Source of the DNA: Acidobacteriota bacterium
GTDB taxonomy: Bacteria > Acidobacteriota > Vicinamibacteria > Vicinamibacterales > CAVVIG01
Assembly: GCA_003222395.1 (NCBI GenBank)
Contig: QHWB01000059.1
Span: forward strand, 1 to 64,000
DNA: 64,000 nucleotides
Direction: 5' to 3'
The notes beneath the pieces are model-generated. The model searched no databases. It was given only the letters and a program-made list of their open reading frames with translations, and had not been told where the DNA came from. The translations under genes were made by a program, and so were the position numbers. Below are positions 1 to 64,000 of this stretch, one piece after another. Every line of letters begins with the position of its first letter. The first letter of the stretch is position 1.

Positions 1-2
1 CG

Positions 3-197
3 ACGCCGAAGCGGCTGGCGAACGTGGAAGCGGCCATTGTCGGGAAGGCGCGCGACGAAGCGACGGCGGACATGGCGGGTCGAATGGCGGTCGAGGGGGC
101 GGTCACGCTGCGCTACAACGGCTACAAAGTGCCGCTGATGCGCAACCTGGTCAAACGAGCGATCCGAGGGTCGGAGGGTGGCACATGGACCTCTTAA
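3..197 (+). CDS. FAD-binding subunit of a molybdenum hydroxylase, C-terminal fragment
   Basis: This is the last 64 codons of a gene that begins outside the window. The fragment contains AAIVGKA, then LRYNGYKVPLMRNLVKRAI, a stretch typical of the C-terminal domain of the CO dehydrogenase/xanthine dehydrogenase medium (FAD) subunit, where the final helices pack against the flavin domain. It ends at TAA 195-197 and overlaps the next gene's ATG by 13 nt, so the two are translationally linked. The fragment is too short to predict a substrate. A second, complete hydroxylase lies at 9.0-12.8 kb on the other strand, so the region may hold two such enzymes. Confidence 0.72.
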   Translation, partial: TPKRLANVEAAIVGKARDEATADMAGRMAVEGAVTLRYNGYKVPLMRNLVKRAIRGSEGGTWTS

Positions 198-1042
198 CGT
201 GGGGACGCAGTCCGTGGGGTGAGTGGGTACTCACCCATGTTTCGTGGAATCTCTTCTGGGCGTCGCTGTACGCGGGGATTCTGTTCTTCCTCGCGCACGC
301 GAGCTACATGCTCTTCTCGGCGCACCGCAAACGACCCTCCGCGGAGACGGATCGGCTCGAGGCGGCGCGCAAGGATCTGCCCGAGAAGATCGAGCGGCAC
401 AACCTGACGGCGCGCCTCTTCCACTGGGTGATGGCCGCGTCGATGTTCGTGCTCCTCTTCACCGCGTTCCTGCCGATCGCGGGCGTCAGGTTTCCGTGGG
501 TGCAGTGGCACTGGATGGCGGGCCTCGTTCTGATTGCCGCCATCGCCTTCCACATCATCCATGCGTCCTTCTTCCTCGACTTCTGGTCGATCTGGGTCGG
601 CCCGAAGGACATCCCCGAGTTCAAAGCCGAAATTCTCCGCGAGTTCGGACACGACGTCCCCGGACCGAAGTCCGGCAAGTATCCGCTCGGCAACCGGCTA
701 TATCACCTCGCGATCGTCATCACCGGCCTCGCGGTGTCGATCAGCGGCGCGTTCATGCTCGTGCGGGTGCGGACGCCGTTGTTCGTCCGCAATCCGTACT
801 TGTTGCGCGATTTCACCTGGGGCGTGACCTACGTGACGCACGGCCTGGCCGGCACCGGCCTCGTCGGCCTGGTGATCGCGCACGTGTACTTCGCGGTGCG
901 GCCGGACAAGTGGTGGATCACGAAGTCGATGATCCTCGGCTGGATTACGCGGCGTCAGTACCTCGAGCATCACGAGCCGAGCCGCTGGGTGGTCGGTCGC
1001 CAGTCGTCGTCGTCCGCGGCAAAGCCGGCCGGCCAGGCGTGA
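185..1042 (+). CDS. Cytochrome b/b6-domain membrane protein
   Basis: A 285-aa integral membrane protein resembling the cytochrome b (gamma) subunits of formate dehydrogenase and thiosulfate reductase. Hydrophobic segments lie near residues 22-46, 79-100, 107-130, 172-195 and 218-240. Histidines H80 (in LFHWVM), H123 and H126, plus later ones in LYHLAIV and IAHVYF, are candidate haem ligands. The usual role is to pass electrons from a redox enzyme to or from the quinone pool at the membrane. It overlaps the preceding FAD-subunit gene and is itself overlapped (GTGA) by the next gene, so it is probably the membrane electron acceptor of a molybdenum hydroxylase. That pairing is inferred from gene order. 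Confidence 0.8.
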   Translation: MDLLTWGRSPWGEWVLTHVSWNLFWASLYAGILFFLAHASYMLFSAHRKRPSAETDRLEAARKDLPEKIERHNLTARLFHWVMAASMFVLLFTAFLPIAGVRFPWVQWHWMAGLVLIAAIAFHIIHASFFLDFWSIWVGPKDIPEFKAEILREFGHDVPGPKSGKYPLGNRLYHLAIVITGLAVSISGAFMLVRVRTPLFVRNPYLLRDFTWGVTYVTHGLAGTGLVGLVIAHVYFAVRPDKWWITKSMILGWITRRQYLEHHEPSRWVVGRQSSSSAAKPAGQA

Positions 1043-1473
1043 GCGATTCGTCCGGGGGCGCGACCTCGGGTCAGCACAGCGCGCGCGAACAGATCAAGGC
1101 GCGCTCGAACACGATCGAGGAGGCGTACGAGTTCTTCCTGGCGTACGCCTCCCAGGGCCTTCCTTCAGACGTCAACACCAGCCACCCCATTCGCGATCAT
1201 CTGCGGCGCGTCGACGAAGCGCTGACCGGCATCGGCGACTTCATGATGGAGTCCGCCAGGCGCCTCGGCGTTCAGAACGACGCGCCCTATCGCGCCTTCC
1301 TGGACGTCCTCGACCGCGACGCGCGCGATGCGCAGGCCGCGCTGCGGCTCGTGCTCGCGCAGCCGGCGATTGGATCGCAGATGATCGACAACCTCAACGC
1401 GTCGATCCATCTCCGGGCGCTGCTCACGGATCTCTTTTTGATTGATGAGATTCTGACTATTTCAGGCGAATAG
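1039..1473 (+). CDS. Hypothetical protein coupled to cytochrome b
   Basis: A 144-aa soluble, helix-rich protein of unknown function. GTG at 1039 overlaps the stop of the cytochrome b gene (GTGA), which favours this start. The N-terminal ~20 residues are Ser/Gly/Gln-rich; the rest is acidic and predicted helical, with no cysteine pair, no signal peptide and no motif I recognise. Its 3' end overlaps by 12 nt the end of the convergent desulfhydrase-like gene. The tight coupling suggests an accessory or assembly role for the upstream redox complex, but nothing in the sequence proves it. Confidence 0.68.
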   Translation: MSDSSGGATSGQHSAREQIKARSNTIEEAYEFFLAYASQGLPSDVNTSHPIRDHLRRVDEALTGIGDFMMESARRLGVQNDAPYRAFLDVLDRDARDAQAALRLVLAQPAIGSQMIDNLNASIHLRALLTDLFLIDEILTISGE

Positions 1474-2478
1474 CGCGACCTGCCCGCCGGTGTGCCAGAA
1501 CAGGATCGTCTGCCCTTCGACGAATCGCTGCTGGCGCACGTACGCGATCAGACCGGCCATCGCTTTTGCCGTGTAGGTTGGATCGAGGAAGAGCGCTTCG
1601 GTGCGCGCGGCGAGCTCGATCGCCTCGCGCGACGCGGCGGTCGAGATTCCGTAGCCCTCGCCGACGAATCGATCGTCGACCTCGATCGCGGTGCCGCGAC
1701 CGAGATCGGCAGGATCGAGGCGCAGCAAGTCGGCGACGCCGCTGACGATCGCGCGGATGTCGCCGTGCAGCGATGCCGTCGGCGCATCGGCGCTCACGCC
1801 GACGACGCGTGTCGGCAGGCCGAGCAGCCGACATCCGGCGATGAGACCCGCCTGCGTGCCTCCGGACGATGACGAATGGACGATGACGTCGGGCGGCGGC
1901 ATCTCATCGACGAGCTCGAGCATCGCCATGACGAATGCGAGCGCGCCAAGCGGCATCGACGCGCCGATCGGGATCGTGTACGGATGCCGACCGCCGGCGC
2001 GCAGCTGTTCGGCCAGCTCGTTCATCTTCGGCGCCCGCTCCTCGCGCGAGCCGACGTAGACGACCTCGGCGCCGAGCAGCGCGTCCAGCAGCGCGTTCGC
2101 CGTCGGCGCGGCCGGCGGCTCGCCGTTGGCCACGAGCACCGCGCGCATTCCCAGCTTCGCCGCGGCGGCGGCCGTCGCGCGCGCGTGATTCGATTGCACC
2201 CCTCCGGCGGTGATGAGCGTATCGGCGCCTTCCGCCTTCGCGTGCGCGGCGACGAACGCGAGCTTCCGCACCTTGTTCCCACCGAAGCCGAACGGGATCG
2301 CATCGTCTCGCTTCACGAGCAGACGTGGACCGCCCCCGAGCACGGCCGACAATCGCGGCAGCGGCTCGACGAGCGTTGACCGGGACACGAAGGGCAGCGA
2401 CGGAAAAGGTGCGAGCGCGGATCGCAGCTCGGCGGAGGTCAACGGTGGCGCATTGTATACTCGCTTCCCCGAACCCAA
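1462..2478 (-). CDS. PLP-dependent D-cysteine desulfhydrase/ACC deaminase family enzyme
   Basis: A 338-aa fold-type II PLP enzyme. The Schiff-base lysine is K69 in GGNKVRKL. QSNHA (95-99) and the Ser/Gly-rich SSSSGGTQAG loop (202-211) match the substrate and PLP-phosphate binding segments of D-cysteine desulfhydrase and 1-aminocyclopropane-1-carboxylate deaminase. D-cysteine breakdown to pyruvate, sulfide and ammonia is the likeliest activity; ACC deamination is the alternative. The ATG at 2478 lies back to back with the divergent MetF-like ATG and leaves no leader. A TTG about 12 codons downstream (LTSAELRS) could be the true start. Confidence 0.85.
   Translation of the reverse strand: MGSGKRVYNAPPLTSAELRSALAPFPSLPFVSRSTLVEPLPRLSAVLGGGPRLLVKRDDAIPFGFGGNKVRKLAFVAAHAKAEGADTLITAGGVQSNHARATAAAAAKLGMRAVLVANGEPPAAPTANALLDALLGAEVVYVGSREERAPKMNELAEQLRAGGRHPYTIPIGASMPLGALAFVMAMLELVDEMPPPDVIVHSSSSGGTQAGLIAGCRLLGLPTRVVGVSADAPTASLHGDIRAIVSGVADLLRLDPADLGRGTAIEVDDRFVGEGYGISTAASREAIELAARTEALFLDPTYTAKAMAGLIAYVRQQRFVEGQTILFWHTGGQVALFA
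2452..2461. promoter_or_regulatory. Possible shared -10 region of two divergent genes
   Basis: The palindromic core GTATAC reads as TATACT on the plus strand (2456-2461), 16 nt before the MetF-like ATG at 2478. On the minus strand it reads TATACA, inside the annotated start region of the desulfhydrase-like gene. No convincing -35 box is seen on either side. If it serves the minus gene, that gene must start at the downstream TTG. Confidence 0.3.
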
Positions 2479-3329
2479 TGGACCTCCTCACGGCACTTCG
2501 ATCAGGCGCGTCCGTGTTCGCTGCCGAGCTGCGGCCGCCGCGCGCGGAGCTCGCAGCGACTGAAGGGATCGATGCGTGGATCGATACGTATCACGCGGTC
2601 CGCCGGCTGACGCGGCAGGGCACGTTCGTCTTCCTCACCGACAACGCCGTCGGCGCGCAGGAGGAGGACAACCTGCGACACCTGGTCACCAATCTCGGAC
2701 ACGACGTGCCGCGCGAGCGGATCGTTCCTTTTCTGACCTCGAAGCACACGCTCGACTACTGTCTCTCGTACGCCGAACGCGCGCAGCAGCACGGATTCTC
2801 GGCGCTCGTCGTCCTCGGCGGCGACAAATCGGTTGGCATTCCGCGCTGCGTGGGGCATGCCTGGCAGCTGCGCCAGATGCTGCGGCAGCGCAGTCACACG
2901 ATCGCGCTCGGCGGCTGGGCGAACCCGCACGCCGATCCGGAGCGACAGATCGATTTCCTCGTCGATCCGGGCTTCAACGCGGAGTTCTATCTCACGCAGG
3001 TCGTCAGCCACTTCGACACGGACAAAGTCTCGCGTTTTCTGAGAGCGGCTGAACGGCGAGGCGTCACGCTTCCAGGGCTCTTCGGCGTGTTCTACTATCG
3101 CAGCGCGAATCGGCGGACGCTCGACGCGCTTCGCGAATTCCTGCCCGTGCCTGCCGAAGAGCTGGCGCGGGAGTTTGCGTCTGGAGCGACCGCTGAAGAT
3201 GTCTGCGCGCGCACGATCCGCACGCTGGTGGACGCCGGCGCGCGGCATTTCTATATAAGCAACCTCCCCGTCGCCCGCGCGCAGCAGGTACTCGCGAACA
3301 TCCTCGAAAAAGTGGGTGTGACGGCATGA
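2478..3329 (+). CDS. Methylenetetrahydrofolate reductase-like flavoprotein
   Basis: A 283-aa protein with the MetF TIM-barrel pattern: an early ELRPPR strand, LTDN, a central VVLGGDKS strand, IALGGWANPH, and EFYLTQVVSHF, equivalent to the FAD-contacting strand of MetF. MetF enzymes reduce 5,10-methylene-THF to 5-methyl-THF. This protein is shorter and more divergent than housekeeping MetF, so the substrate could differ. ATG 2478 was chosen because an upstream extension would run into the divergent gene. The stop overlaps the next ATG (ATGA at 3326). Confidence 0.72.
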   Translation: MDLLTALRSGASVFAAELRPPRAELAATEGIDAWIDTYHAVRRLTRQGTFVFLTDNAVGAQEEDNLRHLVTNLGHDVPRERIVPFLTSKHTLDYCLSYAERAQQHGFSALVVLGGDKSVGIPRCVGHAWQLRQMLRQRSHTIALGGWANPHADPERQIDFLVDPGFNAEFYLTQVVSHFDTDKVSRFLRAAERRGVTLPGLFGVFYYRSANRRTLDALREFLPVPAEELAREFASGATAEDVCARTIRTLVDAGARHFYISNLPVARAQQVLANILEKVGVTA

Positions 3330-4216
3330 GAAGTCTCATCGCGTTGTTCTTGACCGCCGCTCTCCAGACCCAGCAACAGACTCCACTTCAGCGTCTGCAG
3401 GCTTCGATCGAGCGGACGACGAAGAGCATCAACGCCACGTGGGGAATCTACGTCAAGTCGCTCGAGACGAGCGAAGAGATCGCGCTCGACGCCGACCGTC
3501 AGATGGAGACGATGAGCACCATCAAGATTCCGCTGATGGTGGAAGCCTTCGAGCAGATGAAGGCCGGGAAGTTCAGGCTGACCGACAAGTACACGTTCGC
3601 GCAAGCGGACTCGCAGCCCGGCACGGGCATCATCCAGCGGCTCGATCCCGGCGCCGCGCTCACGGTGAAGGACCTCATCACGCTGATGGTCATCGTCTCG
3701 GACAACACGGCAACCGAGGTGCTCTATCGGATGGTCGGCGGCATCGACGCGGTCAACCGGCGGATGGACGCGATGGGCCTGAAGAGCACGCGCGCGATGA
3801 GCCTGCCGACGACGTGGTTCGCGGCGCTGCGCGCCGCGCCGAGCTCCGAGCAGCTCTATCGGGAGGGGAAGCATCCGTTCGGTCTCTCGACGCCTCGCGA
3901 GATGGGCCGGCTGCTGGAGATGATGGAGCGCGGCACGCTCGTCGACAAGGCGTCATCGGACCTCATGCTGCAGATCATGCGCGGACAGCTCTATCGGACG
4001 CGCATCCCCCGCTACGTGACCGGTTATCGCGTCCCGCACAAGACCGGCGACTTCCTTCCGTTCGTCGGCGACGACGTCGGGATGCTCGAAGCCGACGGCC
4101 GGACGATCGTCGTCAGTATCTTCACGGGGAATCATTTCGGATCAGGCGAGGCGCTCGAGAACGCCATCGGCCTCGTCGCGAAGGAGGTTGCGGATTACTA
4201 TGCGTATCGTCATTGA
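3326..4216 (+). CDS. Exported class A beta-lactamase-like serine hydrolase
   Basis: A 296-aa protein with a short hydrophobic N-terminus (about residues 1-14) likely to direct export. It has the active-site SxxK tetrad S64-T-I-K67, the SDN loop at 125-127 and the KTG triad at 239-241, in the order and spacing of the class A beta-lactamase/DD-peptidase superfamily. I could not find an ExxLN motif where the deacylating Glu166 of true class A enzymes should be; the stretch reads LPTTWFAALRA. It may therefore be a peptidase or other serine hydrolase rather than a resistance enzyme. A second family member sits at 61516-62499. Confidence 0.82.
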   Translation: MRSLIALFLTAALQTQQQTPLQRLQASIERTTKSINATWGIYVKSLETSEEIALDADRQMETMSTIKIPLMVEAFEQMKAGKFRLTDKYTFAQADSQPGTGIIQRLDPGAALTVKDLITLMVIVSDNTATEVLYRMVGGIDAVNRRMDAMGLKSTRAMSLPTTWFAALRAAPSSEQLYREGKHPFGLSTPREMGRLLEMMERGTLVDKASSDLMLQIMRGQLYRTRIPRYVTGYRVPHKTGDFLPFVGDDVGMLEADGRTIVVSIFTGNHFGSGEALENAIGLVAKEVADYYAYRH

Positions 4217-4240
4217 CCCTGACCCTGCTACTCTGTAGAC

Positions 4241-5410
4241 ATGGCTGCGTACCTCGACGGCGTCCCGCTCTCCGGCATCATCCGCATCCGCGATCTGATG
4301 TTCACGGTCAAGGATCCATTTCGTCTGGATCAGGGCGACATCAGCTTCGATGCGCCCGACACGGTGAAGTCGGCGATGACGCGCGCGATCGCCGAGAACA
4401 AGACGCACTACGTGCCGACGACCGGCGTGCCGCGCCTTCGCGAGCTGATTGCGGCCAAGCTGCGCGACAAGAACCGCATTCCGGTGACCGACCCGGACGA
4501 CGTGCTCGTCACGACCGGCGGCATTCAAGGGCTGTACGTCGTCTGCCAGGCGATCCTCGAGCCGGCTGACGAGGTGCTCGTGCCCGATCCGGAGTGGCCG
4601 CCGGCGGCGGGTCATGTGCTGCTCGCGAAAGCGGTTCCGGTCGCGTGTCCGCTCTACGAGTCGAACGGGTGGCGATACGACCTCGACGAGCTCGAATCGA
4701 AGATCACCGCGAGGACGCGCGTGCTGTACCTGAACACGCCGCAGAATCCGACGGGCGGGGTGCTGACGCGAAGCGACGTCGAGCGGCTGGCCGAAATCGC
4801 GCGCGAGCACAACCTGTGGGTGATCTCGGACGAATCGTACGAGGATGTCATCTTCGACGGCGAGCACGTCAGCATCGCGTCGCTGCCGGGGATGTACGAG
4901 AGGACGATTCCGCTCTATACGTTCAGCAAGTCGTACGCGATGACGGGGCTGCGTCTCGGGTACGTCGCGATTCGCGACGCGGCAATCCGCGATCGCGCGA
5001 AGAAAGCGCTCTTCTACACCGCGAGCAACATTTCATCGGTCGTGCAGTACGGAGGCATAGGCGCGCTCGAAGGATCGCAGGAATGCATCGAGCAGTTCCG
5101 CACCGAGCTGCGCGCGCGGCGCGATCTCTTCTATCGCGGAATCCGCGAATATGCCGGCGAGGTCTTCTCGGGTGAGCCGCCTGCCGGCGCCTTCTACGCA
5201 TTCCTCCGCATCCGCGCGCAGGCCGGCGACCAATCGAGCTCGTGGCGCACGGCCGAGCATCTAATCAAGAACGGACGAATCGGCTGCGTGCCGGGCGTCG
5301 ACTTCGGCGCGCATGGCGAAGGATATCTGCGCTTCTGCTTTGCGCGCGAGCGACGCGAGCTGACCGGCGCGCTCGAATCGATGAAAACGCTGTTCGGCGT
5401 CCGCGTATGA
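4241..5410 (+). CDS. Class I/II pyridoxal-phosphate aminotransferase
   Basis: A 389-aa cytosolic fold-type I aminotransferase. PLP-binding landmarks are N169-P-T-G, D197, Y200, the Schiff-base lysine K230 in TFSKSYAMTG and R238. It belongs to the aspartate/aromatic aminotransferase superfamily; the amino donor cannot be read from sequence. It follows the serine hydrolase gene by 24 nt, so co-transcription from 2478 onward is likely. A second, different class I enzyme is at 18627-19841. Confidence 0.9.
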   Translation: MAAYLDGVPLSGIIRIRDLMFTVKDPFRLDQGDISFDAPDTVKSAMTRAIAENKTHYVPTTGVPRLRELIAAKLRDKNRIPVTDPDDVLVTTGGIQGLYVVCQAILEPADEVLVPDPEWPPAAGHVLLAKAVPVACPLYESNGWRYDLDELESKITARTRVLYLNTPQNPTGGVLTRSDVERLAEIAREHNLWVISDESYEDVIFDGEHVSIASLPGMYERTIPLYTFSKSYAMTGLRLGYVAIRDAAIRDRAKKALFYTASNISSVVQYGGIGALEGSQECIEQFRTELRARRDLFYRGIREYAGEVFSGEPPAGAFYAFLRIRAQAGDQSSSWRTAEHLIKNGRIGCVPGVDFGAHGEGYLRFCFARERRELTGALESMKTLFGVRV

Positions 5411-5420
5411 AACGTCGCTG

Positions 5421-5440
5421 AGGGCACAAAGGACACGAAG
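5421..5440 (+). repeat. Short CACAAAGGACACGAAG-type intergenic repeat
   Basis: In the 67-nt gap after the aminotransferase, GGGCACAAAGGACACGAAG is one arm of the CACAGAG/CACGAAG family that also appears at 14156, 16588, 26611 and 34355. Only one arm is visible here, so it does not form a strong hairpin. Confidence 0.5.
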
Positions 5441-5477
5441 AAGCCGCGTCGGCGCGCCGGTTGCACGTACGGCACGC

Positions 5478-6269
5478 ATGAGATCGGCAGCAAACGTCAA
5501 CGGTCATCCAATCCATCCGATGCTGGTCGCCTTTCCGGCAGCCTACCTCTTCGGCAGCGCATGCGTCGACCTGTTCGCGCGGGCGACCGGACGGCGGCGC
5601 TGGTTCCGGACGGCGTCGCACCTGAACGCGCTCGGCATCGCGTCGGCGCTCGCGGCCGCCATTCCGGGCCTGATCGACTACATGTTCGTCGTCCCGCCGA
5701 AAAGCTCGGCGAAGAACCGGGCGACCGACCACATGTTCGCGAACCTGTCTGCGCTCGCCATGTTTGCGCTCGCGCGCGTCGGGCGGCGCGAAGAGGATCA
5801 GCCTGCCGCACCGTGGGCGATGGCCGCCGAAGTCGCCGGTGTCGGACTGCTGACGACCGGCGGCTGGCTCGGCGGCACGCTCGTGTACCGCAATCAGATC
5901 GGCGTCGACCATCGCTATGCAAACGCCGGCAAATGGCGTGTCGAAGCGATCGCTGCGCCGGCGACGACGATCGACGCAGCCGCGGTTGGTGAGCTCGACG
6001 TCAACCAGATGAAGCTCGTGCGAGCCGGCAGCAAACGCATCGTGCTCGCGCGGACCGAACGCGGTCACGTCGCGTTCGACGACCGCTGCACGCACAAGGG
6101 CGGTCCGCTATCGGACGGGACGCTCGCGTGCGGCGTGGTGCAGTGCCCGTGGCACGGTTCGCAGTTCGGCGTCGCGAGCGGCGCCGTCGAGCAGGGTCCT
6201 GCGAAAGACGGGATTGAGACGTATCGCGTCGAGGAATGTGACGGACGCGTCTACATCACGCTCGGGTAG
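5478..6269 (+). CDS. DUF2231 membrane domain fused to a Rieske [2Fe-2S] domain
   Basis: A 263-aa two-domain protein. Residues 8-140 form a DUF2231-type membrane domain starting with NGHPIHPMLVAFP and holding about four hydrophobic segments. Residues 165-262 form a Rieske ferredoxin domain whose cluster ligands are C204-T-H206 and C223-P-W-H226. A membrane-anchored Rieske centre of this kind would carry one electron, perhaps to a partner oxygenase or respiratory component. No oxygenase is adjacent, so the partner is unknown. ATG 5478 places the DUF2231 motif at the N-terminus, as usual for that family. Confidence 0.85.
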   Translation: MRSAANVNGHPIHPMLVAFPAAYLFGSACVDLFARATGRRRWFRTASHLNALGIASALAAAIPGLIDYMFVVPPKSSAKNRATDHMFANLSALAMFALARVGRREEDQPAAPWAMAAEVAGVGLLTTGGWLGGTLVYRNQIGVDHRYANAGKWRVEAIAAPATTIDAAAVGELDVNQMKLVRAGSKRIVLARTERGHVAFDDRCTHKGGPLSDGTLACGVVQCPWHGSQFGVASGAVEQGPAKDGIETYRVEECDGRVYITLG

Positions 6270-6339
6270 GGGCGGACCGGCGTGTCCGCCCCGGGCCGGC
6301 AACGCGGGTCGCCGTGGGGCCGACACGTTGGTCGGCCCC
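6269..6339. terminator. Twin hairpins between convergent genes
   Basis: Two 9-bp GC-rich stem-loops lie end to end. Arms 6269-6277 and 6284-6292 form the first; arms 6316-6324 and 6331-6339 form the second, each with a 6-nt loop. They separate the Rieske gene (+) from the SDR gene (-) and probably act as a bidirectional terminator, although neither has a long T-run. A related TAGGGGCGGACC string occurs after the GAF-protein gene at 54185. Confidence 0.6.
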
Positions 6340-7079
6340 TACTTGATGTGGCGTCCTCCGTCGATGCGGATCGTTTCTCCGGTGATGAAATCGCTGTCGA
6401 GGAGCGCGATCACGCATTTGGCGATCTCGATCTCGCCGCCCCATCGACCCAGCGGCGTCGCGTCTTCGACCGCCTTCAGTTCATCGCCGGTGGTTCCGGG
6501 CGGCGCGAGGATGGGTCCCGGCGCGATGGCGTTGACGAGAATGTTGTCGGACGCGAGCTCCAGCGCGAGCGCCTCGGTCAGCGCGATGACGCCGGTCTTC
6601 GCCACGTAGTACGGCACGTAGCCGACGTATCGCGGCCGGCCGCTCTTCGCGATCCAGTCGCTGAAGTTGACGATGCGGCCGCCGCCCTGGCGGCGCATGT
6701 GCGGCGCCGCGGCGTGCGCGCAGAGGAATGCTGCGCGCAGATCGACGTCGATCACGGCGTTCCAGTCGGCCGCGGTGACCTCGGCGAACGGCCGCTGCAC
6801 GTATACGGACGCCATGTTGATCAGGATGTCGAGACGCCCGAGCGCCTCGACCGCTGATTCGACCAGCGCGGCGCACGCCCCGGGATCGGCGAGGTTGGTC
6901 TGAAAGATCTCCGCGCGACGGCCCGCCGATCGAACCTGTCCGGCCGCCTGCTCCGCTTCCGATTTCGATCGCGCGTAGGAGAACGCAACGTCGACGCCGC
7001 GTCCGGCGAGCTCGCGCGCGACGACCGCACCGATGCGCTTGCCGCCGGTGATCAGAGCAACTTTGTTCGAGAGATCCAC
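6339..7079 (-). CDS. SDR-family oxidoreductase, pteridine-reductase-like
   Basis: A 246-aa classical short-chain dehydrogenase. The nucleotide-binding loop TGGKRIG (11-17) has the TGxxKRIG form typical of pteridine reductases. N88 and S140 precede Y157-x-x-x-K161; the long gap between Ser and Tyr also fits that subgroup. NADPH is likely because of the Arg in the first loop. The start is GTG at 7079; no in-frame ATG was found nearby. It could reduce biopterin-like compounds, but other carbonyl substrates are possible. Confidence 0.82.
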   Translation of the reverse strand: MDLSNKVALITGGKRIGAVVARELAGRGVDVAFSYARSKSEAEQAAGQVRSAGRRAEIFQTNLADPGACAALVESAVEALGRLDILINMASVYVQRPFAEVTAADWNAVIDVDLRAAFLCAHAAAPHMRRQGGGRIVNFSDWIAKSGRPRYVGYVPYYVAKTGVIALTEALALELASDNILVNAIAPGPILAPPGTTGDELKAVEDATPLGRWGGEIEIAKCVIALLDSDFITGETIRIDGGRHIK

Positions 7080-7080
7080 G

Positions 7081-7140
7081 ATGGTCGAGTGGGTCGCGTA
7101 GGTCTGGTGGGTCGGGTGAGTCGCGTAGTACGTGACCTAC
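7081..7140. repeat. Degenerate GTGGGTC/GGGTGAGTC heptamer-like repeats
   Basis: The 73-nt gap between the SDR gene and the DUF1326 gene is filled by imperfect units such as GTGGGTCGCGTAG and GTGGGTCGGGTGAGTC. Flanking GTAGGTC (7098-7104) and GACCTAC (7134-7140) can pair. This is one of several unit-repeat boundaries in the window. Confidence 0.5.
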
Positions 7141-7152
7141 CTGACAAGAGCG

Positions 7153-7821
7153 TCAGTAAGTAAACGTACCGAAGAACGCCGACCGCTTGTTCGGGTCGCT
7201 CCACTTCGTGCCGAGTGACGAACCGGTGAAGAGATGCTGATCGGCGACGCCGACCGTCGCGCCCTCGACGGCGGCGAGCGGATGGAACCACAGCTGCGCG
7301 CCGCAGCTCGGGTCGTGCGTGAGGTGTTTGTTGACTTCGAGCGACACCTGACCCGCGCTCACCTGAATCTCGCTGCCGCGATCGGCGAACTGAATCGGCG
7401 CCGGCGTCACCTGAACGATCGTGCCGACGATCCCGTTCGACAGCTCGTTGGCCATCGCCACCAGCGCGAGCTGCTGGGCGGCGTTGGCGCGGTCGTCGAC
7501 GAACAGCGCCGACTTGACCGACGGCTTCTCGCCGCCCATCTCCGTCATGCCGAGATTGCGATCGCCCGAGACCGCGGCGACGACCGACAGGCCGTCGATT
7601 GACACGCCGTTGAAGCTGCCGCGATCCACTTTCCACGCGAGGACCGCCTGCTTCCCCATCGTCTCGGCTTCGCTGTTCATGATGCAGCCGCCGGTGAAGA
7701 CTTCGGCGGTGCGCGCTTCGACATACGCGCCGCTTACCGAGCGATGTCCACCGGGGCCGCCGGCAGCGAGCGGAGAGGCGGACAGGCCGAGGAGCGCCGC
7801 GGCAACAACTGCTCGTTTCAT
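7153..7821 (-). CDS. Secreted DUF1326-domain protein
   Basis: A 222-aa protein with an N-terminal signal peptide (about residues 1-20, ending in LAAG). The mature part begins SGAYVEARTAEVFTGGC, the characteristic opening of DUF1326 proteins. Residues with IDGLSVVAAV, SGDRNLG and two further cysteines follow. DUF1326 proteins have no assigned activity. A perfect TATAAT on the minus strand 20-25 nt upstream of the ATG supports independent transcription, divergent from the dehydrogenase gene. Confidence 0.82.
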   Translation of the reverse strand: MKRAVVAAALLGLSASPLAAGGPGGHRSVSGAYVEARTAEVFTGGCIMNSEAETMGKQAVLAWKVDRGSFNGVSIDGLSVVAAVSGDRNLGMTEMGGEKPSVKSALFVDDRANAAQQLALVAMANELSNGIVGTIVQVTPAPIQFADRGSEIQVSAGQVSLEVNKHLTHDPSCGAQLWFHPLAAVEGATVGVADQHLFTGSSLGTKWSDPNKRSAFFGTFTY

Positions 7822-7841
7822 AACAAGACCCTCGCAGTAGG

Positions 7842-7847
7842 ATTATA
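7842..7847 (-). promoter_or_regulatory. TATAAT -10 box for the DUF1326 gene
   Basis: TATAAT on the minus strand lies in the 33-nt divergent gap. The -35 position falls inside the opposing dehydrogenase gene and is poor (CAATCG). The plus-strand gene has no visible Shine-Dalgarno and may be leaderless. Confidence 0.4.
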
Positions 7848-7854
7848 GCCCTCT

Positions 7855-8739
7855 ATGGCCGATACGATTGGGTTCATCGGGCTCGGCGTCATGGGCAAAC
7901 CCATGGCGAAAAACCTCATCAAAGGCGGGCACTCCCTCGTCGTGTACAACCGCAGCCGAGGCGCCGTCGACGAGGTCGTCGGGGCGGGCGCAAAGGCCGC
8001 GACGTCGCCCGCCGATGTCGCGCGCCAGGCAACCATCATCATCACGATGGTGCCGGATACGCCCGACGTCGAGCTCGTGATTACCGGGGCGGACGGCGTG
8101 CTGTCGACGGTGCAGCGCGGTGCGATTGTGATCGACATGAGCAGCATCTCGCCGGTCGCGACCCAACGGCTCGCGAAAATGGTCGCCGAGAAAGGCGCGA
8201 CGATGCTCGACGCGCCGGTGAGCGGCGGCGAAATCGGGGCGATCAACGCCTCGCTGTCGATCATGGCCGGCGGCGACCAGGCGGCGTTCGAGCGTGCGCG
8301 TCCCGTGCTCGAGGCCATGGGCAACAAAGAGCGCATCGTGCTGATCGGGCCGTCGGGCGCGGGACAGGTGTGCAAGATCTGCAATCAGATTGCGATTGGC
8401 GGCGCGCTGGCCGGCGTCAGCGAAGCGTTCGCGCTCGCGAGAAAGAGCGGGGTGGACGCGGGCCGCGTGCGCCAGGCGCTGCTCGGCGGCTTCGCGGCGA
8501 GCCGCGTGCTCGAAGTCCACGGCGAGCGGATGCTCAACGACGACTACAAGCCCGGATTCCGCACGAAGCTCTATCAGAAGGATCTGCGGCTGGCCAACGA
8601 AGCGGCGGCCGCGAACGGCGTCGCGATGCCGGGGACGGCGATCGTGACGCAGTTGGTGAATGCGCTGGTCGCGTCGGGTGGAGCGGATCTGGATTACTCG
8701 GCGATTGGAACGGTGCTGTTCAAGTTGACGGGTGTGTAG
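7855..8739 (+). CDS. Beta-hydroxyacid dehydrogenase (2-hydroxy-3-oxopropionate reductase-like)
   Basis: A 294-aa NAD(P)-dependent dehydrogenase. The Rossmann loop GLGVMGKPMA (9-18) opens the protein, the substrate-binding DAPVSGG motif lies at 119-125, and the catalytic lysine K174 with N177 lies in KICNQ. This order is that of tartronate semialdehyde reductase, 3-hydroxyisobutyrate dehydrogenase and related enzymes; GarR/GlxR are the closest matches from memory. No glyoxylate or glucarate pathway genes are adjacent, so the substrate is uncertain. Confidence 0.88.
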   Translation: MADTIGFIGLGVMGKPMAKNLIKGGHSLVVYNRSRGAVDEVVGAGAKAATSPADVARQATIIITMVPDTPDVELVITGADGVLSTVQRGAIVIDMSSISPVATQRLAKMVAEKGATMLDAPVSGGEIGAINASLSIMAGGDQAAFERARPVLEAMGNKERIVLIGPSGAGQVCKICNQIAIGGALAGVSEAFALARKSGVDAGRVRQALLGGFAASRVLEVHGERMLNDDYKPGFRTKLYQKDLRLANEAAAANGVAMPGTAIVTQLVNALVASGGADLDYSAIGTVLFKLTGV

Positions 8740-8797
8740 AAGGCGAGAGGCCGCCCTCGTGCGCGACCTGAACGAGTCCAATGCTGTGACGTTCTGT

Positions 8798-9025
8798 TCA
8801 ATGTCTGCAGCATTCCCGATCGCCGCTGCACATGTCGGGACGCACCGGCTTTCCATCAGGTCCGAACCCGCGCTGCGTCTCGACGCACCAATACGCGGTC
8901 GCATCGTATGGATCGTAGAAGTTCAGCTCCTCGGGGTACGGGCCCGACGTGACATACATTCCTTTGTGACGGATGTTGAGGCAGTGCACGCCGGACGTCA
9001 GTTTTGAAGACGTGAGATGGTCCAT
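8798..9025 (-). CDS. Small cysteine-containing hypothetical protein
   Basis: A 75-aa protein of unknown function downstream of the molybdenum-hydroxylase FAD subunit. Start and stop are 14 nt from the upstream gene's end, and GAG precedes the ATG. It has no signal peptide. Six cysteines are present, five of them in two runs near the C-terminus (WCVETQ, DMCSGDRECC). The composition is balanced and unlike a random antisense ORF, which supports coding. It may be a small metal-binding or accessory protein of the hydroxylase operon, but that rests only on position. Confidence 0.5.
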   Translation of the reverse strand: MDHLTSSKLTSGVHCLNIRHKGMYVTSGPYPEELNFYDPYDATAYWCVETQRGFGPDGKPVRPDMCSGDRECCRH

Positions 9026-9039
9026 ATAGCTCTTATTCT

Positions 9040-10029
9040 TTAGACAGTCTTCAATCCCGCCGCGCGCATGATCGCGCGCTTCACCGCGGTCTTCGCCATC
9101 TGCACTTTGTACGCGTTGCCGCTCATCGGCTTCGCTTCGCTGACGGCGGCTTCGGCCGCGAGCATGGCCGTGTCTTCGTTGAGCGGTTTGCCTGCGAGCG
9201 CGGCCTCGGCGGGTTTCGATCGCCACGGCACCGGCGCGACGGCGCCGAGCACGACGCGGGCCGACCCAATCCGGTTACCGTTCATCGTCAGCACGACCGT
9301 CGTGAACGCGAGCGGCCAGTCGTGCGACGCCTTGTAGCGAACTTCGTAATGCCCGCTCCTGACGTTCCCCGGCGCCGGCAGAATGACGTGCGTGAGGATT
9401 TCTTCGTCCTCGAGGACGTTCTCCTTCAGCACGCTCGCGAGCGTCGGCATCGTGAAGAAGTCCGATGCGGCAATCTCGCGGTCGCCCTTCGGGCCGAGCA
9501 CGCGGAACCTCGCGCCGTACGCGGCAAAGGGGACGGCAAGGCTCGACGGATGCACGATGTGGCTGGGGCCGTCGTTGCCGAAGATCGCGTGGTACTGGTT
9601 CTCGCCGTCGACGGCGAAGCAGCGCGAGCCGCCCTTCTTGTAGCAGACGAACTCTTCGTTTCGATAGTACCAGCACCGCGGGCGCTGATTGATATTGCCG
9701 CCAACGGTCGCCTGATGCCGGATCTGCGGCGTGCCGATCTCGATCGCCGCGGCGTTGAGCGCCGGATACATGCGCGCGACCTGCTGGTTCTCGTACAAGT
9801 CGATGATCTTCACCGCCGCGCCGATCTTCAGGCCGCCCTCGGGCGTCGACGTGACCGTCGTGTCGAGGGCGTTCTTCACGTTGACGATGCGATCCGGCGA
9901 GTCGATGTAATCCTTCATCCGCGCGAGCAGATCCTGGCCGCCGGCCAGCGGCAGCGCGATGCCGTCGGTCTTCAGCGCCGCGACCACCTCGCGCTCGTTC
10001 GTGGCATTCACGTAAGCAAAAGCCTTCAA
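9040..10029 (-). CDS. Molybdenum hydroxylase FAD-binding subunit (YagS/PaoB-like)
   Basis: A 329-aa medium subunit of the xanthine dehydrogenase family. The flavin-binding loops are LPLAGGQDLLARMKD (26-40) and ATVGGNINQ (107-115). C119, C129 and C137 follow at RCWYYR, FVCYKK and SRCFAV, in the segment where PaoB and 4-hydroxybenzoyl-CoA reductase beta subunits carry an extra [4Fe-4S] cluster. The fourth ligand position reads GPSHIVH with no cysteine. The start of this gene overlaps the Mo-subunit stop (ATGA). It passes electrons from the 2Fe-2S subunit to an acceptor. Confidence 0.9.
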   Translation of the reverse strand: MKAFAYVNATNEREVVAALKTDGIALPLAGGQDLLARMKDYIDSPDRIVNVKNALDTTVTSTPEGGLKIGAAVKIIDLYENQQVARMYPALNAAAIEIGTPQIRHQATVGGNINQRPRCWYYRNEEFVCYKKGGSRCFAVDGENQYHAIFGNDGPSHIVHPSSLAVPFAAYGARFRVLGPKGDREIAASDFFTMPTLASVLKENVLEDEEILTHVILPAPGNVRSGHYEVRYKASHDWPLAFTTVVLTMNGNRIGSARVVLGAVAPVPWRSKPAEAALAGKPLNEDTAMLAAEAAVSEAKPMSGNAYKVQMAKTAVKRAIMRAAGLKTV

Positions 10030-12179
10030 TTCGTTCCTCCCGCTCGCTGCTGCTCGATCGCCGCCAGCACTTTATGCGGATGCAGCGGCAGACTCCGAAT
10101 CGTGGCGCCGGTCGCGTTGCGTACGGCATTCGCGATTGCCGACGCGGTCGACACGGTCGGCGGCTCGCCGATGCCGATCACGCCTCGCTCGGGCATGTCG
10201 TTCAACACGACGTCGATCTGCGGCACGTCGGACATCCCGGCCAGCAGGTAGAACTCCATGTTCGGATTCACCATCTGACCGGTCACGCGGTCGAGGAGGC
10301 GGTCCTCGTACAGCGCAAAGTTGATGGCCGCGATGACGCCGCCGTACACCTGGCTCTCCGCGGTCAGCCGGTCGACGATGAGGCCGCAGTCCTGCATCGC
10401 GAGGATGCGCTTGATGCGGACGATGCCCGTCTCGATATCGACGGTCACTTCGGAGAACTGCACGCCGCTCGTGCCGGCGCCGGAGAGGCCGTCCTGCCAC
10501 TTCCCGTCGACCGAAATCGGCTCGGTGCCGAGCAGCTTGCAGGCGTCCTTCCACGCCACGCTCTTCGAGGCGTCGGTCGCGCCGCGAATGCGGCCGCCTT
10601 CTGCGACGAGATCGTCAGGCTGAACGCCGACGGTCGGCGCGACCTTCGCGAACAGCTGATTGAGCGCGTCGGTGCAGGTCACGCGGATCGCCGGCGACAC
10701 CGACGCCGCGGTCGTGCTGCCGCCGGATCCGCCGCTGAACGGATATTGCGTATCGCCGATCTCGGTCGTGATGGCGTTCATCGGCACACCGAGCGTTTCG
10801 GCGGCGACGATCGTGACGATCGTGCGCGTGCCGGTGCCGAGGTCCTGCGTGCCGCATTTGACCACGACGCTGCCGTCGGGGTTGATGTCGACGTGCGCCG
10901 TCGATCCGCGTCCGGCGCCGCCCCACAGATGCGCCGATACGCCCATGCCGGTCTTGATCGGACCCGGCGTCGGATCGCCGGTCGGATGACGCTTCTCCCA
11001 CCCGAAGCGCCGCGCGCCTTCCTGAAAGTATTTGATCCACTGCGCGTTCGGCGCGATGGGCGGCGCGTTCCTGATGCGGAACTCGACCGGGTCGATCTTC
11101 ACGCGATCGGCGAGCTCGTCCATCAGGATCTCGGTGAGGAAGCATCCCTGTGGATGTCCCGGCGCGCGCATCGCGCGCTGCTGGCCCGCGTTGATGTACA
11201 CGTCGGTGTGGACGCGCTTCCGATTCGGAAACTGATAGAGGTACGGCAGCGGGAAATTCGATCCGGCGCCCGCGCCGCCGGTGCCCCAGCTCCGTCCGTC
11301 GAACGCCGTCAGCTTCCCTTCGGCCGACACGCCGGCGCGGATGTGCGCGAACGCGGACGGACGGTTACCGGTGTCGAGATGCTCCTCCTTGCGATCGAGC
11401 ATCAGCTTCACCGGCGCGTTGGCGAGCTTCGCGAGCTTCGCGCAGATGATCCCTTGCGAGTCGGGCGCGAACTTGCTGCCGAAGCCGCCACCCATGTACT
11501 GCGTGATCACGCGCACGTTCGCCTGCGGGATGCCGAGCGCCTGGGCGAAACCCTGCGCGCACTGGTGCACGCCCTGAGTCGAGACCCACGCCGTGAGCTT
11601 GTCGCCGTCCCACTCGCATACCGTGCCGTGCGTTTCGAGGCACACGTGCGTGATGACGTGCGTCGAATACGTTTGCTCGACGACGTGCGCCGCGTCGTTG
11701 AATCCCGTTTCGAGGTTGCCCGTCTCCTGGCGGACGCCCGGACGCGTGTTCTCCTGCGTCGTGCTCCACTTCGGCGCCGCCGCGTCCATGGCCTGCGCTT
11801 CGATCGACACGTGCGGCAGCGGTTCCCACCTTACGCGCACGAGCCGCGCGGCGTCGCGCGCGCGCTCTTCCGTGTCGGCCGCAACCGCCGCGACCGGATC
11901 GCCCTGGTAATGAACTTCGTCGCCGGGATTTCTGTACGCGACGACCGCTTTCACGCCGGGCGCCGTCTGCGCCGCGGCGAGATCGATCGACGTGACGCGC
12001 GCGTGCGGATACGGCGAGCGCACGATCCTGCCGTAGATCATCCCCGGCCGGTTGATGTCGTAGGTGTACCGCGCGCGGCCGGCGACTTTATCGGGGCCGT
12101 CGAGGCGCAGGACTCTCGTCGAAAGGAGTGTCGGTTTTTCGGGCCACGTGTACTTAGCCACGCGCCACCCCCATGTCAC
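10026..12179 (-). CDS. Molybdenum hydroxylase, molybdopterin-binding subunit (PaoC/YagR-like)
   Basis: A 717-aa large subunit. The N-terminal aldehyde-oxidase domain starts at RLDGPDKVAGRARYTYD. Molybdopterin-contacting segments include GGGFGSKF and QDLGTGTRT, and the catalytic glutamate lies in GVIGIGEPPT near the C-terminus. Length is close to the ~730 aa of aldehyde oxidoreductase PaoC. Two GTG starts are possible: 12179, or 12161 (VAKYTWPEK), which overlaps the upstream stop by only 8 nt. Substrate is unknown; aldehydes or N-heterocycles are typical. Order 2Fe-2S, Mo, FAD matches periplasmic paoABC-type operons. Confidence 0.92.
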   Translation of the reverse strand: MTWGWRVAKYTWPEKPTLLSTRVLRLDGPDKVAGRARYTYDINRPGMIYGRIVRSPYPHARVTSIDLAAAQTAPGVKAVVAYRNPGDEVHYQGDPVAAVAADTEERARDAARLVRVRWEPLPHVSIEAQAMDAAAPKWSTTQENTRPGVRQETGNLETGFNDAAHVVEQTYSTHVITHVCLETHGTVCEWDGDKLTAWVSTQGVHQCAQGFAQALGIPQANVRVITQYMGGGFGSKFAPDSQGIICAKLAKLANAPVKLMLDRKEEHLDTGNRPSAFAHIRAGVSAEGKLTAFDGRSWGTGGAGAGSNFPLPYLYQFPNRKRVHTDVYINAGQQRAMRAPGHPQGCFLTEILMDELADRVKIDPVEFRIRNAPPIAPNAQWIKYFQEGARRFGWEKRHPTGDPTPGPIKTGMGVSAHLWGGAGRGSTAHVDINPDGSVVVKCGTQDLGTGTRTIVTIVAAETLGVPMNAITTEIGDTQYPFSGGSGGSTTAASVSPAIRVTCTDALNQLFAKVAPTVGVQPDDLVAEGGRIRGATDASKSVAWKDACKLLGTEPISVDGKWQDGLSGAGTSGVQFSEVTVDIETGIVRIKRILAMQDCGLIVDRLTAESQVYGGVIAAINFALYEDRLLDRVTGQMVNPNMEFYLLAGMSDVPQIDVVLNDMPERGVIGIGEPPTVSTASAIANAVRNATGATIRSLPLHPHKVLAAIEQQRAGGTN

Positions 12180-12810
12180 CCCAACGCGCCTGGCGCGTTG
12201 GGGGCCCCGCCACGGTCTTTGCTTTCATCGCGGCTTCCATGATTCGCACGAACGTCCCGCAGCGGCAGATGTTGCCGTCGAGCTCGCGGCGCGCCTGCTC
12301 CGGCGTCGCGTTCGGATATTTTTCGAGGAGGGCTACCGTCGCGACGACGAAGCCGGGCGTGCAGAAGCCGCACATGAGCGCGTCGACGTCGCAGAAGGCC
12401 TGCTGCACCGGATGCAAAGTGTTGGCGCCGGCGAGGCCCTCGACGGTCCGAATCTGTTTCCCCTGCACGTCGATCGCGAGCGTCGAACACGAGTAGGCCG
12501 TCCGGCCGTCGACGATCATCGTGCAGGCGCCGCACGATCCGCGGTCGCACACCCGCTTGTTGCCGGTCAGATCGGCGCGGTTGCGGAGCGCGTCGAGCAG
12601 CGTGACGCGCGGCTCGATCCGAAGCTCCAGGCGTTTGCCGTTCACCGTCAGCGACACCGGCACGTCGCCGGGTCCGATGACCCGCGGTCCGGCCTGCGCC
12701 TCGACGTCGGTGACCCCGGCGGAGGTCACCGCCGTCGCGAGACCGCCCACGCCGGCCGACTTCAGAAAGTCGCGTCGACTGACACCAAAGCGATCTTCTT
12801 TGTCAGACAT
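12154..12810 (-). CDS. Tat-targeted (2Fe-2S) subunit of molybdenum hydroxylase
   Basis: A 218-aa small subunit. SRRDFLK (11-17) followed by a weakly hydrophobic helix is a twin-arginine signal, so the assembled complex is probably exported folded. The plant-type ferredoxin cluster ligands are C88, C93, C96 and C108. The second cluster uses C147, C150, C182 and C184 (CGFC and CRC motifs). It is the first gene of the three-subunit operon and faces the class V aminotransferase gene across only 30 nt. Confidence 0.92.
   Translation of the reverse strand: MSDKEDRFGVSRRDFLKSAGVGGLATAVTSAGVTDVEAQAGPRVIGPGDVPVSLTVNGKRLELRIEPRVTLLDALRNRADLTGNKRVCDRGSCGACTMIVDGRTAYSCSTLAIDVQGKQIRTVEGLAGANTLHPVQQAFCDVDALMCGFCTPGFVVATVALLEKYPNATPEQARRELDGNICRCGTFVRIMEAAMKAKTVAGPPTRQARWGDMGVARG
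12179..12203. promoter_or_regulatory. 12-bp perfect hairpin at the Mo-subunit start
   Basis: Arms 12179-12190 and 12192-12203 are fully complementary (CCCCAACGCGCC and its complement) around a single T. The hairpin is inside the C-terminal codons of the 2Fe-2S gene, immediately upstream of both possible GTG starts of the Mo subunit. It could tune translation of the large subunit or stabilise an mRNA end. It may also be a repeat insertion, since the encoded tail (PPTRQARWG) looks non-conserved. Confidence 0.5.
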
Positions 12811-12840
12811 GTCGGCAATAATACCGCCAGGAGGCCGACA
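12810..12840. promoter_or_regulatory. Palindrome spanning a 30-nt divergent promoter region
   Basis: TGTCGGC (12810-12816) and GCCGACA (12834-12840) are inverted arms abutting the two divergent start codons. Between them lie AGGAGG, the ribosome-binding site of the plus gene, and TATTAT on the minus strand. The minus -10 is 7 nt from its ATG, suggesting a leaderless message. The whole gap could be one operator. Confidence 0.4.
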
Positions 12841-14145
12841 ATGCAGGCTCGACGCGAGTTTCTAAGACGTGTGATCCCAGCGAGCGCGATGGGTCTGGCT
12901 GCGCTGAAATCGGACTGGCTCGGGCGCGTCGCGTCGGCGACGGCGGCCGTCGCCGACCGCTCGGCGGCCGAAGTCGCGGCCGACGAGACCTACTGGCGCG
13001 ACATTCAGCAGGCGTTCACGCTCGACCGCACGATCATCAATCTCAACAATGGCTACACCTGTCCGAGCCCGCGCGTCGTGCACGAGGCGCTGAAGCGATA
13101 CCTCGACATGTCGAACCAGGCGCCCATTCATTACATGTGGAACATGCTCGAGCCGAACGTGGAGACGGTGCGCCGCAACCTCGCGGCCGAAGCCGGATGC
13201 GACGCCGAGGAGCTCGCCATCACGCGCAATGCGAGCGAGGCATTGCAGATCGCGCAGCTCGGCCTCGATCTGCAGCCGGGCGACGAGGTGATCACGACGA
13301 ACCAGGATTACGGCCGCATGCTCGACACGTGGGAGCAGCGCGTGCGGCGCGACAGGATCACGCTGACGAAGATCTCGTTCCCGGTGCCGACGAAGAACTT
13401 GTCGGAGCTGACTTCGCGATTCGAGAAGGCGATCACGCCGAAGACGCGCGTCATTCACCTGTGCCACGTGACGAACCTCACGGGCCAGCTGTTTCCCGTG
13501 CGCGAGATCGCGCGGATGGCGCGCGGCCGCGCCATTCAGACGATCGTCGACGGCGCGCACGCGTTCGCGCATTTCCCGTTCAAGCTGCGCGATCTCGAGT
13601 GCGACTACTACGGCACGTCGCTGCACAAGTGGCTGCTCGCGCCGGTCGGCACCGGGTTCTTGTACGTGCGCCGCGAGAATATCGAGAAGCTGTGGCCGCT
13701 GACGCCGCCGCCGGCCGCGAAGATGAAGGACATCCGGAAGTTCGAAGAGATCGGGACGCATCCGGCGGCAAACCACAACGCGATCGCCGAAGCGCTCGCG
13801 TTTCATCAGGCGATTGGGATCGACCGGAAGGCCGCGCGGCTGCGCTACCTGAGCGATCGCTGGACATCGCGCCTCGAAAAGCTGCCGCGCGTGAAGATCC
13901 TCAGCAGCCGGGAGCCGAACCAGTCGTGGGGCCTCGCGAACATCGGCCTCGACGGCGTCGACGTGTCGAAGGCCTACGATTTCCTGTGGAGCAAGTACCG
14001 GATCATCACCGCCCCGATCAAGCACGCCGAGTATCAGGGCCTGCGTGTCACGCCGAACATCTACACGACGCTCGAGGAGATCGACACGTTCTCGACGGCG
14101 ATTGAGGATCTGTTGAAGAATCCGCCGGCGAGCACGAATCCGTAG
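12841..14145 (+). CDS. Tat-exported class V aminotransferase (isopenicillin-N epimerase-like)
   Basis: A 434-aa fold-type I PLP enzyme. ARREFLRR near the N-terminus and a short hydrophobic helix resemble a Tat signal, as in other exported members of this group. D237 in DGAHA holds the pyridine nitrogen, and K263 in TSLHKW is the Schiff-base lysine. ATG 12841 has a good AGGAGG 9 nt upstream. The fold is shared by isopenicillin-N epimerase and cysteine desulfurases; no Fe-S assembly genes are near, so an amino-acid racemase or lyase is more likely. Substrate unknown. Confidence 0.87.
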   Translation: MQARREFLRRVIPASAMGLAALKSDWLGRVASATAAVADRSAAEVAADETYWRDIQQAFTLDRTIINLNNGYTCPSPRVVHEALKRYLDMSNQAPIHYMWNMLEPNVETVRRNLAAEAGCDAEELAITRNASEALQIAQLGLDLQPGDEVITTNQDYGRMLDTWEQRVRRDRITLTKISFPVPTKNLSELTSRFEKAITPKTRVIHLCHVTNLTGQLFPVREIARMARGRAIQTIVDGAHAFAHFPFKLRDLECDYYGTSLHKWLLAPVGTGFLYVRRENIEKLWPLTPPPAAKMKDIRKFEEIGTHPAANHNAIAEALAFHQAIGIDRKAARLRYLSDRWTSRLEKLPRVKILSSREPNQSWGLANIGLDGVDVSKAYDFLWSKYRIITAPIKHAEYQGLRVTPNIYTTLEEIDTFSTAIEDLLKNPPASTNP

Positions 14146-14155
14146 CAGGCGTATA

Positions 14156-14206
14156 AAAAACGCAGAGATCGCAGAGAAAATCAGTCTTTGCGTTCTCTGC
14201 GTTTTT
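14156..14206. terminator. 13-bp inverted repeat, bidirectional terminator
   Basis: AAAAACGCAGAGA (14156-14168) and its exact complement (14194-14206) flank a 25-nt loop. Because the outer bases are A5 and T5, the stem ends in a T-run on either strand, fitting termination of the convergent aminotransferase and membrane-protein genes. The arm sequence belongs to the CACAGAG-type repeat family. Confidence 0.75.
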
Positions 14207-14216
14207 CGTTCGGTCC

Positions 14217-15944
14217 CTACCTCTTTTCCACGTACGAAATCCGATACACGCTGATCTCTGAGCGTTCCCCGTTGCGCACGACCGGCGTGCGCGATAACAC
14301 CGTCAGCTCCGGTCGTGCATCCAGCTGAGCGACGAGCTCGTTGTATCGCGGCAGGATGAGGCGTTCGCCGTGCAGCAGCAGGTAGCGCGCGCCGTGCGAT
14401 TTGATCGCGTGGATCGAGGCGTTGTCGGGGATGCTGTCCACCGCGTTCGCGAGAAACACGTACGCCGGCGGAAAGAATCCGCTGTAACCGTTGACGAGGT
14501 GCTGCCAGTGGAACGTCGAGAAGTACATGTAGGTCGGGTCGTCCTTCGACGACAGCGGGAACTCGAAGAGCGTGGTGGTGGGGCTGTCGCCTTTGTCGCG
14601 GACGACATCGCCGTAAGCCGCGGGCGGCGTCAGCGGCATGGCGATCATGCGGATCGGACGTGATGCGTACTCCGCGACGATCAGCGCGCCTATCGCCGTC
14701 ACGACGATTCGCCGCGCCGCCGGCGATCGGACCATCGCTGCCAGGTGCGCGACGCCATATCCCGCCAGCACGGCCAGCGACAAGCCGACGATGATCCCGT
14801 TGCGCGCGGGGATGCGCAGCGCGCGAAACGGAACGAAGTACTCGTACAGCCACGGGTACGTGAGGCCGTGGTATCCGAGCGAAATGTCGAACGCGATCAA
14901 CAGTCCCAACGCGTACGCGATCTTCGCCGCGGCATCAGTCGCTGGATTGTCCGCAGTCCGCGACGTCTCTGTCGTACCCGACCTATCTGTCCGGCCCGAC
15001 CCGCTTCGCGGCCACAGTCCCACAACCGCCAGCGCGACCGCGACGAAGCCCGGAAACAGCCGCCGCTCCTGCTCGGCGAAGTGTCCGAGCGCTTTTCCGT
15101 ACAGCGCGTTCTCCGGCGGCGGACCGAGGTAGTCGAGCGGCGTCGCGCTGCCGTTGACGACCTCGTCGCGTCCGCGCTCGCCGACCACCTTGCGCGCGCC
15201 GAGGTAGGCCATGCCGACCGGGACCGCCGCGACGAGAACGATCGCGATCGCAACGACGATAGCCACCGCAATATGGCCATCGCGCGTCCTTTGGGCGGCG
15301 CCGCGCGCATGTCCGATCAGCAGCGTCGCCGACACCACGGCGAGATACGGAATCATCAGGAGCCCGTAGTACACGCACGACAGCAGCTGGCCTGCGGAGA
15401 ACGCGCCGAATGCCGCGCCGTCCCGCACTCGCCCCCGCGCCAGCAGCCGGTGAAACGCCCAGAGCGCGAACGGCAGACACTGCGTCTGCTGCAGCTGCAT
15501 GTGCGCGTAATGATCGATTCGAAACGGGAGGAATGCGAAGACGATTCCGGCGACCAGCGCCGGACCGATCCATCCGGTCAGCATGCGAACGAGCAAGGCG
15601 ACGCCAACGCCCGACACGATGAATCCGGAAAGCAGAACGATGTTGTACACGAGCAGCGGACCGACACCGAGCCATCGCAGAGGCGCCATGACGACGGCCG
15701 GCAGCAGCAGCGTTTCGGAAAATGCGAGCGTGCGGCGCTCGGGATAAAAGGTGTTGGCGTCGAAGAGCCGCGCCGGCGCGCGCGGCAGCTGGTGCGCCAC
15801 CCACGCGAGCGTCCACGCGTTCAGCAGCGGATCGCCGTCGTCGTGCACGCCGTCCCGCAGATGGAGCACCTGCGGATACGTCATCAGACACGTCAGCGAG
15901 AGGTACAACAGAAACGCAGTGACGAGAAACCGGCGGGTGCTCAC
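14217..15944 (-). CDS. Large polytopic membrane protein, GT-C-like
   Basis: A 575-aa protein with about 10-12 predicted transmembrane helices. The luminal loop after helix 1 reads DDGDPLLNAWTLAW; the C-terminal soluble part contains HWQHLVNGYSG. The same two blocks occur in the protein at 24340-26202, showing the two are paralogs. The acidic first loop followed by many helices resembles GT-C-fold glycosyltransferases, but I see no confirmed catalytic motif. The middle carries a hydrophilic SGRTDRSGTTETSRTADN insert encoded by repeat-like DNA. The ATG overlaps the stop of the upstream small gene by 4 nt. Confidence 0.78.
   Translation of the reverse strand: MSTRRFLVTAFLLYLSLTCLMTYPQVLHLRDGVHDDGDPLLNAWTLAWVAHQLPRAPARLFDANTFYPERRTLAFSETLLLPAVVMAPLRWLGVGPLLVYNIVLLSGFIVSGVGVALLVRMLTGWIGPALVAGIVFAFLPFRIDHYAHMQLQQTQCLPFALWAFHRLLARGRVRDGAAFGAFSAGQLLSCVYYGLLMIPYLAVVSATLLIGHARGAAQRTRDGHIAVAIVVAIAIVLVAAVPVGMAYLGARKVVGERGRDEVVNGSATPLDYLGPPPENALYGKALGHFAEQERRLFPGFVAVALAVVGLWPRSGSGRTDRSGTTETSRTADNPATDAAAKIAYALGLLIAFDISLGYHGLTYPWLYEYFVPFRALRIPARNGIIVGLSLAVLAGYGVAHLAAMVRSPAARRIVVTAIGALIVAEYASRPIRMIAMPLTPPAAYGDVVRDKGDSPTTTLFEFPLSSKDDPTYMYFSTFHWQHLVNGYSGFFPPAYVFLANAVDSIPDNASIHAIKSHGARYLLLHGERLILPRYNELVAQLDARPELTVLSRTPVVRNGERSEISVYRISYVEKR
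14941..15004 (-). repeat. Unit-repeat insert inside a membrane-protein gene
   Basis: On the coding strand this stretch is built of GTCGGGCCGGACAG, GTCGGGTACGACAG and GTCGCGGACTGCGGACA-like units. It encodes a Ser/Thr/Arg-rich loop between hydrophobic segments that the paralog at 24340 lacks. It is of the same type as the intergenic unit repeats (compare 22302-22328). Confidence 0.5.
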
Positions 15945-16135
15945 GTCCCGCGGTGCGCGCCCTGCAGCATCTCGATCAGTTCCTCGAGCTCGTCGATGGT
16001 CTTCGTCGCCGCGTAGATGATCGCGCGCCGCTCCTGGAGCGTCGGCACGGACCAGTCCTCGTTCTCCAGGCGGACCCGTCCCGCAGCATCGACCTCGATC
16101 ACCACCGCATCCATCGGCTCGACGTACAAACGCAA
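15941..16135 (-). CDS. Small acidic hypothetical protein
   Basis: A 64-aa protein starting 3 nt after the ACT-protein stop and overlapping the following membrane-protein ATG by 4 nt (ATGA). It has an N-terminal beta-rich part (VVIEVDAAGRVRLENEDW) and a C-terminal helix with Glu/Leu heptads (TIDELEELIEMLQ). The junctions on both sides make real coding likely. No function is recognised. Confidence 0.65.
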   Translation of the reverse strand: MRLYVEPMDAVVIEVDAAGRVRLENEDWSVPTLQERRAIIYAATKTIDELEELIEMLQGAHRGT

Positions 16136-16138
16136 GGT

Positions 16139-16519
16139 TCAGATTCCCGCTGCGGCTGACGCCCGCGGCGCATCGTCCACGCCGAGCACGACGAGCGCGA
16201 CGGGTCCGGCGTCCGGTGCGCCGCTGTATGCGTACTCGACGTTGACGTTCGCGTCGGCGACGAGGCGCAGCGCCGGCGCGAGCGCGCCGGGCGCGTTCGG
16301 CACGCTCGTCACGATGACGTCGCGCTCGGTCACCTGATGATGATGGTCGCGCAGCGTGGCCGCGCCGTGGACGTGGTTGTCGACGACCATACGCAGCTGG
16401 CCGCTCGACTCGAGCATCATCGCGACGATGTTCACGCGTTCATTGGAAAGAAGGCGGCAGACGCCCGCCAGCGCGCCCGGACTGTTGGGCAAGCGCAAGG
16501 AGAGCTCGGTGCGAAGCAT
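16139..16519 (-). CDS. Tandem ACT-domain protein
   Basis: A 126-aa protein made of two ACT-type regulatory modules, the first opening LRLPNSPGALAGVCRLLS and the second VPNAPGALAPALRLVAD. The PxxPGxL loops are where ACT domains bind amino-acid ligands. There is no attached enzyme, so it is a free-standing sensor. ATG 16519 was chosen because the upstream reading frame runs into CACAGAG-type repeat DNA. It heads an operon with the 64-aa protein and the GT-C-like membrane protein. Confidence 0.82.
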   Translation of the reverse strand: MLRTELSLRLPNSPGALAGVCRLLSNERVNIVAMMLESSGQLRMVVDNHVHGAATLRDHHHQVTERDVIVTSVPNAPGALAPALRLVADANVNVEYAYSGAPDAGPVALVVLGVDDAPRASAAAGI

Positions 16520-16545
16520 GGCGGGAGAGAGTATCAGAGATCGAC

Positions 16546-16642
16546 CGCCGGCAGACACGGAGCAGACAGAGGACACAGAGACGATCAGCCACAAAGACAC
16601 AGAGATTCTTTTGTTCAAAGAAAAGCTCTGCGTCCCAGTGGC
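16546..16642. repeat. CACAGAG-family repeat upstream of the ACT gene
   Basis: The region contains ACAGAGGACACAGAGACGATCAG and an imperfect inverted pair, 16588-16604 with 16626-16642 (13 of 17 pairs). Read on the minus strand it gives the deceptive peptide SVSLWLIVSVSSVCSV, which is also what the arm at 34435-34460 encodes in the dsbD signal peptide. Confidence 0.65.
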
Positions 16643-16680
16643 TAATTTGTGTCGGCGTCTCCCGCCGCTCGGTGTCTCCA

Positions 16681-16755
16681 AAAAACAAAAACCCCGCGGG
16701 AACTCGATCATTAGACCGTTGTGGCATGACGGTCCGCAGTGAATTCCCGCGGGGT
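16681..16755 (-). terminator. Rho-independent terminator of the OmpA gene
   Basis: Arms ACCCCGCGGGAA (16691-16702) and its exact complement (16744-16755) enclose a loop that itself contains a GACCGT/ACGGTC stem. On the minus strand the structure is followed by TTTTGTTTTT (16690-16681). It lies 31 nt past the stop of the OmpA-family gene. Confidence 0.85.
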
Positions 16756-16785
16756 GCGGGGCAGCTGGGTCGCAGCTGGCGTGTG

Positions 16786-17472
16786 TTACGCGAGAATCTT
16801 GATGACCACGCGGCGGTTCTGCGCGCGGCCCTCCTTCGTCTTGTTCGGCGCGACCGGCTTCTCCTCGCCGTAGCTGATCACGTTCATCTTGTGCAGCGGG
16901 ATCTGATACTGCTCGTAGAGATACCGCTCGACGGCCTGCGCGCGCTCCAGACCGATCTTCTCGTTGACCACCTTGTCGCCGACGTTGTCGGTGTGCCCTT
17001 CGATCTCGATCCAGACGTTCTTCGGATCCTGTTTGAGCTGCGAGACCACCTCATCGATCTTCTGCTTGGCCTCGTCAGGCAGCGCGGTCTTGCCGAACTT
17101 GAAGTTGCCCGAGTCCTCGCTCAGAACGACCTCGTACACGAGCCGGCGGTTCGTCTTGTCGAGATCGTCGAACTTCTCGGTGAACTTGGTGTCAACAGCG
17201 GTTGCGGCGCTGCGCGCCTGCACGGCCGCTTCATTCGCTTGCTGAGCGGATTGCCCCGCCGCCTGCGCCTTCTGATCGACTTCGCTGATGCGTCCCTCGT
17301 TTCGGCGCGTGCGCTCCTGCGTCTCTTCCACCGAGCGCCCGAGCGAATCGACCTTGTCGTTCACCTCGCCGACGCTGGTACGGACGAATTTCTTGGAAGC
17401 GCACGCCGTCGAACCGCCGACGGCGAGCACCGCGATGGGAAGAGCTATGAAGAAATTCCGAAACATGTCCAT
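16786..17472 (-). CDS. OmpA-family lipoprotein with coiled coil
   Basis: A 228-aa envelope protein. The N-terminal hydrophobic segment ends in a lipobox-like STAC, so it is probably a lipoprotein. Residues about 35-115 are a coiled coil rich in Glu, Gln and Ala. The C-terminal OmpA domain contains EIEGHTDNVGD and the NEKIGLERAQAVERYL and GRAQNRRVVI segments that bind peptidoglycan. It should tether the outer membrane to the cell wall. The gene is 22 nt downstream of the VWFA gene and ends in a strong terminator. Confidence 0.92.
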   Translation of the reverse strand: MDMFRNFFIALPIAVLAVGGSTACASKKFVRTSVGEVNDKVDSLGRSVEETQERTRRNEGRISEVDQKAQAAGQSAQQANEAAVQARSAATAVDTKFTEKFDDLDKTNRRLVYEVVLSEDSGNFKFGKTALPDEAKQKIDEVVSQLKQDPKNVWIEIEGHTDNVGDKVVNEKIGLERAQAVERYLYEQYQIPLHKMNVISYGEEKPVAPNKTKEGRAQNRRVVIKILA

Positions 17473-17494
17473 CCTCCAATTTCACTGACCCGTC

Positions 17495-18436
17495 TTAACT
17501 CTCGCTGGGGCGTGATTGCCCAGCCATGTAACCGCTCCGGGCGCGTACCACCAGGTCCTTCTGCCGCGCGCGGACCACGAGCGGATGCCACCCGGGATTG
17601 CCGCTCGATTCAAACGCGATGAGGTATTGATGCCGCAACTCGTCGATGATCTGGCGCGCCGCGATGCTGCGCTGTCCCGGCGTGCTCACGGCGAAGACGT
17701 GACCGCCCGTCCAGTTCGCGAGGTCGGCCAGCGGTCCGGCCAGTGCGGACCGTTCGACCGACATCGTCGCCGTGTCGGCCGCAGGATTGTCGATCGCCGG
17801 TACGACGCCGAGAATGTACACGGGGACATCGATCTCGCTGGCGATCGCCGATACCTGTTCGGGAGTCAGGCGGCTCGCGTTGTCGTTCCCGTCCGTGAGG
17901 ACGACGACCGCGCGCCGGCGTCCCTCGCGCTCGGCGACTCGCCGGGCGGTCTCCGCGATCGCATCGTGCAGCGACGTCGCGCCGAACGGCACGACCGACG
18001 AGAGCTGTTCCGGCAGCGCCTTGAGACTCCTCGTGAATGCGCCCGACTGCTGCAACTGTGTGTCGAACGTGAAGACGCCCGCCTCGTCGCGCGCATCGAG
18101 CCAGCTGAGCACGTGCGTCGCCGCCTCGCGCGCGCTCGACAGATGCCCTTCCATGCTGCCGCTCACGTCGAACAGCAGCGCAACGCTGACGCCGCCGGTG
18201 TCGCGCCGGAAATCTGTAATCGACCGCTTCTGACCGCCGTCGAGGATCTCGAAATCGTTAGCGTTGAGGTCCTGAACGAATCGACCCTTGTGGTCGCGCA
18301 CCACCGCGGCGACTCGCACCAGATCGACACCCGCCTTGAACGTGGCGGTCGGCGGCTGCTGCCTGGCGTCGACGCCTTCGCGGCCAATGGCGAAAGCCAG
18401 TAATGTAGCGACTGCGATGAGCTTGCCCCGCGTCAT
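17495..18436 (-). CDS. Secreted VWFA-related protein (acidobacterial type)
   Basis: A 313-aa exported protein. After a signal peptide (about 1-24) comes a strand-rich VRVAAVVRDHKGRFVQDLNANDF segment and then a von Willebrand A domain with the MIDAS motif DVSGS and a VVLTDGND strand. The N-terminal LxxxDFEILDGG block is typical of the acidobacterial VWFA-related family. The metal site suggests adhesion or protein-protein contacts outside the cytoplasm; the partner is unknown. This gene is one of the main taxonomic clues in the window. Confidence 0.9.
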   Translation of the reverse strand: MTRGKLIAVATLLAFAIGREGVDARQQPPTATFKAGVDLVRVAAVVRDHKGRFVQDLNANDFEILDGGQKRSITDFRRDTGGVSVALLFDVSGSMEGHLSSAREAATHVLSWLDARDEAGVFTFDTQLQQSGAFTRSLKALPEQLSSVVPFGATSLHDAIAETARRVAEREGRRRAVVVLTDGNDNASRLTPEQVSAIASEIDVPVYILGVVPAIDNPAADTATMSVERSALAGPLADLANWTGGHVFAVSTPGQRSIAARQIIDELRHQYLIAFESSGNPGWHPLVVRARQKDLVVRARSGYMAGQSRPSES

Positions 18437-18626
18437 CGACGGATGCTAGTCCAATTCGGTTGCCAAAGTTGTAACTTGCTGAACACAAGTGACTTCGCAC
18501 GATCAACTCGGTAATGGCTGCGCTGATTTCCGGATAAAACCGGTAAGAATTACACGATGGGTGCGACGTGATGTGTAAGAGGGTATGTAGAATTTACAAC
18601 CCATTCTCTCGCGGTAAGATCGGCCA

Positions 18627-19841
18627 GTGACGATCGCCAAAACTCACACAGCAATTCCAACGGCTTCCCGCGTTCACCGGTTCACGTATGCGATTCGACA
18701 GATCGTCGCGGAAGCCCAGCGCGTCGAGGCGACGGGAACACGCGTCCGCTACCTGAACATCGGAGATCCCGTTGCTTTCGGATTCAAGACGCCGCCGCAC
18801 CTGATCGAAACGGTCACGCGCGCGCTGCGTGACGGCTACAACAGTTACGGCCCCTCGGCCGGCATCGCCCCGGCGCGCGAAGCGGTCGCTGCGGAATACA
18901 CGCGCACTGGGTTTCCAGCGTCCGCCGACCGTGTCTTCATCACCGCCGGCACGTCTGAAGGAATCGAGCTCACGCTGAGCGCGCTGATCGACGAAGGCGG
19001 CGAAGTGCTCGTGCCGATGCCGACGTATCCGCTGTATACGGCCGTGCTCGCCAAGCTCGGCGCCAAGGCCCTGTACTACCGGCTCGATCACACGCGCGAG
19101 TGGATGCCGGATTTCGATCACCTGCGAAATCTCGTCACCGCCAACACACGCGCGCTCGTCGTCATCGACCCGAACAATCCGACTGGCGCCGTCTACTCGC
19201 GCGCCGTGCGGCTGGCGCTGCTCGAGTTCGCGGATCGCCACGGGCTGACGATTCTGGCCGACGAGGTGTACGGCGATCTCGGATTCGAAGGCTCGGTCGA
19301 ACCGCTCGGGCTTCTCGATCCCGACGCGCCGATCATTTCGTACTCGAGCCTCTCGAAGGCCTATCTCGCGCCCGGATGGCGCACCGGCTGGATGGCAATC
19401 GGCCGGTCGCCGCGGCTCGACGATGTGGTGGCCGCGGTGAAGAAGCTGGCAGATGGTCGTCTGTGCAGCACCGTGCCGATGCAGTACGCGGTCGCAGAGG
19501 CGTTGAACGGCGACCGATCGCACCAGATGACGTTCCGCGAGGCGCTGAAGGCGCGCGCGCGGCTGACCGTCGACCGGCTGCGCGCCATGCCCGGCGTCAG
19601 TTGCGTGCCGCCGAGCGCAGCGTTCTATGCGATGCCGAAGGTGACGCTGCCGCCGGGGAAAACAGACGAAGACTACGTGCTGGCGCTGCTGCGCTCGACC
19701 GGCGTGCTGTGCGTGTATGGATCCGGCTTCGGACTGCCGAAAGAAGATGGATTTCTCCGCATCGTCTTCCTGGCGCCGCTCGATGAACTGAGCGAAATCT
19801 ACGACCTCATGGCGGCGTTTACGGCACAGTACCTGCAATAG
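18627..19841 (+). CDS. Alanine-type class I aminotransferase
   Basis: A 404-aa PLP aminotransferase related to AlaA/alanine-valine transaminases. Landmarks are N184-P-T-G, D212, Y215, K244 in SLSKAYLAPG and R252. The N-terminal YLNIGDPVAFGFKTP block also fits that subgroup. GTG 18627 is the assigned start. The 190-nt gap upstream, shared with the divergent VWFA gene, is AT-richer than its surroundings and probably holds both promoters. A permease gene follows after 12 nt. Confidence 0.9.
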   Translation: MTIAKTHTAIPTASRVHRFTYAIRQIVAEAQRVEATGTRVRYLNIGDPVAFGFKTPPHLIETVTRALRDGYNSYGPSAGIAPAREAVAAEYTRTGFPASADRVFITAGTSEGIELTLSALIDEGGEVLVPMPTYPLYTAVLAKLGAKALYYRLDHTREWMPDFDHLRNLVTANTRALVVIDPNNPTGAVYSRAVRLALLEFADRHGLTILADEVYGDLGFEGSVEPLGLLDPDAPIISYSSLSKAYLAPGWRTGWMAIGRSPRLDDVVAAVKKLADGRLCSTVPMQYAVAEALNGDRSHQMTFREALKARARLTVDRLRAMPGVSCVPPSAAFYAMPKVTLPPGKTDEDYVLALLRSTGVLCVYGSGFGLPKEDGFLRIVFLAPLDELSEIYDLMAAFTAQYLQ

Positions 19842-19853
19842 CTGTTCGTAACC

Positions 19854-20903
19854 TTGTCCGACCGAGAGTTCACGCGCCGCGTCGTCAAAGCCGTCGCGAT
19901 CATCGCCGGCGCCGTCATCCTGCTCGCCGCGCTGTGGGAGGCGCGCGGGGCGCTGATGCTGATCTATGTCAGCGCGCTGATCGCGATGGGATTCTCGCCG
20001 CTCGTCCGCATCATCGAGCGGCCGCACCGCGACCGGCGCTTCGTGCCCCGCTGGCTCGCCATCCTCGCTATCTACCTCTCCATCGTCGGCGTGGTCGCGT
20101 TGATCGGGCTGCTCGTCGTGCCGCCGCTCATGGCGCAGGCGTCGTCGTTGTGGGAGCGCGCGCCGACGGAGTTCAACCGGCTTCAGACGTGGCTGATCGA
20201 GCACCACCTGCTGACGCGCCGCGTCACGCTGGAGCAGGCGGTCGAGAACGCGCCGAGCGGCACCGGCACGAACGCGGTCGGCACCGTCCTGGTCGCGATC
20301 TCCACGCTCATCGGCGGCGTATTCGGGCTCATTACGATTCTCATTCTCAGCTTCTATTTCCTGATCGAAGCCGAGGCGATGGTCGCCTACTTCGTTCGCT
20401 TCGTGCCGGTGGCGCGGCGCGGCGACGTGGCGATCGCGGCGCGCGAAGCGGTGGGTAAAGTCAGCGCATGGCTGCGCGCCCAGTTCGTTCTTGCCGGCGT
20501 GATGGGATCGTTTGCCGCCGCCGGCTTATGGCTGATGGGCGTGCCGTACTACTACGTCATCGCGTTCATCGCCGCGATCGGCGAAACGATTCCGGTGATC
20601 GGACCGATCATCGGCGGCGTCACGGCCGTCGCGGTCGCGCTCACCGTGTCGCCGAAGCTCGCGCTGACCGTCGGGATGTATTTCCTCGTGCTGCACCAGC
20701 TCGAGGCAAACATCCTCGTGCCGAAGATCATGGAGCGGCGCGTCGGCGTGAGCCCGGTTGCCGTCATCGTAGCGCTGTTGATCGGCGGGGAGCTGTACGG
20801 ACTCGTCGGCGCGATTCTCGCGATCCCCACGGCCGCAATCCTCTCGGTTATCGTCGAGGAAGCGGCCGTCAGCCACGAAGTCCGCATCCAGCGCGTCAGA
20901 TAG
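19854..20903 (+). CDS. AI-2E family transporter (PerM-like)
   Basis: A 349-aa inner-membrane protein with about eight hydrophobic segments and the family block GVPYYYVIAFIAAIGETIPVIGP near residue 225. AI-2E/UPF0118 proteins include a few linked to autoinducer or Na+ export, most without defined substrate. The start is TTG 19854; no ATG lies nearby in frame. It follows the aminotransferase by 12 nt and ends before a strong inverted repeat. Confidence 0.88.
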   Translation: MSDREFTRRVVKAVAIIAGAVILLAALWEARGALMLIYVSALIAMGFSPLVRIIERPHRDRRFVPRWLAILAIYLSIVGVVALIGLLVVPPLMAQASSLWERAPTEFNRLQTWLIEHHLLTRRVTLEQAVENAPSGTGTNAVGTVLVAISTLIGGVFGLITILILSFYFLIEAEAMVAYFVRFVPVARRGDVAIAAREAVGKVSAWLRAQFVLAGVMGSFAAAGLWLMGVPYYYVIAFIAAIGETIPVIGPIIGGVTAVAVALTVSPKLALTVGMYFLVLHQLEANILVPKIMERRVGVSPVAVIVALLIGGELYGLVGAILAIPTAAILSVIVEEAAVSHEVRIQRVR

Positions 20904-20913
20904 TGGACAGGAG

Positions 20914-20970
20914 GGGCGGGACAGGCAGGAAGGGCGTTCCGCCCATCGTGCCGTCCTGCCCGTCCTGCCC
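20914..20970. terminator. Unit-repeat hairpin between convergent genes
   Basis: Arms 20914-20933 and 20951-20970 pair at 17 of 20 positions. Each arm is made of GGACAGG/GGCAGGA-like units. It sits between the AI-2E gene and the convergent cytochrome gene, so termination in both directions is likely. Confidence 0.65.
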
Positions 20971-20971
20971 T

Positions 20972-22231
20972 TCAATGAGTCCGACCTCCGTTCTTGATCT
21001 CGACGAGCGCCACCCGGTTGACGCCACTGCACGCCAGCGCCAGGTTGCCGTCGCGCGTGACCGACACGTTGCGCACGACGCCGCCGCCTGACGGGATCGC
21101 CCACGTCTGGAATTTCTCGGTCTTCGGATCGAACCGCGCGATCGTGTTCGGCTTCACACCCGATTCGCTGTACCAGATGACGTCGTGGATCGAGGCGATC
21201 CCGTAGGGCAGCGATTGTGGCCCGCCCGGCGACGGCCATTCGCTGACCTTGCCGGACTTCGTGTCCAGCCGTCCGAGATAGCCGCGCGCGTAGTCCGCAT
21301 ACCAGATCGCGTCGTCGCTCGAAATCGCGATTCGCCGCGGCCGCGCCTCCTGGGCCGGCAGCTCGTACTCCTTGATGGCCATCGTGTCGGGGTCGACGCT
21401 GGCAATCTTGTTTGCGCCGAACTCACAGAAGAACGGCACTCCCTTCGAACTGACGACCATGCCGTACGGATTCGATCGCGGCGTCGGTGACGTCACGAGC
21501 TTCATCTCGCCGGTCTTCGGATTCAGGCGTCCGACCATGTTGGCGCCCTGCAGCGTGAACCAGAGGGTGCCTTTCTGGTCGAAGATCGGCGTGTGAGGAT
21601 CGCGCGCCGCGGGATCGTTCGTCGGGTACTCGGTCACTTCACCCGTCTTCGGATTGAGCTTGCCGACGTACGCTTTGAAATTCCCGGTGAACCAGATGTT
21701 GCCCTCTTTGTCGGCGGTCAGGCCGTGCGGGCCCGAACCGGGAGTCTTGGTCTTGAACTCTTTCATCTGACCCGTTCTCGGATCGAGGTGTCCGATGACG
21801 CTCGCGAACTGGCCCGTCCACCAGATCGTCCCGTCGGGCGTGACCAACGGATCGTGAGGTCGCGATCCCAGGCTTGGAACGATCCATTCCCTGATGTTGA
21901 CGTTCACGGGGCCGGGGATGATGACTGCCCGCGGGCGCGGCTTCTCGGGAAAATTCTTCGCGAGATAGTCGGCCACCGCGCCGACCTGATCCTGCGGCAG
22001 CGCCACCATCGTGGTGAACAGGCTGATCCACTCGTCGCGCGCGTACCCGGAATTGGTGATCAGATTCAGGCCGTGACATGAAGCGCACTGCGCCTGGACG
22101 ATCTCTCGACCCGGTCCCTCCGGCAGCGTCACGTTTCCACCGCGCCCTCGACCGCGTTCCTGTCCGAAGACCGATAGAGCCGCGAATAATGGAACGATCA
22201 GCGCCAACGCCCGGAGCACTCTCTTCGACAT
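20972..22231 (-). CDS. Cytochrome c domain fused to a Vgb-like beta-propeller
   Basis: A 419-aa exported protein. A signal peptide (1-23) precedes a c-type cytochrome domain with the haem motif CASCH (about residues 49-53). The rest consists of repeats such as GPHGLTADKEGNIWFTG and RDPHTPIFDQKGTLWFT, the pattern of virginiamycin B lyase-like seven-bladed propellers. A propeller with an attached haem suggests a periplasmic redox or lyase function rather than antibiotic resistance. Neighbours give no pathway. Confidence 0.87.
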   Translation of the reverse strand: MSKRVLRALALIVPLFAALSVFGQERGRGRGGNVTLPEGPGREIVQAQCASCHGLNLITNSGYARDEWISLFTTMVALPQDQVGAVADYLAKNFPEKPRPRAVIIPGPVNVNIREWIVPSLGSRPHDPLVTPDGTIWWTGQFASVIGHLDPRTGQMKEFKTKTPGSGPHGLTADKEGNIWFTGNFKAYVGKLNPKTGEVTEYPTNDPAARDPHTPIFDQKGTLWFTLQGANMVGRLNPKTGEMKLVTSPTPRSNPYGMVVSSKGVPFFCEFGANKIASVDPDTMAIKEYELPAQEARPRRIAISSDDAIWYADYARGYLGRLDTKSGKVSEWPSPGGPQSLPYGIASIHDVIWYSESGVKPNTIARFDPKTEKFQTWAIPSGGGVVRNVSVTRDGNLALACSGVNRVALVEIKNGGRTH

Positions 22232-22301
22232 ACAGCCTCCTCCGAGATCCCGACGGAGTGGAGCCTACAGGGCGTGACAGTAGATCAGGCGCAGCGCCGA
22301 T

Positions 22302-22328
22302 GACAAGCCGGACAAATCGGACAAGCCG
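22302..22328 (-). repeat. Three tandem 9-nt units
   Basis: GACAAGCCG, GACAAATCG and GACAAGCCG follow one another directly in the short gap between the cytochrome gene start and the CGNR gene end. Confidence 0.55.
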
Positions 22329-22334
22329 GGCACA

Positions 22335-22961
22335 TCACCCCGCCCTGAATCGGCGGACCTTGTTCCGGTTGCCGCAGACTTTCATGTCGCACCAGCGCCG
22401 CGTGCCGCTGCGCGTCGTGTCGAAGAACAGCCACGCACATCCTTTGTCGGCGCAGCGCCCGATGCGCGCGGCGCCGTCGGACGTCAGCAGCTCGATGGCG
22501 GATCGCACGATCGGCGTCAGCATCGCGTCCAGCCGGTCGTCCGAAGGCGTCTTGAGCGTCAGGCGTCCTTCTTCGACCGCGAGGTGCGCGGCGCCGAAGG
22601 TGTCGGACACGTAATCGTTCAACCGCGCGAGGAGCTGCTTCTCCGGTTTCTTCCGATCGACGACGGCCGACATCAGTGCGTAGAGCGTCTCACGCAGGTC
22701 GACGGCGCGGCGCAACGCGCGGCCGGCCGCGTCGACGTCGTCCTGCGCCCGTCGCGCCAGCTTCGACGCTTCGCCGCGCGACACCACGCCCCGCGCCCGC
22801 GCCCACGCGAGCAAATCACCGTACGTATGCAGGTGCTCTTCGGGCTCGTCGCCGCGGTTGCCGACGGTGTTCGTGAAATCGATCGCCGGGTGTCCGCCGC
22901 AGAAATCGAACCTGTACGCCGGCTCGGAACGCTCGACGGCACCCGCGGAGCGTGTAACCAT
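22335..22961 (-). CDS. ABATE/CGNR zinc-finger putative transcription regulator
   Basis: A 208-aa protein. The N-terminal ABATE-like domain carries FDFCGGHPAIDFTNTVGNR; the C-terminal zinc finger has C-x4-C, then WCDMKVCGNRNK with the family CGNR signature. The family is annotated as a putative stress-induced transcription regulator. ATG 22961 is preferred over the TTG one codon upstream. The start codon overlaps one copy of a repeated GTAACC...GGTTAC motif, which suggests autoregulation and control of the divergent exporter. Confidence 0.87.
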   Translation of the reverse strand: MVTRSAGAVERSEPAYRFDFCGGHPAIDFTNTVGNRGDEPEEHLHTYGDLLAWARARGVVSRGEASKLARRAQDDVDAAGRALRRAVDLRETLYALMSAVVDRKKPEKQLLARLNDYVSDTFGAAHLAVEEGRLTLKTPSDDRLDAMLTPIVRSAIELLTSDGAARIGRCADKGCAWLFFDTTRSGTRRWCDMKVCGNRNKVRRFRAG

Positions 22962-22983
22962 CAAAATATACTTGACAGGTTAC
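22953..22983. promoter_or_regulatory. Operator copy 1 (TGTAACC-N17-AGGTTAC)
   Basis: A 31-nt site with inverted ends TGTAACC and AGGTTAC. It covers the start codon of the CGNR gene on the minus strand and contains the plus-strand -35 box TTGACA (22972-22977). Confidence 0.7.
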
Positions 22984-23000
22984 CACCGGCGAGATGTAAC
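22972..23000 (+). promoter_or_regulatory. Promoter of the EamA gene
   Basis: TTGACA (22972-22977), a 17-nt spacer and TGTAAC (22995-23000) form a near-consensus sigma-70-type promoter. The predicted transcript starts about 22 nt before the GTG start, leaving room for the AGGAGG ribosome-binding site at 23016-23021. Both hexamers lie inside operator copies. Confidence 0.65.
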
Positions 23001-23025
23001 CTTCAAGATGCATTTAGGAGGTTAC
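22995..23025. promoter_or_regulatory. Operator copy 2 (TGTAACC-N17-AGGTTAC)
   Basis: A second 31-nt copy exactly 42 nt from the first, four helical turns. Both ends are identical to copy 1, and the middle keeps TCAA, AT and TT. It contains the plus -10 box and the Shine-Dalgarno of the exporter gene. Confidence 0.7.
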
Positions 23026-23028
23026 AGC

Positions 23029-23874
23029 GTGACGTTTTTCTCCTACGCCGCGATTTACCTCATCTGGGGCTCCACGTTCCTCGCCATCCGGCTCGCCGTC
23101 GATTCCATTCCTCCGCTCCTGATGATGGGCGTCCGATGCGTCGCCGCCGGCGCGCTGCTGCTCGCGTGGGCCGCGGCGCGCGGCGAGCGCACCGGCTGGC
23201 GCGCGTGGCGGCAGGCGATCGTGGCGGGCGCGCTGATGTTCGGCTGCGCGTACGGCGCGCTCGCGTGGGCCGAAACGCGGCTGGCGTCGGGCGTCGCCGC
23301 GCTGTTCGTCGCGACGCTGCCGTTGTGGATGACCCTCTTCGACTGCGCCCAGCGGCGCGAGACGCCCGCCGCGCGCACGGTCGTCGGCCTCGCCGTCGGC
23401 CTGGCCGGCGTCGTGCTGCTGCTCGCGCGAACCGGCGCGACGGCGTTCGCACTCATTCCCGCGGCGGTCGTCATTCTCGGTGAAGTGGCGTGGGCGGCCG
23501 GAGCCCTCTACGCCCGCCGTCTGCCGCAGACGCTCGCGCTCAACGCGGGGATGCCGCTGCTCGCGGGCGGTGTCTTTCTCATTGCCGCCTCATATGCGGC
23601 GCGGGAATTCCGTCAGTTCGATCCGCATGCCGTCTCCGTCGTCTCGGCCGCGGCGCTCGTGTATCTGATCGTCTTCGGATCCATCGTCGCGTTCTCGGCG
23701 TACGCGTGGCTGATGCAGGTGGCGCCGGCCGCCCGCGTCGGGACGCACGCCTACGTCAACCCGCTGATTGCCGTGGTGCTCGGCTGCACGATCGCGGGCG
23801 AGCCGTTCACGGCGGCGATCGTCGCAGCGTCACTCGTCATCGCCGCCGGCGTGGCGCTGGTGCTGGCGTCATGA
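23029..23874 (+). CDS. EamA/DMT-family transporter
   Basis: A 281-aa ten-helix permease built of two EamA repeats; AAIYLIWGSTFLAIRLAVD near the N-terminus is the family signature. Such proteins export metabolites or drugs. GTG 23029 is chosen because AGGAGG lies 7 nt upstream; an upstream ATG (23008) would place that site inside the gene. Transcription is divergent from the CGNR regulator through a shared operator region. The stop overlaps the DinB gene's ATG. Confidence 0.88.
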   Translation: MTFFSYAAIYLIWGSTFLAIRLAVDSIPPLLMMGVRCVAAGALLLAWAAARGERTGWRAWRQAIVAGALMFGCAYGALAWAETRLASGVAALFVATLPLWMTLFDCAQRRETPAARTVVGLAVGLAGVVLLLARTGATAFALIPAAVVILGEVAWAAGALYARRLPQTLALNAGMPLLAGGVFLIAASYAAREFRQFDPHAVSVVSAAALVYLIVFGSIVAFSAYAWLMQVAPAARVGTHAYVNPLIAVVLGCTIAGEPFTAAIVAASLVIAAGVALVLAS

Positions 23875-24329
23875 CCGCCTATCTCGACGAAGCGTTCGCC
23901 GGGCCGTCATGGCACGGGCCCGCGCTTTACACCGCGCTCCGCGGCGTGACGCCGAAACAGGCGGCGTGGCGACCGGGCCGCGGGCGCCACAGCATCTGGG
24001 AGCTCGTCGTCCACGCGGCGTACTGGAAGCACGTCGTCCGGCAGCGGTTGTCGGGCCGCCGCGCCGAGCGATTTCCGCTCAGAGGTACCAACTGGTTCGT
24101 TCGGCCATCCGGCGATCGCACCTGGCACGACGATGTGCGGTTGCTCGCGGAAGAACACGAACGGCTGCGCGAGGTGGTGAAACGCCTGCCGCCGCGGTCG
24201 ATGACGCGCATCGTCGGGCACGGCCGCGACACGGCGGCCTACACGATTCGCGGCATCGCGGCGCACGACCTCTATCACGCCGGGCAGATCCAGCTGTTGA
24301 AGCGGTTGCAGCGCGGGCGTCCCATATAA
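23871..24329 (+). CDS. DinB-family protein
   Basis: A 152-aa four-helix-bundle protein. H48, H132 and H136 (in HDLYHAGQI) are the three metal ligands of DinB/YfiT-like proteins. This family includes thiol S-transferases such as the bacillithiol and mycothiol enzymes, as well as uncharacterised members. Overlap with the EamA stop (ATGA) puts it in the exporter operon, so export of a thiol conjugate is a testable idea. Confidence 0.85.
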   Translation: MTAYLDEAFAGPSWHGPALYTALRGVTPKQAAWRPGRGRHSIWELVVHAAYWKHVVRQRLSGRRAERFPLRGTNWFVRPSGDRTWHDDVRLLAEEHERLREVVKRLPPRSMTRIVGHGRDTAAYTIRGIAAHDLYHAGQIQLLKRLQRGRPI

Positions 24330-24339
24330 TCCGCGCGAC

Positions 24340-26202
24340 GTGAATCGGGCGCGAGATGCTGCTGCCGCAACCGCCGCCTACGCCGCGCTGACGATCGCCT
24401 TCACGTGGCCGCTCGGCGCGGGGCTCGCGCGCGACGTGCCGTCCGATTTCGGCGACCCGCTGCTGAACGCGTGGATCCTCGCCTGGGACGCGACCCATCT
24501 CGGACGCGGATGGTGGAACGCCAACATCTTCCATCCGCATCGGTTCGCGCTCGCCTACTCCGAGCATCTGCTGCCGCAGGCGATTCAAATCGTGCCGGTG
24601 TATGCGCTGACGAAGAATCCGATTCTCTGTTACAACCTGCTGTTCCTGTCGACGTTCGTCCTGTCGGGGCTGGGGATGTTCCTGCTCGCGAGGGAGCTGA
24701 CCGGAGCTCGCGCGGCGGCGTTCGTGGCGGGACTCGCGTTCGCGTTCGCGCCGTACCGGATCGCATCGCTGCCGCACCTGCAGGTGCTGTCGTCGGCGTG
24801 GATGCCGTTCGCGCTGTTCGGATTCCGGCGCTACTTCGAGACCGGCCGGTGGCGCGCCCTCGCCGCCGGGTCGGCGGCGTGGGTGGCGCAGAACCTTTCG
24901 TGCGGCTATTACCTGCTCTTTTTCAGCCCCGTCATCCTCATATATATAGGTTGGGAACTGGCCATCCGGAGAGCGGAATGGCGGACCCTCGTCCAGGTCG
25001 CCGCCGCGCTCGCCTGCGTCGCGCTTGCGACCGCCCCGTTTGCGCTCCCGTATCTACAGCTGCGCGAGCTCGGTTTCGGGCCGCGGCCGATCGCCGAGAT
25101 CGAACGCTTCTCCGCCGATGTGTACGCGTACTTCACCGCGGATGAAAACCTGCGTCTGTTGGGATCCGTCGTGCGCGCGTGGCCGAAGGCAGAAGGATCG
25201 TTGTTTCCGGGATTCACGATCACGGTGCTTGCGCTGCTCGGTGTGGGGCGGGCGTTTCAGGCCCGCCTGGGTCCCGGCCCTAAAAGGGCCGCGCGACAAG
25301 TCGCAGTCATCGTGCTGGCCTGCGCCATCGTCCTCGTGCCGTTGCTCGGAATCCGGCTGCCGATCGTGAAAATCACGAGCGTCTCGCGCGCGATGCTGGT
25401 CGCTACGATCATCGTGGTCGTCGTGCTCGCGTGGTCGCGAGAGCCGCGACGCGCCGTCGCGTCGTGGCTGCAATCGCCCGTCGGCTTCTTCACGTTCGCC
25501 ACGCTGTTCGCGATCGCGATGTCGTTCGGACCGGTGATTCACGCCAGAGGCCGCATGGTCGCACAGCCGGGCATCTATGCCGCGTTCTCCGACTGGGTAC
25601 CCGGTTTCGACGGCATTCGCGTCCCCGCACGTTTTGCGATGATCGTCACGCTCTGTTTGTCGTCGACAGCGGCGTTCGCGATCCGGACGTCCACGGGCGC
25701 AGCGATTGCCGGCACCCTGATTCTGCTCGAATCGCTGGCCGTCCCAATCTCGGTCAACGCGAACTCCACCGGATACACGCAACCGCACCTTGCGCCGCTG
25801 CCGGACCGCGTCTCGATTCACGACGCTGAGGAGTTGTACGCATACGTTTCGCAGCTGCCAGACGGTGCGGTTCTCCTCGAGCTGCCGCTCGGCGAGCCGG
25901 CCTTCGACATTCGCTACATGTTCTACTCGACGCGGCACTGGAAGCCGCTGGTCAACGGCTACAGCGGCGGCATGCCGGAGGAGTACAACACGTTGAACTT
26001 CAGCCTGCAGGACGCCCTCGACCGGCCCGACCGCGCCTGGCAGGCGCTGCTCCAATCAGGTGCAACGCACGTCGTCGTGCACGAAGCGTTCTACGAAGAG
26101 CGGCGCGGGCGCGCGATCGGCGACTGGCTGCGATCGCGCGGTGCTCAGGAGCTGGCGTCGTTCGGCGGCGACCACGTGTTCCAGATCCGGCATTCAAATT
26201 GA
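24340..26202 (+). CDS. Large polytopic membrane protein, paralog of 14217-15944
   Basis: A 620-aa protein with about 11-12 predicted helices. Shared blocks with its paralog are GDPLLNAWILAWDATHL in the first loop and the terminal HWKPLVNGYSGGMPEEY region. The architecture resembles GT-C glycosyltransferases, with an acidic first extracytoplasmic loop. GTG 24340 is the start, 10 nt after the DinB gene. An envelope glycan role is plausible but not shown by a catalytic motif I can confirm. Confidence 0.8.
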   Translation: MNRARDAAAATAAYAALTIAFTWPLGAGLARDVPSDFGDPLLNAWILAWDATHLGRGWWNANIFHPHRFALAYSEHLLPQAIQIVPVYALTKNPILCYNLLFLSTFVLSGLGMFLLARELTGARAAAFVAGLAFAFAPYRIASLPHLQVLSSAWMPFALFGFRRYFETGRWRALAAGSAAWVAQNLSCGYYLLFFSPVILIYIGWELAIRRAEWRTLVQVAAALACVALATAPFALPYLQLRELGFGPRPIAEIERFSADVYAYFTADENLRLLGSVVRAWPKAEGSLFPGFTITVLALLGVGRAFQARLGPGPKRAARQVAVIVLACAIVLVPLLGIRLPIVKITSVSRAMLVATIIVVVVLAWSREPRRAVASWLQSPVGFFTFATLFAIAMSFGPVIHARGRMVAQPGIYAAFSDWVPGFDGIRVPARFAMIVTLCLSSTAAFAIRTSTGAAIAGTLILLESLAVPISVNANSTGYTQPHLAPLPDRVSIHDAEELYAYVSQLPDGAVLLELPLGEPAFDIRYMFYSTRHWKPLVNGYSGGMPEEYNTLNFSLQDALDRPDRAWQALLQSGATHVVVHEAFYEERRGRAIGDWLRSRGAQELASFGGDHVFQIRHSN

Positions 26203-26213
26203 AGTTGATATCC

Positions 26214-26567
26214 ATGGCCAGGGAAAACGGTAGCCGCGTGGAACATTTGTATAAACGGTGGGACAACCCGAGGAGTCCGTTCGGCGATTTCGTGGTGCTG
26301 GCGTTCTTCGCCGCGCAAATCCTCGACGGAATGTTCACGTATGTCGGCGTCAGCATGTGGGGACCGACGATCGAGGCGAACCCGGTCGTCAGCTCGGCCG
26401 TGGCCGTCGCCGGACTCGGCGCCGGATTGGCCGGTGTGAAGGCGGTTGCGATCGGATTCGGCATGCTACTCCACTTGCGCCGCCTGCACACTCTCGTCGC
26501 GCTGCTCACGGCGATCTACGTCGCGATCGCGATCCTCCCGTGGACCGCGATTTTCCTGTTTCACTAG
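26214..26567 (+). CDS. DUF5658 membrane protein
   Basis: A 117-aa protein with about three transmembrane segments (residues 28-47, 62-88, 94-115). The block AQILDGMFTYVGVSMWG followed by EANP is the DUF5658 signature. ATG 26214 is preferred; TTG 26199 overlaps the previous stop and is possible. Function is unknown. The gene ends before a long repeat-filled gap. Confidence 0.75.
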   Translation: MARENGSRVEHLYKRWDNPRSPFGDFVVLAFFAAQILDGMFTYVGVSMWGPTIEANPVVSSAVAVAGLGAGLAGVKAVAIGFGMLLHLRRLHTLVALLTAIYVAIAILPWTAIFLFH

Positions 26568-26610
26568 CCCGAGTGGGACATCCTTGCCGAATCGGGACCG
26601 ACCGCGCGCT

Positions 26611-26662
26611 CCACGAAAATCACGAAAACACGAAAAATCACGAAACATACAAAAGTTTCGTG
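26611..26662 (+). repeat. CACGAAAA tandem units ending in a hairpin
   Basis: Four units of CACGAAAA type run from 26611 to 26646, and the last pairs with GTTTCGTG at 26655-26662 across an 8-nt loop. It may terminate the DUF5658 transcript. Confidence 0.6.
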
Positions 26663-26692
26663 TGCTAATGATTCAGCGTAGACGGTGCGCCA

Positions 26693-26754
26693 GTCGTTGG
26701 TCGTTTGTCGTTGGCCATATACTGACCCTTTCGTTGCCAACGACCAATGACGAC
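26693..26754 (+). repeat. GTCGTTGG-unit quasi-palindrome overlapping the kbl start
   Basis: The left arm 26693-26715 is made of GTCGTTGG/TCGTTTG units. The right arm 26736-26754 is largely complementary and includes the ATG of the Kbl gene (26747). A hairpin here would hide the start codon. No Shine-Dalgarno is visible. Confidence 0.6.
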
Positions 26755-27940
26755 AAGGCTCGATCCGCTTTCGTTTCTCGACGCCGACCTTGATGCGCTG
26801 CGACAGCAGGGTCTGTACCGGCACCTTCGTGTGCTCGAAGGCGAGCAGAAGCCGTCGTCGACGTTCGATCAGCGCCAGGTCGTCAACCTCTCATCGAACA
26901 ACTACCTCGGGCTGACCACGCATCCGAAGCTGCGCGAGGCGGCGCTCGACGCGACGCGCCGGCTCGGCGTCGGCTCCGGATCGGTCCGCACGATCGCCGG
27001 CACGATGGAGATCCACATGGAGCTCGAACGCCGCCTCGCGGCGTTCAAGAAAGTCGAAGCGGTCGTCGTATTCCAGAGCGGATTCACCGCGAACGCCGGC
27101 ACCGTCTCCGCCGTCTTAACCAAGGATGACGTCGTTGTGTCCGACGAGCTCAATCACGCCAGCATCATCGACGGCAGCCGTCTGAGCCGCGCGACGATCA
27201 AGGTGTTTCCGCACAAGGACGCCGCCGCCGCGCGCAAGGTCCTCGAGAGCCTGCCGGCGAGCCAGCGGAAGCTGCTCATCACCGACGGCGTCTTCAGCAT
27301 GGACGGCGATCTCGGCGCGCTGCCGGAGCTGTGCGCGCTCGCCGAGGAGTTCGGCTGCATCATGATGGTCGACGATGCGCACGCGAGCGGCGTATTCGGG
27401 AAGAACGGACGCGGCACCATCGACCATTTCGGCATGCACGGCCGGGTCGACATCCAGGTGGGGACGCTGTCGAAGGCGATCGGCGCGCTCGGCGGGTACG
27501 TGGCGGGATCGAAGATGTTGATCGAATACCTGTATCATCGGGCTCGCCCGTTCCTGTTTTCGACGTCGCACCCGCCGGCGACGGCGGCGGCGTGCATCGC
27601 GGCGATCGACGTGCTCGAGCAGGAACCGCAGATCATCGACCGGCTGTGGGAGAACACGCGGTTCTTCAAGGCCGGCCTGCAATCGCTCGGGCTCAACACC
27701 GGATTGAGCGAGAGTCCGATCACGCCGGTCATCGTCGGCGACGGCGCGCTCGCGATGAAGCTTTCGGATCGACTGTTCGAGGAAGGCGTGTTCGCGCAGG
27801 GGATCGCGTTCCCGACCGTCGCGCGCGACAAGGCGCGCGTGCGGACGATCGTGACGGCGACCCACACGCGGGATCAGCTGCAGTTCGCGCTCGCTGCCTT
27901 CGGACGGGTGGGACGCGAGCTCGGGATTCTGAAGCATTGA
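26747..27940 (+). CDS. kbl: Glycine C-acetyltransferase/alpha-oxoamine synthase
   Basis: A 397-aa PLP enzyme of the alpha-oxoamine synthase family. H137 (NHAS) stacks on PLP, D209 and H212 (DDAHAS) contact it, and K243 in TLSKAIG forms the Schiff base. Length and motifs fit 2-amino-3-ketobutyrate CoA ligase (Kbl), which joins glycine and acetyl-CoA or works in threonine breakdown. No threonine dehydrogenase is adjacent, so serine palmitoyl- or BioF-like activity is not excluded. The next gene starts at TTG overlapping its stop. Confidence 0.86.
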   Translation: MTTRLDPLSFLDADLDALRQQGLYRHLRVLEGEQKPSSTFDQRQVVNLSSNNYLGLTTHPKLREAALDATRRLGVGSGSVRTIAGTMEIHMELERRLAAFKKVEAVVVFQSGFTANAGTVSAVLTKDDVVVSDELNHASIIDGSRLSRATIKVFPHKDAAAARKVLESLPASQRKLLITDGVFSMDGDLGALPELCALAEEFGCIMMVDDAHASGVFGKNGRGTIDHFGMHGRVDIQVGTLSKAIGALGGYVAGSKMLIEYLYHRARPFLFSTSHPPATAAACIAAIDVLEQEPQIIDRLWENTRFFKAGLQSLGLNTGLSESPITPVIVGDGALAMKLSDRLFEEGVFAQGIAFPTVARDKARVRTIVTATHTRDQLQFALAAFGRVGRELGILKH

Positions 27941-29118
27941 CGGCACCGAACCGGCTCACCGAATTCTTCGACACCTACACGCGGGATTTGAAGGCCGAGG
28001 ATCTGCAGCGGCTCTTCACGCGCGACACGCGCGAAGCCTATCGCTTCTTCACGCGGCATCTCGATCCGGACGCCCTGAAGGGACTGCCGTGGCACAAGCG
28101 CGCGATCGCGCACGCGCGCGCCGTGTTCATGGCGTTCACGATGAAGCTGTCGCCGGCGCGCCGCGTGGTGTTCGGCTCCGCGCTCGTGCTGGCGCTCATC
28201 GGTCTGATCAATCTGTTCCGCGGGATCGGCCTCATCGAAGTCGCCGCCTTTCCGATCGTGGGCGGCGTCGGCATTCCCGGTCCAATCTTCCGCCAGGGTA
28301 CGTGGTCGCTGCTGTTCGCGTTCCTGCTGATGAACCTGCTCGTGCTGCTCGAGGTCGCCGACCGCTTGTCGCTCAAGAACGATCTCGAGATCGCCCGCGA
28401 CATCCAGCAGGCGATGTTGCCGAGCGGCCTGTACGACGCACCGGGCGTTGAAACGGTCGGATTCAGCCGGCCCGCGAACACGGTCGGGGGCGATTTCTAC
28501 GACATCCTCCCGCTCGACGACGGTCGGCTCATCGTCACCGTCGGCGACGTCGCCGGGAAGGGCAGTCCCGCGGCGCTGCTGATGGCGCTGCTGCTCGCCA
28601 TGCTCCGCACGCTCGTCGACGAGAAGCTCGAGCCGGCCGAGCTCGTCGCGCGTCTGAACGTCCAGGTTTCGCGCCATGCGCCGGGAACGCGGTTCATCAC
28701 GTTGTTCTACGCCGTCTTCGATCCACGGACCGGCGAGCTGACGTACGTGAACGCCGGCCACACGGCGCCGCTGCTGCTGCGCAACGACGGATCGATCGAG
28801 CGCCTCACCGAGGGCGGCATCGCGCTCGGCATGTTCACGCACTCGACGTACGAAACCGGACACGCGACGATCCAACCGAATGAACTCGTCGCGACCTACA
28901 GCGACGGCATCACCGAGGCCGAGAACCCGAAGGGTCAACCGTTCGACGAGAGCGGTCTCGAGTCGACGCTGCGGGCGAATCGCGGTCTGGAGATTTCGGC
29001 GGTCGGCAGCGCGGTCGTCCGCGCCGTTGAGCTCTACACGGCCGACACGCGGCTCGCCGACGATCTGACGATTCTGCTGCTCCGCCGCCGTATGATTCCG
29101 GCGGCTGTCGCCGTCTAA
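27937..29118 (+). CDS. Membrane-associated SpoIIE-type PP2C phosphatase
   Basis: A 393-aa protein. Two hydrophobic segments lie near residues 74-94 and 118-138; a short linker (SLKNDLEIARDIQQAMLP) leads to a SpoIIE/RsbU phosphatase domain with VGGDFYD, VGDVAGKG, GHTAP and SDGITEA metal-binding motifs. Such enzymes dephosphorylate anti-anti-sigma factors in partner-switching stress pathways. TTG 27937 overlaps the Kbl stop by 4 nt. No anti-sigma partner is encoded nearby. A different member, with GAF domains, lies at 62496-64000. Confidence 0.86.
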   Translation: MTAPNRLTEFFDTYTRDLKAEDLQRLFTRDTREAYRFFTRHLDPDALKGLPWHKRAIAHARAVFMAFTMKLSPARRVVFGSALVLALIGLINLFRGIGLIEVAAFPIVGGVGIPGPIFRQGTWSLLFAFLLMNLLVLLEVADRLSLKNDLEIARDIQQAMLPSGLYDAPGVETVGFSRPANTVGGDFYDILPLDDGRLIVTVGDVAGKGSPAALLMALLLAMLRTLVDEKLEPAELVARLNVQVSRHAPGTRFITLFYAVFDPRTGELTYVNAGHTAPLLLRNDGSIERLTEGGIALGMFTHSTYETGHATIQPNELVATYSDGITEAENPKGQPFDESGLESTLRANRGLEISAVGSAVVRAVELYTADTRLADDLTILLLRRRMIPAAVAV

Positions 29119-29141
29119 GGCGGCTAAGGCGGGGCCGCCTT
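29117..29141 (+). terminator. AAGGCGGC hairpin after the phosphatase gene
   Basis: AAGGCGGC (29117-29124) pairs with GCCGCCTT (29134-29141) around a 9-nt loop that repeats the AAGGCGG unit. It overlaps the stop codon region. The T-run is minimal, so termination may be weak. Confidence 0.45.
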
Positions 29142-29194
29142 CGCACTGCACGCTTCGGCGCGGCGGGTACACCTACAATAGAGACACAGGACAA

Positions 29195-31930
29195 ATGCGG
29201 CGGTTCGGTGCGACGCTCATCGCGGCGCTGATCGTGGCTCTTTCGCCGACGCCCGATCTCCACGCGCAGGCGAAAGACAATGTCGACGTCTTTCTGCGCC
29301 GGATCGAGCAGATTCTGCAGCGGTCCGACGCGCGCGCCTACCTCGCGCTCCACTCCGAGTCGGCCAACCGCGCGCGCGCGCTCGATTTCGCGAGCTCCGA
29401 GCTGCTGCCGCGCGCGACGCACGCGGTCATCCAGGAACGTGATCGCGAACCGCTGCCGGGCACGCTTCCCGGCAACGGCTATCGGCTGATGGTCGACACC
29501 TTCGTCGACTTCGGCGCGAGCGGGCGCATCGCCACATGGCGTCTCGACATCAAGCGCGCCGGTAGCCCGGGTGCCGACGACGAGTGGGTGATTGCGGAAG
29601 AGGAGAAGATCTCGTCGGTCGAAAACCTGTATCGGCTCGCGCTGAACACGACGAAGCAATTCTCGGCTCGTGGGCTGAAGATTTCGGCTGAAGACATCGA
29701 CCTGACGCTCGCCGAAGGATCGGTGTTCGTCTCGGACATCGACATCGGCGTCACCGGCATCATGCTCCTCGGACGCGGCACGCTCAACTTCCACCCGGCG
29801 CCCGACACCGAGAAGGGCCAGGTGAAAATCTTCTGCGGCAGCGAGGCGCTCGACACGGGCTTCAGCGCCGCGTACATCAGGGTGAACCCGGGCGACTTCG
29901 AGTCGGTGGTCAACGCCTCCGCCTTACAGCCGGTCCCGATCGATCCGCGCGAGCTGAAACGCGCGCAGGCGCTCTTTCAGAGCGAAGCCACGAAGTCGTT
30001 CGTCATCGATCTGGGCGATTTGAGCCGCGACGCCTGGTCGTTGCTGCCCGGCGTCGGCGACTTCGTCGCCGAGATCCACACGCGGAAGTACGACACGCTC
30101 ACCTACGCGCGATCGGCGTCGGAAGCCGAGGACATCACGCTCTTCGACCGCAAGCGGAAGCACAACATCTCGATCTACGCGTCGAAGGACAAGATTGCGC
30201 GGCGCGGCCGCTTCTACAACGAGGACGAGCTCACCGACTACGACGTCCTCGACTACGACGTCGACGTCGTCGCGATGCCCGATCGCCAGTGGATCGACGG
30301 CCACGCGATCATGCGGTTGAGAGTGCGCGCCTACGGGCTCGCCACGCTGTCGCTTCGCCTCGCGGATCCGCTGGTCGTCTCGTCCATCGTGAGCCGCGAA
30401 TACGGGAGGCTGTTCGGCATCCGCGTGCGGAATCAGAACCTGCTCGTCGTCAGCCTGCCGACGTTCGTGCCGCGCGACACGCAGATCACGCTGACGGTCA
30501 ATTACGCCGGCCGGCTCGAGCCGCAGGCGCCGGATCGCGAGACGATTCGGCCCGGACAGGTCGCCGAAGATCTGCCGATGATGGCGGCCGAGAAAAGCTT
30601 TCTCTACAGCAACCGGAGCTACTGGTATCCACAGGCGACCGTCAGCGATTACGCGACGGCGAAGCTTCGCCTCACGGTGCCGAACGGCATCGACTGCGTC
30701 GCGAGCGGCGAGCTCGAGCCGGGATACCCGGTGCCGATCGAGCCCGGCGGCGGCTATCCGGCGCGCAAGCTGTACGTGTTCAGCGCGTCGCAGCCGCTGC
30801 GGTATCTGTCGTTCATCATGAGCCGTTTCACCCGCGCGGAAACGGCGACCGTCGCATTCCCCGCCCGGGAAGTCCGGCCGAAGCCGAACGCCAGCGGGAG
30901 TTCATCAGGGGGCAACAGCAGCGGCACGCCGCCGGGCGGCGCCGCGCCGAGCGGCATCTCGTACAAAAGCCTCAATCTCTCCGTCGAATCGAATCCGCGG
31001 CAGGTGCAGCGCGGCCGCGACCTGGCCGAGCGAGCGGGCGACATCGCGCAGTTCTACAACTCGATCATCGGCGACTGCCCGTATTCGGGCGTCACGCTCG
31101 CCCTCATCGAGAGCGATCTCCCGGGCGGCCACAGCCCCGGCTACTTCGTGGCGCTCAATCAGCCGCTGCCGATGTCGACGCTCGTGTGGCGCAACGATCC
31201 GGTCGCGTTTTCGGGCTTCCCCGATTTCTTCATCGCGCACGAGATCGCGCATCAGTGGTGGGGACAGGCGGTCGGGTGGCGCAACTACCACGAGCAATGG
31301 CTCAGCGAAGGGTTCGCGCAATATTTCGCCGCGCTCTACGCGCAGCATCAGCGCGGAGACGACGTGTTCCAGTCGGTGCTGAGGCAGATGCGGAAGACTG
31401 CGATGGACAAGTCCGATCAAGGGCCCGTGTATCTCGGCTACCGCCTCGGACACATCCACGACGAGAGCCGCGTCTTTCGCGCCCTCGTCTACAACAAGGG
31501 CGCCGCCGTGCTGCACATGCTGCGCCGCCTCGTCGGCGACGAGCCGTTCTTCCGCGGCCTGCAGCGCTTTTACACCGTCTCGCGCTTCAAGAAAGTCGGC
31601 ACCGAGGAATTCCGCAGCGCGATAGAGATGGAGACCGGCCGCAACCTCGATCGCTTCTTCGAGCGCTGGATCTACGGATCGACGCTGCCGAAGCTGAAGT
31701 TCGCGTACCGCGTCGAAGGATCCGACCTCGTCGTCCACGTCGAGCAGATCGGCAGTGAGATCTTCGACGTGCCGCTCCCTCTCACGCTGCAGTACACCGA
31801 CAGGAAGCCGGTCGACATCGTCGTCGCCGTCACCGATCGCGCAATCGATCAGCGCATCCCGCTCGCGGGCACGCTGCGCGGCGTCGACTTCAACAAGGAG
31901 GATGGGTGTCTCGCTGACGTGGTGAAATGA
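29195..31930 (+). CDS. Secreted M1-family metallopeptidase-like protein
   Basis: A 911-aa exported protein with a signal peptide (1-24). The gluzincin zinc motif is H682-E-I-A-H686, with the third ligand E705 in WLSEGFAQYF. About 430 N-terminal residues are beta-rich and unlike standard aminopeptidase N, and I see no GAMEN exopeptidase motif, so peptide specificity may differ from classical M1 enzymes. A Gly/Ser/Pro-rich linker lies near residue 570. A TACAAT -10-like box (29174-29179) precedes the ATG. Confidence 0.87.
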   Translation: MRRFGATLIAALIVALSPTPDLHAQAKDNVDVFLRRIEQILQRSDARAYLALHSESANRARALDFASSELLPRATHAVIQERDREPLPGTLPGNGYRLMVDTFVDFGASGRIATWRLDIKRAGSPGADDEWVIAEEEKISSVENLYRLALNTTKQFSARGLKISAEDIDLTLAEGSVFVSDIDIGVTGIMLLGRGTLNFHPAPDTEKGQVKIFCGSEALDTGFSAAYIRVNPGDFESVVNASALQPVPIDPRELKRAQALFQSEATKSFVIDLGDLSRDAWSLLPGVGDFVAEIHTRKYDTLTYARSASEAEDITLFDRKRKHNISIYASKDKIARRGRFYNEDELTDYDVLDYDVDVVAMPDRQWIDGHAIMRLRVRAYGLATLSLRLADPLVVSSIVSREYGRLFGIRVRNQNLLVVSLPTFVPRDTQITLTVNYAGRLEPQAPDRETIRPGQVAEDLPMMAAEKSFLYSNRSYWYPQATVSDYATAKLRLTVPNGIDCVASGELEPGYPVPIEPGGGYPARKLYVFSASQPLRYLSFIMSRFTRAETATVAFPAREVRPKPNASGSSSGGNSSGTPPGGAAPSGISYKSLNLSVESNPRQVQRGRDLAERAGDIAQFYNSIIGDCPYSGVTLALIESDLPGGHSPGYFVALNQPLPMSTLVWRNDPVAFSGFPDFFIAHEIAHQWWGQAVGWRNYHEQWLSEGFAQYFAALYAQHQRGDDVFQSVLRQMRKTAMDKSDQGPVYLGYRLGHIHDESRVFRALVYNKGAAVLHMLRRLVGDEPFFRGLQRFYTVSRFKKVGTEEFRSAIEMETGRNLDRFFERWIYGSTLPKLKFAYRVEGSDLVVHVEQIGSEIFDVPLPLTLQYTDRKPVDIVVAVTDRAIDQRIPLAGTLRGVDFNKEDGCLADVVK

Positions 31931-31932
31931 CT

Positions 31933-31983
31933 CGGGATTCGGGATTCGGTCCGGCGAATCCCGAATCCCGAATCCCGAATCCC
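31933..31983. terminator. GGGATTC unit-repeat hairpin
   Basis: Arms 31933-31948 and 31955-31970 are perfectly complementary over 16 bp, built of CGGGATTC units, with a 6-nt loop. Further GAATCCC units continue to 31983. It separates the M1 peptidase gene from the convergent 136-aa gene. A longer relative is at 56654-56734. Confidence 0.75.
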
Positions 31984-32393
31984 TATCGAAGATAAATCGC
32001 AGCGACGCGCGGCGTGCCGCGGCGCTCGAACGGCTCGAAGACGAGGATGAAACTGGTGCCGGACAGCTGATACGAGCGAACGGTGCGAGCGCCGAGCGGT
32101 CCGCGCTCCGTCGACTGCTTGACGAGCGTCACCGACGCGTCGAGACGCGCGAGCGCGTCGGCTTCCAGATCGCCCACGCGGATTTCATTCGTTCCCAGCA
32201 TCAGCGTCGGCACCGACACGGCGTCGGGCGGAACCGTCGTCGCCGTGGGCGCGGGCTCCGAGGCGAGCGCCGGCGGCGCCGTGCGAAGCTCGCGCACGAC
32301 GAGAACCGCGACCACGAGCGTCGCGGCAAGGAACAGCGCGGCCGTCAGCCATTCGCCAGTGAAGCTGAGCCTGGTCCGGGTGGCCTCAATCAC
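31983..32393 (-). CDS. Membrane-anchored hypothetical protein
   Basis: A 136-aa protein with one transmembrane helix near residues 15-34, a Pro/Ala/Thr-rich linker (38-58) and a soluble domain with GTNEIRVGDLEADALARLD. The last segment contains alternating strands (SYQLSGTSFILVFEPFE) and resembles a small lipoprotein-like or periplasmic sensor fold. Function unknown. It is divergent from the NuoG-like gene. Confidence 0.65.
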   Translation of the reverse strand: MIEATRTRLSFTGEWLTAALFLAATLVVAVLVVRELRTAPPALASEPAPTATTVPPDAVSVPTLMLGTNEIRVGDLEADALARLDASVTLVKQSTERGPLGARTVRSYQLSGTSFILVFEPFERRGTPRVAAIYLR

Positions 32394-32482
32394 GACAAGT
32401 GCTCCTGCTGCTTCCGAAAGGACTGGACTGTAGGCCCGCGCTCGACGCTTGTCAAGGTGGCGACGTTGTATTCTTGATTGAT

Positions 32483-34306
32483 ATGGACACCGTGACGCTC
32501 ACGATCGACGGACGGCAGGTCACCGTCGAGAAAGGCAAGACCGTCCTGCAGGCCGCGATCGAGAACGGCATCTCCGTGCCCTACTACTGCTATCACCCCG
32601 GCATCGGCATCGACGGATCGTGCCGCGTCTGCATCGTGAAGATCGAGAAGATGCCGAAGCTGCAGACGTCATGCTCGACGGTCTGCGCCGAAGGCATGGT
32701 CGTCTCGACGCGCACGCCGGACGTCGTCGAGGCGCGCGCCGCCGTCTTCGAATTCCTCCTGATCAACCACCCGCTCGACTGCCCGGTGTGCGACAAGGGC
32801 GGCGAATGTCCGCTCCAGGATTTTTCGTACACGTTCGGCCGCGACGAGAGCCGCATGGAATTTCCGCGCCGCGTGTTCGACGGCGATGGCGTGAAGGCGG
32901 ACGTTGATTTCGGTCCGACGCTGATGCTGAATCGCAACCGGTGCATCCTGTGCACGCGGTGCGTCCGGTTCATGCGCGACGTGGACGGCGACGCGCAGAT
33001 CAACATCATCGACCGCGGCTACGGCAGCGAGATCGCGACGTTCCAGGAGGAAGGGGTCCACTCGATTCTGTCGGGCAACCTGATGGACGTCTGTCCGGTC
33101 GGGGCCATTACGACGCGCGACTACCGGTTCAAGTCGCGGCCGTGGGACAACCCGTACGCCGCCGACACCATCTGCACGCTCTGCTCCAAGGGCTGCAACA
33201 CGACCGCGTGGATCAAGGCGAAGCCCGAATGGGCGAAAGGCTCGCGGCTGATCCGGTTCACGCCGCGGCTGAATCCCGACGTGAACGGTTACTGGATGTG
33301 CGACATCGGCCGCTTCGAGTACCACTGGATCGAGGGCGATGACCGCGTCCGCAAACCGATGGAGCGCGCGGCACATGGATCGGACGTCAACGCGCAGCAG
33401 CCGGTCACGTGGAGCGAGATGCTGTCGAAGCTCCGCGACAGCCTGGGTGCGGCCGGCACGGCGAACCCCGAAGGCGTGCGGTTCCTGGCGTCGGCGCACG
33501 CCTCGCACGAAGAATTCTTTCTCCTTCGCCGGCTCACCGAGGAATTAATCGGCGATCGCGGCGCCGACGCCATTTCCGTCGCGTGGCGCCACCGCGAGAA
33601 ACCGCAGCCGCCGCAGGCGATATTCAAGGTGCCGCCGGTCGACGCGCCGAACGTGAACGGCGCGCGCGCGTTCGGGTTCGTCGACGGCGCCGTGGGCGAT
33701 CCGGTCGGCGACTCGGACCTCGCGGTGCTGCGCCACGCGGTGGAAGGCGGCCGGGTGACCGCGCTGTACGTCTTCGATCCGGGGCCCGATGGATCGCTCG
33801 GCGAGGTGAAGTGGATTATCGATGCGCGCCGGCGCGGCACCCTGCCGCTCCTCATCGTACAGGGCGTGCTGATGACCGACCTCGCGCGCGCGGCCGATTT
33901 CGTCCTGCCCGGCGCATCGTACGTGGAAAAGGAAGCGTCTTATACGAACGACCACGGACGCCTTCAGGGTACGGCGCGCGCGATGGCCCCTCCGGGCGAG
34001 GCGATGGAAGACTGGCAGATTCTGGTGAACCTGGGCGTCTCGCTCGGCGTGCCGTTCAACTACACGGCGTCCGCGCACGTGCGCGCCGACATCGCGGCGC
34101 GATACCCGAACCGCAAAGGGCTCGAAGGCCTGACGACGCTCGCATTCAACCGCCCGACGAACGCGCGCCACTGGCTGCAGGCGTCCAATCCGTCGGAGCG
34201 ATGGAAGTGGGACTTCATGTTCCAGGACCTGCCGCCGGTGAAGTTCGATGGCGAGCCGTTCTCCACGAATTTCGGCGGAGTGATTCCTTTGAAAGAAGTG
34301 AAGTAG
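32483..34306 (+). CDS. nuoG: NADH-quinone oxidoreductase subunit G-like Fe-S protein
   Basis: A 607-aa protein. The N-terminal [2Fe-2S] domain uses C36, C47, C50 and C64. H96, C100, C103 and C109 hold the His-ligated [4Fe-4S] cluster, and C154, C157, C160 with C204 a further cluster. C231, C234 and C238 resemble the extra N7 cluster of some bacterial NuoG. The C-terminal molybdopterin-oxidoreductase-like domain is shorter than in NuoG of about 900 aa. No other Complex I genes occur in the window, so it could also serve another NAD-linked enzyme. ATG 32483 matches the domain start. Confidence 0.85.
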   Translation: MDTVTLTIDGRQVTVEKGKTVLQAAIENGISVPYYCYHPGIGIDGSCRVCIVKIEKMPKLQTSCSTVCAEGMVVSTRTPDVVEARAAVFEFLLINHPLDCPVCDKGGECPLQDFSYTFGRDESRMEFPRRVFDGDGVKADVDFGPTLMLNRNRCILCTRCVRFMRDVDGDAQINIIDRGYGSEIATFQEEGVHSILSGNLMDVCPVGAITTRDYRFKSRPWDNPYAADTICTLCSKGCNTTAWIKAKPEWAKGSRLIRFTPRLNPDVNGYWMCDIGRFEYHWIEGDDRVRKPMERAAHGSDVNAQQPVTWSEMLSKLRDSLGAAGTANPEGVRFLASAHASHEEFFLLRRLTEELIGDRGADAISVAWRHREKPQPPQAIFKVPPVDAPNVNGARAFGFVDGAVGDPVGDSDLAVLRHAVEGGRVTALYVFDPGPDGSLGEVKWIIDARRRGTLPLLIVQGVLMTDLARAADFVLPGASYVEKEASYTNDHGRLQGTARAMAPPGEAMEDWQILVNLGVSLGVPFNYTASAHVRADIAARYPNRKGLEGLTTLAFNRPTNARHWLQASNPSERWKWDFMFQDLPPVKFDGEPFSTNFGGVIPLKEVK

Positions 34307-34354
34307 ATGGGAAGCGAGGACGACACCGAGTGATCGGAGAACACAGAGACGATC

Positions 34355-34460
34355 AACCACAGAGACACAGAGACCCAGAGACGATCGAGCGCGGCGCGCG
34401 CACGAGTGAACGCCGATCGGGTCGACGCGAGGCGCTCTGGGTCTCTGTGTCTTTGTGGTT
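34355..34460. repeat. Long CACAGAG inverted repeat entering dsbD
   Basis: Arms 34355-34380 and 34435-34460 pair at 25 of 26 positions, AACCACAGAGACACAGAG leading the left arm. The 54-nt loop is GC-rich. The right arm runs past the GTG start of the next gene and supplies the first codons of its signal peptide. Relatives are at 5421, 14156, 16546 and 26611. Confidence 0.8.
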
Positions 34461-36222
34461 CCTGTTCCTCTGTATTCTCTGCTCCCTCTGTGTCGTCGCC
34501 CCCGCTGCAGCACAAATTCGCCGTCCCCGCGCCGACGTCACGCCGCTCGTCGCCGCCGACAGCGTTCATGCGGGCGGTCCCGTGCGCGTGGCGCTGAAAG
34601 TGTCGCTGCCCGAAGGGCTGCATACCCAATCGAACAAGCCGCGCGACGAGAATCTGATCCCGACGGTGCTGACAGTCGACGCGCCGGCGGGCGTCACCGT
34701 CGACGAGATCGTGTGGCCGCCGGCCCAGGATCTGAATCAGATTGGCCAGGACAAACCGCTCGCCGTCTTCGAACGCGAGTTCCTCGTCGGCGTCCAGCTG
34801 ACACTCGCATCATCGGTCGCGCCCGGCGATCTGGTGGTTCCGGCGCACCTGCGCTATCAGGCGTGCGACGCGAACCTGTGCTACGCGCCGTCGACCGCCG
34901 ACGCCGGGTGGCAGCTGAAAATCGTGCCTGCATCGGTCGCGACGACGGAGAGTTCCGATCAGGCAAAGACATTCGCATCAATCAAGTTTGGAAGCGGCGA
35001 GAAACCGCCTGGCGGTGACAGAAGTAGCGTCCGGGTGCCGGACGCTACCACGCCTGGCGACGCCGCCGCGGCAGGCGGAAGGGATGAACTGCGAGCGCTC
35101 GCGGATTTCACCGTTCTTGGAACCACCGGCGGATATCTGGGCACGACCGACTTCCTGACGTTCATCCACAACGCGGAGACCGGCGTGAAGGAGCGCGGCA
35201 TGTTCGAAGGGCGCGGGCCGCTCGCGATCCTGCTGCTCGTCCTCATCGGCGGCCTCGCGCTGAACCTGACACCGTGCGTTCTGCCGATGATTCCGATCAA
35301 CCTCGCGATCATCGGCGCGGGCACGCAGAAACGAGCCGGCGAGGGATCGTCGTCGCGCGGCCGCGGGTTCCTGCTCGGCGCCGCGTACGGCGGCGCGATG
35401 GCCATCGTGTACGGCGTCCTCGGCCTCGTCGTCATCCTGACTGCGGGCACGTTCGGCACGATCAACGCCTCGCCCTGGTTCAACCTCGTCATCGCCGCCA
35501 TCTTCATCGTGCTCGGCCTGGCGATGTTCGACGTGCTGATGATCGACTTCTCGAGCTTTGGCTCGCGCTTCTCGCCGGGCGCCGGCACCGGCACGTTCGT
35601 GATGGCGTTCTCGATGGGCGCGATCGCGGCGCTGCTCGCCGGCGCGTGCGTGGCGCCCGTCGTGATCCAGGTCGTGCTCTTCTCGAGCAATCTGTACGCG
35701 ACCGGAACCAAGATCGCGCTGGCGCTTCCGTTCTGTCTCGGCCTCGGCATGGCGATCCCGTGGCCGATTGCCGGGGCAGGTCTCGCCGCGCTGCCGAAGC
35801 CGGGCATGTGGATGGTGCGCGTCAAACAGGCATTCGGCGTCTTCATCCTGGCGACGGCGGCGTACTACGGGTATCAGTCCTACGAGCTGTTCGCGAACCG
35901 CTGGGTCGATCCGGCCGTCGTCGCGTCGAGCGTGCAGGAGAAGCTGAAGGCCGGATGGCACCAGTCGCTGGCTGAAGGTCTCGAAGCCGCGAAGCGCGAG
36001 CAGAAGCCGGTGCTCATCGACATGTGGGCGACGTGGTGCAAGAACTGCCTGACGATGGACAAGACGACGCTCGAGAACGGCGACGTGCGGGCGGCGCTCG
36101 ACAAGTACGTGAAGATCAAGTTCCAGGCGGAGGATCCCGACCGATCGCCCGCGAAGCCGGTGATGCAGAAGTTCGACGCCGTTGGTCTGCCAACCTACGT
36201 CATCCTGAAGCCAAAATCATGA
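34447..36222 (+). CDS. DsbD-family thiol:disulfide interchange protein
   Basis: A 591-aa inner-membrane reductant conduit. The signal peptide (1-23) is followed by an N-terminal beta domain with C140 and C145, a membrane domain with C277 (NLTPCVLPM) and C401 (AGACVAPV), and a C-terminal thioredoxin-like domain with C531-K-N-C534. DsbD carries electrons from cytosolic thioredoxin to periplasmic thiols. GTG 34447 gives a proper signal sequence; TTG 34453 is an alternative. A repeat-derived linker (GGDRSSVRVPDATTPG) lies between the first two domains. The stop overlaps the ggt ATG. Confidence 0.87.
   Translation: MSLWFLFLCILCSLCVVAPAAAQIRRPRADVTPLVAADSVHAGGPVRVALKVSLPEGLHTQSNKPRDENLIPTVLTVDAPAGVTVDEIVWPPAQDLNQIGQDKPLAVFEREFLVGVQLTLASSVAPGDLVVPAHLRYQACDANLCYAPSTADAGWQLKIVPASVATTESSDQAKTFASIKFGSGEKPPGGDRSSVRVPDATTPGDAAAAGGRDELRALADFTVLGTTGGYLGTTDFLTFIHNAETGVKERGMFEGRGPLAILLLVLIGGLALNLTPCVLPMIPINLAIIGAGTQKRAGEGSSSRGRGFLLGAAYGGAMAIVYGVLGLVVILTAGTFGTINASPWFNLVIAAIFIVLGLAMFDVLMIDFSSFGSRFSPGAGTGTFVMAFSMGAIAALLAGACVAPVVIQVVLFSSNLYATGTKIALALPFCLGLGMAIPWPIAGAGLAALPKPGMWMVRVKQAFGVFILATAAYYGYQSYELFANRWVDPAVVASSVQEKLKAGWHQSLAEGLEAAKREQKPVLIDMWATWCKNCLTMDKTTLENGDVRAALDKYVKIKFQAEDPDRSPAKPVMQKFDAVGLPTYVILKPKS
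35024..35048 (+). repeat. 10-bp hairpin inside the dsbD linker
   Basis: GTAGCGTCCG (35024-35033) and its complement (35039-35048) enclose GGTGC. It encodes part of the flexible linker between the N-terminal and membrane domains. It looks like a palindromic repeat tolerated in coding DNA. Confidence 0.55.
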
Positions 36223-37844
36223 CCGTCGTCGCCGGCCGGTCGAAAATAGCCACGACGCTCGGCATCGTCGCTGCGAGCCAGCCGCTGGCCGCGCGCGCGG
36301 GGGTGCAGATCCTCGAGCGCGGCGGCACCGCGTCCGACGCGGCGATTGCGGCCAACGCCGTGCTCGGCGTCGTCGAGCCCGAGATGAACGGCATCGGCGG
36401 CGATCTGTTCGCGATCGTCTACGAAGCCAAGACGGATCGGGCGTACGGATTGAACGCGAGCGGGTGGGCGCCGACCGGTCTCACGACCTCGCTGCTCCGA
36501 TCGCGCGGCCTGACGTCGATGCCGTCGACGGGTGTCTATACGGTGACCGTGCCCGGATGCGTCGCCGGATGGGAGGCGTTGCAATCGCGGTTCGGGAGCC
36601 TTCGAATGGCCGACGTGCTCGCGCCGGCGGTGTTCTACGCCGAAGAGGGATTTCCGGTGTCCGACATCGTCGCGGAGCGATGGGCGGCCTACGCCGACAA
36701 GCTCGCCGGCGACGCGAGCGCTTCGGCGACGTTCCTCGTCGACGGCCGCGCGCCGCGCGCGGGCGAGCGGTTCGCGAATCCGTCGCTCGCGCAATCGCTG
36801 CGCACGATCGCAGCCGACGGCGCTCCGGCATTCTACGCAGGACCGATTGCCGGCGCGATCGTCGACGCGCTGCGCGCGCACGGCGGCACGATGACCGCCT
36901 CGGATCTCGCCGAGTTCAGAGCCGAGTGGGTCGCGCCGGTCTCGACGACGTACCGCGGCTGGCAGGTATTCGAGCTGCCGCCGAACACGCAAGGCTTTGC
37001 CGCGCTGCTGATGCTCGACATCATGGAGCAGTTTCCGCTGCGTGAATATGGGCTCCACAGCGCGCGAGCGCTGCACGTGATGATCGAAGCGAAGAAGCTC
37101 GCCTATGCCGATATGCTCCGCTACGCGGCCGATCCGCGCTTCGCGGCGGCGCCGCTCGCGGCGCTGATCGACAAGGAGTACGCGAGATCGCGGGCGGCGC
37201 TGATCGATCCGGCGCACGCCGCCGCCACCGTCGAGCCGTCGGTGTTCGAAGGCATCACGACCTCGCACGGCGGCGATACGATCTATCTTGCCGCCATCGA
37301 CCGGCACGGCAACATCGTCTCGCTCATCCAGAGCACGTACCACGGATTCGGCAGCGGCATCTGTGCCGGGGAACGCGGCTTCATGCTTCAGAACCGCGGC
37401 GCGCTGTTCACGCTCGACGCCGATCACCCGAACGTGCTCGCGCCGAGAAAGCGGCCGCTCCACACGATCATTCCCGGGTTCATGGAGAAGGACCGCGTGC
37501 GCATCGGGTTCGGGATCATGGGCGCGTGGAATCAGGCGCAGGCGCACGCGCAGTTCGTCGCGAACGTCGCCGACTTCGATCTCGACATCCAGCATGCCCT
37601 CGAGGCCGGGCGCTTCACGAAGCCGACCTTCGACGGCGCCGACGTGCTCGTCGAGGCGCTCATCCCCGACGAGACGCGCGCCGAGCTCGTCTCGCTCGGA
37701 CACGACGTCACCGTGGTCCCGCCGAGGACCGGCGTGTTTGGATCGGGTCAGGCGGTGATGAGCGTCGCGAAGGGCGTCCACTACGGCGCGTCCGAGCCCC
37801 GTCACGACGGGGCGGCGATTCCGGAAGCGCCTCCGCTCGCCTGA
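36219..37844 (+). CDS. ggt: Gamma-glutamyltransferase family protein
   Basis: A 541-aa N-terminal nucleophile hydrolase. T354 in GGDTIYLAAID is the expected autoprocessing and catalytic threonine, and downstream GxGSGICAGERGF and RPLHTIIPGF match substrate-binding segments. No signal peptide is visible, unlike E. coli Ggt, so this may be a cytosolic member or an acylase-like relative. The final codons (APPLA, stop) come from the first unit of a tandem repeat. The start overlaps the dsbD stop. Confidence 0.87.
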   Translation: MTVVAGRSKIATTLGIVAASQPLAARAGVQILERGGTASDAAIAANAVLGVVEPEMNGIGGDLFAIVYEAKTDRAYGLNASGWAPTGLTTSLLRSRGLTSMPSTGVYTVTVPGCVAGWEALQSRFGSLRMADVLAPAVFYAEEGFPVSDIVAERWAAYADKLAGDASASATFLVDGRAPRAGERFANPSLAQSLRTIAADGAPAFYAGPIAGAIVDALRAHGGTMTASDLAEFRAEWVAPVSTTYRGWQVFELPPNTQGFAALLMLDIMEQFPLREYGLHSARALHVMIEAKKLAYADMLRYAADPRFAAAPLAALIDKEYARSRAALIDPAHAAATVEPSVFEGITTSHGGDTIYLAAIDRHGNIVSLIQSTYHGFGSGICAGERGFMLQNRGALFTLDADHPNVLAPRKRPLHTIIPGFMEKDRVRIGFGIMGAWNQAQAHAQFVANVADFDLDIQHALEAGRFTKPTFDGADVLVEALIPDETRAELVSLGHDVTVVPPRTGVFGSGQAVMSVAKGVHYGASEPRHDGAAIPEAPPLA

Positions 37845-37934
37845 AAGGCCTCCGCTCGCCTGAACGGCCTCCGCTCGCCTGAAAGGCTCGCGCTACCCGA
37901 ATGGACAGTGTAGCGCGAGGCTTTCAGCCGAGCG
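37830..37934. repeat. Tandem 19-mers plus 25-nt inverted arms (element copy 1)
   Basis: Three 19-nt units (CCTCCGCTCGCCTGAAAGG, the second with one change) occupy 37830-37886. They run into an inverted pair, arms 37872-37896 and 37910-37934, loop 13 nt. The arms match those at 55126-55150 and 55251-55275 exactly but in reversed orientation. It lies between ggt and the convergent MFS gene and could also terminate both. Confidence 0.8.
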
Positions 37935-37958
37935 TGAGGCTCAACGATCCGAGATCGA

Positions 37959-39251
37959 TCATTCGGCGAGAGGCGCCACCTGCATCGACGGCACTTCACC
38001 GCGATGCGCCGCGCGCATCGGCTTGACGACGAGCAGAGCGCTGGCAGCGACCGCGATGTTCGCGATCGCCGCGACGACGAACACCGCATGCCACCCGCCG
38101 GTATAGGTTTGCAGCCAGCTCGCGGCCGGAACCAGGAACGACGCTGCGCCCTTCGCCGTGTACAAGGCGCCGGCGTTCGTCGCGGCGTATTTCGGTCCGT
38201 ACACGTCGGTGCACAGCGCGGGAAACAAGCTGTAGATTTCACCCCACGTGAAATACACGAGTCCCGCGGTGGCGATGAACGTCCAGGGCGAGTTGCCGAT
38301 CGTCCCAAGCGCCCAGTACGCGCCCGCGCCGCACGTGAAGACGATCGCCATCGTGTTCTCGCGGCCGATGTGGTCCGACACCCAGCCGAACGTCGGCCGC
38401 GCGAGCCCGTTCAGGATGTTGTCGACGATGCCTGCCATCACCAGGACGGTGGAGCTGATGAAAAGAAAATTCACCGGCAGTCCCGCAATCTTGTAGTCCC
38501 TCGCGATCGGCGCCACTTGCGCCGTGACCACGAGACCGCTGGCGGCGACCAGCACGAACATGACGTACAGAATCCAGAAGAGCGGCGTCTGCAGCATCTC
38601 TGACGGCCTGTAGTCGCGCGTGCCCTGCGTCACCCTGCGCGCCGCCTTCGGCGCTTCTCCCGGTCTCGGCGCCTTCAGAAACTGCGAGAGCACCAGGATG
38701 ACCAGCCCCTGGCCTAATCCGAACCAGAGGAAGGCGCGGTCGTAGCCGTAGTTCTTGATGACGTAGATGATCGGATACACCGTCGCCGCCGCGCCGGCGC
38801 CGAACCCCGCGGCCGTGAGGCCGGCGGCGAAACCGCGCCGATCGGCAAACCACTTCAGCGCGTTGCCGACGCACGTACCGTAGACCGCGCCGGCGCCGAC
38901 GCCCGAGATGGCGGCGGCGAGATACAGCATCGGCAGGGTAGCGGCGATCGAGTTCAGCCACCAGGCGGACGCGACGACGGCGCCGCCGAACATGACGACG
39001 ATGCGCGGCCCGAACCGATCGACGAACCACCCCTCGACGGGCACGAGCCACGTCTCCGTGGCGACGAAGATGGTGAACGCGATCTGAATGTTCGTGCGGC
39101 CCCAGTGGAATCTCGCGTCGATGGGATCGACGAAGTACGTCCAGCCGTACTGCAGGTTGGCGATCATCACCATGCAGACGACGCCCGCGACGAGCTGAAT
39201 CCAGCGGTTGACCGGAATGATGCTGCCGGCGGGAGCTTCCTGTGTCGACAT
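37959..39251 (-). CDS. OFA-type MFS transporter (oxalate/formate antiporter-like)
   Basis: A 430-aa twelve-helix major facilitator. The N-terminal LQYGWTYFVDP, the GWVSDHIGRENT loop and YTAKGAAS with K367 fit the oxalate:formate antiporter family; in OxlT the equivalent lysine (K355) binds oxalate. Exchange of dicarboxylates or monocarboxylates is likely. A FadR-type regulator gene lies just upstream on the same strand. A possible oxalyl-CoA synthetase is encoded at 51102-52613. Confidence 0.87.
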   Translation of the reverse strand: MSTQEAPAGSIIPVNRWIQLVAGVVCMVMIANLQYGWTYFVDPIDARFHWGRTNIQIAFTIFVATETWLVPVEGWFVDRFGPRIVVMFGGAVVASAWWLNSIAATLPMLYLAAAISGVGAGAVYGTCVGNALKWFADRRGFAAGLTAAGFGAGAAATVYPIIYVIKNYGYDRAFLWFGLGQGLVILVLSQFLKAPRPGEAPKAARRVTQGTRDYRPSEMLQTPLFWILYVMFVLVAASGLVVTAQVAPIARDYKIAGLPVNFLFISSTVLVMAGIVDNILNGLARPTFGWVSDHIGRENTMAIVFTCGAGAYWALGTIGNSPWTFIATAGLVYFTWGEIYSLFPALCTDVYGPKYAATNAGALYTAKGAASFLVPAASWLQTYTGGWHAVFVVAAIANIAVAASALLVVKPMRAAHRGEVPSMQVAPLAE

Positions 39252-39303
39252 CTCTGGGCCGCCTCCGTGAGCGGGGCGTGCGTAGCTTAGCCCAAACCGC
39301 GCC

Positions 39304-40035
39304 TCAGCGGCCGGGGTTCAAATCGCGCATGACCACGTGCAGCACCTGGCCGGCCACGCGCGCGTCGCGCTCGACGACGAGCCGATCGCCGCCGTCGCGA
39401 TACGTCCGCGCGACGGCCGGCAGCCGCGAGCAGGCGCCTCGAATGAGGCCCGCGCGCTCCGCGGCGGCGATCCGTTCCGCGAACGACAGCGCGGCGATGT
39501 GCGTCGCGTCGCCGTCTCGCGCGTGGGCGAGCGCGTCGGTGATGATCGCCTCCAGAATCCCGCACGTCGTCGCGAGCGACAGCTCGTAATCGCGACGGTC
39601 GAGCGCGTCGCGGCTCTCCACGTACGCGTCCTCGAGCACGGGCCGCAGCTCGCGGTCGTGGACGAAATCGAACCGGTGCGGCGCGGGCTGTTCGGCCGGC
39701 GCGCAGGGCGCATCGCGCACCTCGGTAAGCGATCGAACCGCCTGCGCGAGCACGCCGACGATGCGATCGACGATGTCGGCGACGTCGGCGCGCTCGAGCG
39801 CCAGCCCGTTCGCGCGGACCAGCAGCGCATCGCTGTAGGCGCGCGCCAGCCAGTGGCTCTTGCTGCCGCCCGACAGATCGGCGACCGCCGCTTCGCAGTC
39901 GTGCTGCCAGATCCGCGCGCCGGCGAACGCCGCCGGATCGTCGGGCGCGCGGCGCAGCGTGTCGCGGAGCCGGCGTCCGCGGCCGATCGCCTCATCGAGG
40001 CGTACGAGATACGCGTCGATGTCCGCGGGATCCAT
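39304..40035 (-). CDS. Hypothetical protein overlapping the FadR-type gene
   Basis: A 243-aa helix-rich cytosolic protein of unknown function. Its ATG (40035) lies inside the 3' end of the regulator gene, with 44 nt of overlap. The middle segment HRFDFVHDRELRPVLEDAYVESRDAL and the following ATTCGILEAIITDALAHA look like a conserved helical bundle, but I recognise no family. Third-position composition agrees with real coding. The overlap suggests co-expression with the regulator. Confidence 0.65.
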   Translation of the reverse strand: MDPADIDAYLVRLDEAIGRGRRLRDTLRRAPDDPAAFAGARIWQHDCEAAVADLSGGSKSHWLARAYSDALLVRANGLALERADVADIVDRIVGVLAQAVRSLTEVRDAPCAPAEQPAPHRFDFVHDRELRPVLEDAYVESRDALDRRDYELSLATTCGILEAIITDALAHARDGDATHIAALSFAERIAAAERAGLIRGACSRLPAVARTYRDGGDRLVVERDARVAGQVLHVVMRDLNPGR

Positions 40036-40723
40036 TGCCGTGATCGGGCTGCAGCAAATCGGCGATCTGATCGATGTGCGCGTGCATCGCGCGCGCGGCC
40101 GCGTCGGGATCGCGGCGGCGCATGGCGGCGACGATCGCCTCGTGGCCCGACAGGGAACGCTGGGGACGACCCTTCTGCTTCAGCGTGAGCTTGCGCGACT
40201 CGATCAGCAGATCGTTGAGCGTTTCCATGATGCGGACGGCGACGCGGTTGCGCGTGGCGCGCGCGAGCACGGCGTGGAACGCCGTGTCGTCGCCGATCGC
40301 CGATTGGCCGGTCTTCAGCTTGCGCCGCTGCGCGTCGAGCACCCGCTCCATCTCGGCGAGGTCGTCGTCGGTGACGCGCGACGCGGCCGCGCGGGCGACC
40401 GCCGGCTCGAACATGCGGCGCACGTCCATCAGCTCTTCCTGCAGGTCGCGCTGGAACGTGATGACCGACGCGATCGGCGTGACGAGCCGATCGACCGAGA
40501 GCTCGCGCGGAAACGTGCCTTGTCCGTGCCGCGCCTCCAGCAGGCCGACGGTCTCGAGCGTGCGCAGCGCGTCGCGGATCGATCCGCGGCTCACGCCGAA
40601 GCGCCGCGCGAGGACGCGCTCGGAGGGCAGCGCCTGCCCCGGCCGGAACGTGCGATCGACAATCAGCCGCCGGACGCGGTCGGCGATCTCCTCGGGAATC
40701 CGCGTCTTCTTGATCGGGGCCAT
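39992..40723 (-). CDS. FadR-subfamily GntR transcription regulator
   Basis: A 243-aa regulator. The N-terminal winged helix (about 10-75) contains LPSERVLARRFGVSRGSIRDALRTLE, and the C-terminal FCD domain is all-helical with DxxFHxxLARAT (around 150) supplying metal/ligand residues. FCD regulators sense small organic acids. ATG 40723 was chosen because the family starts just before the winged helix. A TGGTTCGACCA operator and TAGACT -10 box upstream suggest autoregulation; the neighbouring transporter gene is a likely target. Confidence 0.9.
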   Translation of the reverse strand: MAPIKKTRIPEEIADRVRRLIVDRTFRPGQALPSERVLARRFGVSRGSIRDALRTLETVGLLEARHGQGTFPRELSVDRLVTPIASVITFQRDLQEELMDVRRMFEPAVARAAASRVTDDDLAEMERVLDAQRRKLKTGQSAIGDDTAFHAVLARATRNRVAVRIMETLNDLLIESRKLTLKQKGRPQRSLSGHEAIVAAMRRRDPDAAARAMHAHIDQIADLLQPDHGNGSRGHRRVSRTPR

Positions 40724-40768
40724 CAGCTTGACAGCCCGGGAGCCGGGTGTCAGACTGTGCCGCCTGAC

Positions 40769-40792
40769 TGGTTCGACCACCGGGCCAGTCTA
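40769..40792 (-). promoter_or_regulatory. FadR-type operator and -10 box
   Basis: TGGTTCGACCA (40769-40779) fits the TNGTnnnACNA pattern of FadR-subfamily operators. TAGACT on the minus strand (40792-40787) is a plausible -10, placing the operator at the transcription start. Repressor binding here would block its own gene. Confidence 0.55.
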
Positions 40793-40825
40793 GCACGACG
40801 CGGCCCGCGCCACAGATTCGCACGA

Positions 40826-41179
40826 ATGAACGTCATGCTGGAATTCACCGCGTCGGGATCGCCGAAGACGATCTCCGCGGCCATCGAGCAGTGCGCCGTC
40901 GCGCAGGGCAACGTCAGCGCGCTGGTCGTGCCGTGGGAGAGCGACCGGCAGACGTTGAGCATCGCGGTCACCGCCGTGAAGGGCGAGGGCTGGGCGATCG
41001 AGCACACCAACCTCGGGACCATTCGACTGACCGATCTCGGCGGCGAGCAGACGCGCGTCGCCATGTCCCCCGCGCCTCCCGATCATCCCGAAACGCAGAA
41101 GCTGGCGGCGCTCTTCGAGCGTTTCGCGCAGCAGGTTCAGAAGCAGTTCCAGGCTTCGACGCACGCGGGCAGGGAATGA
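40826..41179 (+). CDS. Hypothetical protein coupled to the AAA ATPase gene
   Basis: A 117-aa protein with alternating strands and a C-terminal amphipathic helix (LAALFERFAQQVQKQF). It lacks a signal peptide and recognisable motifs. The order of strands and the WAIEHTNLGTIRLTDLGG segment resemble small SRPBCC- or START-like sensor folds, but this is only an impression. It ends ATGA into the CDC48-like gene, so it may be an adaptor of that ATPase. Confidence 0.65.
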   Translation: MNVMLEFTASGSPKTISAAIEQCAVAQGNVSALVVPWESDRQTLSIAVTAVKGEGWAIEHTNLGTIRLTDLGGEQTRVAMSPAPPDHPETQKLAALFERFAQQVQKQFQASTHAGRE

Positions 41180-43371
41180 CGGAGCCGGCCACCTCGCCCG
41201 CCGCGGCAAGCCTGACCCTGCGCGTCGCCGAGGCGCGCGTCGAGGATGCGGGCTGCGCGATCGCGCGGATGGCGGCCTCCGACCTCGTACGGATCGGCGC
41301 GCACCCCGGCGACATCGTCAAGATCGCCGGCCGAACCGCTACGGTCGCGCGCGCCCAATTGTCGGCGCCGGACGCGCAAGCCGGCACCGTACAGATCGAT
41401 GGAACGCTGCGCAGCAACTGCGGCGCCGGCTTGCAGGAACAGGTCTCGGTGACGGCAACCGAGCACGCACCGGCAGTCGCCGTGCGGCTGTCGCCCCTGT
41501 GGAGCAGCGCGAGCGGCGCGGCGCCCGCGATCATCGCGCCTGAACGGATCCTCGAGGATCTCCTCGACGTGCCGGTGCTGACCGGCGGCGTCGTGCGCGT
41601 GCCCACGTTCGCCAAGGCGGTGAACTTCGAGGTCATCCGCACGATTCCGTCGGGACCTGTCGTCATCGGACCGCGCACCGATCTCCGCGTCGTCGAGGGC
41701 GAAGCGACGTCGGTCCGCGCGCCGGCGGTGTCGTACGAGGACATCGGCGGGCTCGAGCGCGAAGTGGCGCGCGTCCGCGAGATCGTCGAGCTGCCCCTCA
41801 AGCATCATCGCGTCTTCGAGCGGCTCGGTATTCTGCCGCCGAAAGGCGTGCTGCTGTACGGGCCGCCGGGGACGGGCAAGACGCTGCTCGCCCGCGCGGT
41901 CGCCGCCGAGAGCCGCGTCCATTTCATTCACCTCAACGGCCCCGAGATCATGCGGAAGTTCTACGGGGAGAGCGAGGCGAAGCTCCGCGAGGTGTTCGAG
42001 GAAGCGGCGCGCCGCGCGCCGGCCATTCTCTTCATCGACGAGATCGACGCCGTCGCGCCGAAGCGCGCCGAAGTCGTCGGCGAGGTCGAGAAGCGCGTCG
42101 TCGCGCAGCTCCTGAGCCTGATGGACGGCTTCGTCTCGCGCGGGCAGGTCATCGTCATCGGCGCGACGAACATTCCCGAGGTGCTCGATCCGGCGCTGCG
42201 CCGCCCGGGCCGGTTCGATCGCGAGATCGAGATCGGCGTGCCGAACACGCAGGCGCGGCTGCAGATCCTGAAGATTCACACGCGCGCCATGCCGATGGGG
42301 CCCGACGTCGATCTGCAGGAGATCGCGAACCACTCGCACGGCTTCGTCGGCGCGGACCTGGAAGCGCTCTGCCAGGAAGTCGGCATGATCGCGCTGCGGC
42401 GCTTCCTCGCGTCGGCTCCGGTCGACGCGGACGCTGACGTCCATTCGCTGATCGTCACGCGCGACGATTTTCTCGCGGGCCTGAAGGAAGTCGAGCCGAG
42501 CGCGACGCGCGAGTTCTTCATCGAGCGCAGCGCCACGACGTTCGCATCGATCGGCGGACTCCACGACGTGAAGCAGCTGCTCGAGGCGGTCATCGAGCAC
42601 TCGCACGTCGGCGACGATCTCGACGATCTCTACGGGTCGTTCGGCCTCTCGCCGCCGCACGGCATCCTGCTCGTCGGACCGTCGGGCACCGGGAAGACGG
42701 CGATCGCGCGCGCGCTGTCGGGCGAGAAGCAGCTGCCGCTCATCAGCATCGACGGCCCGCAGCTGTACTCGAAATGGCTCGGCGAGTCGGAGAAGGCGCT
42801 TCGCGAAGTCTTCAAGAAGGCGCGCCGGTCGGCGCCGTGCCTGCTGTTCTTCGACGCGATCGACGCGATCGCGCCAAAGGTCGGCGCCGATCAGCAGACC
42901 AGCTCGGGCTCGGATGTCTACCAGCGGATTCTGAGTCAGCTGTCGCGCGAGATCGACAGCCTGCGCGACGTCAAAGGCGTGATTCTTCTGGCCGCCACCA
43001 GCCGGCCCGAACGGATCGAGCCGGCGCTCTTGCGCAGCGGGCGGTTCGACTATATCGTGCGCTTCGCCAAACCCGGCGCAGCCGATCGCGCGACGATTCT
43101 GCGTTTGTGCTGCCGTCAGGTGCCGCTTGCAAAGGACGTCGACCTCGACGCGATCGCGGCGCGGACCGAGGGATTCACCGGCGCCGATCTCGAGAGCCTC
43201 TGCAAGAAAGCGACGCTGCTGGCGATTGCGGAGTATCGGCGAGGCACAAGCGGCGGCTCGTTCAACGTTCGCCGCGACGATTTCGAGGCGGTGATCGACG
43301 ACGGCGCAGGGCTGGAGCCAACTCCGCCCGCGGCGACCGAGTCGAGCCGCAGCGAGCGGGGGCAGCCTTGA
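41176..43371 (+). CDS. CDC48/VCP-like double AAA ATPase with altered D2 site
   Basis: A 731-aa unfoldase. The N-domain (about 1-180) is a double-psi barrel like that of CDC48. D1 has Walker A GPPGTGKT (K235), Walker B D288-E289 and sensor-1 N332. D2 has Walker A GPSGTGKT (K507), but Walker B reads FFDAID with A561 in place of the catalytic glutamate, and sensor 1 is S609 instead of Asn. D2 probably binds ATP but hydrolyses poorly, if at all. CDC48 proteins pull ubiquitin-like or other tagged substrates apart; the bacterial partner is unknown. Confidence 0.93.
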   Translation: MTEPATSPAAASLTLRVAEARVEDAGCAIARMAASDLVRIGAHPGDIVKIAGRTATVARAQLSAPDAQAGTVQIDGTLRSNCGAGLQEQVSVTATEHAPAVAVRLSPLWSSASGAAPAIIAPERILEDLLDVPVLTGGVVRVPTFAKAVNFEVIRTIPSGPVVIGPRTDLRVVEGEATSVRAPAVSYEDIGGLEREVARVREIVELPLKHHRVFERLGILPPKGVLLYGPPGTGKTLLARAVAAESRVHFIHLNGPEIMRKFYGESEAKLREVFEEAARRAPAILFIDEIDAVAPKRAEVVGEVEKRVVAQLLSLMDGFVSRGQVIVIGATNIPEVLDPALRRPGRFDREIEIGVPNTQARLQILKIHTRAMPMGPDVDLQEIANHSHGFVGADLEALCQEVGMIALRRFLASAPVDADADVHSLIVTRDDFLAGLKEVEPSATREFFIERSATTFASIGGLHDVKQLLEAVIEHSHVGDDLDDLYGSFGLSPPHGILLVGPSGTGKTAIARALSGEKQLPLISIDGPQLYSKWLGESEKALREVFKKARRSAPCLLFFDAIDAIAPKVGADQQTSSGSDVYQRILSQLSREIDSLRDVKGVILLAATSRPERIEPALLRSGRFDYIVRFAKPGAADRATILRLCCRQVPLAKDVDLDAIAARTEGFTGADLESLCKKATLLAIAEYRRGTSGGSFNVRRDDFEAVIDDGAGLEPTPPAATESSRSERGQP

Positions 43372-43376
43372 GCCAA

Positions 43377-43395
43377 GCGTGGGGGGGCCCCACGC
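43377..43395. terminator. 8-bp GC hairpin after the AAA gene
   Basis: GCGTGGGG (43377-43384) pairs with CCCCACGC (43388-43395) over a GGG loop, six nt past the stop. There is no T-run. It could end the ATPase transcript or attenuate read-through into the oxidoreductase operon. Confidence 0.45.
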
Positions 43396-43441
43396 GACTT
43401 AAGAGCGTTCCCCGCGAGCAGTAAAAAAGAGGATCGGCATC

Positions 43442-44089
43442 ATGGCGTACACCGAGCTCACGGTTTGGACCCGCGGCATCATCATGGACAAGGAAGGCCG
43501 CGACATCGTCGGGTCGATTGGCGCGGCCGCGCGGATGGAAGGCAAGTTCTCGCAGTCGATGGAGAATTACGTCGACAATCCCGATCGCACCAACGCGCCC
43601 ACGCGCAAGTACTGCCGCATCAGCGACAGCGAGATCGAGAACGCGCTCACGTACGAGAACGAACATCCCAACATCGTCGTGCTCGTCGAGGAGACGATGG
43701 TCAAGGGGTGGGATTACATGCGGGGCATGCCGCCGGGCGGCACGCTCGTCATCAACACGCACTACACGCCCGACTACATGATGCGGTTCGTGCCGGGGCC
43801 CGAACGGCTCTCCCAGCTCGTCTGCGTGGACGCCGCGAAGCTCGCCGATCACCAATGGCTCTACTACAGGCTCGGCGAGCTGGGACTCGATCGCCTGTCG
43901 ACGGAAGGCGCGGCCGAACGCAGCAAGGCCATTGCGCCCGACATCGCGGCGCCGCTCATCGCCGCGGTCGTGAAGACGACGGGCATCGTGAAGATCGAGA
44001 CGATCGAGCCGATGATCGCGAACAAGGCGGCGTTCCGCGCGGCGCTCGACAACCTGCACATTCTTCCCCTTGGACAGGCGGTGGCGTAA
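43442..44089 (+). CDS. 2-oxoacid oxidoreductase gamma subunit
   Basis: A 215-aa protein of the pyruvate:ferredoxin oxidoreductase gamma (domain III) family. It opens with VWTRGIIMD and has a PTRKYCRISDSEIEN segment and a central GGTLVIN strand. In multi-subunit enzymes this domain helps bind coenzyme A and position the alpha and beta subunits. It is the first gene of a four-subunit operon (gamma, flavoprotein, alpha, beta), separated from the next gene by 3 nt. Confidence 0.88.
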   Translation: MAYTELTVWTRGIIMDKEGRDIVGSIGAAARMEGKFSQSMENYVDNPDRTNAPTRKYCRISDSEIENALTYENEHPNIVVLVEETMVKGWDYMRGMPPGGTLVINTHYTPDYMMRFVPGPERLSQLVCVDAAKLADHQWLYYRLGELGLDRLSTEGAAERSKAIAPDIAAPLIAAVVKTTGIVKIETIEPMIANKAAFRAALDNLHILPLGQAVA

Positions 44090-44092
44090 TCC

Positions 44093-45937
44093 ATGTCGAC
44101 CAAAGGCACACACATTCCCGATTGGCTGCAGGTTCCGTTCGCGGGCATCACGCCCGCGCCGACGCAGGAGAAAGGTCAGGACCTCTTCCCGACCGGCAAC
44201 TGGCGCGCGATTCGGCCGGTGTATCGCGACAAGATGCCGCCGTGCAACAACGCGTGCGGCACGAACGAGAAGATTCAGGGGTACCTCGATCTGGTGAAGC
44301 GCGGGAAGTATCTCGACGCCTACGCGCTCATCAAGGAGGACATGCCGTTCCCCTCGATCACGGGACGCGTGTGCTATCACCCGTGCGAGCAGGCGTGCAA
44401 TCGCGGCCAGTACGACGAGGCGATCTCGATTCGCGCCGTCGAGCGGTTCCTCGGCGATCTCGGTCAGGCGCTGCCGCGCGACGTGGTGAAAGCCGGCGCA
44501 CCGAACGGAAAGAAGGTGGCGGTCGTCGGCTCGGGACCCGCGGGACACAGCGCCGCGTATCAACTCGCGCGTCTTGGCTACGGCGTGACGATTCTCGAGA
44601 AGTCGCCGAAGGCGGGCGGTCTGAATCGCGGCGGCATTCCAGATTGGGTGCTGCCGCAGGACGTGCTGGATCGAGAGATCGAGCGGCTCGTCGAGCTCGG
44701 CGTCACGATCAAGACGAACACCGAGGTCGGCAAAGACGTCAGCTGGGACGATCTGAAGAAGAACTACGACGCGGTGGTCCTGGCCGTTGGCCTCACCGAA
44801 CCGAACAGCGCACGCGCACAGGGCGAAGACAAGGACGGCGTCCTGTTCGGGCTGCCCTTCCTTCGCGACATCGGCATGGGCACGTCGAAGGTGACGCTCG
44901 GTCCGCGCGTCGCCGTCATCGGCGGCGGCAACACCGCCATCGACTGCGCGCGCGAGGCGTTCCGGCAGGGTGCGCAGGAAGTGACGATGATCACGGTCGA
45001 GGGCGGACAGAAAGAGATGCCGTGCGTGCCGGAAGATCTGCACGACATGCTCGAAGAAGGGGTCGATCTGATGCACGGCCTCGCGATGACGTCGGTGGTC
45101 GGCAACGGGAAGGTCGAAGCACTGCAGCTGCAGCCGGCGCGGTTCACCGGCGCCATCAACGCCTCGCCGATCGCGATCGATCGCGACTCGGCCGGAACGA
45201 AATTCCCGGTCGACAACGTCATCATCGCCGTCGGCCAGCACGCGTCTCTCGCGTGGCTGCCGGCGGAGTTCAGGAACGAGCGCGGAACGATCAAGATCGA
45301 CCAGTTCGGCCGCCTCGGCGACACGAACGTCTTCGCCGCCGGCGACATCGTGCAGATCGGCTCGGGTCAGCCGCTGATGGTGGTCAACGCCGTCGGCGAC
45401 GGCAAACGCGTCGCGTTCAACCTGCACAGGGTGCTGAGCGGCCAGGCGCTCGAGGCGCGGACCGTTCCGCTCGACGTGATCACCGATCTGAACCGGATGA
45501 ACATGACGTACTTCCCGCATTTCGCGCGCGTGCCGCAGGCGATGCTCCCTGCAGCCAGCCGCAAGCTGACGCAGGACGAAGTGATTCGATCGTTCTCCGA
45601 GGAGCAGGCGATTGAAGAATCGAACCGCTGCTTCAGCTGCGGCACGTGCAACGCGTGCGACAACTGTTATCTGGTCTGCCCGGAGCCGTGCATCGCGCGC
45701 TCGGTCCGCTCCAACGGTCTCTACAAGATTCTGATCGACTACTGCAAAGGCTGCCGAGTGTGCATCGAGGAATGTCCGACCGGCTGCCTCGAAGGCGTGC
45801 CGGAGCTCGATTTCGACACCGGCGTGGTTCGCATGGACACGGCGTTCGCGATCACGCAGGGGCTGCACGGACGCCAGGCCGAGCAGCTGCGGCAGGTACC
45901 GAACCTGCCGCCGAAGGATATAGAAAACTGGAGGTAG
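44093..45937 (+). CDS. GltD-like NAD(P)H:acceptor flavoprotein fused to a 2x[4Fe-4S] domain
   Basis: A 614-aa protein. The N-terminal cysteine block (CNNAC, later CYHPCEQAC) matches the Fe-S domain of glutamate synthase small subunit. GSGPAGHSAAYQLARLG binds FAD and VIGGGNTAIDCAREAFRQG binds NAD(P). A C-terminal ferredoxin-like part has CGTCNACDNCYLVCP and CKGCRVCIEECP motifs. In the phenylglyoxylate:NAD+ oxidoreductase of Azoarcus a similar subunit lets a 2-oxoacid oxidase reduce NAD+. The same is inferred here; the ferredoxin-like part replaces a separate delta subunit. Confidence 0.88.
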   Translation: MSTKGTHIPDWLQVPFAGITPAPTQEKGQDLFPTGNWRAIRPVYRDKMPPCNNACGTNEKIQGYLDLVKRGKYLDAYALIKEDMPFPSITGRVCYHPCEQACNRGQYDEAISIRAVERFLGDLGQALPRDVVKAGAPNGKKVAVVGSGPAGHSAAYQLARLGYGVTILEKSPKAGGLNRGGIPDWVLPQDVLDREIERLVELGVTIKTNTEVGKDVSWDDLKKNYDAVVLAVGLTEPNSARAQGEDKDGVLFGLPFLRDIGMGTSKVTLGPRVAVIGGGNTAIDCAREAFRQGAQEVTMITVEGGQKEMPCVPEDLHDMLEEGVDLMHGLAMTSVVGNGKVEALQLQPARFTGAINASPIAIDRDSAGTKFPVDNVIIAVGQHASLAWLPAEFRNERGTIKIDQFGRLGDTNVFAAGDIVQIGSGQPLMVVNAVGDGKRVAFNLHRVLSGQALEARTVPLDVITDLNRMNMTYFPHFARVPQAMLPAASRKLTQDEVIRSFSEEQAIEESNRCFSCGTCNACDNCYLVCPEPCIARSVRSNGLYKILIDYCKGCRVCIEECPTGCLEGVPELDFDTGVVRMDTAFAITQGLHGRQAEQLRQVPNLPPKDIENWR

Positions 45938-46000
45938 GGCAGAGGGCAAAGGGCAAAGGGCAAAAGGGCACCGTGCCCTTTGCCCTCTGCCCTCTGCCCT
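45936..46000 (+). repeat. AGGGCAA/AGGGCAG heptamer hairpin within the operon
   Basis: Arms 45936-45962 and 45974-46000 pair at 26 of 27 positions and are made of AGGGCAA or AGGGCAG heptamers. The left arm includes the flavoprotein stop codon, and the right arm ends a few nt before the AGGAG of the alpha gene. It may stop most transcripts or protect the upstream message, so alpha/beta expression could differ from gamma/flavoprotein. Confidence 0.75.
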
Positions 46001-46010
46001 GAGGAGACAC

Positions 46011-47216
46011 ATGTCAACAGTTCTCGACAAGAAGCGAACGGTTCGGATCAACGGATGCGTCGCCGCCGCGCAGGCGGCGAAGTACGCGGACGTCGACGTG
46101 ATCACCGCATATCCCATCCGGCCCTACACCGCGACGATGATGGCGCTGGCGCAGATGGTGGCCAACGGCGACCTCGACGCGGAGTACATCGTCGCCGACA
46201 GCGAGCACTCGCAGCTGTCGATCGCGCACGGCGCTTCGTCTTCGGGCGCGCGCGTGTTCACCGGCAGCTCCGGCGTCGGCGTGCAGTACGCGTACGAGCT
46301 CTACTCGCCGATTTCGGGCAGCCGCATGCCGGTCCAGATGATGATTGCGGATCGCGCGCTCGACCCGCCGGGCGACTTCGGCTCGGAACACACCGACGCG
46401 TTGTCGACGCGCGACATGGGTTGGCTCATGGGCTGGTCGTGCGACGCGCAGGAAGCGTTCGACAACCATCTGCTTGCGTACCGCATCGGCGAGGATCCAC
46501 GCGTGCTGCTGCCGCAGATGGTGTGCCAGGACGGATTCTTCGTCTCGCACATCACGTGCGACGTGCAGCTGCCCGATCCGGGGCAGGTGAAGGAATTCCT
46601 GCCGCCGTACAAACATCCGTATCCGCTCGATCCGCGCCATCCCGTGTCGCACGGACCGCAAATCATGCCGGAGCAGGGACCGCCGCTGCAGCTCGAGCGC
46701 GCGCGCGCGATGGAGGGCGCCGTGCCGATCATCGAACAGGCGCATCAGGAATTCGCCGCCATCTTCGGCCGCCGCTACGACCCGTGGCTCGAGGAATTCA
46801 TGACCGACGGCGCCGAGGTCGTCTTCTTCCTGCAGGGCGGCCATGGCGTCACGGCGCGGCATGCGATCCGGCACATGCGCGAGCGCGGCGCGAAGGTCGG
46901 GATGGTGCGCCTGAAGACCATCCGTCCGTATCCGACCGACCGCGTGATGGAGTCGCTGAGCAAGTTCAGGGTCGTCGGCGTCATCGAGACCAACATGGGG
47001 CTCGGCAGCGTGAGCAGCGGCGGATCGCTCTACGCCGAGGCGTGCGCCGCGCTCTACGAGAGCGCCCAGCGTCCGCTCGTGCTGTCGTTCATGGCCGGCA
47101 TGGGCGGCGAAGCGATCGTGCTGAAAGAGTTCTACTGGATGACACAGAAGATGCTCGAAGCGCAGAAGCGCGGCGGCATCGAGAAGCGTACGCACTGGGT
47201 GGGTTTCGAAGAATGA
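46011..47216 (+). CDS. 2-oxoacid oxidoreductase alpha subunit
   Basis: A 401-aa subunit combining the pyruvate:ferredoxin oxidoreductase domains I and II. It begins VRINGCVAAAQAAKYADVDVITAYPIRPY, the thiamine-pyrimidine-binding domain, and carries SEHSQLSIAHGASSSGARV further in. It works with the beta subunit to decarboxylate a 2-oxoacid with CoA. AGGAG lies 9 nt upstream of the ATG, just past a large hairpin. Substrate (pyruvate or another 2-oxoacid) is not resolved. Confidence 0.9.
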   Translation: MSTVLDKKRTVRINGCVAAAQAAKYADVDVITAYPIRPYTATMMALAQMVANGDLDAEYIVADSEHSQLSIAHGASSSGARVFTGSSGVGVQYAYELYSPISGSRMPVQMMIADRALDPPGDFGSEHTDALSTRDMGWLMGWSCDAQEAFDNHLLAYRIGEDPRVLLPQMVCQDGFFVSHITCDVQLPDPGQVKEFLPPYKHPYPLDPRHPVSHGPQIMPEQGPPLQLERARAMEGAVPIIEQAHQEFAAIFGRRYDPWLEEFMTDGAEVVFFLQGGHGVTARHAIRHMRERGAKVGMVRLKTIRPYPTDRVMESLSKFRVVGVIETNMGLGSVSSGGSLYAEACAALYESAQRPLVLSFMAGMGGEAIVLKEFYWMTQKMLEAQKRGGIEKRTHWVGFEE

Positions 47217-47240
47217 GGTTGCTGGTTTCTGGAGGCACTG

Positions 47241-48305
47241 ATGGCCGTCATTGAAGTTCAACGTCAGATGCTGCCGATGCTCGGCAGCCCGAATCAGGGC
47301 GCGCGATTCTACAACCCCGACCTGCCGCAGACCGAGCCGTTCGTGCCGGGTCATCGCACGTGCGCCGGCTGCGGACCGTCGATCCAGTACCGGATGACGA
47401 GCAAGGCGTCGGGCGACAACACGATTCTCGTCGGACCGACCGGGTGCATGTACGTCGCGAACAGCTCGTACCTCTGCACGCCGTACAACGTGCCGTGGGC
47501 GCACACGCAGATCGGCAGCGCGGGCAGCTTCACCGCGGGCGTCGCGGCCGCGTACGAAGCGATGATCCGCAAGGGCAAGTGGAGGGGACAGTTCCCGAAC
47601 ATCATCTGCGAAGCCGGCGACGGCAGCGCGTCGGACATCGGCATCGGATCGGTGTCGGGCGCGCTCTACCGGAACCACGACTGCCTCATCATCTGCTACG
47701 ACAACGAGCAGTACGCGAACACCGGCATCCAGGCCTCGTCGCGCACGCCGTACGGCGGCATGACGACGTTCTCGCCGCCGGGACCGAAAGTGCCGGAGGC
47801 CAAGACGCTGTTCCCGAAAGATCTCGCGCGCATGATGGCGGCCGGCCATCCGCACTGCTACGTCGCGACGGCGAGCGTCGGCTATCCGATCGATCTCATG
47901 AACAAGGTCCGCAAGGGGCTGAACCACCGGGGCGCGGCGTTCATGATGATCTACACGCCGTGCCAGAAAGGATTCGTCTACGAGACGCCGCGATCGATCG
48001 ATCTGGGCCGGCTCGTCGTCGAATGCGGCCTCTATCCGATCTGGGAATGGAATCCGGAGAAGCGCGAGTACGACTGCAGCTTCCGCCCGCAGAGCATGCG
48101 GCCGGTCGCGGAGTACCTGAAGCTGCAGGGACGATTCGGGCATCTGCACGCGGAGCACATCGCGACGCTGCAGCAGTTCGCGAACCAGCAGTGGGCGATG
48201 ATGGGCATCCAGGTCCCGGAGGCGCTGATCAAAGCCGCCGATCCGAAGACGCAACAGAACATGGCGGCGGCGGAGGCTGCAGCCGCCATCGCCGACACCG
48301 TTTGA
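47241..48305 (+). CDS. 2-oxoacid oxidoreductase beta subunit (TPP-binding)
   Basis: A 354-aa thiamine-diphosphate subunit. TCAGCG and PTGCMY carry three conserved cysteines that can hold a [4Fe-4S] cluster. The TPP/Mg motif is AGDGSASDIGIG followed by YDNEQYANTG, and TPYGG follows. It completes the catalytic core with the alpha subunit. GGAGG precedes the ATG. The reversible family enzymes make acetyl-CoA from pyruvate or work on aromatic and branched oxoacids. Confidence 0.91.
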   Translation: MAVIEVQRQMLPMLGSPNQGARFYNPDLPQTEPFVPGHRTCAGCGPSIQYRMTSKASGDNTILVGPTGCMYVANSSYLCTPYNVPWAHTQIGSAGSFTAGVAAAYEAMIRKGKWRGQFPNIICEAGDGSASDIGIGSVSGALYRNHDCLIICYDNEQYANTGIQASSRTPYGGMTTFSPPGPKVPEAKTLFPKDLARMMAAGHPHCYVATASVGYPIDLMNKVRKGLNHRGAAFMMIYTPCQKGFVYETPRSIDLGRLVVECGLYPIWEWNPEKREYDCSFRPQSMRPVAEYLKLQGRFGHLHAEHIATLQQFANQQWAMMGIQVPEALIKAADPKTQQNMAAAEAAAAIADTV

Positions 48306-48334
48306 CAAAAGGCGGTTGCATTTGAAGGCTGCTC

Positions 48335-48676
48335 ATGGCTGATACGAACTCACAGGAAAGCTACATCGTCGCCGAAGGCAAGAAGCGCGGCGCGACGCGC
48401 GACGTGCGGCCGGAGGCGGCGCACGACAAGTTCTACACCGTGCTCCGCGTGCATCCGGGCGACGCCATCCTCAACGACAACTGGCACACGAACGAGGTCT
48501 TCGCGCACGCGAAGGACAACTTCGAGGGCTACACCTTCGCGATGCGCACGCTCGAAGCGTGGGGCGCAGCAGTCGAAAACGATCACCGCGGGTACTACAC
48601 GGCGGGTGGGCGTGTGTGGGTACTCGACCTCGAACCGTCGGCGACAAAGAAGAAGCGGCTGCCGCCAAACACGTGA
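48335..48676 (+). CDS. Small hypothetical protein of the oxidoreductase operon
   Basis: A 113-aa soluble protein of unknown function, 29 nt after the beta subunit. It has a central strand-rich part (DKFYTVLRVHPGDAILNDNWHTNEVFAHAKDNFEGYTFAMRTLEAWG) with conserved-looking aromatic residues and no cysteine. The C-terminal codons overlap the response-regulator start (GTGA). Position suggests a regulatory or assembly role for the oxidoreductase. Confidence 0.7.
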   Translation: MADTNSQESYIVAEGKKRGATRDVRPEAAHDKFYTVLRVHPGDAILNDNWHTNEVFAHAKDNFEGYTFAMRTLEAWGAAVENDHRGYYTAGGRVWVLDLEPSATKKKRLPPNT

Positions 48677-49041
48677 AAGTCCTCCTGATCGACGACACGC
48701 CAGAGATCGCGGAGCTGCTCTCCTTCGCGCTCCGCGATCGCGGCTACGACGTCGCGTCGAGCGGGTTCACGACCGACATCAACGAGATGATCGACGGCGA
48801 GCGCGCCGACGCGCTCGTCCTCGACTGCTCGGTCTTCGACATGAACGAGTCGCTGTTCGACGCCGTGCGCGACGATCCGGCGCACGCCTCCCTCCCCGTT
48901 GTCATCGTGAGCGACACGCCGGAGAAGGCGGACGCGAGCCTCCGCGCGCGCGACGCCGCGAACGTGCTGCTGATTCCGAAGCCGTTCACGGGGTCGCAGA
49001 TCGCGCGCGCGCTCGACGAGCTGCTGAAGAAACCCGCCTGA
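48673..49041 (+). CDS. Stand-alone response-regulator receiver domain
   Basis: A 122-aa CheY-like protein. The acidic pocket is D7-D8, the phosphoacceptor is D51 in LVLDCSVFD, S80 is the switch Ser/Thr and K103 the conserved lysine in IPKPF. No output domain is attached. GTG 48673 overlaps the 113-aa gene by 4 nt, and the next small gene overlaps by 1 nt (TGATG). It may relay a redox signal, but no kinase is nearby. Confidence 0.86.
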   Translation: MKVLLIDDTPEIAELLSFALRDRGYDVASSGFTTDINEMIDGERADALVLDCSVFDMNESLFDAVRDDPAHASLPVVIVSDTPEKADASLRARDAANVLLIPKPFTGSQIARALDELLKKPA

Positions 49042-49184
49042 TGACTGCGTTCACTCCAGCTCCCGTGAAGCCGGTCGTCTCCTTGTCCGTCGTCGAATCG
49101 CTCGACATCGGCTACGCCGACGGATTGCTTCCCGTGCTGTCGACACCCGAGCGCCCCGTGCCCGACGGCGCGCGGGCGGGTTGA
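49041..49184 (+). CDS. Putative 47-aa peptide
   Basis: The ATG overlaps the receiver-gene stop as TGATG, a classic coupled junction. The peptide is Pro/Val-rich (FTPAPVKPVVSLSVVESLDIG) without a signal or cysteine. It is too short to assign. Support comes from the junction and from the next gene starting 12 nt later. Confidence 0.35.
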   Translation: MTAFTPAPVKPVVSLSVVESLDIGYADGLLPVLSTPERPVPDGARAG

Positions 49185-49196
49185 GGGTCATCCGCG

Positions 49197-49520
49197 ATGC
49201 CGCTCTGGTCCCTCGACGACTGGAAATACATCGAACGCCGAATCGTGACCGGCGCGAACGGACGCCAGTGGTGCGTCGCGCTGATGGACGTCCTCGGACA
49301 GGAAGGCGATCCCGACATGCCGAGCCTGACGATGGAGCTGCAGTACGCGTCGGGACGGTACTTCACGCTGGTGTATCCGCCAGGCGGATCGCTGCAGTGG
49401 GAGCGCGGCTACGCGTCGCTGCACGACGCACAGGTCGCCTACGAGCGGCTCGTCGCGGCGGTCGCGGATGGACGCCTCGATCCCTCTCAGCCGGTGTTCA
49501 GAGAAGATCTTGAAGATTGA
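49197..49520 (+). CDS. Hypothetical 107-aa protein
   Basis: A soluble protein with strands and one helix. WSLDDWKYIERRIVTGANGRQWCVALMDVLG opens it, and YFTLVYPPGGSLQWERGYASLHDAQVAYERLVA follows. It resembles small unnamed acidobacterial proteins, but I recognise no domain. It is the last gene before a 571-nt non-coding region. Confidence 0.6.
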   Translation: MPLWSLDDWKYIERRIVTGANGRQWCVALMDVLGQEGDPDMPSLTMELQYASGRYFTLVYPPGGSLQWERGYASLHDAQVAYERLVAAVADGRLDPSQPVFREDLED

Positions 49521-49633
49521 CGGCAGCCTAATCCCGCAAGGCGCCGCAAGGCGCTTGCGTTGACGCCCAAGGGGCTGCGCCAATCGGTAGCGCCCTCACG
49601 GCGGCGAGACCGCGTGCAGGCCCCCCTCGCTCA

Positions 49634-49787
49634 GGCGCACCGTTCGACCGTCCGAACAACACACGACGCCAGCAGCTTTATTTCAATCGCTTGTCCACGT
49701 ACGCGGCCGCAGGCTTGCGGCCGCGTCTGGAGGCTGGCGTCGTGTGTTGTAGACGATCGCGGGTTGACGGACGGCTCAAGGTGCGCC
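49634..49787 (+). repeat. Structured element A (154 nt)
   Basis: Nested complementary arms are GGCGCACC (49634-49641) with GGTGCGCC (49780-49787), CCGTCCG (49648-49654) with CGGACGG (49768-49774), a perfect 18-bp stem (49656-49673 with 49733-49750) and an 11-bp inner stem (49701-49711 with 49716-49726). The 18-bp and inner stems are joined by a 27-nt strand on one side and a 6-nt strand on the other. It is matched by element B in inverted orientation. Confidence 0.8.
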
Positions 49788-49872
49788 AGATCGAGGGCGG
49801 CCCGCACGCTCGGACAACGCCTCCGAGGACAGTCACCTCGGCGACGACGAGCGTCGTGGAGCGGCGGCGCGT

Positions 49873-50024
49873 AACGCGCCTTCGAGCCGGCGGTCGACAC
49901 GCGATCGGTCACAACACGCGCCGTCAGCCACCTCACGCGACCGCAATTGCGGTCGCGTACGTGGGTACGCGTTGGAGATAATGCTGCTGACGGCGCGTGT
50001 TGTTCCGACGGCGAGCGGCGCGCC
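49873..50024 (-). repeat. Structured element B (152 nt)
   Basis: It has the same layout as element A, reversed: an 18-bp stem (49911-49928 with 49986-50003), a 24-nt perfect palindrome as inner stem (49935-49958) and internal loops of 6 and 27 nt. Terminal arms AACGCGCC (49873-49880) and GGCGCGCC (50017-50024) pair partly. Stem differences from A are compensated on the opposite arm. Confidence 0.8.
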
Positions 50025-50091
50025 AAGCACCGTCGCTCCACGACGCGGCTCGGATCGCTGCGCTACATGTCAACGCAAGTGACCTCCGGGA

Positions 50092-51105
50092 CTAAAGGGC
50101 CGCGCTACCGGTCGCTGTCATTGCGGGAGAACGACGCTGGCTTCGACGCTCGTCGAGCAGCTTGACCGACGCATAGACCGCGCGCGTCGACGGAATGGAG
50201 ACGCCGAGGCGATCGGCGAGCTCCACGACGGCGCCGACGACGGCTTCGATCTCCATCGGACGTCCCGCCTCGAGATCCTGCAGCATCGACGTCTTGTGCG
50301 CGCCGACTCTCTCCGCGCCGGCCATCCGCTGATCGATCGAGATCGGCAGCTCGATGCCGAGCCTTGCGGCGACGGCTTCCGTCTCCGTCATGATCTCGCG
50401 CACGACGCGCGAGACGTCGGGATGCCGCACCATCTGCTCGAGCGTCGCGCCGGTGAGGGCGCTGATCGGATTGAACGAAACGTTGCCGATCAACTTCACC
50501 CAGATCTCGTGGCCCAAGCGCGTCGTGATCGGGCAGCGGAATCCGGCGGCGATGAGCGCCTCCGCGATCGCCCGCGCGCGCTCTGACCGCGAGCCGTCTG
50601 GCTCGCCGAAAGTGATCCGATTCCCCTCGGTGTGATGGATGACGCCGGGCTCGGCGACGTCGGTCGAGAAGTACGCGAGCGAGCCGACGACGCGGCGCGG
50701 CTCGATGCTCGAGGCGATGACGCCGCCCGGATCGACGCGCTCGAGCCGGAGCCCGTTCAACTCCCCCGGATGATGCTGGAAGTACCACCACGGGATCCCG
50801 TTCTGCGTGCTGACGACCACCGTGTCGGGTCCGAACAGGACGCGCAGCTGCGGGGCGAGCGACGCCAGGCTATGCGCCTTCACGCCGAGAAAGACCACGT
50901 CGGCGGCGCCGATCGATCCCAGATCCCCCGTGACCTCGGGCCGGACCTCGAAGTCGCCGTCGGGGCTGACGACGCGCAGGCCGCGCTCCCGCATGGCGCG
51001 GAGATGCGCGCCGCGTGCGAACAGCACGACGTCGGCGCCAACCCGCGCGAGCCGCGCGCCGATGTATCCGCCGATCGCGCCGGCGCCGGCGATGACGATC
51101 CTCAC
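50092..51105 (-). CDS. Ketopantoate reductase family protein
   Basis: A 337-aa NADP-dependent reductase. GAGAIGGYIGARLA opens the Rossmann domain; VKLIGNVSFNP holds the expected catalytic lysine and asparagine of PanE, and a C-terminal helical domain carries SMLQDLEAGRPMEI. The usual reaction is 2-dehydropantoate to pantoate; paralogs act on other oxoacids. GTG 51105 overlaps the stop of the synthetase gene by 4 nt. Confidence 0.88.
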   Translation of the reverse strand: MRIVIAGAGAIGGYIGARLARVGADVVLFARGAHLRAMRERGLRVVSPDGDFEVRPEVTGDLGSIGAADVVFLGVKAHSLASLAPQLRVLFGPDTVVVSTQNGIPWWYFQHHPGELNGLRLERVDPGGVIASSIEPRRVVGSLAYFSTDVAEPGVIHHTEGNRITFGEPDGSRSERARAIAEALIAAGFRCPITTRLGHEIWVKLIGNVSFNPISALTGATLEQMVRHPDVSRVVREIMTETEAVAARLGIELPISIDQRMAGAERVGAHKTSMLQDLEAGRPMEIEAVVGAVVELADRLGVSIPSTRAVYASVKLLDERRSQRRSPAMTATGSAAL

Positions 51106-52613
51106 GAAGCGTCCTGCGAGTACGCCTCGGCGACCATCCGCCGCTGAATCTTGCCGGTGGCGGTGCGCGGAATTCTTTCGGTGATGTGGATGCGCTTGGG
51201 ACTCTTGAAATCGGCGAGGCGCTCGCGGCAGTGCGCCATCAGCTCCTCTTCGGTCGCGGTGTCGCGGAGGACGACCGCTGCCGCCACTTCCTCGCCCCAT
51301 GTCGCGTGCGGCACGCCGAAGGTGACCGCTTCGGCAACGGCCGGATGCGCCAGCAGCACCTCGTCGATCTCGCGCGGCGCGAACTTCTCGCCGCCGCGGT
51401 TGATCAGCTCCTTGATCCGCGCGACCAGCGTCAGGTAGCCGTCGCGATCGAGAAAGCCTTCGTCGCCCGTCCGGAACCAGCCGTCGAAGAACGCCTGCAC
51501 GTTCGCTTCCGGATTGTTCTCGTAGCCGCGGATGACGTTCGGCCCCTTGATCACGACTTCACCGCGCTGACCGGCGGGCAGCAGATTGCCCTCCTCGTCC
51601 ATGACGCCGACGCTGACGTCGGCCCCGCAGCCGACCGATCCAGCCTTGTGCTCCGACGGCGGCAGCGGATTCGAGGCGATCTGGTGCGCCGCTTCGGTCA
51701 TCCCGTACGCCTCGAGAACCGGCGCGCCGAACGATGCCTCCATCTCGTGCATCACGCGCGGAGGCAGCGACGCGCTGCACGAGCGGATGAAGCGCAGCTT
51801 CTCGCTGCCCGACGGGCGGCCGGCGCCGCGCCGCGCGAGCAGCAGCTGATGCAGCGTCGGGACCGCGGAGAACCACGTGACGCCGTGATCGCGCGCGACG
51901 CGCCAGAACGAGAGCGGATTGAATTTCGGCGGCACGACGAGGGTGCCGCCGGTCGCGAGCGTCGCGAGCATCGACGCGACGAGGCCGTGCACGTGGAACA
52001 GCGGCATGACGCACAGCGACACGTCGTCGGGGCCGAGCGTGTACCAGCGCGCGATGTTGCGCGCCGATATCGACAGATTCGCGTGCGTGAGCGGCACGCG
52101 CTTCGGCCGGCCGGTGCTGCCGCTCGTGTGCAGCACCAGCGCGACGTCGTCTTTGGACGGAATGGAGATCGAGGCGCGGCCGCTCGTTCCCGACAACTGC
52201 ACGATCCCGGTGGGCGCGGCCTCGCCAGTCAGGATGCGGATCCGATTGCCGGCCGCCTTCCTGGCAGCCTCGGCGCCGTCCCGGGGAACGATCAACGTGC
52301 GCGCGCCGGTGTCGTTCAGGTAGAAACGGAATTCTTCTTCGGTGTACGCCGGGTTGAGCGGCGCGGCCGTCCCGGCAACCGATGCCGCGAGAAAGCAGAC
52401 AACCGCCGGCAAGCCGTTCGGGAGCGCGATGCCGACGCGATCGCCGCGCGCGACGCCTGCCGTCGCCAGCGCTTCGGCCAGCGATTCGATCTGGCTCCGG
52501 AGCGAACCATACGTGACGCGGATATCGGTGCCGGGAATGGCGATGGCGGTGTGTCTGTCGGACGTGGGCTGAAGCAGATCGACCAGAACCAACGGTTCGG
52601 ACGACGAGATCAT
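51102..52613 (-). CDS. Acyl-CoA synthetase, oxalate-CoA ligase-like
   Basis: A 503-aa AMP-forming ligase. The P-loop is TSGSTGRPKRV (163-173), with Arg at the usual Gly. The YGMTEA motif and RTATGK with catalytic K488 follow. Blocks such as MPLFHVHGLVAS and TWFSAVPTLHQLLL are characteristic of the plant AAE3/yeast Pcs60 oxalyl-CoA synthetases, so oxalate is a good candidate substrate. A TATAAT box lies 27 nt upstream of the ATG. It is co-transcribed with the ketopantoate-reductase-like gene. Confidence 0.86.
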   Translation of the reverse strand: MISSSEPLVLVDLLQPTSDRHTAIAIPGTDIRVTYGSLRSQIESLAEALATAGVARGDRVGIALPNGLPAVVCFLAASVAGTAAPLNPAYTEEEFRFYLNDTGARTLIVPRDGAEAARKAAGNRIRILTGEAAPTGIVQLSGTSGRASISIPSKDDVALVLHTSGSTGRPKRVPLTHANLSISARNIARWYTLGPDDVSLCVMPLFHVHGLVASMLATLATGGTLVVPPKFNPLSFWRVARDHGVTWFSAVPTLHQLLLARRGAGRPSGSEKLRFIRSCSASLPPRVMHEMEASFGAPVLEAYGMTEAAHQIASNPLPPSEHKAGSVGCGADVSVGVMDEEGNLLPAGQRGEVVIKGPNVIRGYENNPEANVQAFFDGWFRTGDEGFLDRDGYLTLVARIKELINRGGEKFAPREIDEVLLAHPAVAEAVTFGVPHATWGEEVAAAVVLRDTATEEELMAHCRERLADFKSPKRIHITERIPRTATGKIQRRMVAEAYSQDAS

Positions 52614-52981
52614 GTGACTTGCTCTTTCATCATCAACTCATTATAGGCGGCCGATGTGAAGAGCTCCTCGAGCTCGTCCGGTGTGGCAACTTGCACCGAG
52701 TGCCGAGCAACCTCGGCCCCGGCCAATCACGTGTGGCGTCACCGATCGCGTCGTGTCGAGCATTCGGCCGATTCTCCGCGGCACTTCGTTCGCGGCGAGA
52801 ATCGGCGCGCGAGATCTTCGCTCGGCTTTTTCGATCGGCGGTCCGTTCGTGCGAATGCCAGAATTCATCGCGTCACCCGACTGGATTGAAATCTGGTACG
52901 AATCTTGTACGTCACGTCGGCATCGCGATCGAGCTTGAGCGAAAAAGAATGCGTACGCGGCAGCTGCAAGATTGATCGCCT
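52614..52981. other. Divergent intergenic region with one hairpin
   Basis: This 368-nt gap between the synthetase operon and the GAF-protein gene has no supported ORF. Besides the TATAAT above, it contains a 10-bp stem, GCCGATTCTC (52767-52776) with GAGAATCGGC (52797-52806), followed by GGCTTTTT at 52832-52839. It may carry promoters for both sides. I see no RNA gene. Confidence 0.5.
52640..52645 (-). promoter_or_regulatory. TATAAT -10 of the synthetase operon
   Basis: A perfect TATAAT on the minus strand, with the predicted start about 20 nt before the ATG. The -35 region (around 52663-52668) is weak, so an activator may be involved. Confidence 0.5.
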
Positions 52982-54187
52982 ATGGTAATGTGTTTGCGAA
53001 TGCGATCGTCTGCGCTTCGAGTCACGGTAGTTGCGCTGGTGTTGATCGCGTTCGCAGCCGCCGCCGCTTTCCTCTTCAATACCGAACGACAGATAGCGGC
53101 ATCGACCGCTGCGCTGCGCGCGTTCGATCGCCAGGCGCGCGACGCGAGCGACGCGCTCGGCGACGTGCGCGCGAGCGAGCAGGCGTACGTCGCCGCGGGC
53201 CAGGGCGTGGCGTTCTGGATGTCGAAGGTGTCGGCGACCGCCGACGCCGTGACGAGCTCGGTCGACAGCCTTCGCCGCTCCGCGTCGAGCGCAAACGCGC
53301 GAGCGGCGCTCGATGAGGCTGCCGCCACGGTCGCCGAGTTCACGGCGGTCGATCGGCGCGCCCGCGACTATCTGAAATCGAGTGAGCCGCTCATGGCCGG
53401 CGACGTGATTTTCACCGAAGGCGCCGAGAGGGCCGCGGCCGGCGCACGGCAGATCGAGTCGGCGCGCCTGGCGGAACATCAGGACTTCGACGCGTTCGAG
53501 GCGCAGCTGCGGCGGCAGCAGGCGATGGCCGCGGCCGGCGCGGGAGCGTTCACGATCTTCGCCGTGCTGCTGCTCGCGCCGATTCGCCGTCAGGCGCCGA
53601 CCGCGGACTCCGAAGACGCGAGGGTGGATCGCGCCGACCCCTCAATGCTCGCGTTGAACCTGCCGAGAGAGGAGCGCTTCAGCATCCCGCGATCCACGTC
53701 GGTGGGACCGGTCATGCGCACGGCAGCGGATCTGGCGACCGAATTCGGCCGCGTCCGCGACCTGCAGGATTTGGGCCGCCTGCTCGGGCGAACGGCGGAT
53801 CTGATCGACGCGAGCGGCGTGGTCGTGTGGATGGGCAACACATCCGGCGGCGATCTGCGGCCGGTGATATCGCACGGCTACTCGCCGCAGGTGGCGGCGC
53901 GGATGCCGCTGGTGCCGCGCAACGCCGACAACGCCGCGGCCGCCGCCTACCGTACGGGCAAGATGCAGATCGTCTTGTCGAGGCCCGGCGGATCGAGTGG
54001 CGCGATCGTCGCGCCGATCCTCATCGCGGACGGCTGCATCGGCGCCTTCAGCGCTGAAATCAGGAGCGGCGGAGAGACCTCGGAAACAATTCAGGCGCTC
54101 GCCACCATGTCGGCCGCGCATCTGGCGGCCATCGTTCCCGCGGCGACGGCGACGGCCGCCGCGGTTCAATCAACAGCCACAGCGTAG
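52982..54187 (+). CDS. Two-helix membrane sensor with GAF domain
   Basis: A 401-aa protein. Transmembrane helices near 14-33 and 180-197 bracket an alanine-rich helical periplasmic domain. The cytoplasmic part (about 240-390) has the alternating pattern of a GAF domain (ASGVVVWMGN, IVAPILIADGCIGAFSAEI). No kinase, cyclase or methyl-accepting domain is present, so the output is unknown. ATG 52982 was chosen; other ATGs lie within the next 7 codons. Confidence 0.75.
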   Translation: MVMCLRMRSSALRVTVVALVLIAFAAAAAFLFNTERQIAASTAALRAFDRQARDASDALGDVRASEQAYVAAGQGVAFWMSKVSATADAVTSSVDSLRRSASSANARAALDEAAATVAEFTAVDRRARDYLKSSEPLMAGDVIFTEGAERAAAGARQIESARLAEHQDFDAFEAQLRRQQAMAAAGAGAFTIFAVLLLAPIRRQAPTADSEDARVDRADPSMLALNLPREERFSIPRSTSVGPVMRTAADLATEFGRVRDLQDLGRLLGRTADLIDASGVVVWMGNTSGGDLRPVISHGYSPQVAARMPLVPRNADNAAAAAYRTGKMQIVLSRPGGSSGAIVAPILIADGCIGAFSAEIRSGGETSETIQALATMSAAHLAAIVPAATATAAAVQSTATA

Positions 54188-54195
54188 GGGCGGAC

Positions 54196-55065
54196 CTATA
54201 CAGGGCGGCCGCGCATCGCGCGCCGCACCGGCTCGATTGTGGCCTTCACGGTGCTCTCTTTTTTGTCGCGCACGATGCCGATCGCGACTTCGGGCGCCTC
54301 CGCCTGGCGGCGATCGGATGCGTCTCGCAGCGCGCGCACGAGATCGTCGCGCGACTCGACGCGAGCGCCGTTGACCGACGTGATGACGTCGCCCGCTTTC
54401 AACCCCGCGCGCGATGCGGGCGATCCTTCTGTGACCGCCGTGACGAGCACGCCACGGCGCACGCCGAAGTACGACGCCAGCTGGTCGGTGAGCTCCAGAA
54501 CCGACACGCCCAGACGGCGGCCCGACCCGAGCTCCGGCAGATCGAAATCGAAGTTGAAGTTGAACCGATTGCTGAGATCGCCGAGCTGGTCGCGCAGCCG
54601 ATCGCCGTCTCTCATGACGCCCTGGACGCCGGCGCCGCCGCGGCGCCCCGAGTCCGGCGTGATCTGCAGATCCTTCTGCTGACCGTCACGACTCACCGTC
54701 ATCCTGACCGTTCGGCCGGGCGGCGTTTCCTGCACCAGTCGGGCGAACTGGCGTCCGCTGCGCACCCGCTCGCCGTCGAACATCGTGATCAGGTCGCCGG
54801 CCTTCACGCCGCCCTTCTCGGCCGCGCTGTCCGGTTCGACCTCGTCGACCTTCACGCCGTCGGCGGCGTCGGCGATCCGCACGCCGATTTCCGATCCGCG
54901 TCCCTCGAGCAGCATGAAGTCGCGGTTCACGCGTTCGAGCTGCTGCCGGGCCTGCGCGATCGCCCGCGAATCGAACGCGCCGAAAACGGACGGCACGGCA
55001 ACGATCGCCAGCACCGCAAGCCCGGCCAGCGCCACCAGAACTCCGGATACTCTCAACAGTTTCAT
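54196..55065 (-). CDS. Exported protein with two PDZ domains
   Basis: A 289-aa protein with an N-terminal hydrophobic signal or anchor (8-30). PDZ 1 is around 58-137 (EKGGVKAGDLITMFDGE) and PDZ 2 around 186-275 (SRAGLKAGDVITSVNGA). Between them is a Phe/Asn-rich segment (RFNFNFDFDLPEL). It has no HtrA protease domain, so it may bind unfolded or C-terminal peptides in the periplasm as an adaptor. It is divergent from glnA. Confidence 0.82.
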   Translation of the reverse strand: MKLLRVSGVLVALAGLAVLAIVAVPSVFGAFDSRAIAQARQQLERVNRDFMLLEGRGSEIGVRIADAADGVKVDEVEPDSAAEKGGVKAGDLITMFDGERVRSGRQFARLVQETPPGRTVRMTVSRDGQQKDLQITPDSGRRGGAGVQGVMRDGDRLRDQLGDLSNRFNFNFDFDLPELGSGRRLGVSVLELTDQLASYFGVRRGVLVTAVTEGSPASRAGLKAGDVITSVNGARVESRDDLVRALRDASDRRQAEAPEVAIGIVRDKKESTVKATIEPVRRAMRGRPV

Positions 55066-55125
55066 AGGCGCCCCCGTCCAGTCAGACGAATAGTCGGTGC
55101 GTAAAGTTGGCTACAATCGTCGCGC

Positions 55126-55275
55126 CGCTCGGCTGAAAGCCTCGCGCTACGGCTGTACCGCGAACGCCAGCTACGGCTGCACCGCGAACGCCAGCGACGG
55201 CTGTACCGCGAACGCCAGCCACGGCTGTACCGCGAACGCCAGCCACGGCTGTAGCGCGAGCCTTTCAGGCGAGCG
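55126..55275. repeat. Inverted 25-nt arms with 24-nt tandem repeats (element copy 2)
   Basis: Arms 55126-55150 and 55251-55275 flank four tandem 24-nt units (55151-55246, GGCTGTACCGCGAACGCCAG leading each). The arms are identical, in reversed orientation, to those at 37872-37896 and 37910-37934. The whole element lies in the leader of glnA, 14 nt before its ATG. The 24-nt period keeps an open frame that would encode YGCTANAS repeats, but there is no start signal for it. Confidence 0.82.
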
Positions 55276-55288
55276 TTTGCGCACCGAC

Positions 55289-56638
55289 ATGGCCAAGACA
55301 GCGACAGGAACCCGTGAAACGAAGGCGCAAATCCTCGAGCGCGCCGAGCGCGAGAAGGTCAAGTTCATGCGCCTGCAGTTCACCGACATCCTGGGCACCA
55401 TCAAGAACGTCGAGATCCCCGATCGCCAGTTCGAAGAAGCGCTCGATGGCAAGATCATGTTCGACGGATCGTCCATCGAGGGCTTCGTCCGAATTGAAGA
55501 GTCGGACATGTACCTCAGGCCCGACCTCTCCACCTTCCGCATTTTCCCATGGCCCGGCACGACGGGCGAAAATGTGGCGCGGATGATCTGCGACATCTAC
55601 ACGCCCGACGGTCAGCAGTTCATCGGCGACCCGCGAGGCTGTCTGAAAAAAGTGATTGCGCTCGCTGCGGCCAAAGGGTACGCGCTCAACGCCGGTCCCG
55701 AAGCCGAGTTCTTCCTCTTCCAGACGAAGAACGGCACGGCGACCACCGAAACGCACGATGCCGCGAGCTACTTCGATCTCAGCCCCGTCGATCAGGGCGA
55801 GGACGTGCGGCGCGAGATCGTCCTCGCGCTCGAAGCGATGGGCTTTCACGTCGAAGCGGCGCATCACGAAGTCGCCCCCGGCCAGCACGAGATCGACTTC
55901 CGGTACGACGACGTGCTCACGACCGCCGACAACATCACGACCTTCCGCTTCATCGTCAAGAACGTGGCGATCCGAAACGGGCTTCATGCGACGTTCATGC
56001 CCAAGCCGATCTACGGCATCAACGGCTCCGGCATGCACACGCACATGTCGCTCTTCTCCGGCGGATCGAACATCTTCTACGACGCGAAGGCCGCCTATCA
56101 GCTGAGCGAGCTCTGCCTGAACTACATCGGCGGCGTCCTCCGACACGCGAAAGGCTTCTGCGCGATTACCAATCCGCTGGTGAATTCATACAAGCGGCTC
56201 GTGCCCGGCTACGAAGCGCCGACGGCAATCTCGTGGTCAGAGAAGAACCGCAGCCCGCTCGTGCGTGTGCCCGCGACGCGCGGCGTCGGGACGCGCATCG
56301 AGCTGCGCATGCCCGATCCGTCCTGCAATCCGTATCTCGCATTGGCGGTGATGCTGCGATCCGGGCTCGACGGGATCGAGAAGAAGACCGATCCTGGTCC
56401 GCCGATCAACAAGAACATCTACAAGATGAGCCACCGCGAGCGGCGTCACCTGCGGATCGACGAGCTGCCGGGCAACCTGACCGAGGCGCTCGACGAGCTC
56501 GAGAAAGATGACCTGATGAAGGAGACGCTTGGCGACCACCTGTTCGAGCATTTCGTGGCCGCCAAGCGCGAAGAGTGGTTCGACTACATCAAGCACGTCT
56601 CGCCGTGGGAGACGCAACGGTACTTGGAGATGTACTGA
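55289..56638 (+). CDS. glnA: Glutamine synthetase type I
   Basis: A 449-aa GSI enzyme making glutamine from glutamate, ammonia and ATP. DGSSIEGF (59-66), AEFFLF, HHEVAPGQHEIDFRYDD and NPYLALAVML are family blocks. The region where GSI-beta enzymes carry the adenylylated tyrosine reads NIYKMSHRERRHLRIDELP, more like the GSI-alpha subgroup, so feedback rather than adenylylation control is likely. ATG 55289 starts the conserved domain; upstream codons come from the repeat element. The promoter must lie before or inside that element. Confidence 0.95.
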   Translation: MAKTATGTRETKAQILERAEREKVKFMRLQFTDILGTIKNVEIPDRQFEEALDGKIMFDGSSIEGFVRIEESDMYLRPDLSTFRIFPWPGTTGENVARMICDIYTPDGQQFIGDPRGCLKKVIALAAAKGYALNAGPEAEFFLFQTKNGTATTETHDAASYFDLSPVDQGEDVRREIVLALEAMGFHVEAAHHEVAPGQHEIDFRYDDVLTTADNITTFRFIVKNVAIRNGLHATFMPKPIYGINGSGMHTHMSLFSGGSNIFYDAKAAYQLSELCLNYIGGVLRHAKGFCAITNPLVNSYKRLVPGYEAPTAISWSEKNRSPLVRVPATRGVGTRIELRMPDPSCNPYLALAVMLRSGLDGIEKKTDPGPPINKNIYKMSHRERRHLRIDELPGNLTEALDELEKDDLMKETLGDHLFEHFVAAKREEWFDYIKHVSPWETQRYLEMY

Positions 56639-56653
56639 CGCGTGCACGCGTCT

Positions 56654-56734
56654 CGGGATTTGGGATTCGGGATTTGGGACTCGGCGGCTAATCCCCACTC
56701 CCGAATCCCGTCGAATCCCGAATCCCAAATCCCG
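56654..56734. terminator. GGGATTTGGGATTC quasi-palindrome
   Basis: A 19-nt arm (56654-56672) is exactly complementary to 56716-56734, inside longer runs of GGGATTC/GGGATTT units. It lies between glnA and the convergent receptor gene, so termination of both is likely. Same unit as 31933-31983. Confidence 0.75.
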
Positions 56735-56754
56735 AATCCCGGATCCCGACTGGG

Positions 56755-59700
56755 TCACCAACTGAACCTCCACACCAACTGAATCACGCGCGACTGGTTG
56801 TCGCCGAGCAGCGACGTGAAGCGGAAATTGTCGGCCGTCGTCGTCGTCGGGTTCGCCAGCGGGATGCCCGCCGCGCCTTCGTACGTCGGCGTCGAGAGCT
56901 GATTGAAGCCGCTGACGACGCCCGTTGCGACGTTCGGGTTGAAGTACGGCGAGTTCAGCGCGTTCAACATCTCCACCCGGAACTCGGCTGACGCGCGGCC
57001 GCGCAGCTGAATGCGCTTCACCGCGCTCAAATCGAACCGCACCAGCCGCGGCGCGGTCAGCACGAGCGACCGGACGCCGCACGTGCCGAAGCCCGGGGAG
57101 GTTTCGATGCAGTCGGGACCGTTCGCCGGCGCGAGGTACCGCCCCGTCGGCGCGCCGAGCGCGCTGTACCCGTTCGGCGACGTGGCGCTGACGCTGAACG
57201 CCTTGACGGTGTTGTCGATGATGTCCTGCGGCAGGTAGAACAGCTGTCCGTTCGCGCCAACGCGCAGTGCGAGCGCATCGCGCAGCTCGTCCACCGTCAT
57301 GCCGACGATCCGCACGTTGCCGAGATCCAGCAGCTCGCCGGTCTGAATGCGTCCCACGCCGATGATCTGCCAGCCGCCGACGATGCGGTCCATCACCGGC
57401 CCGAGGTTGTTGGCCCACCGGTGCTCACGGCCGAACGGCAAATCGAACACGCCGTTGCCTTTCAACGCGTGCGCCACACCACCGACCGTGCCGCTTTGCA
57501 GCACTTCCGCATCGTCCTGCCGGAAGCCGTACCGGTTGTTCTGATACGCGCGTCCGAAGACGTAGTTGACGCCGATCTGCGCGCCGCCGTGCAGCCGCTG
57601 GCGGTACTCGAACTGCGCCGACTGATAGCGCGTTCCGCCGCCGTTCGTGTAGAAGTTCGCTCCGAGGTTGTTGGCGCTGCCGAGGACGTCCGGATTCGCG
57701 ACGAGGAAGTTCGACGGCAGCCCCGCCGCGATCGCGTTGGCGCGGCGCGCGGCGCTGTTGATCAGGTTGTACGCGAAGCTCGGCGTCGTCGCGTTCGTGC
57801 TGCAGCACGGCTGCGGGTTGAACGTCGCGAGCGAGTTGATGAAGGTCGAGTCGGTGAACGACGTCGACGTGTACTTCGCGGGATCGGCGGCCTGCCCCGA
57901 GGCGACACCGTTGAAATACGCGAGGATGATCGGCAGCGGCGACGTGCCGGGCGCGCCCGTGTACGCGAACGTGTTGCCGCGCCCGGCCGCGATGTTCGCC
58001 TGCAGGTTGGCCTGCGCCTTTCGGAACTCGTTCAGGAAGCCGTTCTCGACGATGTTGATCTCGTTGATGTTGTTCTGCACCCAGTCGTCGACGTGGCGGC
58101 TGCCGACGTAGCGGGCCTCGATGACGGAATTGCGTGAGATCTTGCGCTGCCACCCCGCGGTCCACGACCGGGCGTAGGGGATCTGCAGATTCGAGTCGAA
58201 GATGTTGACGGAGTTGCCGATGGACGCCGTGATCGGATATGCCGGTGTCGTGTTGAAGCCCGGCGTCGAAATCTGGTTGGCGTTGCGCAGAAGCGCGCCT
58301 GCCGCGATGTTGCCGTTCGCTTCGGTCCGATCGGTCACGCCCGTGATCCGGAGACCCGGGTTGGCGCCGTAAACGTCGGAGAAATTCGACATGCCCGGAC
58401 GCTCGTAGGCCGTGCCGAACCCGCCACGAATGACGCTGTCGCCTTCTTCCCTGCCGAGCACGGCGCCGAGGAGGCCCGAGCCTCCCGACAACGACCACGC
58501 CGCGCCGACGCTCGGCGCGAAATTGTTCCGGTCCGTTTTGTACGCGTACTGTCCCTGCGGGAACTGCACGAACGTTGGCCTGATGCCGCCGATCGTGCCG
58601 GGCTTGAAGATGTTGTCGACGCCCGAGACGCCCCACAAGCTGTCGAGCGTCGCCGTCGTGTAGGCGTTGTTCATCGGATAGAAGGGGAACTGCAGTGCGT
58701 AGCGAAGCCCGTAGTTGATCGTCAGGTTCGACCGCGCCCGCCACGAGTCGGCGGCGAAGAAGTCGAACTCGCGCAGCCGGGCGCGCGCTTCGCCGAGCCC
58801 GAGATACACGTACTGGTCACCGGCCGGCGTCAGCCGCGCATCGCCGAGGACGCTCGCCACGTGGCCGGTGAGAATCGAGTACAGGCCGCGCGCGTTGTTG
58901 ATGTCGGTGGTCGACGCGCCGGGGAAATTCGTCGTGTTGAACAGCGAGATCGCCGGGTCGCCGGTGATCAGGCCGAAGTTCACGGTCGGTACCAGCATCT
59001 GGTTGTCGATCCACAGATCGCCCTGCGTGAACGTCGTCCCGGCCGAGAGGCTGTGGCTGCCCTTGACCCATGTGAGCGTGTCATCGATCACGCGCGTCGA
59101 CGCTTCGCGCGCCTGATACGTCGCATTCGCGGTCGTGTTCGTCCCGCTGCCGAACGTGTCGATGTTGTGCAGCCCGTTGCTGCCGCCGCAGCACGCGCCC
59201 GTCAAGTTCAGGTGATAGCCGCCCTGGTTGGCAAACGAATCAGGTGAGAACTCAGGCGAGAAGAGCGTGGCGCCGCCCGTGGCGCCGATGCGGAACTCGT
59301 TCACCATGCTCTGTCCGATCGTCGAGCGCACGCCCTCCGACGTCGTCCACCGCGTCGACTGCTGACTGCCGGTCGCCGGGAAGTTCGGGAACACCGCCTG
59401 ACGGCCGTTGGTCGTATCGGGCGTCGAGTTGATGTGGTTGTAGTTGAACGATCCGGTGATCCGGTGGTTCTGCGTCGCGTTGTAGTCGAAGCGCAGCACC
59501 GGGAACGTGTTGAGGCTCTGCGTCGGCACCTGGAACGTGTACTGCTGAACGAGCGGGTTCGACAGATCCGTCAGCGAGCCTTGCGTTTTCATCGCGGCGG
59601 TGACGTCCGACATGACCTTGGCGACGGTCGGATCGAGCGTGGCGATCTGGCCGTTCGCCGCCGCGAGCTGCAGCAGGTTCACCTGACGCGTGACGCCGCC

Positions 59701-60720
59701 GGTCGTGTAGCTGAACACGCCGCTCATGGCCGCGGCGTTCAGCACGTTGCGATTCTGCGTCAGCTGCTGCGGCCGCCGAAACTGCTCGTAGTTCACGAAG
59801 AAGAACGCCTTGTCGCGCAGAATCGGCCCGCCGACGCGGAATCCGGGCGTGTGCTGGCGGAGCTGTGCCTTCGGCGCGAGGCCAGTGGCCGGATCCGGCG
59901 GAAGGTCGCGGTTGTTGAACCAGGTGTTCGCGTTGAACCTGTCGTTCCGGTAGTACTCGTAGACGCTGCCGGCGAACCTGTTCGAGCCGGACCGCGTGAC
60001 GAACTTGATTTGCGCGCCGCCCTGGCCGCTCACGTCCGCCGTGTTGCCGGCGGTTGTCACCGTGACTTCTTCCACAGCGTCGGCGCCTGGCTGCAGGCGC
60101 GCGAAGAAGCCGTCGGACGTCTTCAGGTAATTGTCCTGGATGCTCATGCCGTCGAGCGTGATGTTGATCGCGCTCTTCGGCAGGCCGCTGATCGTCGAGT
60201 CGCGTGCCGTGCCCGACGTGTTGAACCCGGGCAGCGACGTCAGCGAGTCGATCGCGTTCCGGCTCGTCAACGGCAGGCTGATGATCTGCGTCGCCGACAG
60301 CGTCGTCGCGACCGCGGGCGTCTGCGTCTGGACGACCAGGCCGCTGTCGCCGACGACCGTCACGTTTTCTTCGAGCGCGCCGACCGAGAGCGTGACGCGC
60401 ACGCTCGCCGGCGTGGCGGCGCTGACCGTCACCTCATTGAGCGTGACGGTCTTGAACCCCATCAACGCGACGGTGACGCGATAGTTGCCGGGCAGCAGCG
60501 CCGGGATCGAGAAGGTGCCGTTGGTGGCGGTCACGGCGTTGTACTCCTCGCCCGTGCCGTTGTTCCGCACCTTGACGTCGGCGCCAGGAATCACGCCACC
60601 GGAGGAATCGACGACGGTTCCGGACAACGACGATGTGAAGGAACCCTGAGCGAATGTGCTCGAAGCGGTGCCGAGCAGGAGCGACGCAGCCACCAGCGTC
60701 CACAAGAACCTGACTCCCAT
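56755..60720 (-). CDS. Oar-like TonB-dependent receptor
   Basis: A 1321-aa outer-membrane protein. A signal peptide (1-25) leads to a carboxypeptidase-regulatory-like beta-sandwich (GTVVDSSGGVIPGADVKVRNN). A plug-like region (LPLTSRNAIDSLTSLPGFN, INITLDGMSIQDN) and a long beta-barrel follow, ending in VIQLVWRFSW with the terminal aromatic expected for outer-membrane insertion. Members are abundant in Acidobacteria and bind large nutrients. ATG 60720 has GGAGG upstream. Confidence 0.9.
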   Translation of the reverse strand: MGVRFLWTLVAASLLLGTASSTFAQGSFTSSLSGTVVDSSGGVIPGADVKVRNNGTGEEYNAVTATNGTFSIPALLPGNYRVTVALMGFKTVTLNEVTVSAATPASVRVTLSVGALEENVTVVGDSGLVVQTQTPAVATTLSATQIISLPLTSRNAIDSLTSLPGFNTSGTARDSTISGLPKSAINITLDGMSIQDNYLKTSDGFFARLQPGADAVEEVTVTTAGNTADVSGQGGAQIKFVTRSGSNRFAGSVYEYYRNDRFNANTWFNNRDLPPDPATGLAPKAQLRQHTPGFRVGGPILRDKAFFFVNYEQFRRPQQLTQNRNVLNAAAMSGVFSYTTGGVTRQVNLLQLAAANGQIATLDPTVAKVMSDVTAAMKTQGSLTDLSNPLVQQYTFQVPTQSLNTFPVLRFDYNATQNHRITGSFNYNHINSTPDTTNGRQAVFPNFPATGSQQSTRWTTSEGVRSTIGQSMVNEFRIGATGGATLFSPEFSPDSFANQGGYHLNLTGACCGGSNGLHNIDTFGSGTNTTANATYQAREASTRVIDDTLTWVKGSHSLSAGTTFTQGDLWIDNQMLVPTVNFGLITGDPAISLFNTTNFPGASTTDINNARGLYSILTGHVASVLGDARLTPAGDQYVYLGLGEARARLREFDFFAADSWRARSNLTINYGLRYALQFPFYPMNNAYTTATLDSLWGVSGVDNIFKPGTIGGIRPTFVQFPQGQYAYKTDRNNFAPSVGAAWSLSGGSGLLGAVLGREEGDSVIRGGFGTAYERPGMSNFSDVYGANPGLRITGVTDRTEANGNIAAGALLRNANQISTPGFNTTPAYPITASIGNSVNIFDSNLQIPYARSWTAGWQRKISRNSVIEARYVGSRHVDDWVQNNINEINIVENGFLNEFRKAQANLQANIAAGRGNTFAYTGAPGTSPLPIILAYFNGVASGQAADPAKYTSTSFTDSTFINSLATFNPQPCCSTNATTPSFAYNLINSAARRANAIAAGLPSNFLVANPDVLGSANNLGANFYTNGGGTRYQSAQFEYRQRLHGGAQIGVNYVFGRAYQNNRYGFRQDDAEVLQSGTVGGVAHALKGNGVFDLPFGREHRWANNLGPVMDRIVGGWQIIGVGRIQTGELLDLGNVRIVGMTVDELRDALALRVGANGQLFYLPQDIIDNTVKAFSVSATSPNGYSALGAPTGRYLAPANGPDCIETSPGFGTCGVRSLVLTAPRLVRFDLSAVKRIQLRGRASAEFRVEMLNALNSPYFNPNVATGVVSGFNQLSTPTYEGAAGIPLANPTTTTADNFRFTSLLGDNQSRVIQLVWRFSW

Positions 60721-61083
60721 CCAAGCCTCCAAGTTGTTACAAACAATCAACGAATGACGGTAATGGCTGACGTGAAATCGATCAACTGCAAAACCCTTAT
60801 CTCGGCCGTCGAAACACACGCGCGGTTCAAAAAATCGTCGCCGGTCTGCTTCAGTACGAGTACGGCGGTGTCTCCCGCGCAGGACGCAGCGGAATCGAAG
60901 ATGCACGGTTTTATTGAGGCTTCAGCCGTCGCTGGCCGGGCATGCGATTTGATGATGTCGAGTATGGGTCGCGTCGAATCAACGGGGTGCGTAACTTCAG
61001 GCAGGCGCTGGCATCGCCGCATCCCGTCGCTCTACTAACCGATTCGTCGCGGCCTTTCTTAATTCGCGTCGCTGGAGGGGACT
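60721..61083. other. Divergent intergenic region
   Basis: This 363-nt gap between the receptor and the OB-fold lipoprotein gene has no supported ORF, hairpin or repeat. It should contain the promoters of both genes. It is less GC-rich than the coding regions around it. GGAGGGG at 61074-61080 is the ribosome-binding site of the plus gene. Confidence 0.5.
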
Positions 61084-61437
61084 ATGATGCGCCGGTTCAT
61101 CCTAATCGTTACGTTGGTCGTCGGCTCATCGGCGTGTGCTCTCTCGCTCCGCAATCCGGATATCGCCGATCTGCAGCGTCACCCGGGCCGTTATCAGGAC
61201 CGGACCGTCAGCGTCAGCGGCGTCGTCACGAGCTCGTGGGGCGTGCCGCTCGTACCGTTCAGGTTCTACAAGGTCGATGACGGAACCGGCGAGGTGACGG
61301 TCTTGTCGCAGAGCTCGCGCATGCCCGCCAAAGGGGAGCACGTCCGCGTGAAGGGGCGCGTGCAGGACGTGGCGGTCCTCGGCGGACGGCCGGTGGGTCT
61401 GCACATCCGCGAGGAAGATTTGTACGTGAAGCGGTAG
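61084..61437 (+). CDS. OB-fold lipoprotein-like protein
   Basis: A 117-aa exported protein. The hydrophobic N-terminus ends in a lipobox-like SSAC, so it is probably a lipoprotein. The body (LQRHPGRYQDRTVSVSGVV, VDDGTGEVTVLSQ, VRVKGRV) has the beta-barrel pattern of NirD/YdeI-type OB folds. Two adjacent ATGs are possible; GGAGGGG lies just upstream. Ligand unknown. Confidence 0.78.
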   Translation: MMRRFILIVTLVVGSSACALSLRNPDIADLQRHPGRYQDRTVSVSGVVTSSWGVPLVPFRFYKVDDGTGEVTVLSQSSRMPAKGEHVRVKGRVQDVAVLGGRPVGLHIREEDLYVKR

Positions 61438-61446
61438 GCGCGCCGC

Positions 61447-61464
61447 TTATCCGAAAGCGGATAA
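61447..61464 (+). terminator. TTATCCG hairpin
   Basis: TTATCCG (61447-61453) and CGGATAA (61458-61464) form a 7-bp stem over AAAG, 10 nt past the OB-fold gene. No T-run follows; it may act as a weak bidirectional terminator with the convergent serine-hydrolase gene. Confidence 0.45.
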
Positions 61465-61515
61465 TACGAAAGCGGAGATCGCCTTACACAAGTTTCGAAG
61501 TGGGATCTCTGCGGT

Positions 61516-62499
61516 TCATTGCAGCTTCCGTCCTAGCATTCCGCTTCCCAGCCTGCTGAAATAATCGTACGCGGCGCGCGACATCTCCTCGATGGCGCGC
61601 TCGCCTTCGACCTCGCTCGTCAGAAACGTGGCCATCACGCAAAGCGCGTACGGCCGGTTCTTCGCGAACACGATGCCCGCGTCGACGCGAACGCCGTCGA
61701 GCTCGCCCGGCTTGTCGGCGGCCTCGACTCCGGGCGGCAGCGCGCGGCGCAGCCGGCTCTCCTTCGGCTTCTTCAACAGCGCGGACGCGTCCGGTTCGTC
61801 CTTCTCGATTGCCTGCAGCAGCCGCACGATTTCGTCCGGCGTCGACACGTTCTCGTCGCCGCGGCGCGCGGCGGCCGTGTCCATCATGTGGCGGCGCAGT
61901 TTCGTCGCGCCAAGACCGAGCGACTGCATCCGCGCACTGATGTTCTGCATACCGAGCCGATCGATGAGGACGTTGGTCGCGGTGTTGTCGCTGACGATGA
62001 CCATGAGCGTCGCGTAGTCGCGGACCGAGAGCATCGGCGTGCCGAGCTGAAACAGCACGCCGGTGCCGCCAACCGCCTTCGCGCGGTCGAGCGCGATCGT
62101 GTCGTCGAGCCGAATCCTGCCTTCGGCGGCCTGCCTGAAGAGCTCGTAGACAATCGCGAGCTTGATGGTCGACGCGGTGGGAAACGTTTCGCGCTCGAGG
62201 TGCGCGATGCGGTCGCCGGACGTGAGGTCGAGCACCGAGTAGCCGACGACGCCATCGACGCGCGACGAGATCTGCTGGAGACGCTGCTCGAATTTCGCGC
62301 GCAGTTCCGCAACCGTTGGCGACGCCTGTTGCGCGTCCAGCCCGGCCTGAAGACGCGCGCGCGTGCTGACAGCGCCCGCGACCGAACCGCTCACCAAGCA
62401 CGCCATCGCAACGAACCACCGCCGCGAGCGTGAGCGAGCGGCGACAGATCGCGGCGGTGGGGCCCCGCGACAAAGCAAAAAATGTCGACTGCCGCTCAT
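61516..62499 (-). CDS. Exported class A beta-lactamase-like serine hydrolase
   Basis: A 327-aa protein. An arginine-rich start and hydrophobic helix (27-45) form a signal. S110-T-I-K113, SDN (170-172) and a KPG (263-265) in place of KTG follow the family order. The stretch where related proteins carry the general-base Glu reads MMDTAAARRG, so Glu166 may be missing, as in the relative at 3326. The ATG overlaps the SpoIIE gene stop (ATGA). It may act on peptidoglycan-like substrates instead of antibiotics. Confidence 0.82.
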   Translation of the reverse strand: MSGSRHFLLCRGAPPPRSVAARSRSRRWFVAMACLVSGSVAGAVSTRARLQAGLDAQQASPTVAELRAKFEQRLQQISSRVDGVVGYSVLDLTSGDRIAHLERETFPTASTIKLAIVYELFRQAAEGRIRLDDTIALDRAKAVGGTGVLFQLGTPMLSVRDYATLMVIVSDNTATNVLIDRLGMQNISARMQSLGLGATKLRRHMMDTAAARRGDENVSTPDEIVRLLQAIEKDEPDASALLKKPKESRLRRALPPGVEAADKPGELDGVRVDAGIVFAKNRPYALCVMATFLTSEVEGERAIEEMSRAAYDYFSRLGSGMLGRKLQ

Positions 62500-64000
62500 G
62501 CGGTTATCCGGAGCGCCACCGCCGTCATGTCATCGTTCGGAACGGCCTCGCCGCGGAATTGCTGGACGGCCGCAAAAATCGCGTCGACGATCTCGCGCGC
62601 CGTCTTCTGCCGCGCCTCGTCGACGATCGCGAGCAGACGCTCGGCGCCGAACTCGCGCCCGAGCGCGTCGTTCGCCTCGAACACGCCGTCGCTGCAGAAC
62701 ACGAAGACGTCGCCGCTCGCGAGATCGAAGCTGACTTCGTCGTACGTCGAGCCCGCGAACGATCCGAGCGGCACGCCCGGCAGCTCGATCTGCATCGTCG
62801 TGCCGCCGCTGCAGCGAATCGGATACGGCAGCCCCGAGTTCGACATCGCCATGGTCCGCCGCTTGAAATCGAAGACGGCGTAGCAGAGCGTGCAGTAGTA
62901 CTCCTCGAGCTGCCGCTCGTAGAGGATCGTGTTCGTCGAAGCGAGCACGCCCGCGGGGCCGAAGCGCTCCGGCGCGTAGCGGCGGCGGAAGGTGCGCGAG
63001 CGAAGCAGCTCGCCGGCGAACGCGCTGTAAAGCGCCGCGGGCACGCCTTTGCCCGACACGTCGCCCACGGCGACGACGAGGCTGTTCGGCTCCGGGGCGA
63101 GGAAGTCGTAGAGATCGCCGCCGAGCTCTCGCGCCGGCGCGAAGCGGGCGGCGACGTCGACGCCTTTCAGCCGCTTCGGGAGCTCGGTCGGCAGCAGCGC
63201 CATCTGCACGCGCTGCGCGAAGCGGATTTCCTTTTCGAGCCGCTCTTCGTTGCTGCGGATCGTCTGGTAGAGCCGTGCGTTCTCGATCGCGACCGCCGCC
63301 TGGCTCGCGAGCAGCGTCAGGATCTCGACGTGATTTTTCGTGAACGCGTCGAGCTCGGGGCTCTCGAGGTCGAACACGCCGATGCAGCGATCCTTCAGGA
63401 GCAGCGGGATGACCAGCTCCGACTTCGCGTCGTCGACGACTTTTATGTAGCGCGGATCGGTCGAGACGTCCTGCACCAGCACCGGCTCCTTGTGCAGCGC
63501 CGCGTAGCCGACGAGGCCGACGCCAAGCTTCACGCGCGGCATCAACACCTTGTCGCCGTACCGCACCGCGACCTTCATCTCCAGCTCGCTGGTCTCGTCG
63601 TTGACGAGCAGGATGCCGAACGTGCGGTAGTCGATGACGCGCCGGGTCAGGTTCGCGATCCGCGTGAGGAGCTCGTCGAGGTTGAGAATCGCGCCGAATT
63701 CGCGCGCGATCTCCGCGAGCGTCTCGAGCGTGCTCGTGTACTCGCGCTCGTGCTCGAAGAGACGCGCGTTCTCGATCGCGACGGCGACGTGCGCCGCGAA
63801 CTGCCGCAGCATCGCCTCGTCGGCTTCCGTGAACTGGCCGACGGTGTCGCTCAGCAGGTTCAGCGCGCCGATGACGCGTCCCTTGCGGCGAAGCGGCACG
63901 ACCAGCTCCGCCTTCGATCCGGGCACGGCGTCGTGATAGCGCGGGTCGGTGCTCACGTCGTTGACGAGAATCGGCTTTCCTTCGGCGACCGCCGCGCCGA
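62496..64000 (-). CDS. GAF-GAF-SpoIIE phosphatase, N-terminus outside window
   Basis: At least 501 codons are inside the window; the reading frame continues past 64000. Two GAF domains (the second containing KDRCIGVFDLESPELDAF) are followed by a PP2C phosphatase domain with LGGDLYD, VGDVSGKG and CSDGVFEA metal-binding motifs. It probably dephosphorylates an anti-anti-sigma factor in response to a ligand. It overlaps the downstream serine-hydrolase gene by 4 nt, suggesting control or sensing of envelope state. Confidence 0.88.
   Translation of the reverse strand, partial: GAAVAEGKPILVNDVSTDPRYHDAVPGSKAELVVPLRRKGRVIGALNLLSDTVGQFTEADEAMLRQFAAHVAVAIENARLFEHEREYTSTLETLAEIAREFGAILNLDELLTRIANLTRRVIDYRTFGILLVNDETSELEMKVAVRYGDKVLMPRVKLGVGLVGYAALHKEPVLVQDVSTDPRYIKVVDDAKSELVIPLLLKDRCIGVFDLESPELDAFTKNHVEILTLLASQAAVAIENARLYQTIRSNEERLEKEIRFAQRVQMALLPTELPKRLKGVDVAARFAPARELGGDLYDFLAPEPNSLVVAVGDVSGKGVPAALYSAFAGELLRSRTFRRRYAPERFGPAGVLASTNTILYERQLEEYYCTLCYAVFDFKRRTMAMSNSGLPYPIRCSGGTTMQIELPGVPLGSFAGSTYDEVSFDLASGDVFVFCSDGVFEANDALGREFGAERLLAIVDEARQKTAREIVDAIFAAVQQFRGEAVPNDDMTAVALRITA

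Follow-up and report, generated by a model that had tools for sequence, protein, structure and literature searches.

Two long hairpins in the window, the whole 64,000-nt stretch of DNA analysed here, belong to a 566-bp unit bounded by terminal inverted repeats (49529..50094). The unit has several copies, its pairing is kept as its letters change, and its core is present at some sites and absent from the corresponding sites of related species. We think it rather likely that it represents a dispersed, protein-less palindromic element of the MITE or REP kind, non-autonomous and spread by transposition in trans, whose fold would be kept for recognition.

Architecture, ends and neighbouring genes of the unit

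Hairpins A (49634-49787) and B (49873-50024) were initially described as lying head to head, and all details of that description proved correct on re-checking. The perfect 18-bp stems (49656-49673/49733-49750 in A, 49911-49928/49986-50003 in B) differ from one another at stem positions 8, 11 and 14, and each of these differences is compensated on the opposite arm. The inner stems, of 11 and 12 bp, show a single difference, which is also compensated. In both hairpins the internal strands measure 27 and 6 nt, and the one-sided 27-nt strands (49674..49700 in A, 49959..49985 in B) match at 20 of 27 positions. These extents are real, yet they correspond only to the tops of longer hairpins within the unit. 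Hairpin A covers 198 nt in full (49612..49809) and hairpin B, its inverted copy, 196 nt (49851..50046), with DNA folding z-scores of -9.1 and -8.0, respectively, and no fold as good in 200 dinucleotide shuffles of each. The core, which comprises the 18-bp stem, the inner stem and the long one-sided strand, lies at 49656..49750 on the minus strand in A and at 49911..50003 on the plus strand in B; these cores score 110.1 and 106 bits with R1, a covariance model built with both of them among its sequences. A second, shorter asymmetric strand is present at the foot of core B (49894..49910, plus strand; columns 51-67 of our alignment A2).

The terminal inverted repeats form a pair in the window, the left one, TAATCCCGCAAGG...CTTGCGTTGACG, at 49529..49568 on the plus strand and the right one at 50066..50094 on the minus strand, and the motif of paired ends reads TARTCCCG...TTGCGTTGA. 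A protein-less repeated unit with such ends displays a trait of MITEs. The ends define a wider family, since a 130-bp miniature element on another contig (C64:338922, or 338.9k; L105:8923-9052) carries the terminal repeats of the window unit around a different palindromic interior. As for direct repeats at the ends, proposed in the preliminary description as a mark of mobility, they amount to at most a TA flanking the window copy, with no convincing target-site duplication. A Pfam scan of 30 neighbouring frames returned no transposase family, as expected if the element is non-autonomous, and no autonomous relative with the same ends was found among the terminal-repeat matches or the loci examined. 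The preliminary description had proposed either a selected RNA or DNA structure or a mobile palindrome. The latter is favoured by the dispersal, by the terminal inverted repeats and by a core that is present or absent depending on the species at orthologous sites, although neither a transposase nor a clear target-site duplication accompanies them in these searches.

It had also been stated that no coding gene explains the region. This holds for A and B but not for the right end of the unit, whose outer TAG is the stop codon of panE, a ketopantoate reductase ORF that converges on the unit (50092..51300, minus strand; Pfam ApbA 8.5e-30, ApbA_C 1.8e-33). On the other side, a 107-aa ORF without a Pfam match (49197..49520, plus strand) terminates 8 nt short of the unit. 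With panE included, a long frame takes its stop codon from a unit end in three instances (window 50092-50094, L107:4949 and L031:1502). They come from seven ends retrieved with a pattern in which a terminal stop triplet is compulsory; both unit ends of the C94 copy fall outside this pattern, and a 156-codon frame at C71 was left unjudged. Of the two frames other than panE, one has 947 codons (...RISF) and stops in this way at C64:369.9k; the other, by eye an MsrB gene, has its stop codon on C4 in a unit end represented by a lone terminal repeat. These unit ends coincide with stop codons as if the latter were the insertion target.

A crude codon-based gene caller was applied to 15 sites and placed five between converging genes and three between co-directional ones (G026a, G026b and G016), with seven unclear; because the caller miscalled panE, these counts are not rates. 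The converging sites at the window, C64:335k, C64:152k and G024:C117 lie 6-26 nt from the stops by the set site limits, panE aside. At G024:C12, also converging, the left frame overlaps the outer arm and the right gene is 75 nt away. Pfam matches back both gene neighbours of C64:335k, C64:152k and G024:C12, and a single neighbour in the case of the window and of G024:C117.

Copies, sites without the core and exchanged cores

The covariance-model search proposed in the preliminary description did find homologues, and these keep their stems, so the idea of a maintained structure stands. R1, a model of the 95-nt core, was built from 15 cores, and most of the places that it matched were part of its input, so that its scores are not independent. 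It locates 10 core places in this genome (nine strong, and a weak one on C15) and eight in a second genus, g17, where they are spread over three genomes: one in G016, five in G024, of which one is partial, and two in G026. Cores are thus present in 4 of the 27 genomes of the family. For the order, stricter filters were used; 4 of 162 genomes bear the core, and none was detected in the other 158.

Whole, interrupted or truncated forms of the unit occur at C71:180766, C94:181230 and C64:369812. The first matches the window at 92-93% over 461-499 bp, including the whole 461-nt query, and the flanks do not match. A DNA search of the same genome identified C71:168531 as A plus part of B, and the copy at C64:335.8k appears by eye to be A joined to B by a deletion. 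Further pieces of the unit are found on C111 and C15, and end fragments at C34 (a truncated unit end) and C64:369.8k. The copies compared by DNA are 72-94% identical to the window, and given these values and the low copy number, recent movement is not demonstrated.

When 84,980 species genomes, a set that may omit the records of the window's own genome, were scanned with one pattern, six stretches matched, all within three MAGs, of which two bear the title Acidobacteria and one Terriglobia. Plasmids and phages gave no matches (distant blastn, E 1e-5), nor did IMG/VR viral contigs with the exact pattern, and the literature searched contains no description of this element. Among ten loci inspected for weak arm matches in other genomes of the family, one, L072 on G017:C28, seems to be a genuine pair of homologous arms around a minimal core of ~19 nt. 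The other nine were discarded as coding or unrelated DNA by eye, and L202 (G024:C234) looks like coding DNA as well.

Flanks were sought in relatives for seven of the eight g17 places, the partial copy G024:C509 being left out. For all seven, at least one relative has one or both flanks aligned and no core match; both flanks align in one relative at some of these sites only, so part of the absences could reflect rearrangement or loss. At the site of G026b, the relative G016 (C55) has the arms without the core, CAGGT being joined to TGTTCG at the junction. A 2-nt GT repeat at the ends would allow deletion by slippage there. Conversely, the site of the G016 copy contains in G026 a short stretch that resembles one outer arm, perhaps a remnant. 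At a separate locus of G026 (L095:3126-4663, contig C95), a 251-aa ORF lies between two inverted hairpins, and the orthologous stretch of G016:C55 is much shorter and devoid of the ORF. We considered this ORF (L095:3463-4218) as a transposase candidate and rejected it: it has no Pfam match and resembles a nucleotidyltransferase by eye.

In two copies the top of a hairpin has been swapped for a palindromic family, denoted family C, which is present there as an inverted pair of ~85-nt units: hairpin A at C94 and hairpin B at C64:152k (C64:151999). The junction seen at C94 recurs in the truncated copy at C64:369.8k. Family C has matches in 14 of the 27 genomes of the family (E 0.001; this genome included, some matches weak) and none in G016, G024 and G026, with up to 29 candidates scored per genome, which suggests that its entry into A and B is probably derived in this lineage. 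In this genome, 96 matches to family C merge into 50 places, or 40 if joined within ~200 nt (loci L036-L065 and L219-L238). The unit, of ~85 nt, comprises two stem-loops often followed by AAGAAAATG, and some units are in tandem at ~70-79 nt. Within 24 nt downstream of 12 of the 29 parsed units is an ATG that opens a frame of at least 60 codons; on the other side, any start codon allowed, this is the case for 5 of 29. One gene downstream of family C codes for an asparagine synthase according to Pfam. Family C looks like a dispersed 5' leader or a mobile promoter.

Upkeep of the pairing and competing explanations

Alignment A2 and the covariation count include 15 of the 18 core places, without the C64:335.8k fusion and the partial copies C15 and G024:C509. 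Over 56 pairs, 95.5% of the cells pair, and 30 pairs show compensated changes, both partners being altered. Covariation scores 0.402 here, compared with 0.165 in shuffles, and none of 500 shuffles reaches it, a count that is not a probability because the sequences are related; the structure was taken from the same alignment, which favours it. As a control, partners slid by 1-3 columns pair at only 26-45%. The outer helix stands out, with 21 of its 25 pairs covarying. Between this genome and g17, the outer arms have identities of 0.42-0.47, for 0.38 in the flanks, 0.84 in the core stem, 0.63 in the inner stem and 0.62-0.63 in the one-sided strands. Within g17, the one-sided strands reach 0.84-0.86, versus 0.64-0.66 for the outer arms. 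The pairing of the outer arms has outlived their sequence. Conservation of the one-sided strands exceeds that of these arms but not that of the inner stem. The idea that the g17 arms are unrelated palindromes into which the core inserted was rejected, as most of them share their length, align and covary.

Covarying helices such as those in A2 are also what a structured RNA family would show. The selected function might then be that of a structured RNA, or of a hairpin at mRNA 3' ends involved in terminating or protecting transcripts, with dispersal as a secondary matter; we consider this possible but unlikely. The compensated changes, the better conservation of the one-sided strands relative to the outer arms between genera and the location of 5 of 15 copies between converging genes are all consistent with it. 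In addition, a consensus scan of 49450-50200 revealed two terminator-like sites where 0.3 are expected, with weak 5-pair stems in the right arms of the hairpins. The same type of scan detected no sigma-70-like promoter in this interval, however, and no Rfam family matches the window at the gathering score (best weak E 0.17). Wobble pairs in the outer helix lean towards RNA, with 18 G.U and 8 A.C cells in 14 copies, but the asymmetry is not significant (two-sided p ~0.08, with non-independent cells) and does not decide between action as RNA or as DNA. G026a, whose outer helix is misaligned in A2, was dropped from this wobble count and retained in the covariation count. Other features argue against an RNA or terminator function: relatives differ in the presence of the core, A and B have opposite orientations within one unit, and 3 of 15 copies were called between co-directional genes.

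The main neutral explanation is that the palindromic repeat is decaying, that template switching during replication alone keeps its arms complementary and that its fold is not under selection. Template switching can create and maintain stems, as reported in PMC8794818, and outer arms that are nearly without sequence similarity and yet complementary are in keeping with such a process. We nevertheless regard it as doubtful that this process accounts for the element. The foot, ACAACA/TGTTGT, is almost invariant, and the 27/6 asymmetry has been kept although copying from arm to arm should erode it. The conservation of the one-sided strands beyond that of the outer arms also argues against it, if not beyond that of the inner stem (0.63) or the core stem (0.84). 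By eye, copies differ from each other at scattered individual pairs and not in blocks, which does not separate selection from template switching.

Integron attC sites, whose outer paired motifs are RYYYAAC and GTTRRRY, are likewise imperfect hairpins with one-sided unpaired bases, and the exchange of the hairpin core is reminiscent of site-specific recombination, but the outer pair of these motifs is found in 0 of 15 copies, which makes this explanation most improbable.

Returning to the mobile palindromic element, its probable mode of spread can be outlined. A putative transposase acting in trans would drive transposition by recognising the terminal repeats, the folded hairpins (single-stranded, most plausibly) or both. 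Insertion would take place beside genes, often at their 3' ends and sometimes exactly at the stop codon. Recognition would require folding, and the pairing would be preserved for that reason, possibly with the help of arm-to-arm copying in replication. From the one-sided strands the protein would read the orientation of the hairpin. The present copies would be old and partly decayed, some cores having been lost or exchanged for another hairpin. A bolder and, judging from the sequences, improbable version is that of a transposable element recognised by its shape, with a one-sided recognition strand, an exchangeable core and insertion at stop codons such that the element ends the gene. If this were true, base pairing rather than sequence would be what the outer arms inherit. 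The element is a clear natural example of pairing that outlasts sequence in long stems, with full, core-less, minimal-core and core-replaced copies. It should allow tests of whether selection or template switching maintains palindromes in bacterial genomes, and of the way in which palindromic repeats that encode no protein spread in a phylum that has received little study.

Relation to known mobile repeats

MITEs such as Correia/NEMIS, ERIC and YPAL are small, protein-less and intergenic, with terminal inverted repeats or long imperfect palindromes. Our element is similarly small, protein-less and intergenic, with terminal inverted repeats. It differs from them by its nested layers, its two inverted inner hairpins, its sequence-variable but covarying arms and its exchangeable core, and no parent insertion sequence was found among the matches and loci examined.

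The TIRs of TIRtrons are repeated, some of them self-complementary, are arranged in dimers or clusters and flank a tyrosine transposase gene; they are described in Acidobacteria such as Koribacter (PMC3733652). The element shares with them repeated terminal inverted repeats and the phylum, a name that two of the three relatives from the pattern scan carry in their titles. Unlike TIRtrons as portrayed there, it has no tyrosine transposase among the 30 neighbouring frames scanned.

REPs and REPINs are dispersed extragenic palindromes, often in inverted pairs, located 3' of genes or between converging genes and thought to be moved in trans by RAYT proteins, according to PMC3116915 and PMC3733652. 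The latter also mentions some REP dimers inside other palindromes, and for REP, CGTC-REP and TIRtron repeats a comparable spread is thought to occur, or no mover is known (PMC3733652, PMC3116915). Our element resembles REPs and REPINs in being dispersed and palindromic, with an inverted hairpin pair, and in its location downstream of genes and, for some copies, between converging genes. In contrast, its hairpins measure ~197 nt (196-198), for 20-40 nt in the REPs described there, and the GTAG foot tag is missing: 13 of 15 hairpins have no GTAG, and the other two have one each, at different places. CGTC-tagged REPs have their tag at the foot of an 8-9 bp stem, whereas 12 of 15 copies of our element have a CGTC inside the middle layer, ~19 nt ahead of the core; it is missing from three B copies of this genome. 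Finally, the element is not located beside the one RAYT-type gene (PF01797, Y1) found in this genome. That gene is flanked by a GTAG-type repeat of its own, and no A or B core is present in the locus (L101). A RAYT link of A and B in this genome was rejected on these grounds, the repeat array adjoining the gene being unrelated to them. The gene itself (G000:C106:58500-59640; L101:2500-3640) lies within a dense GTAG repeat array (GTAGCGCGAGCCTTTCAGGCGAGC), an arrangement reminiscent of REPtrons.
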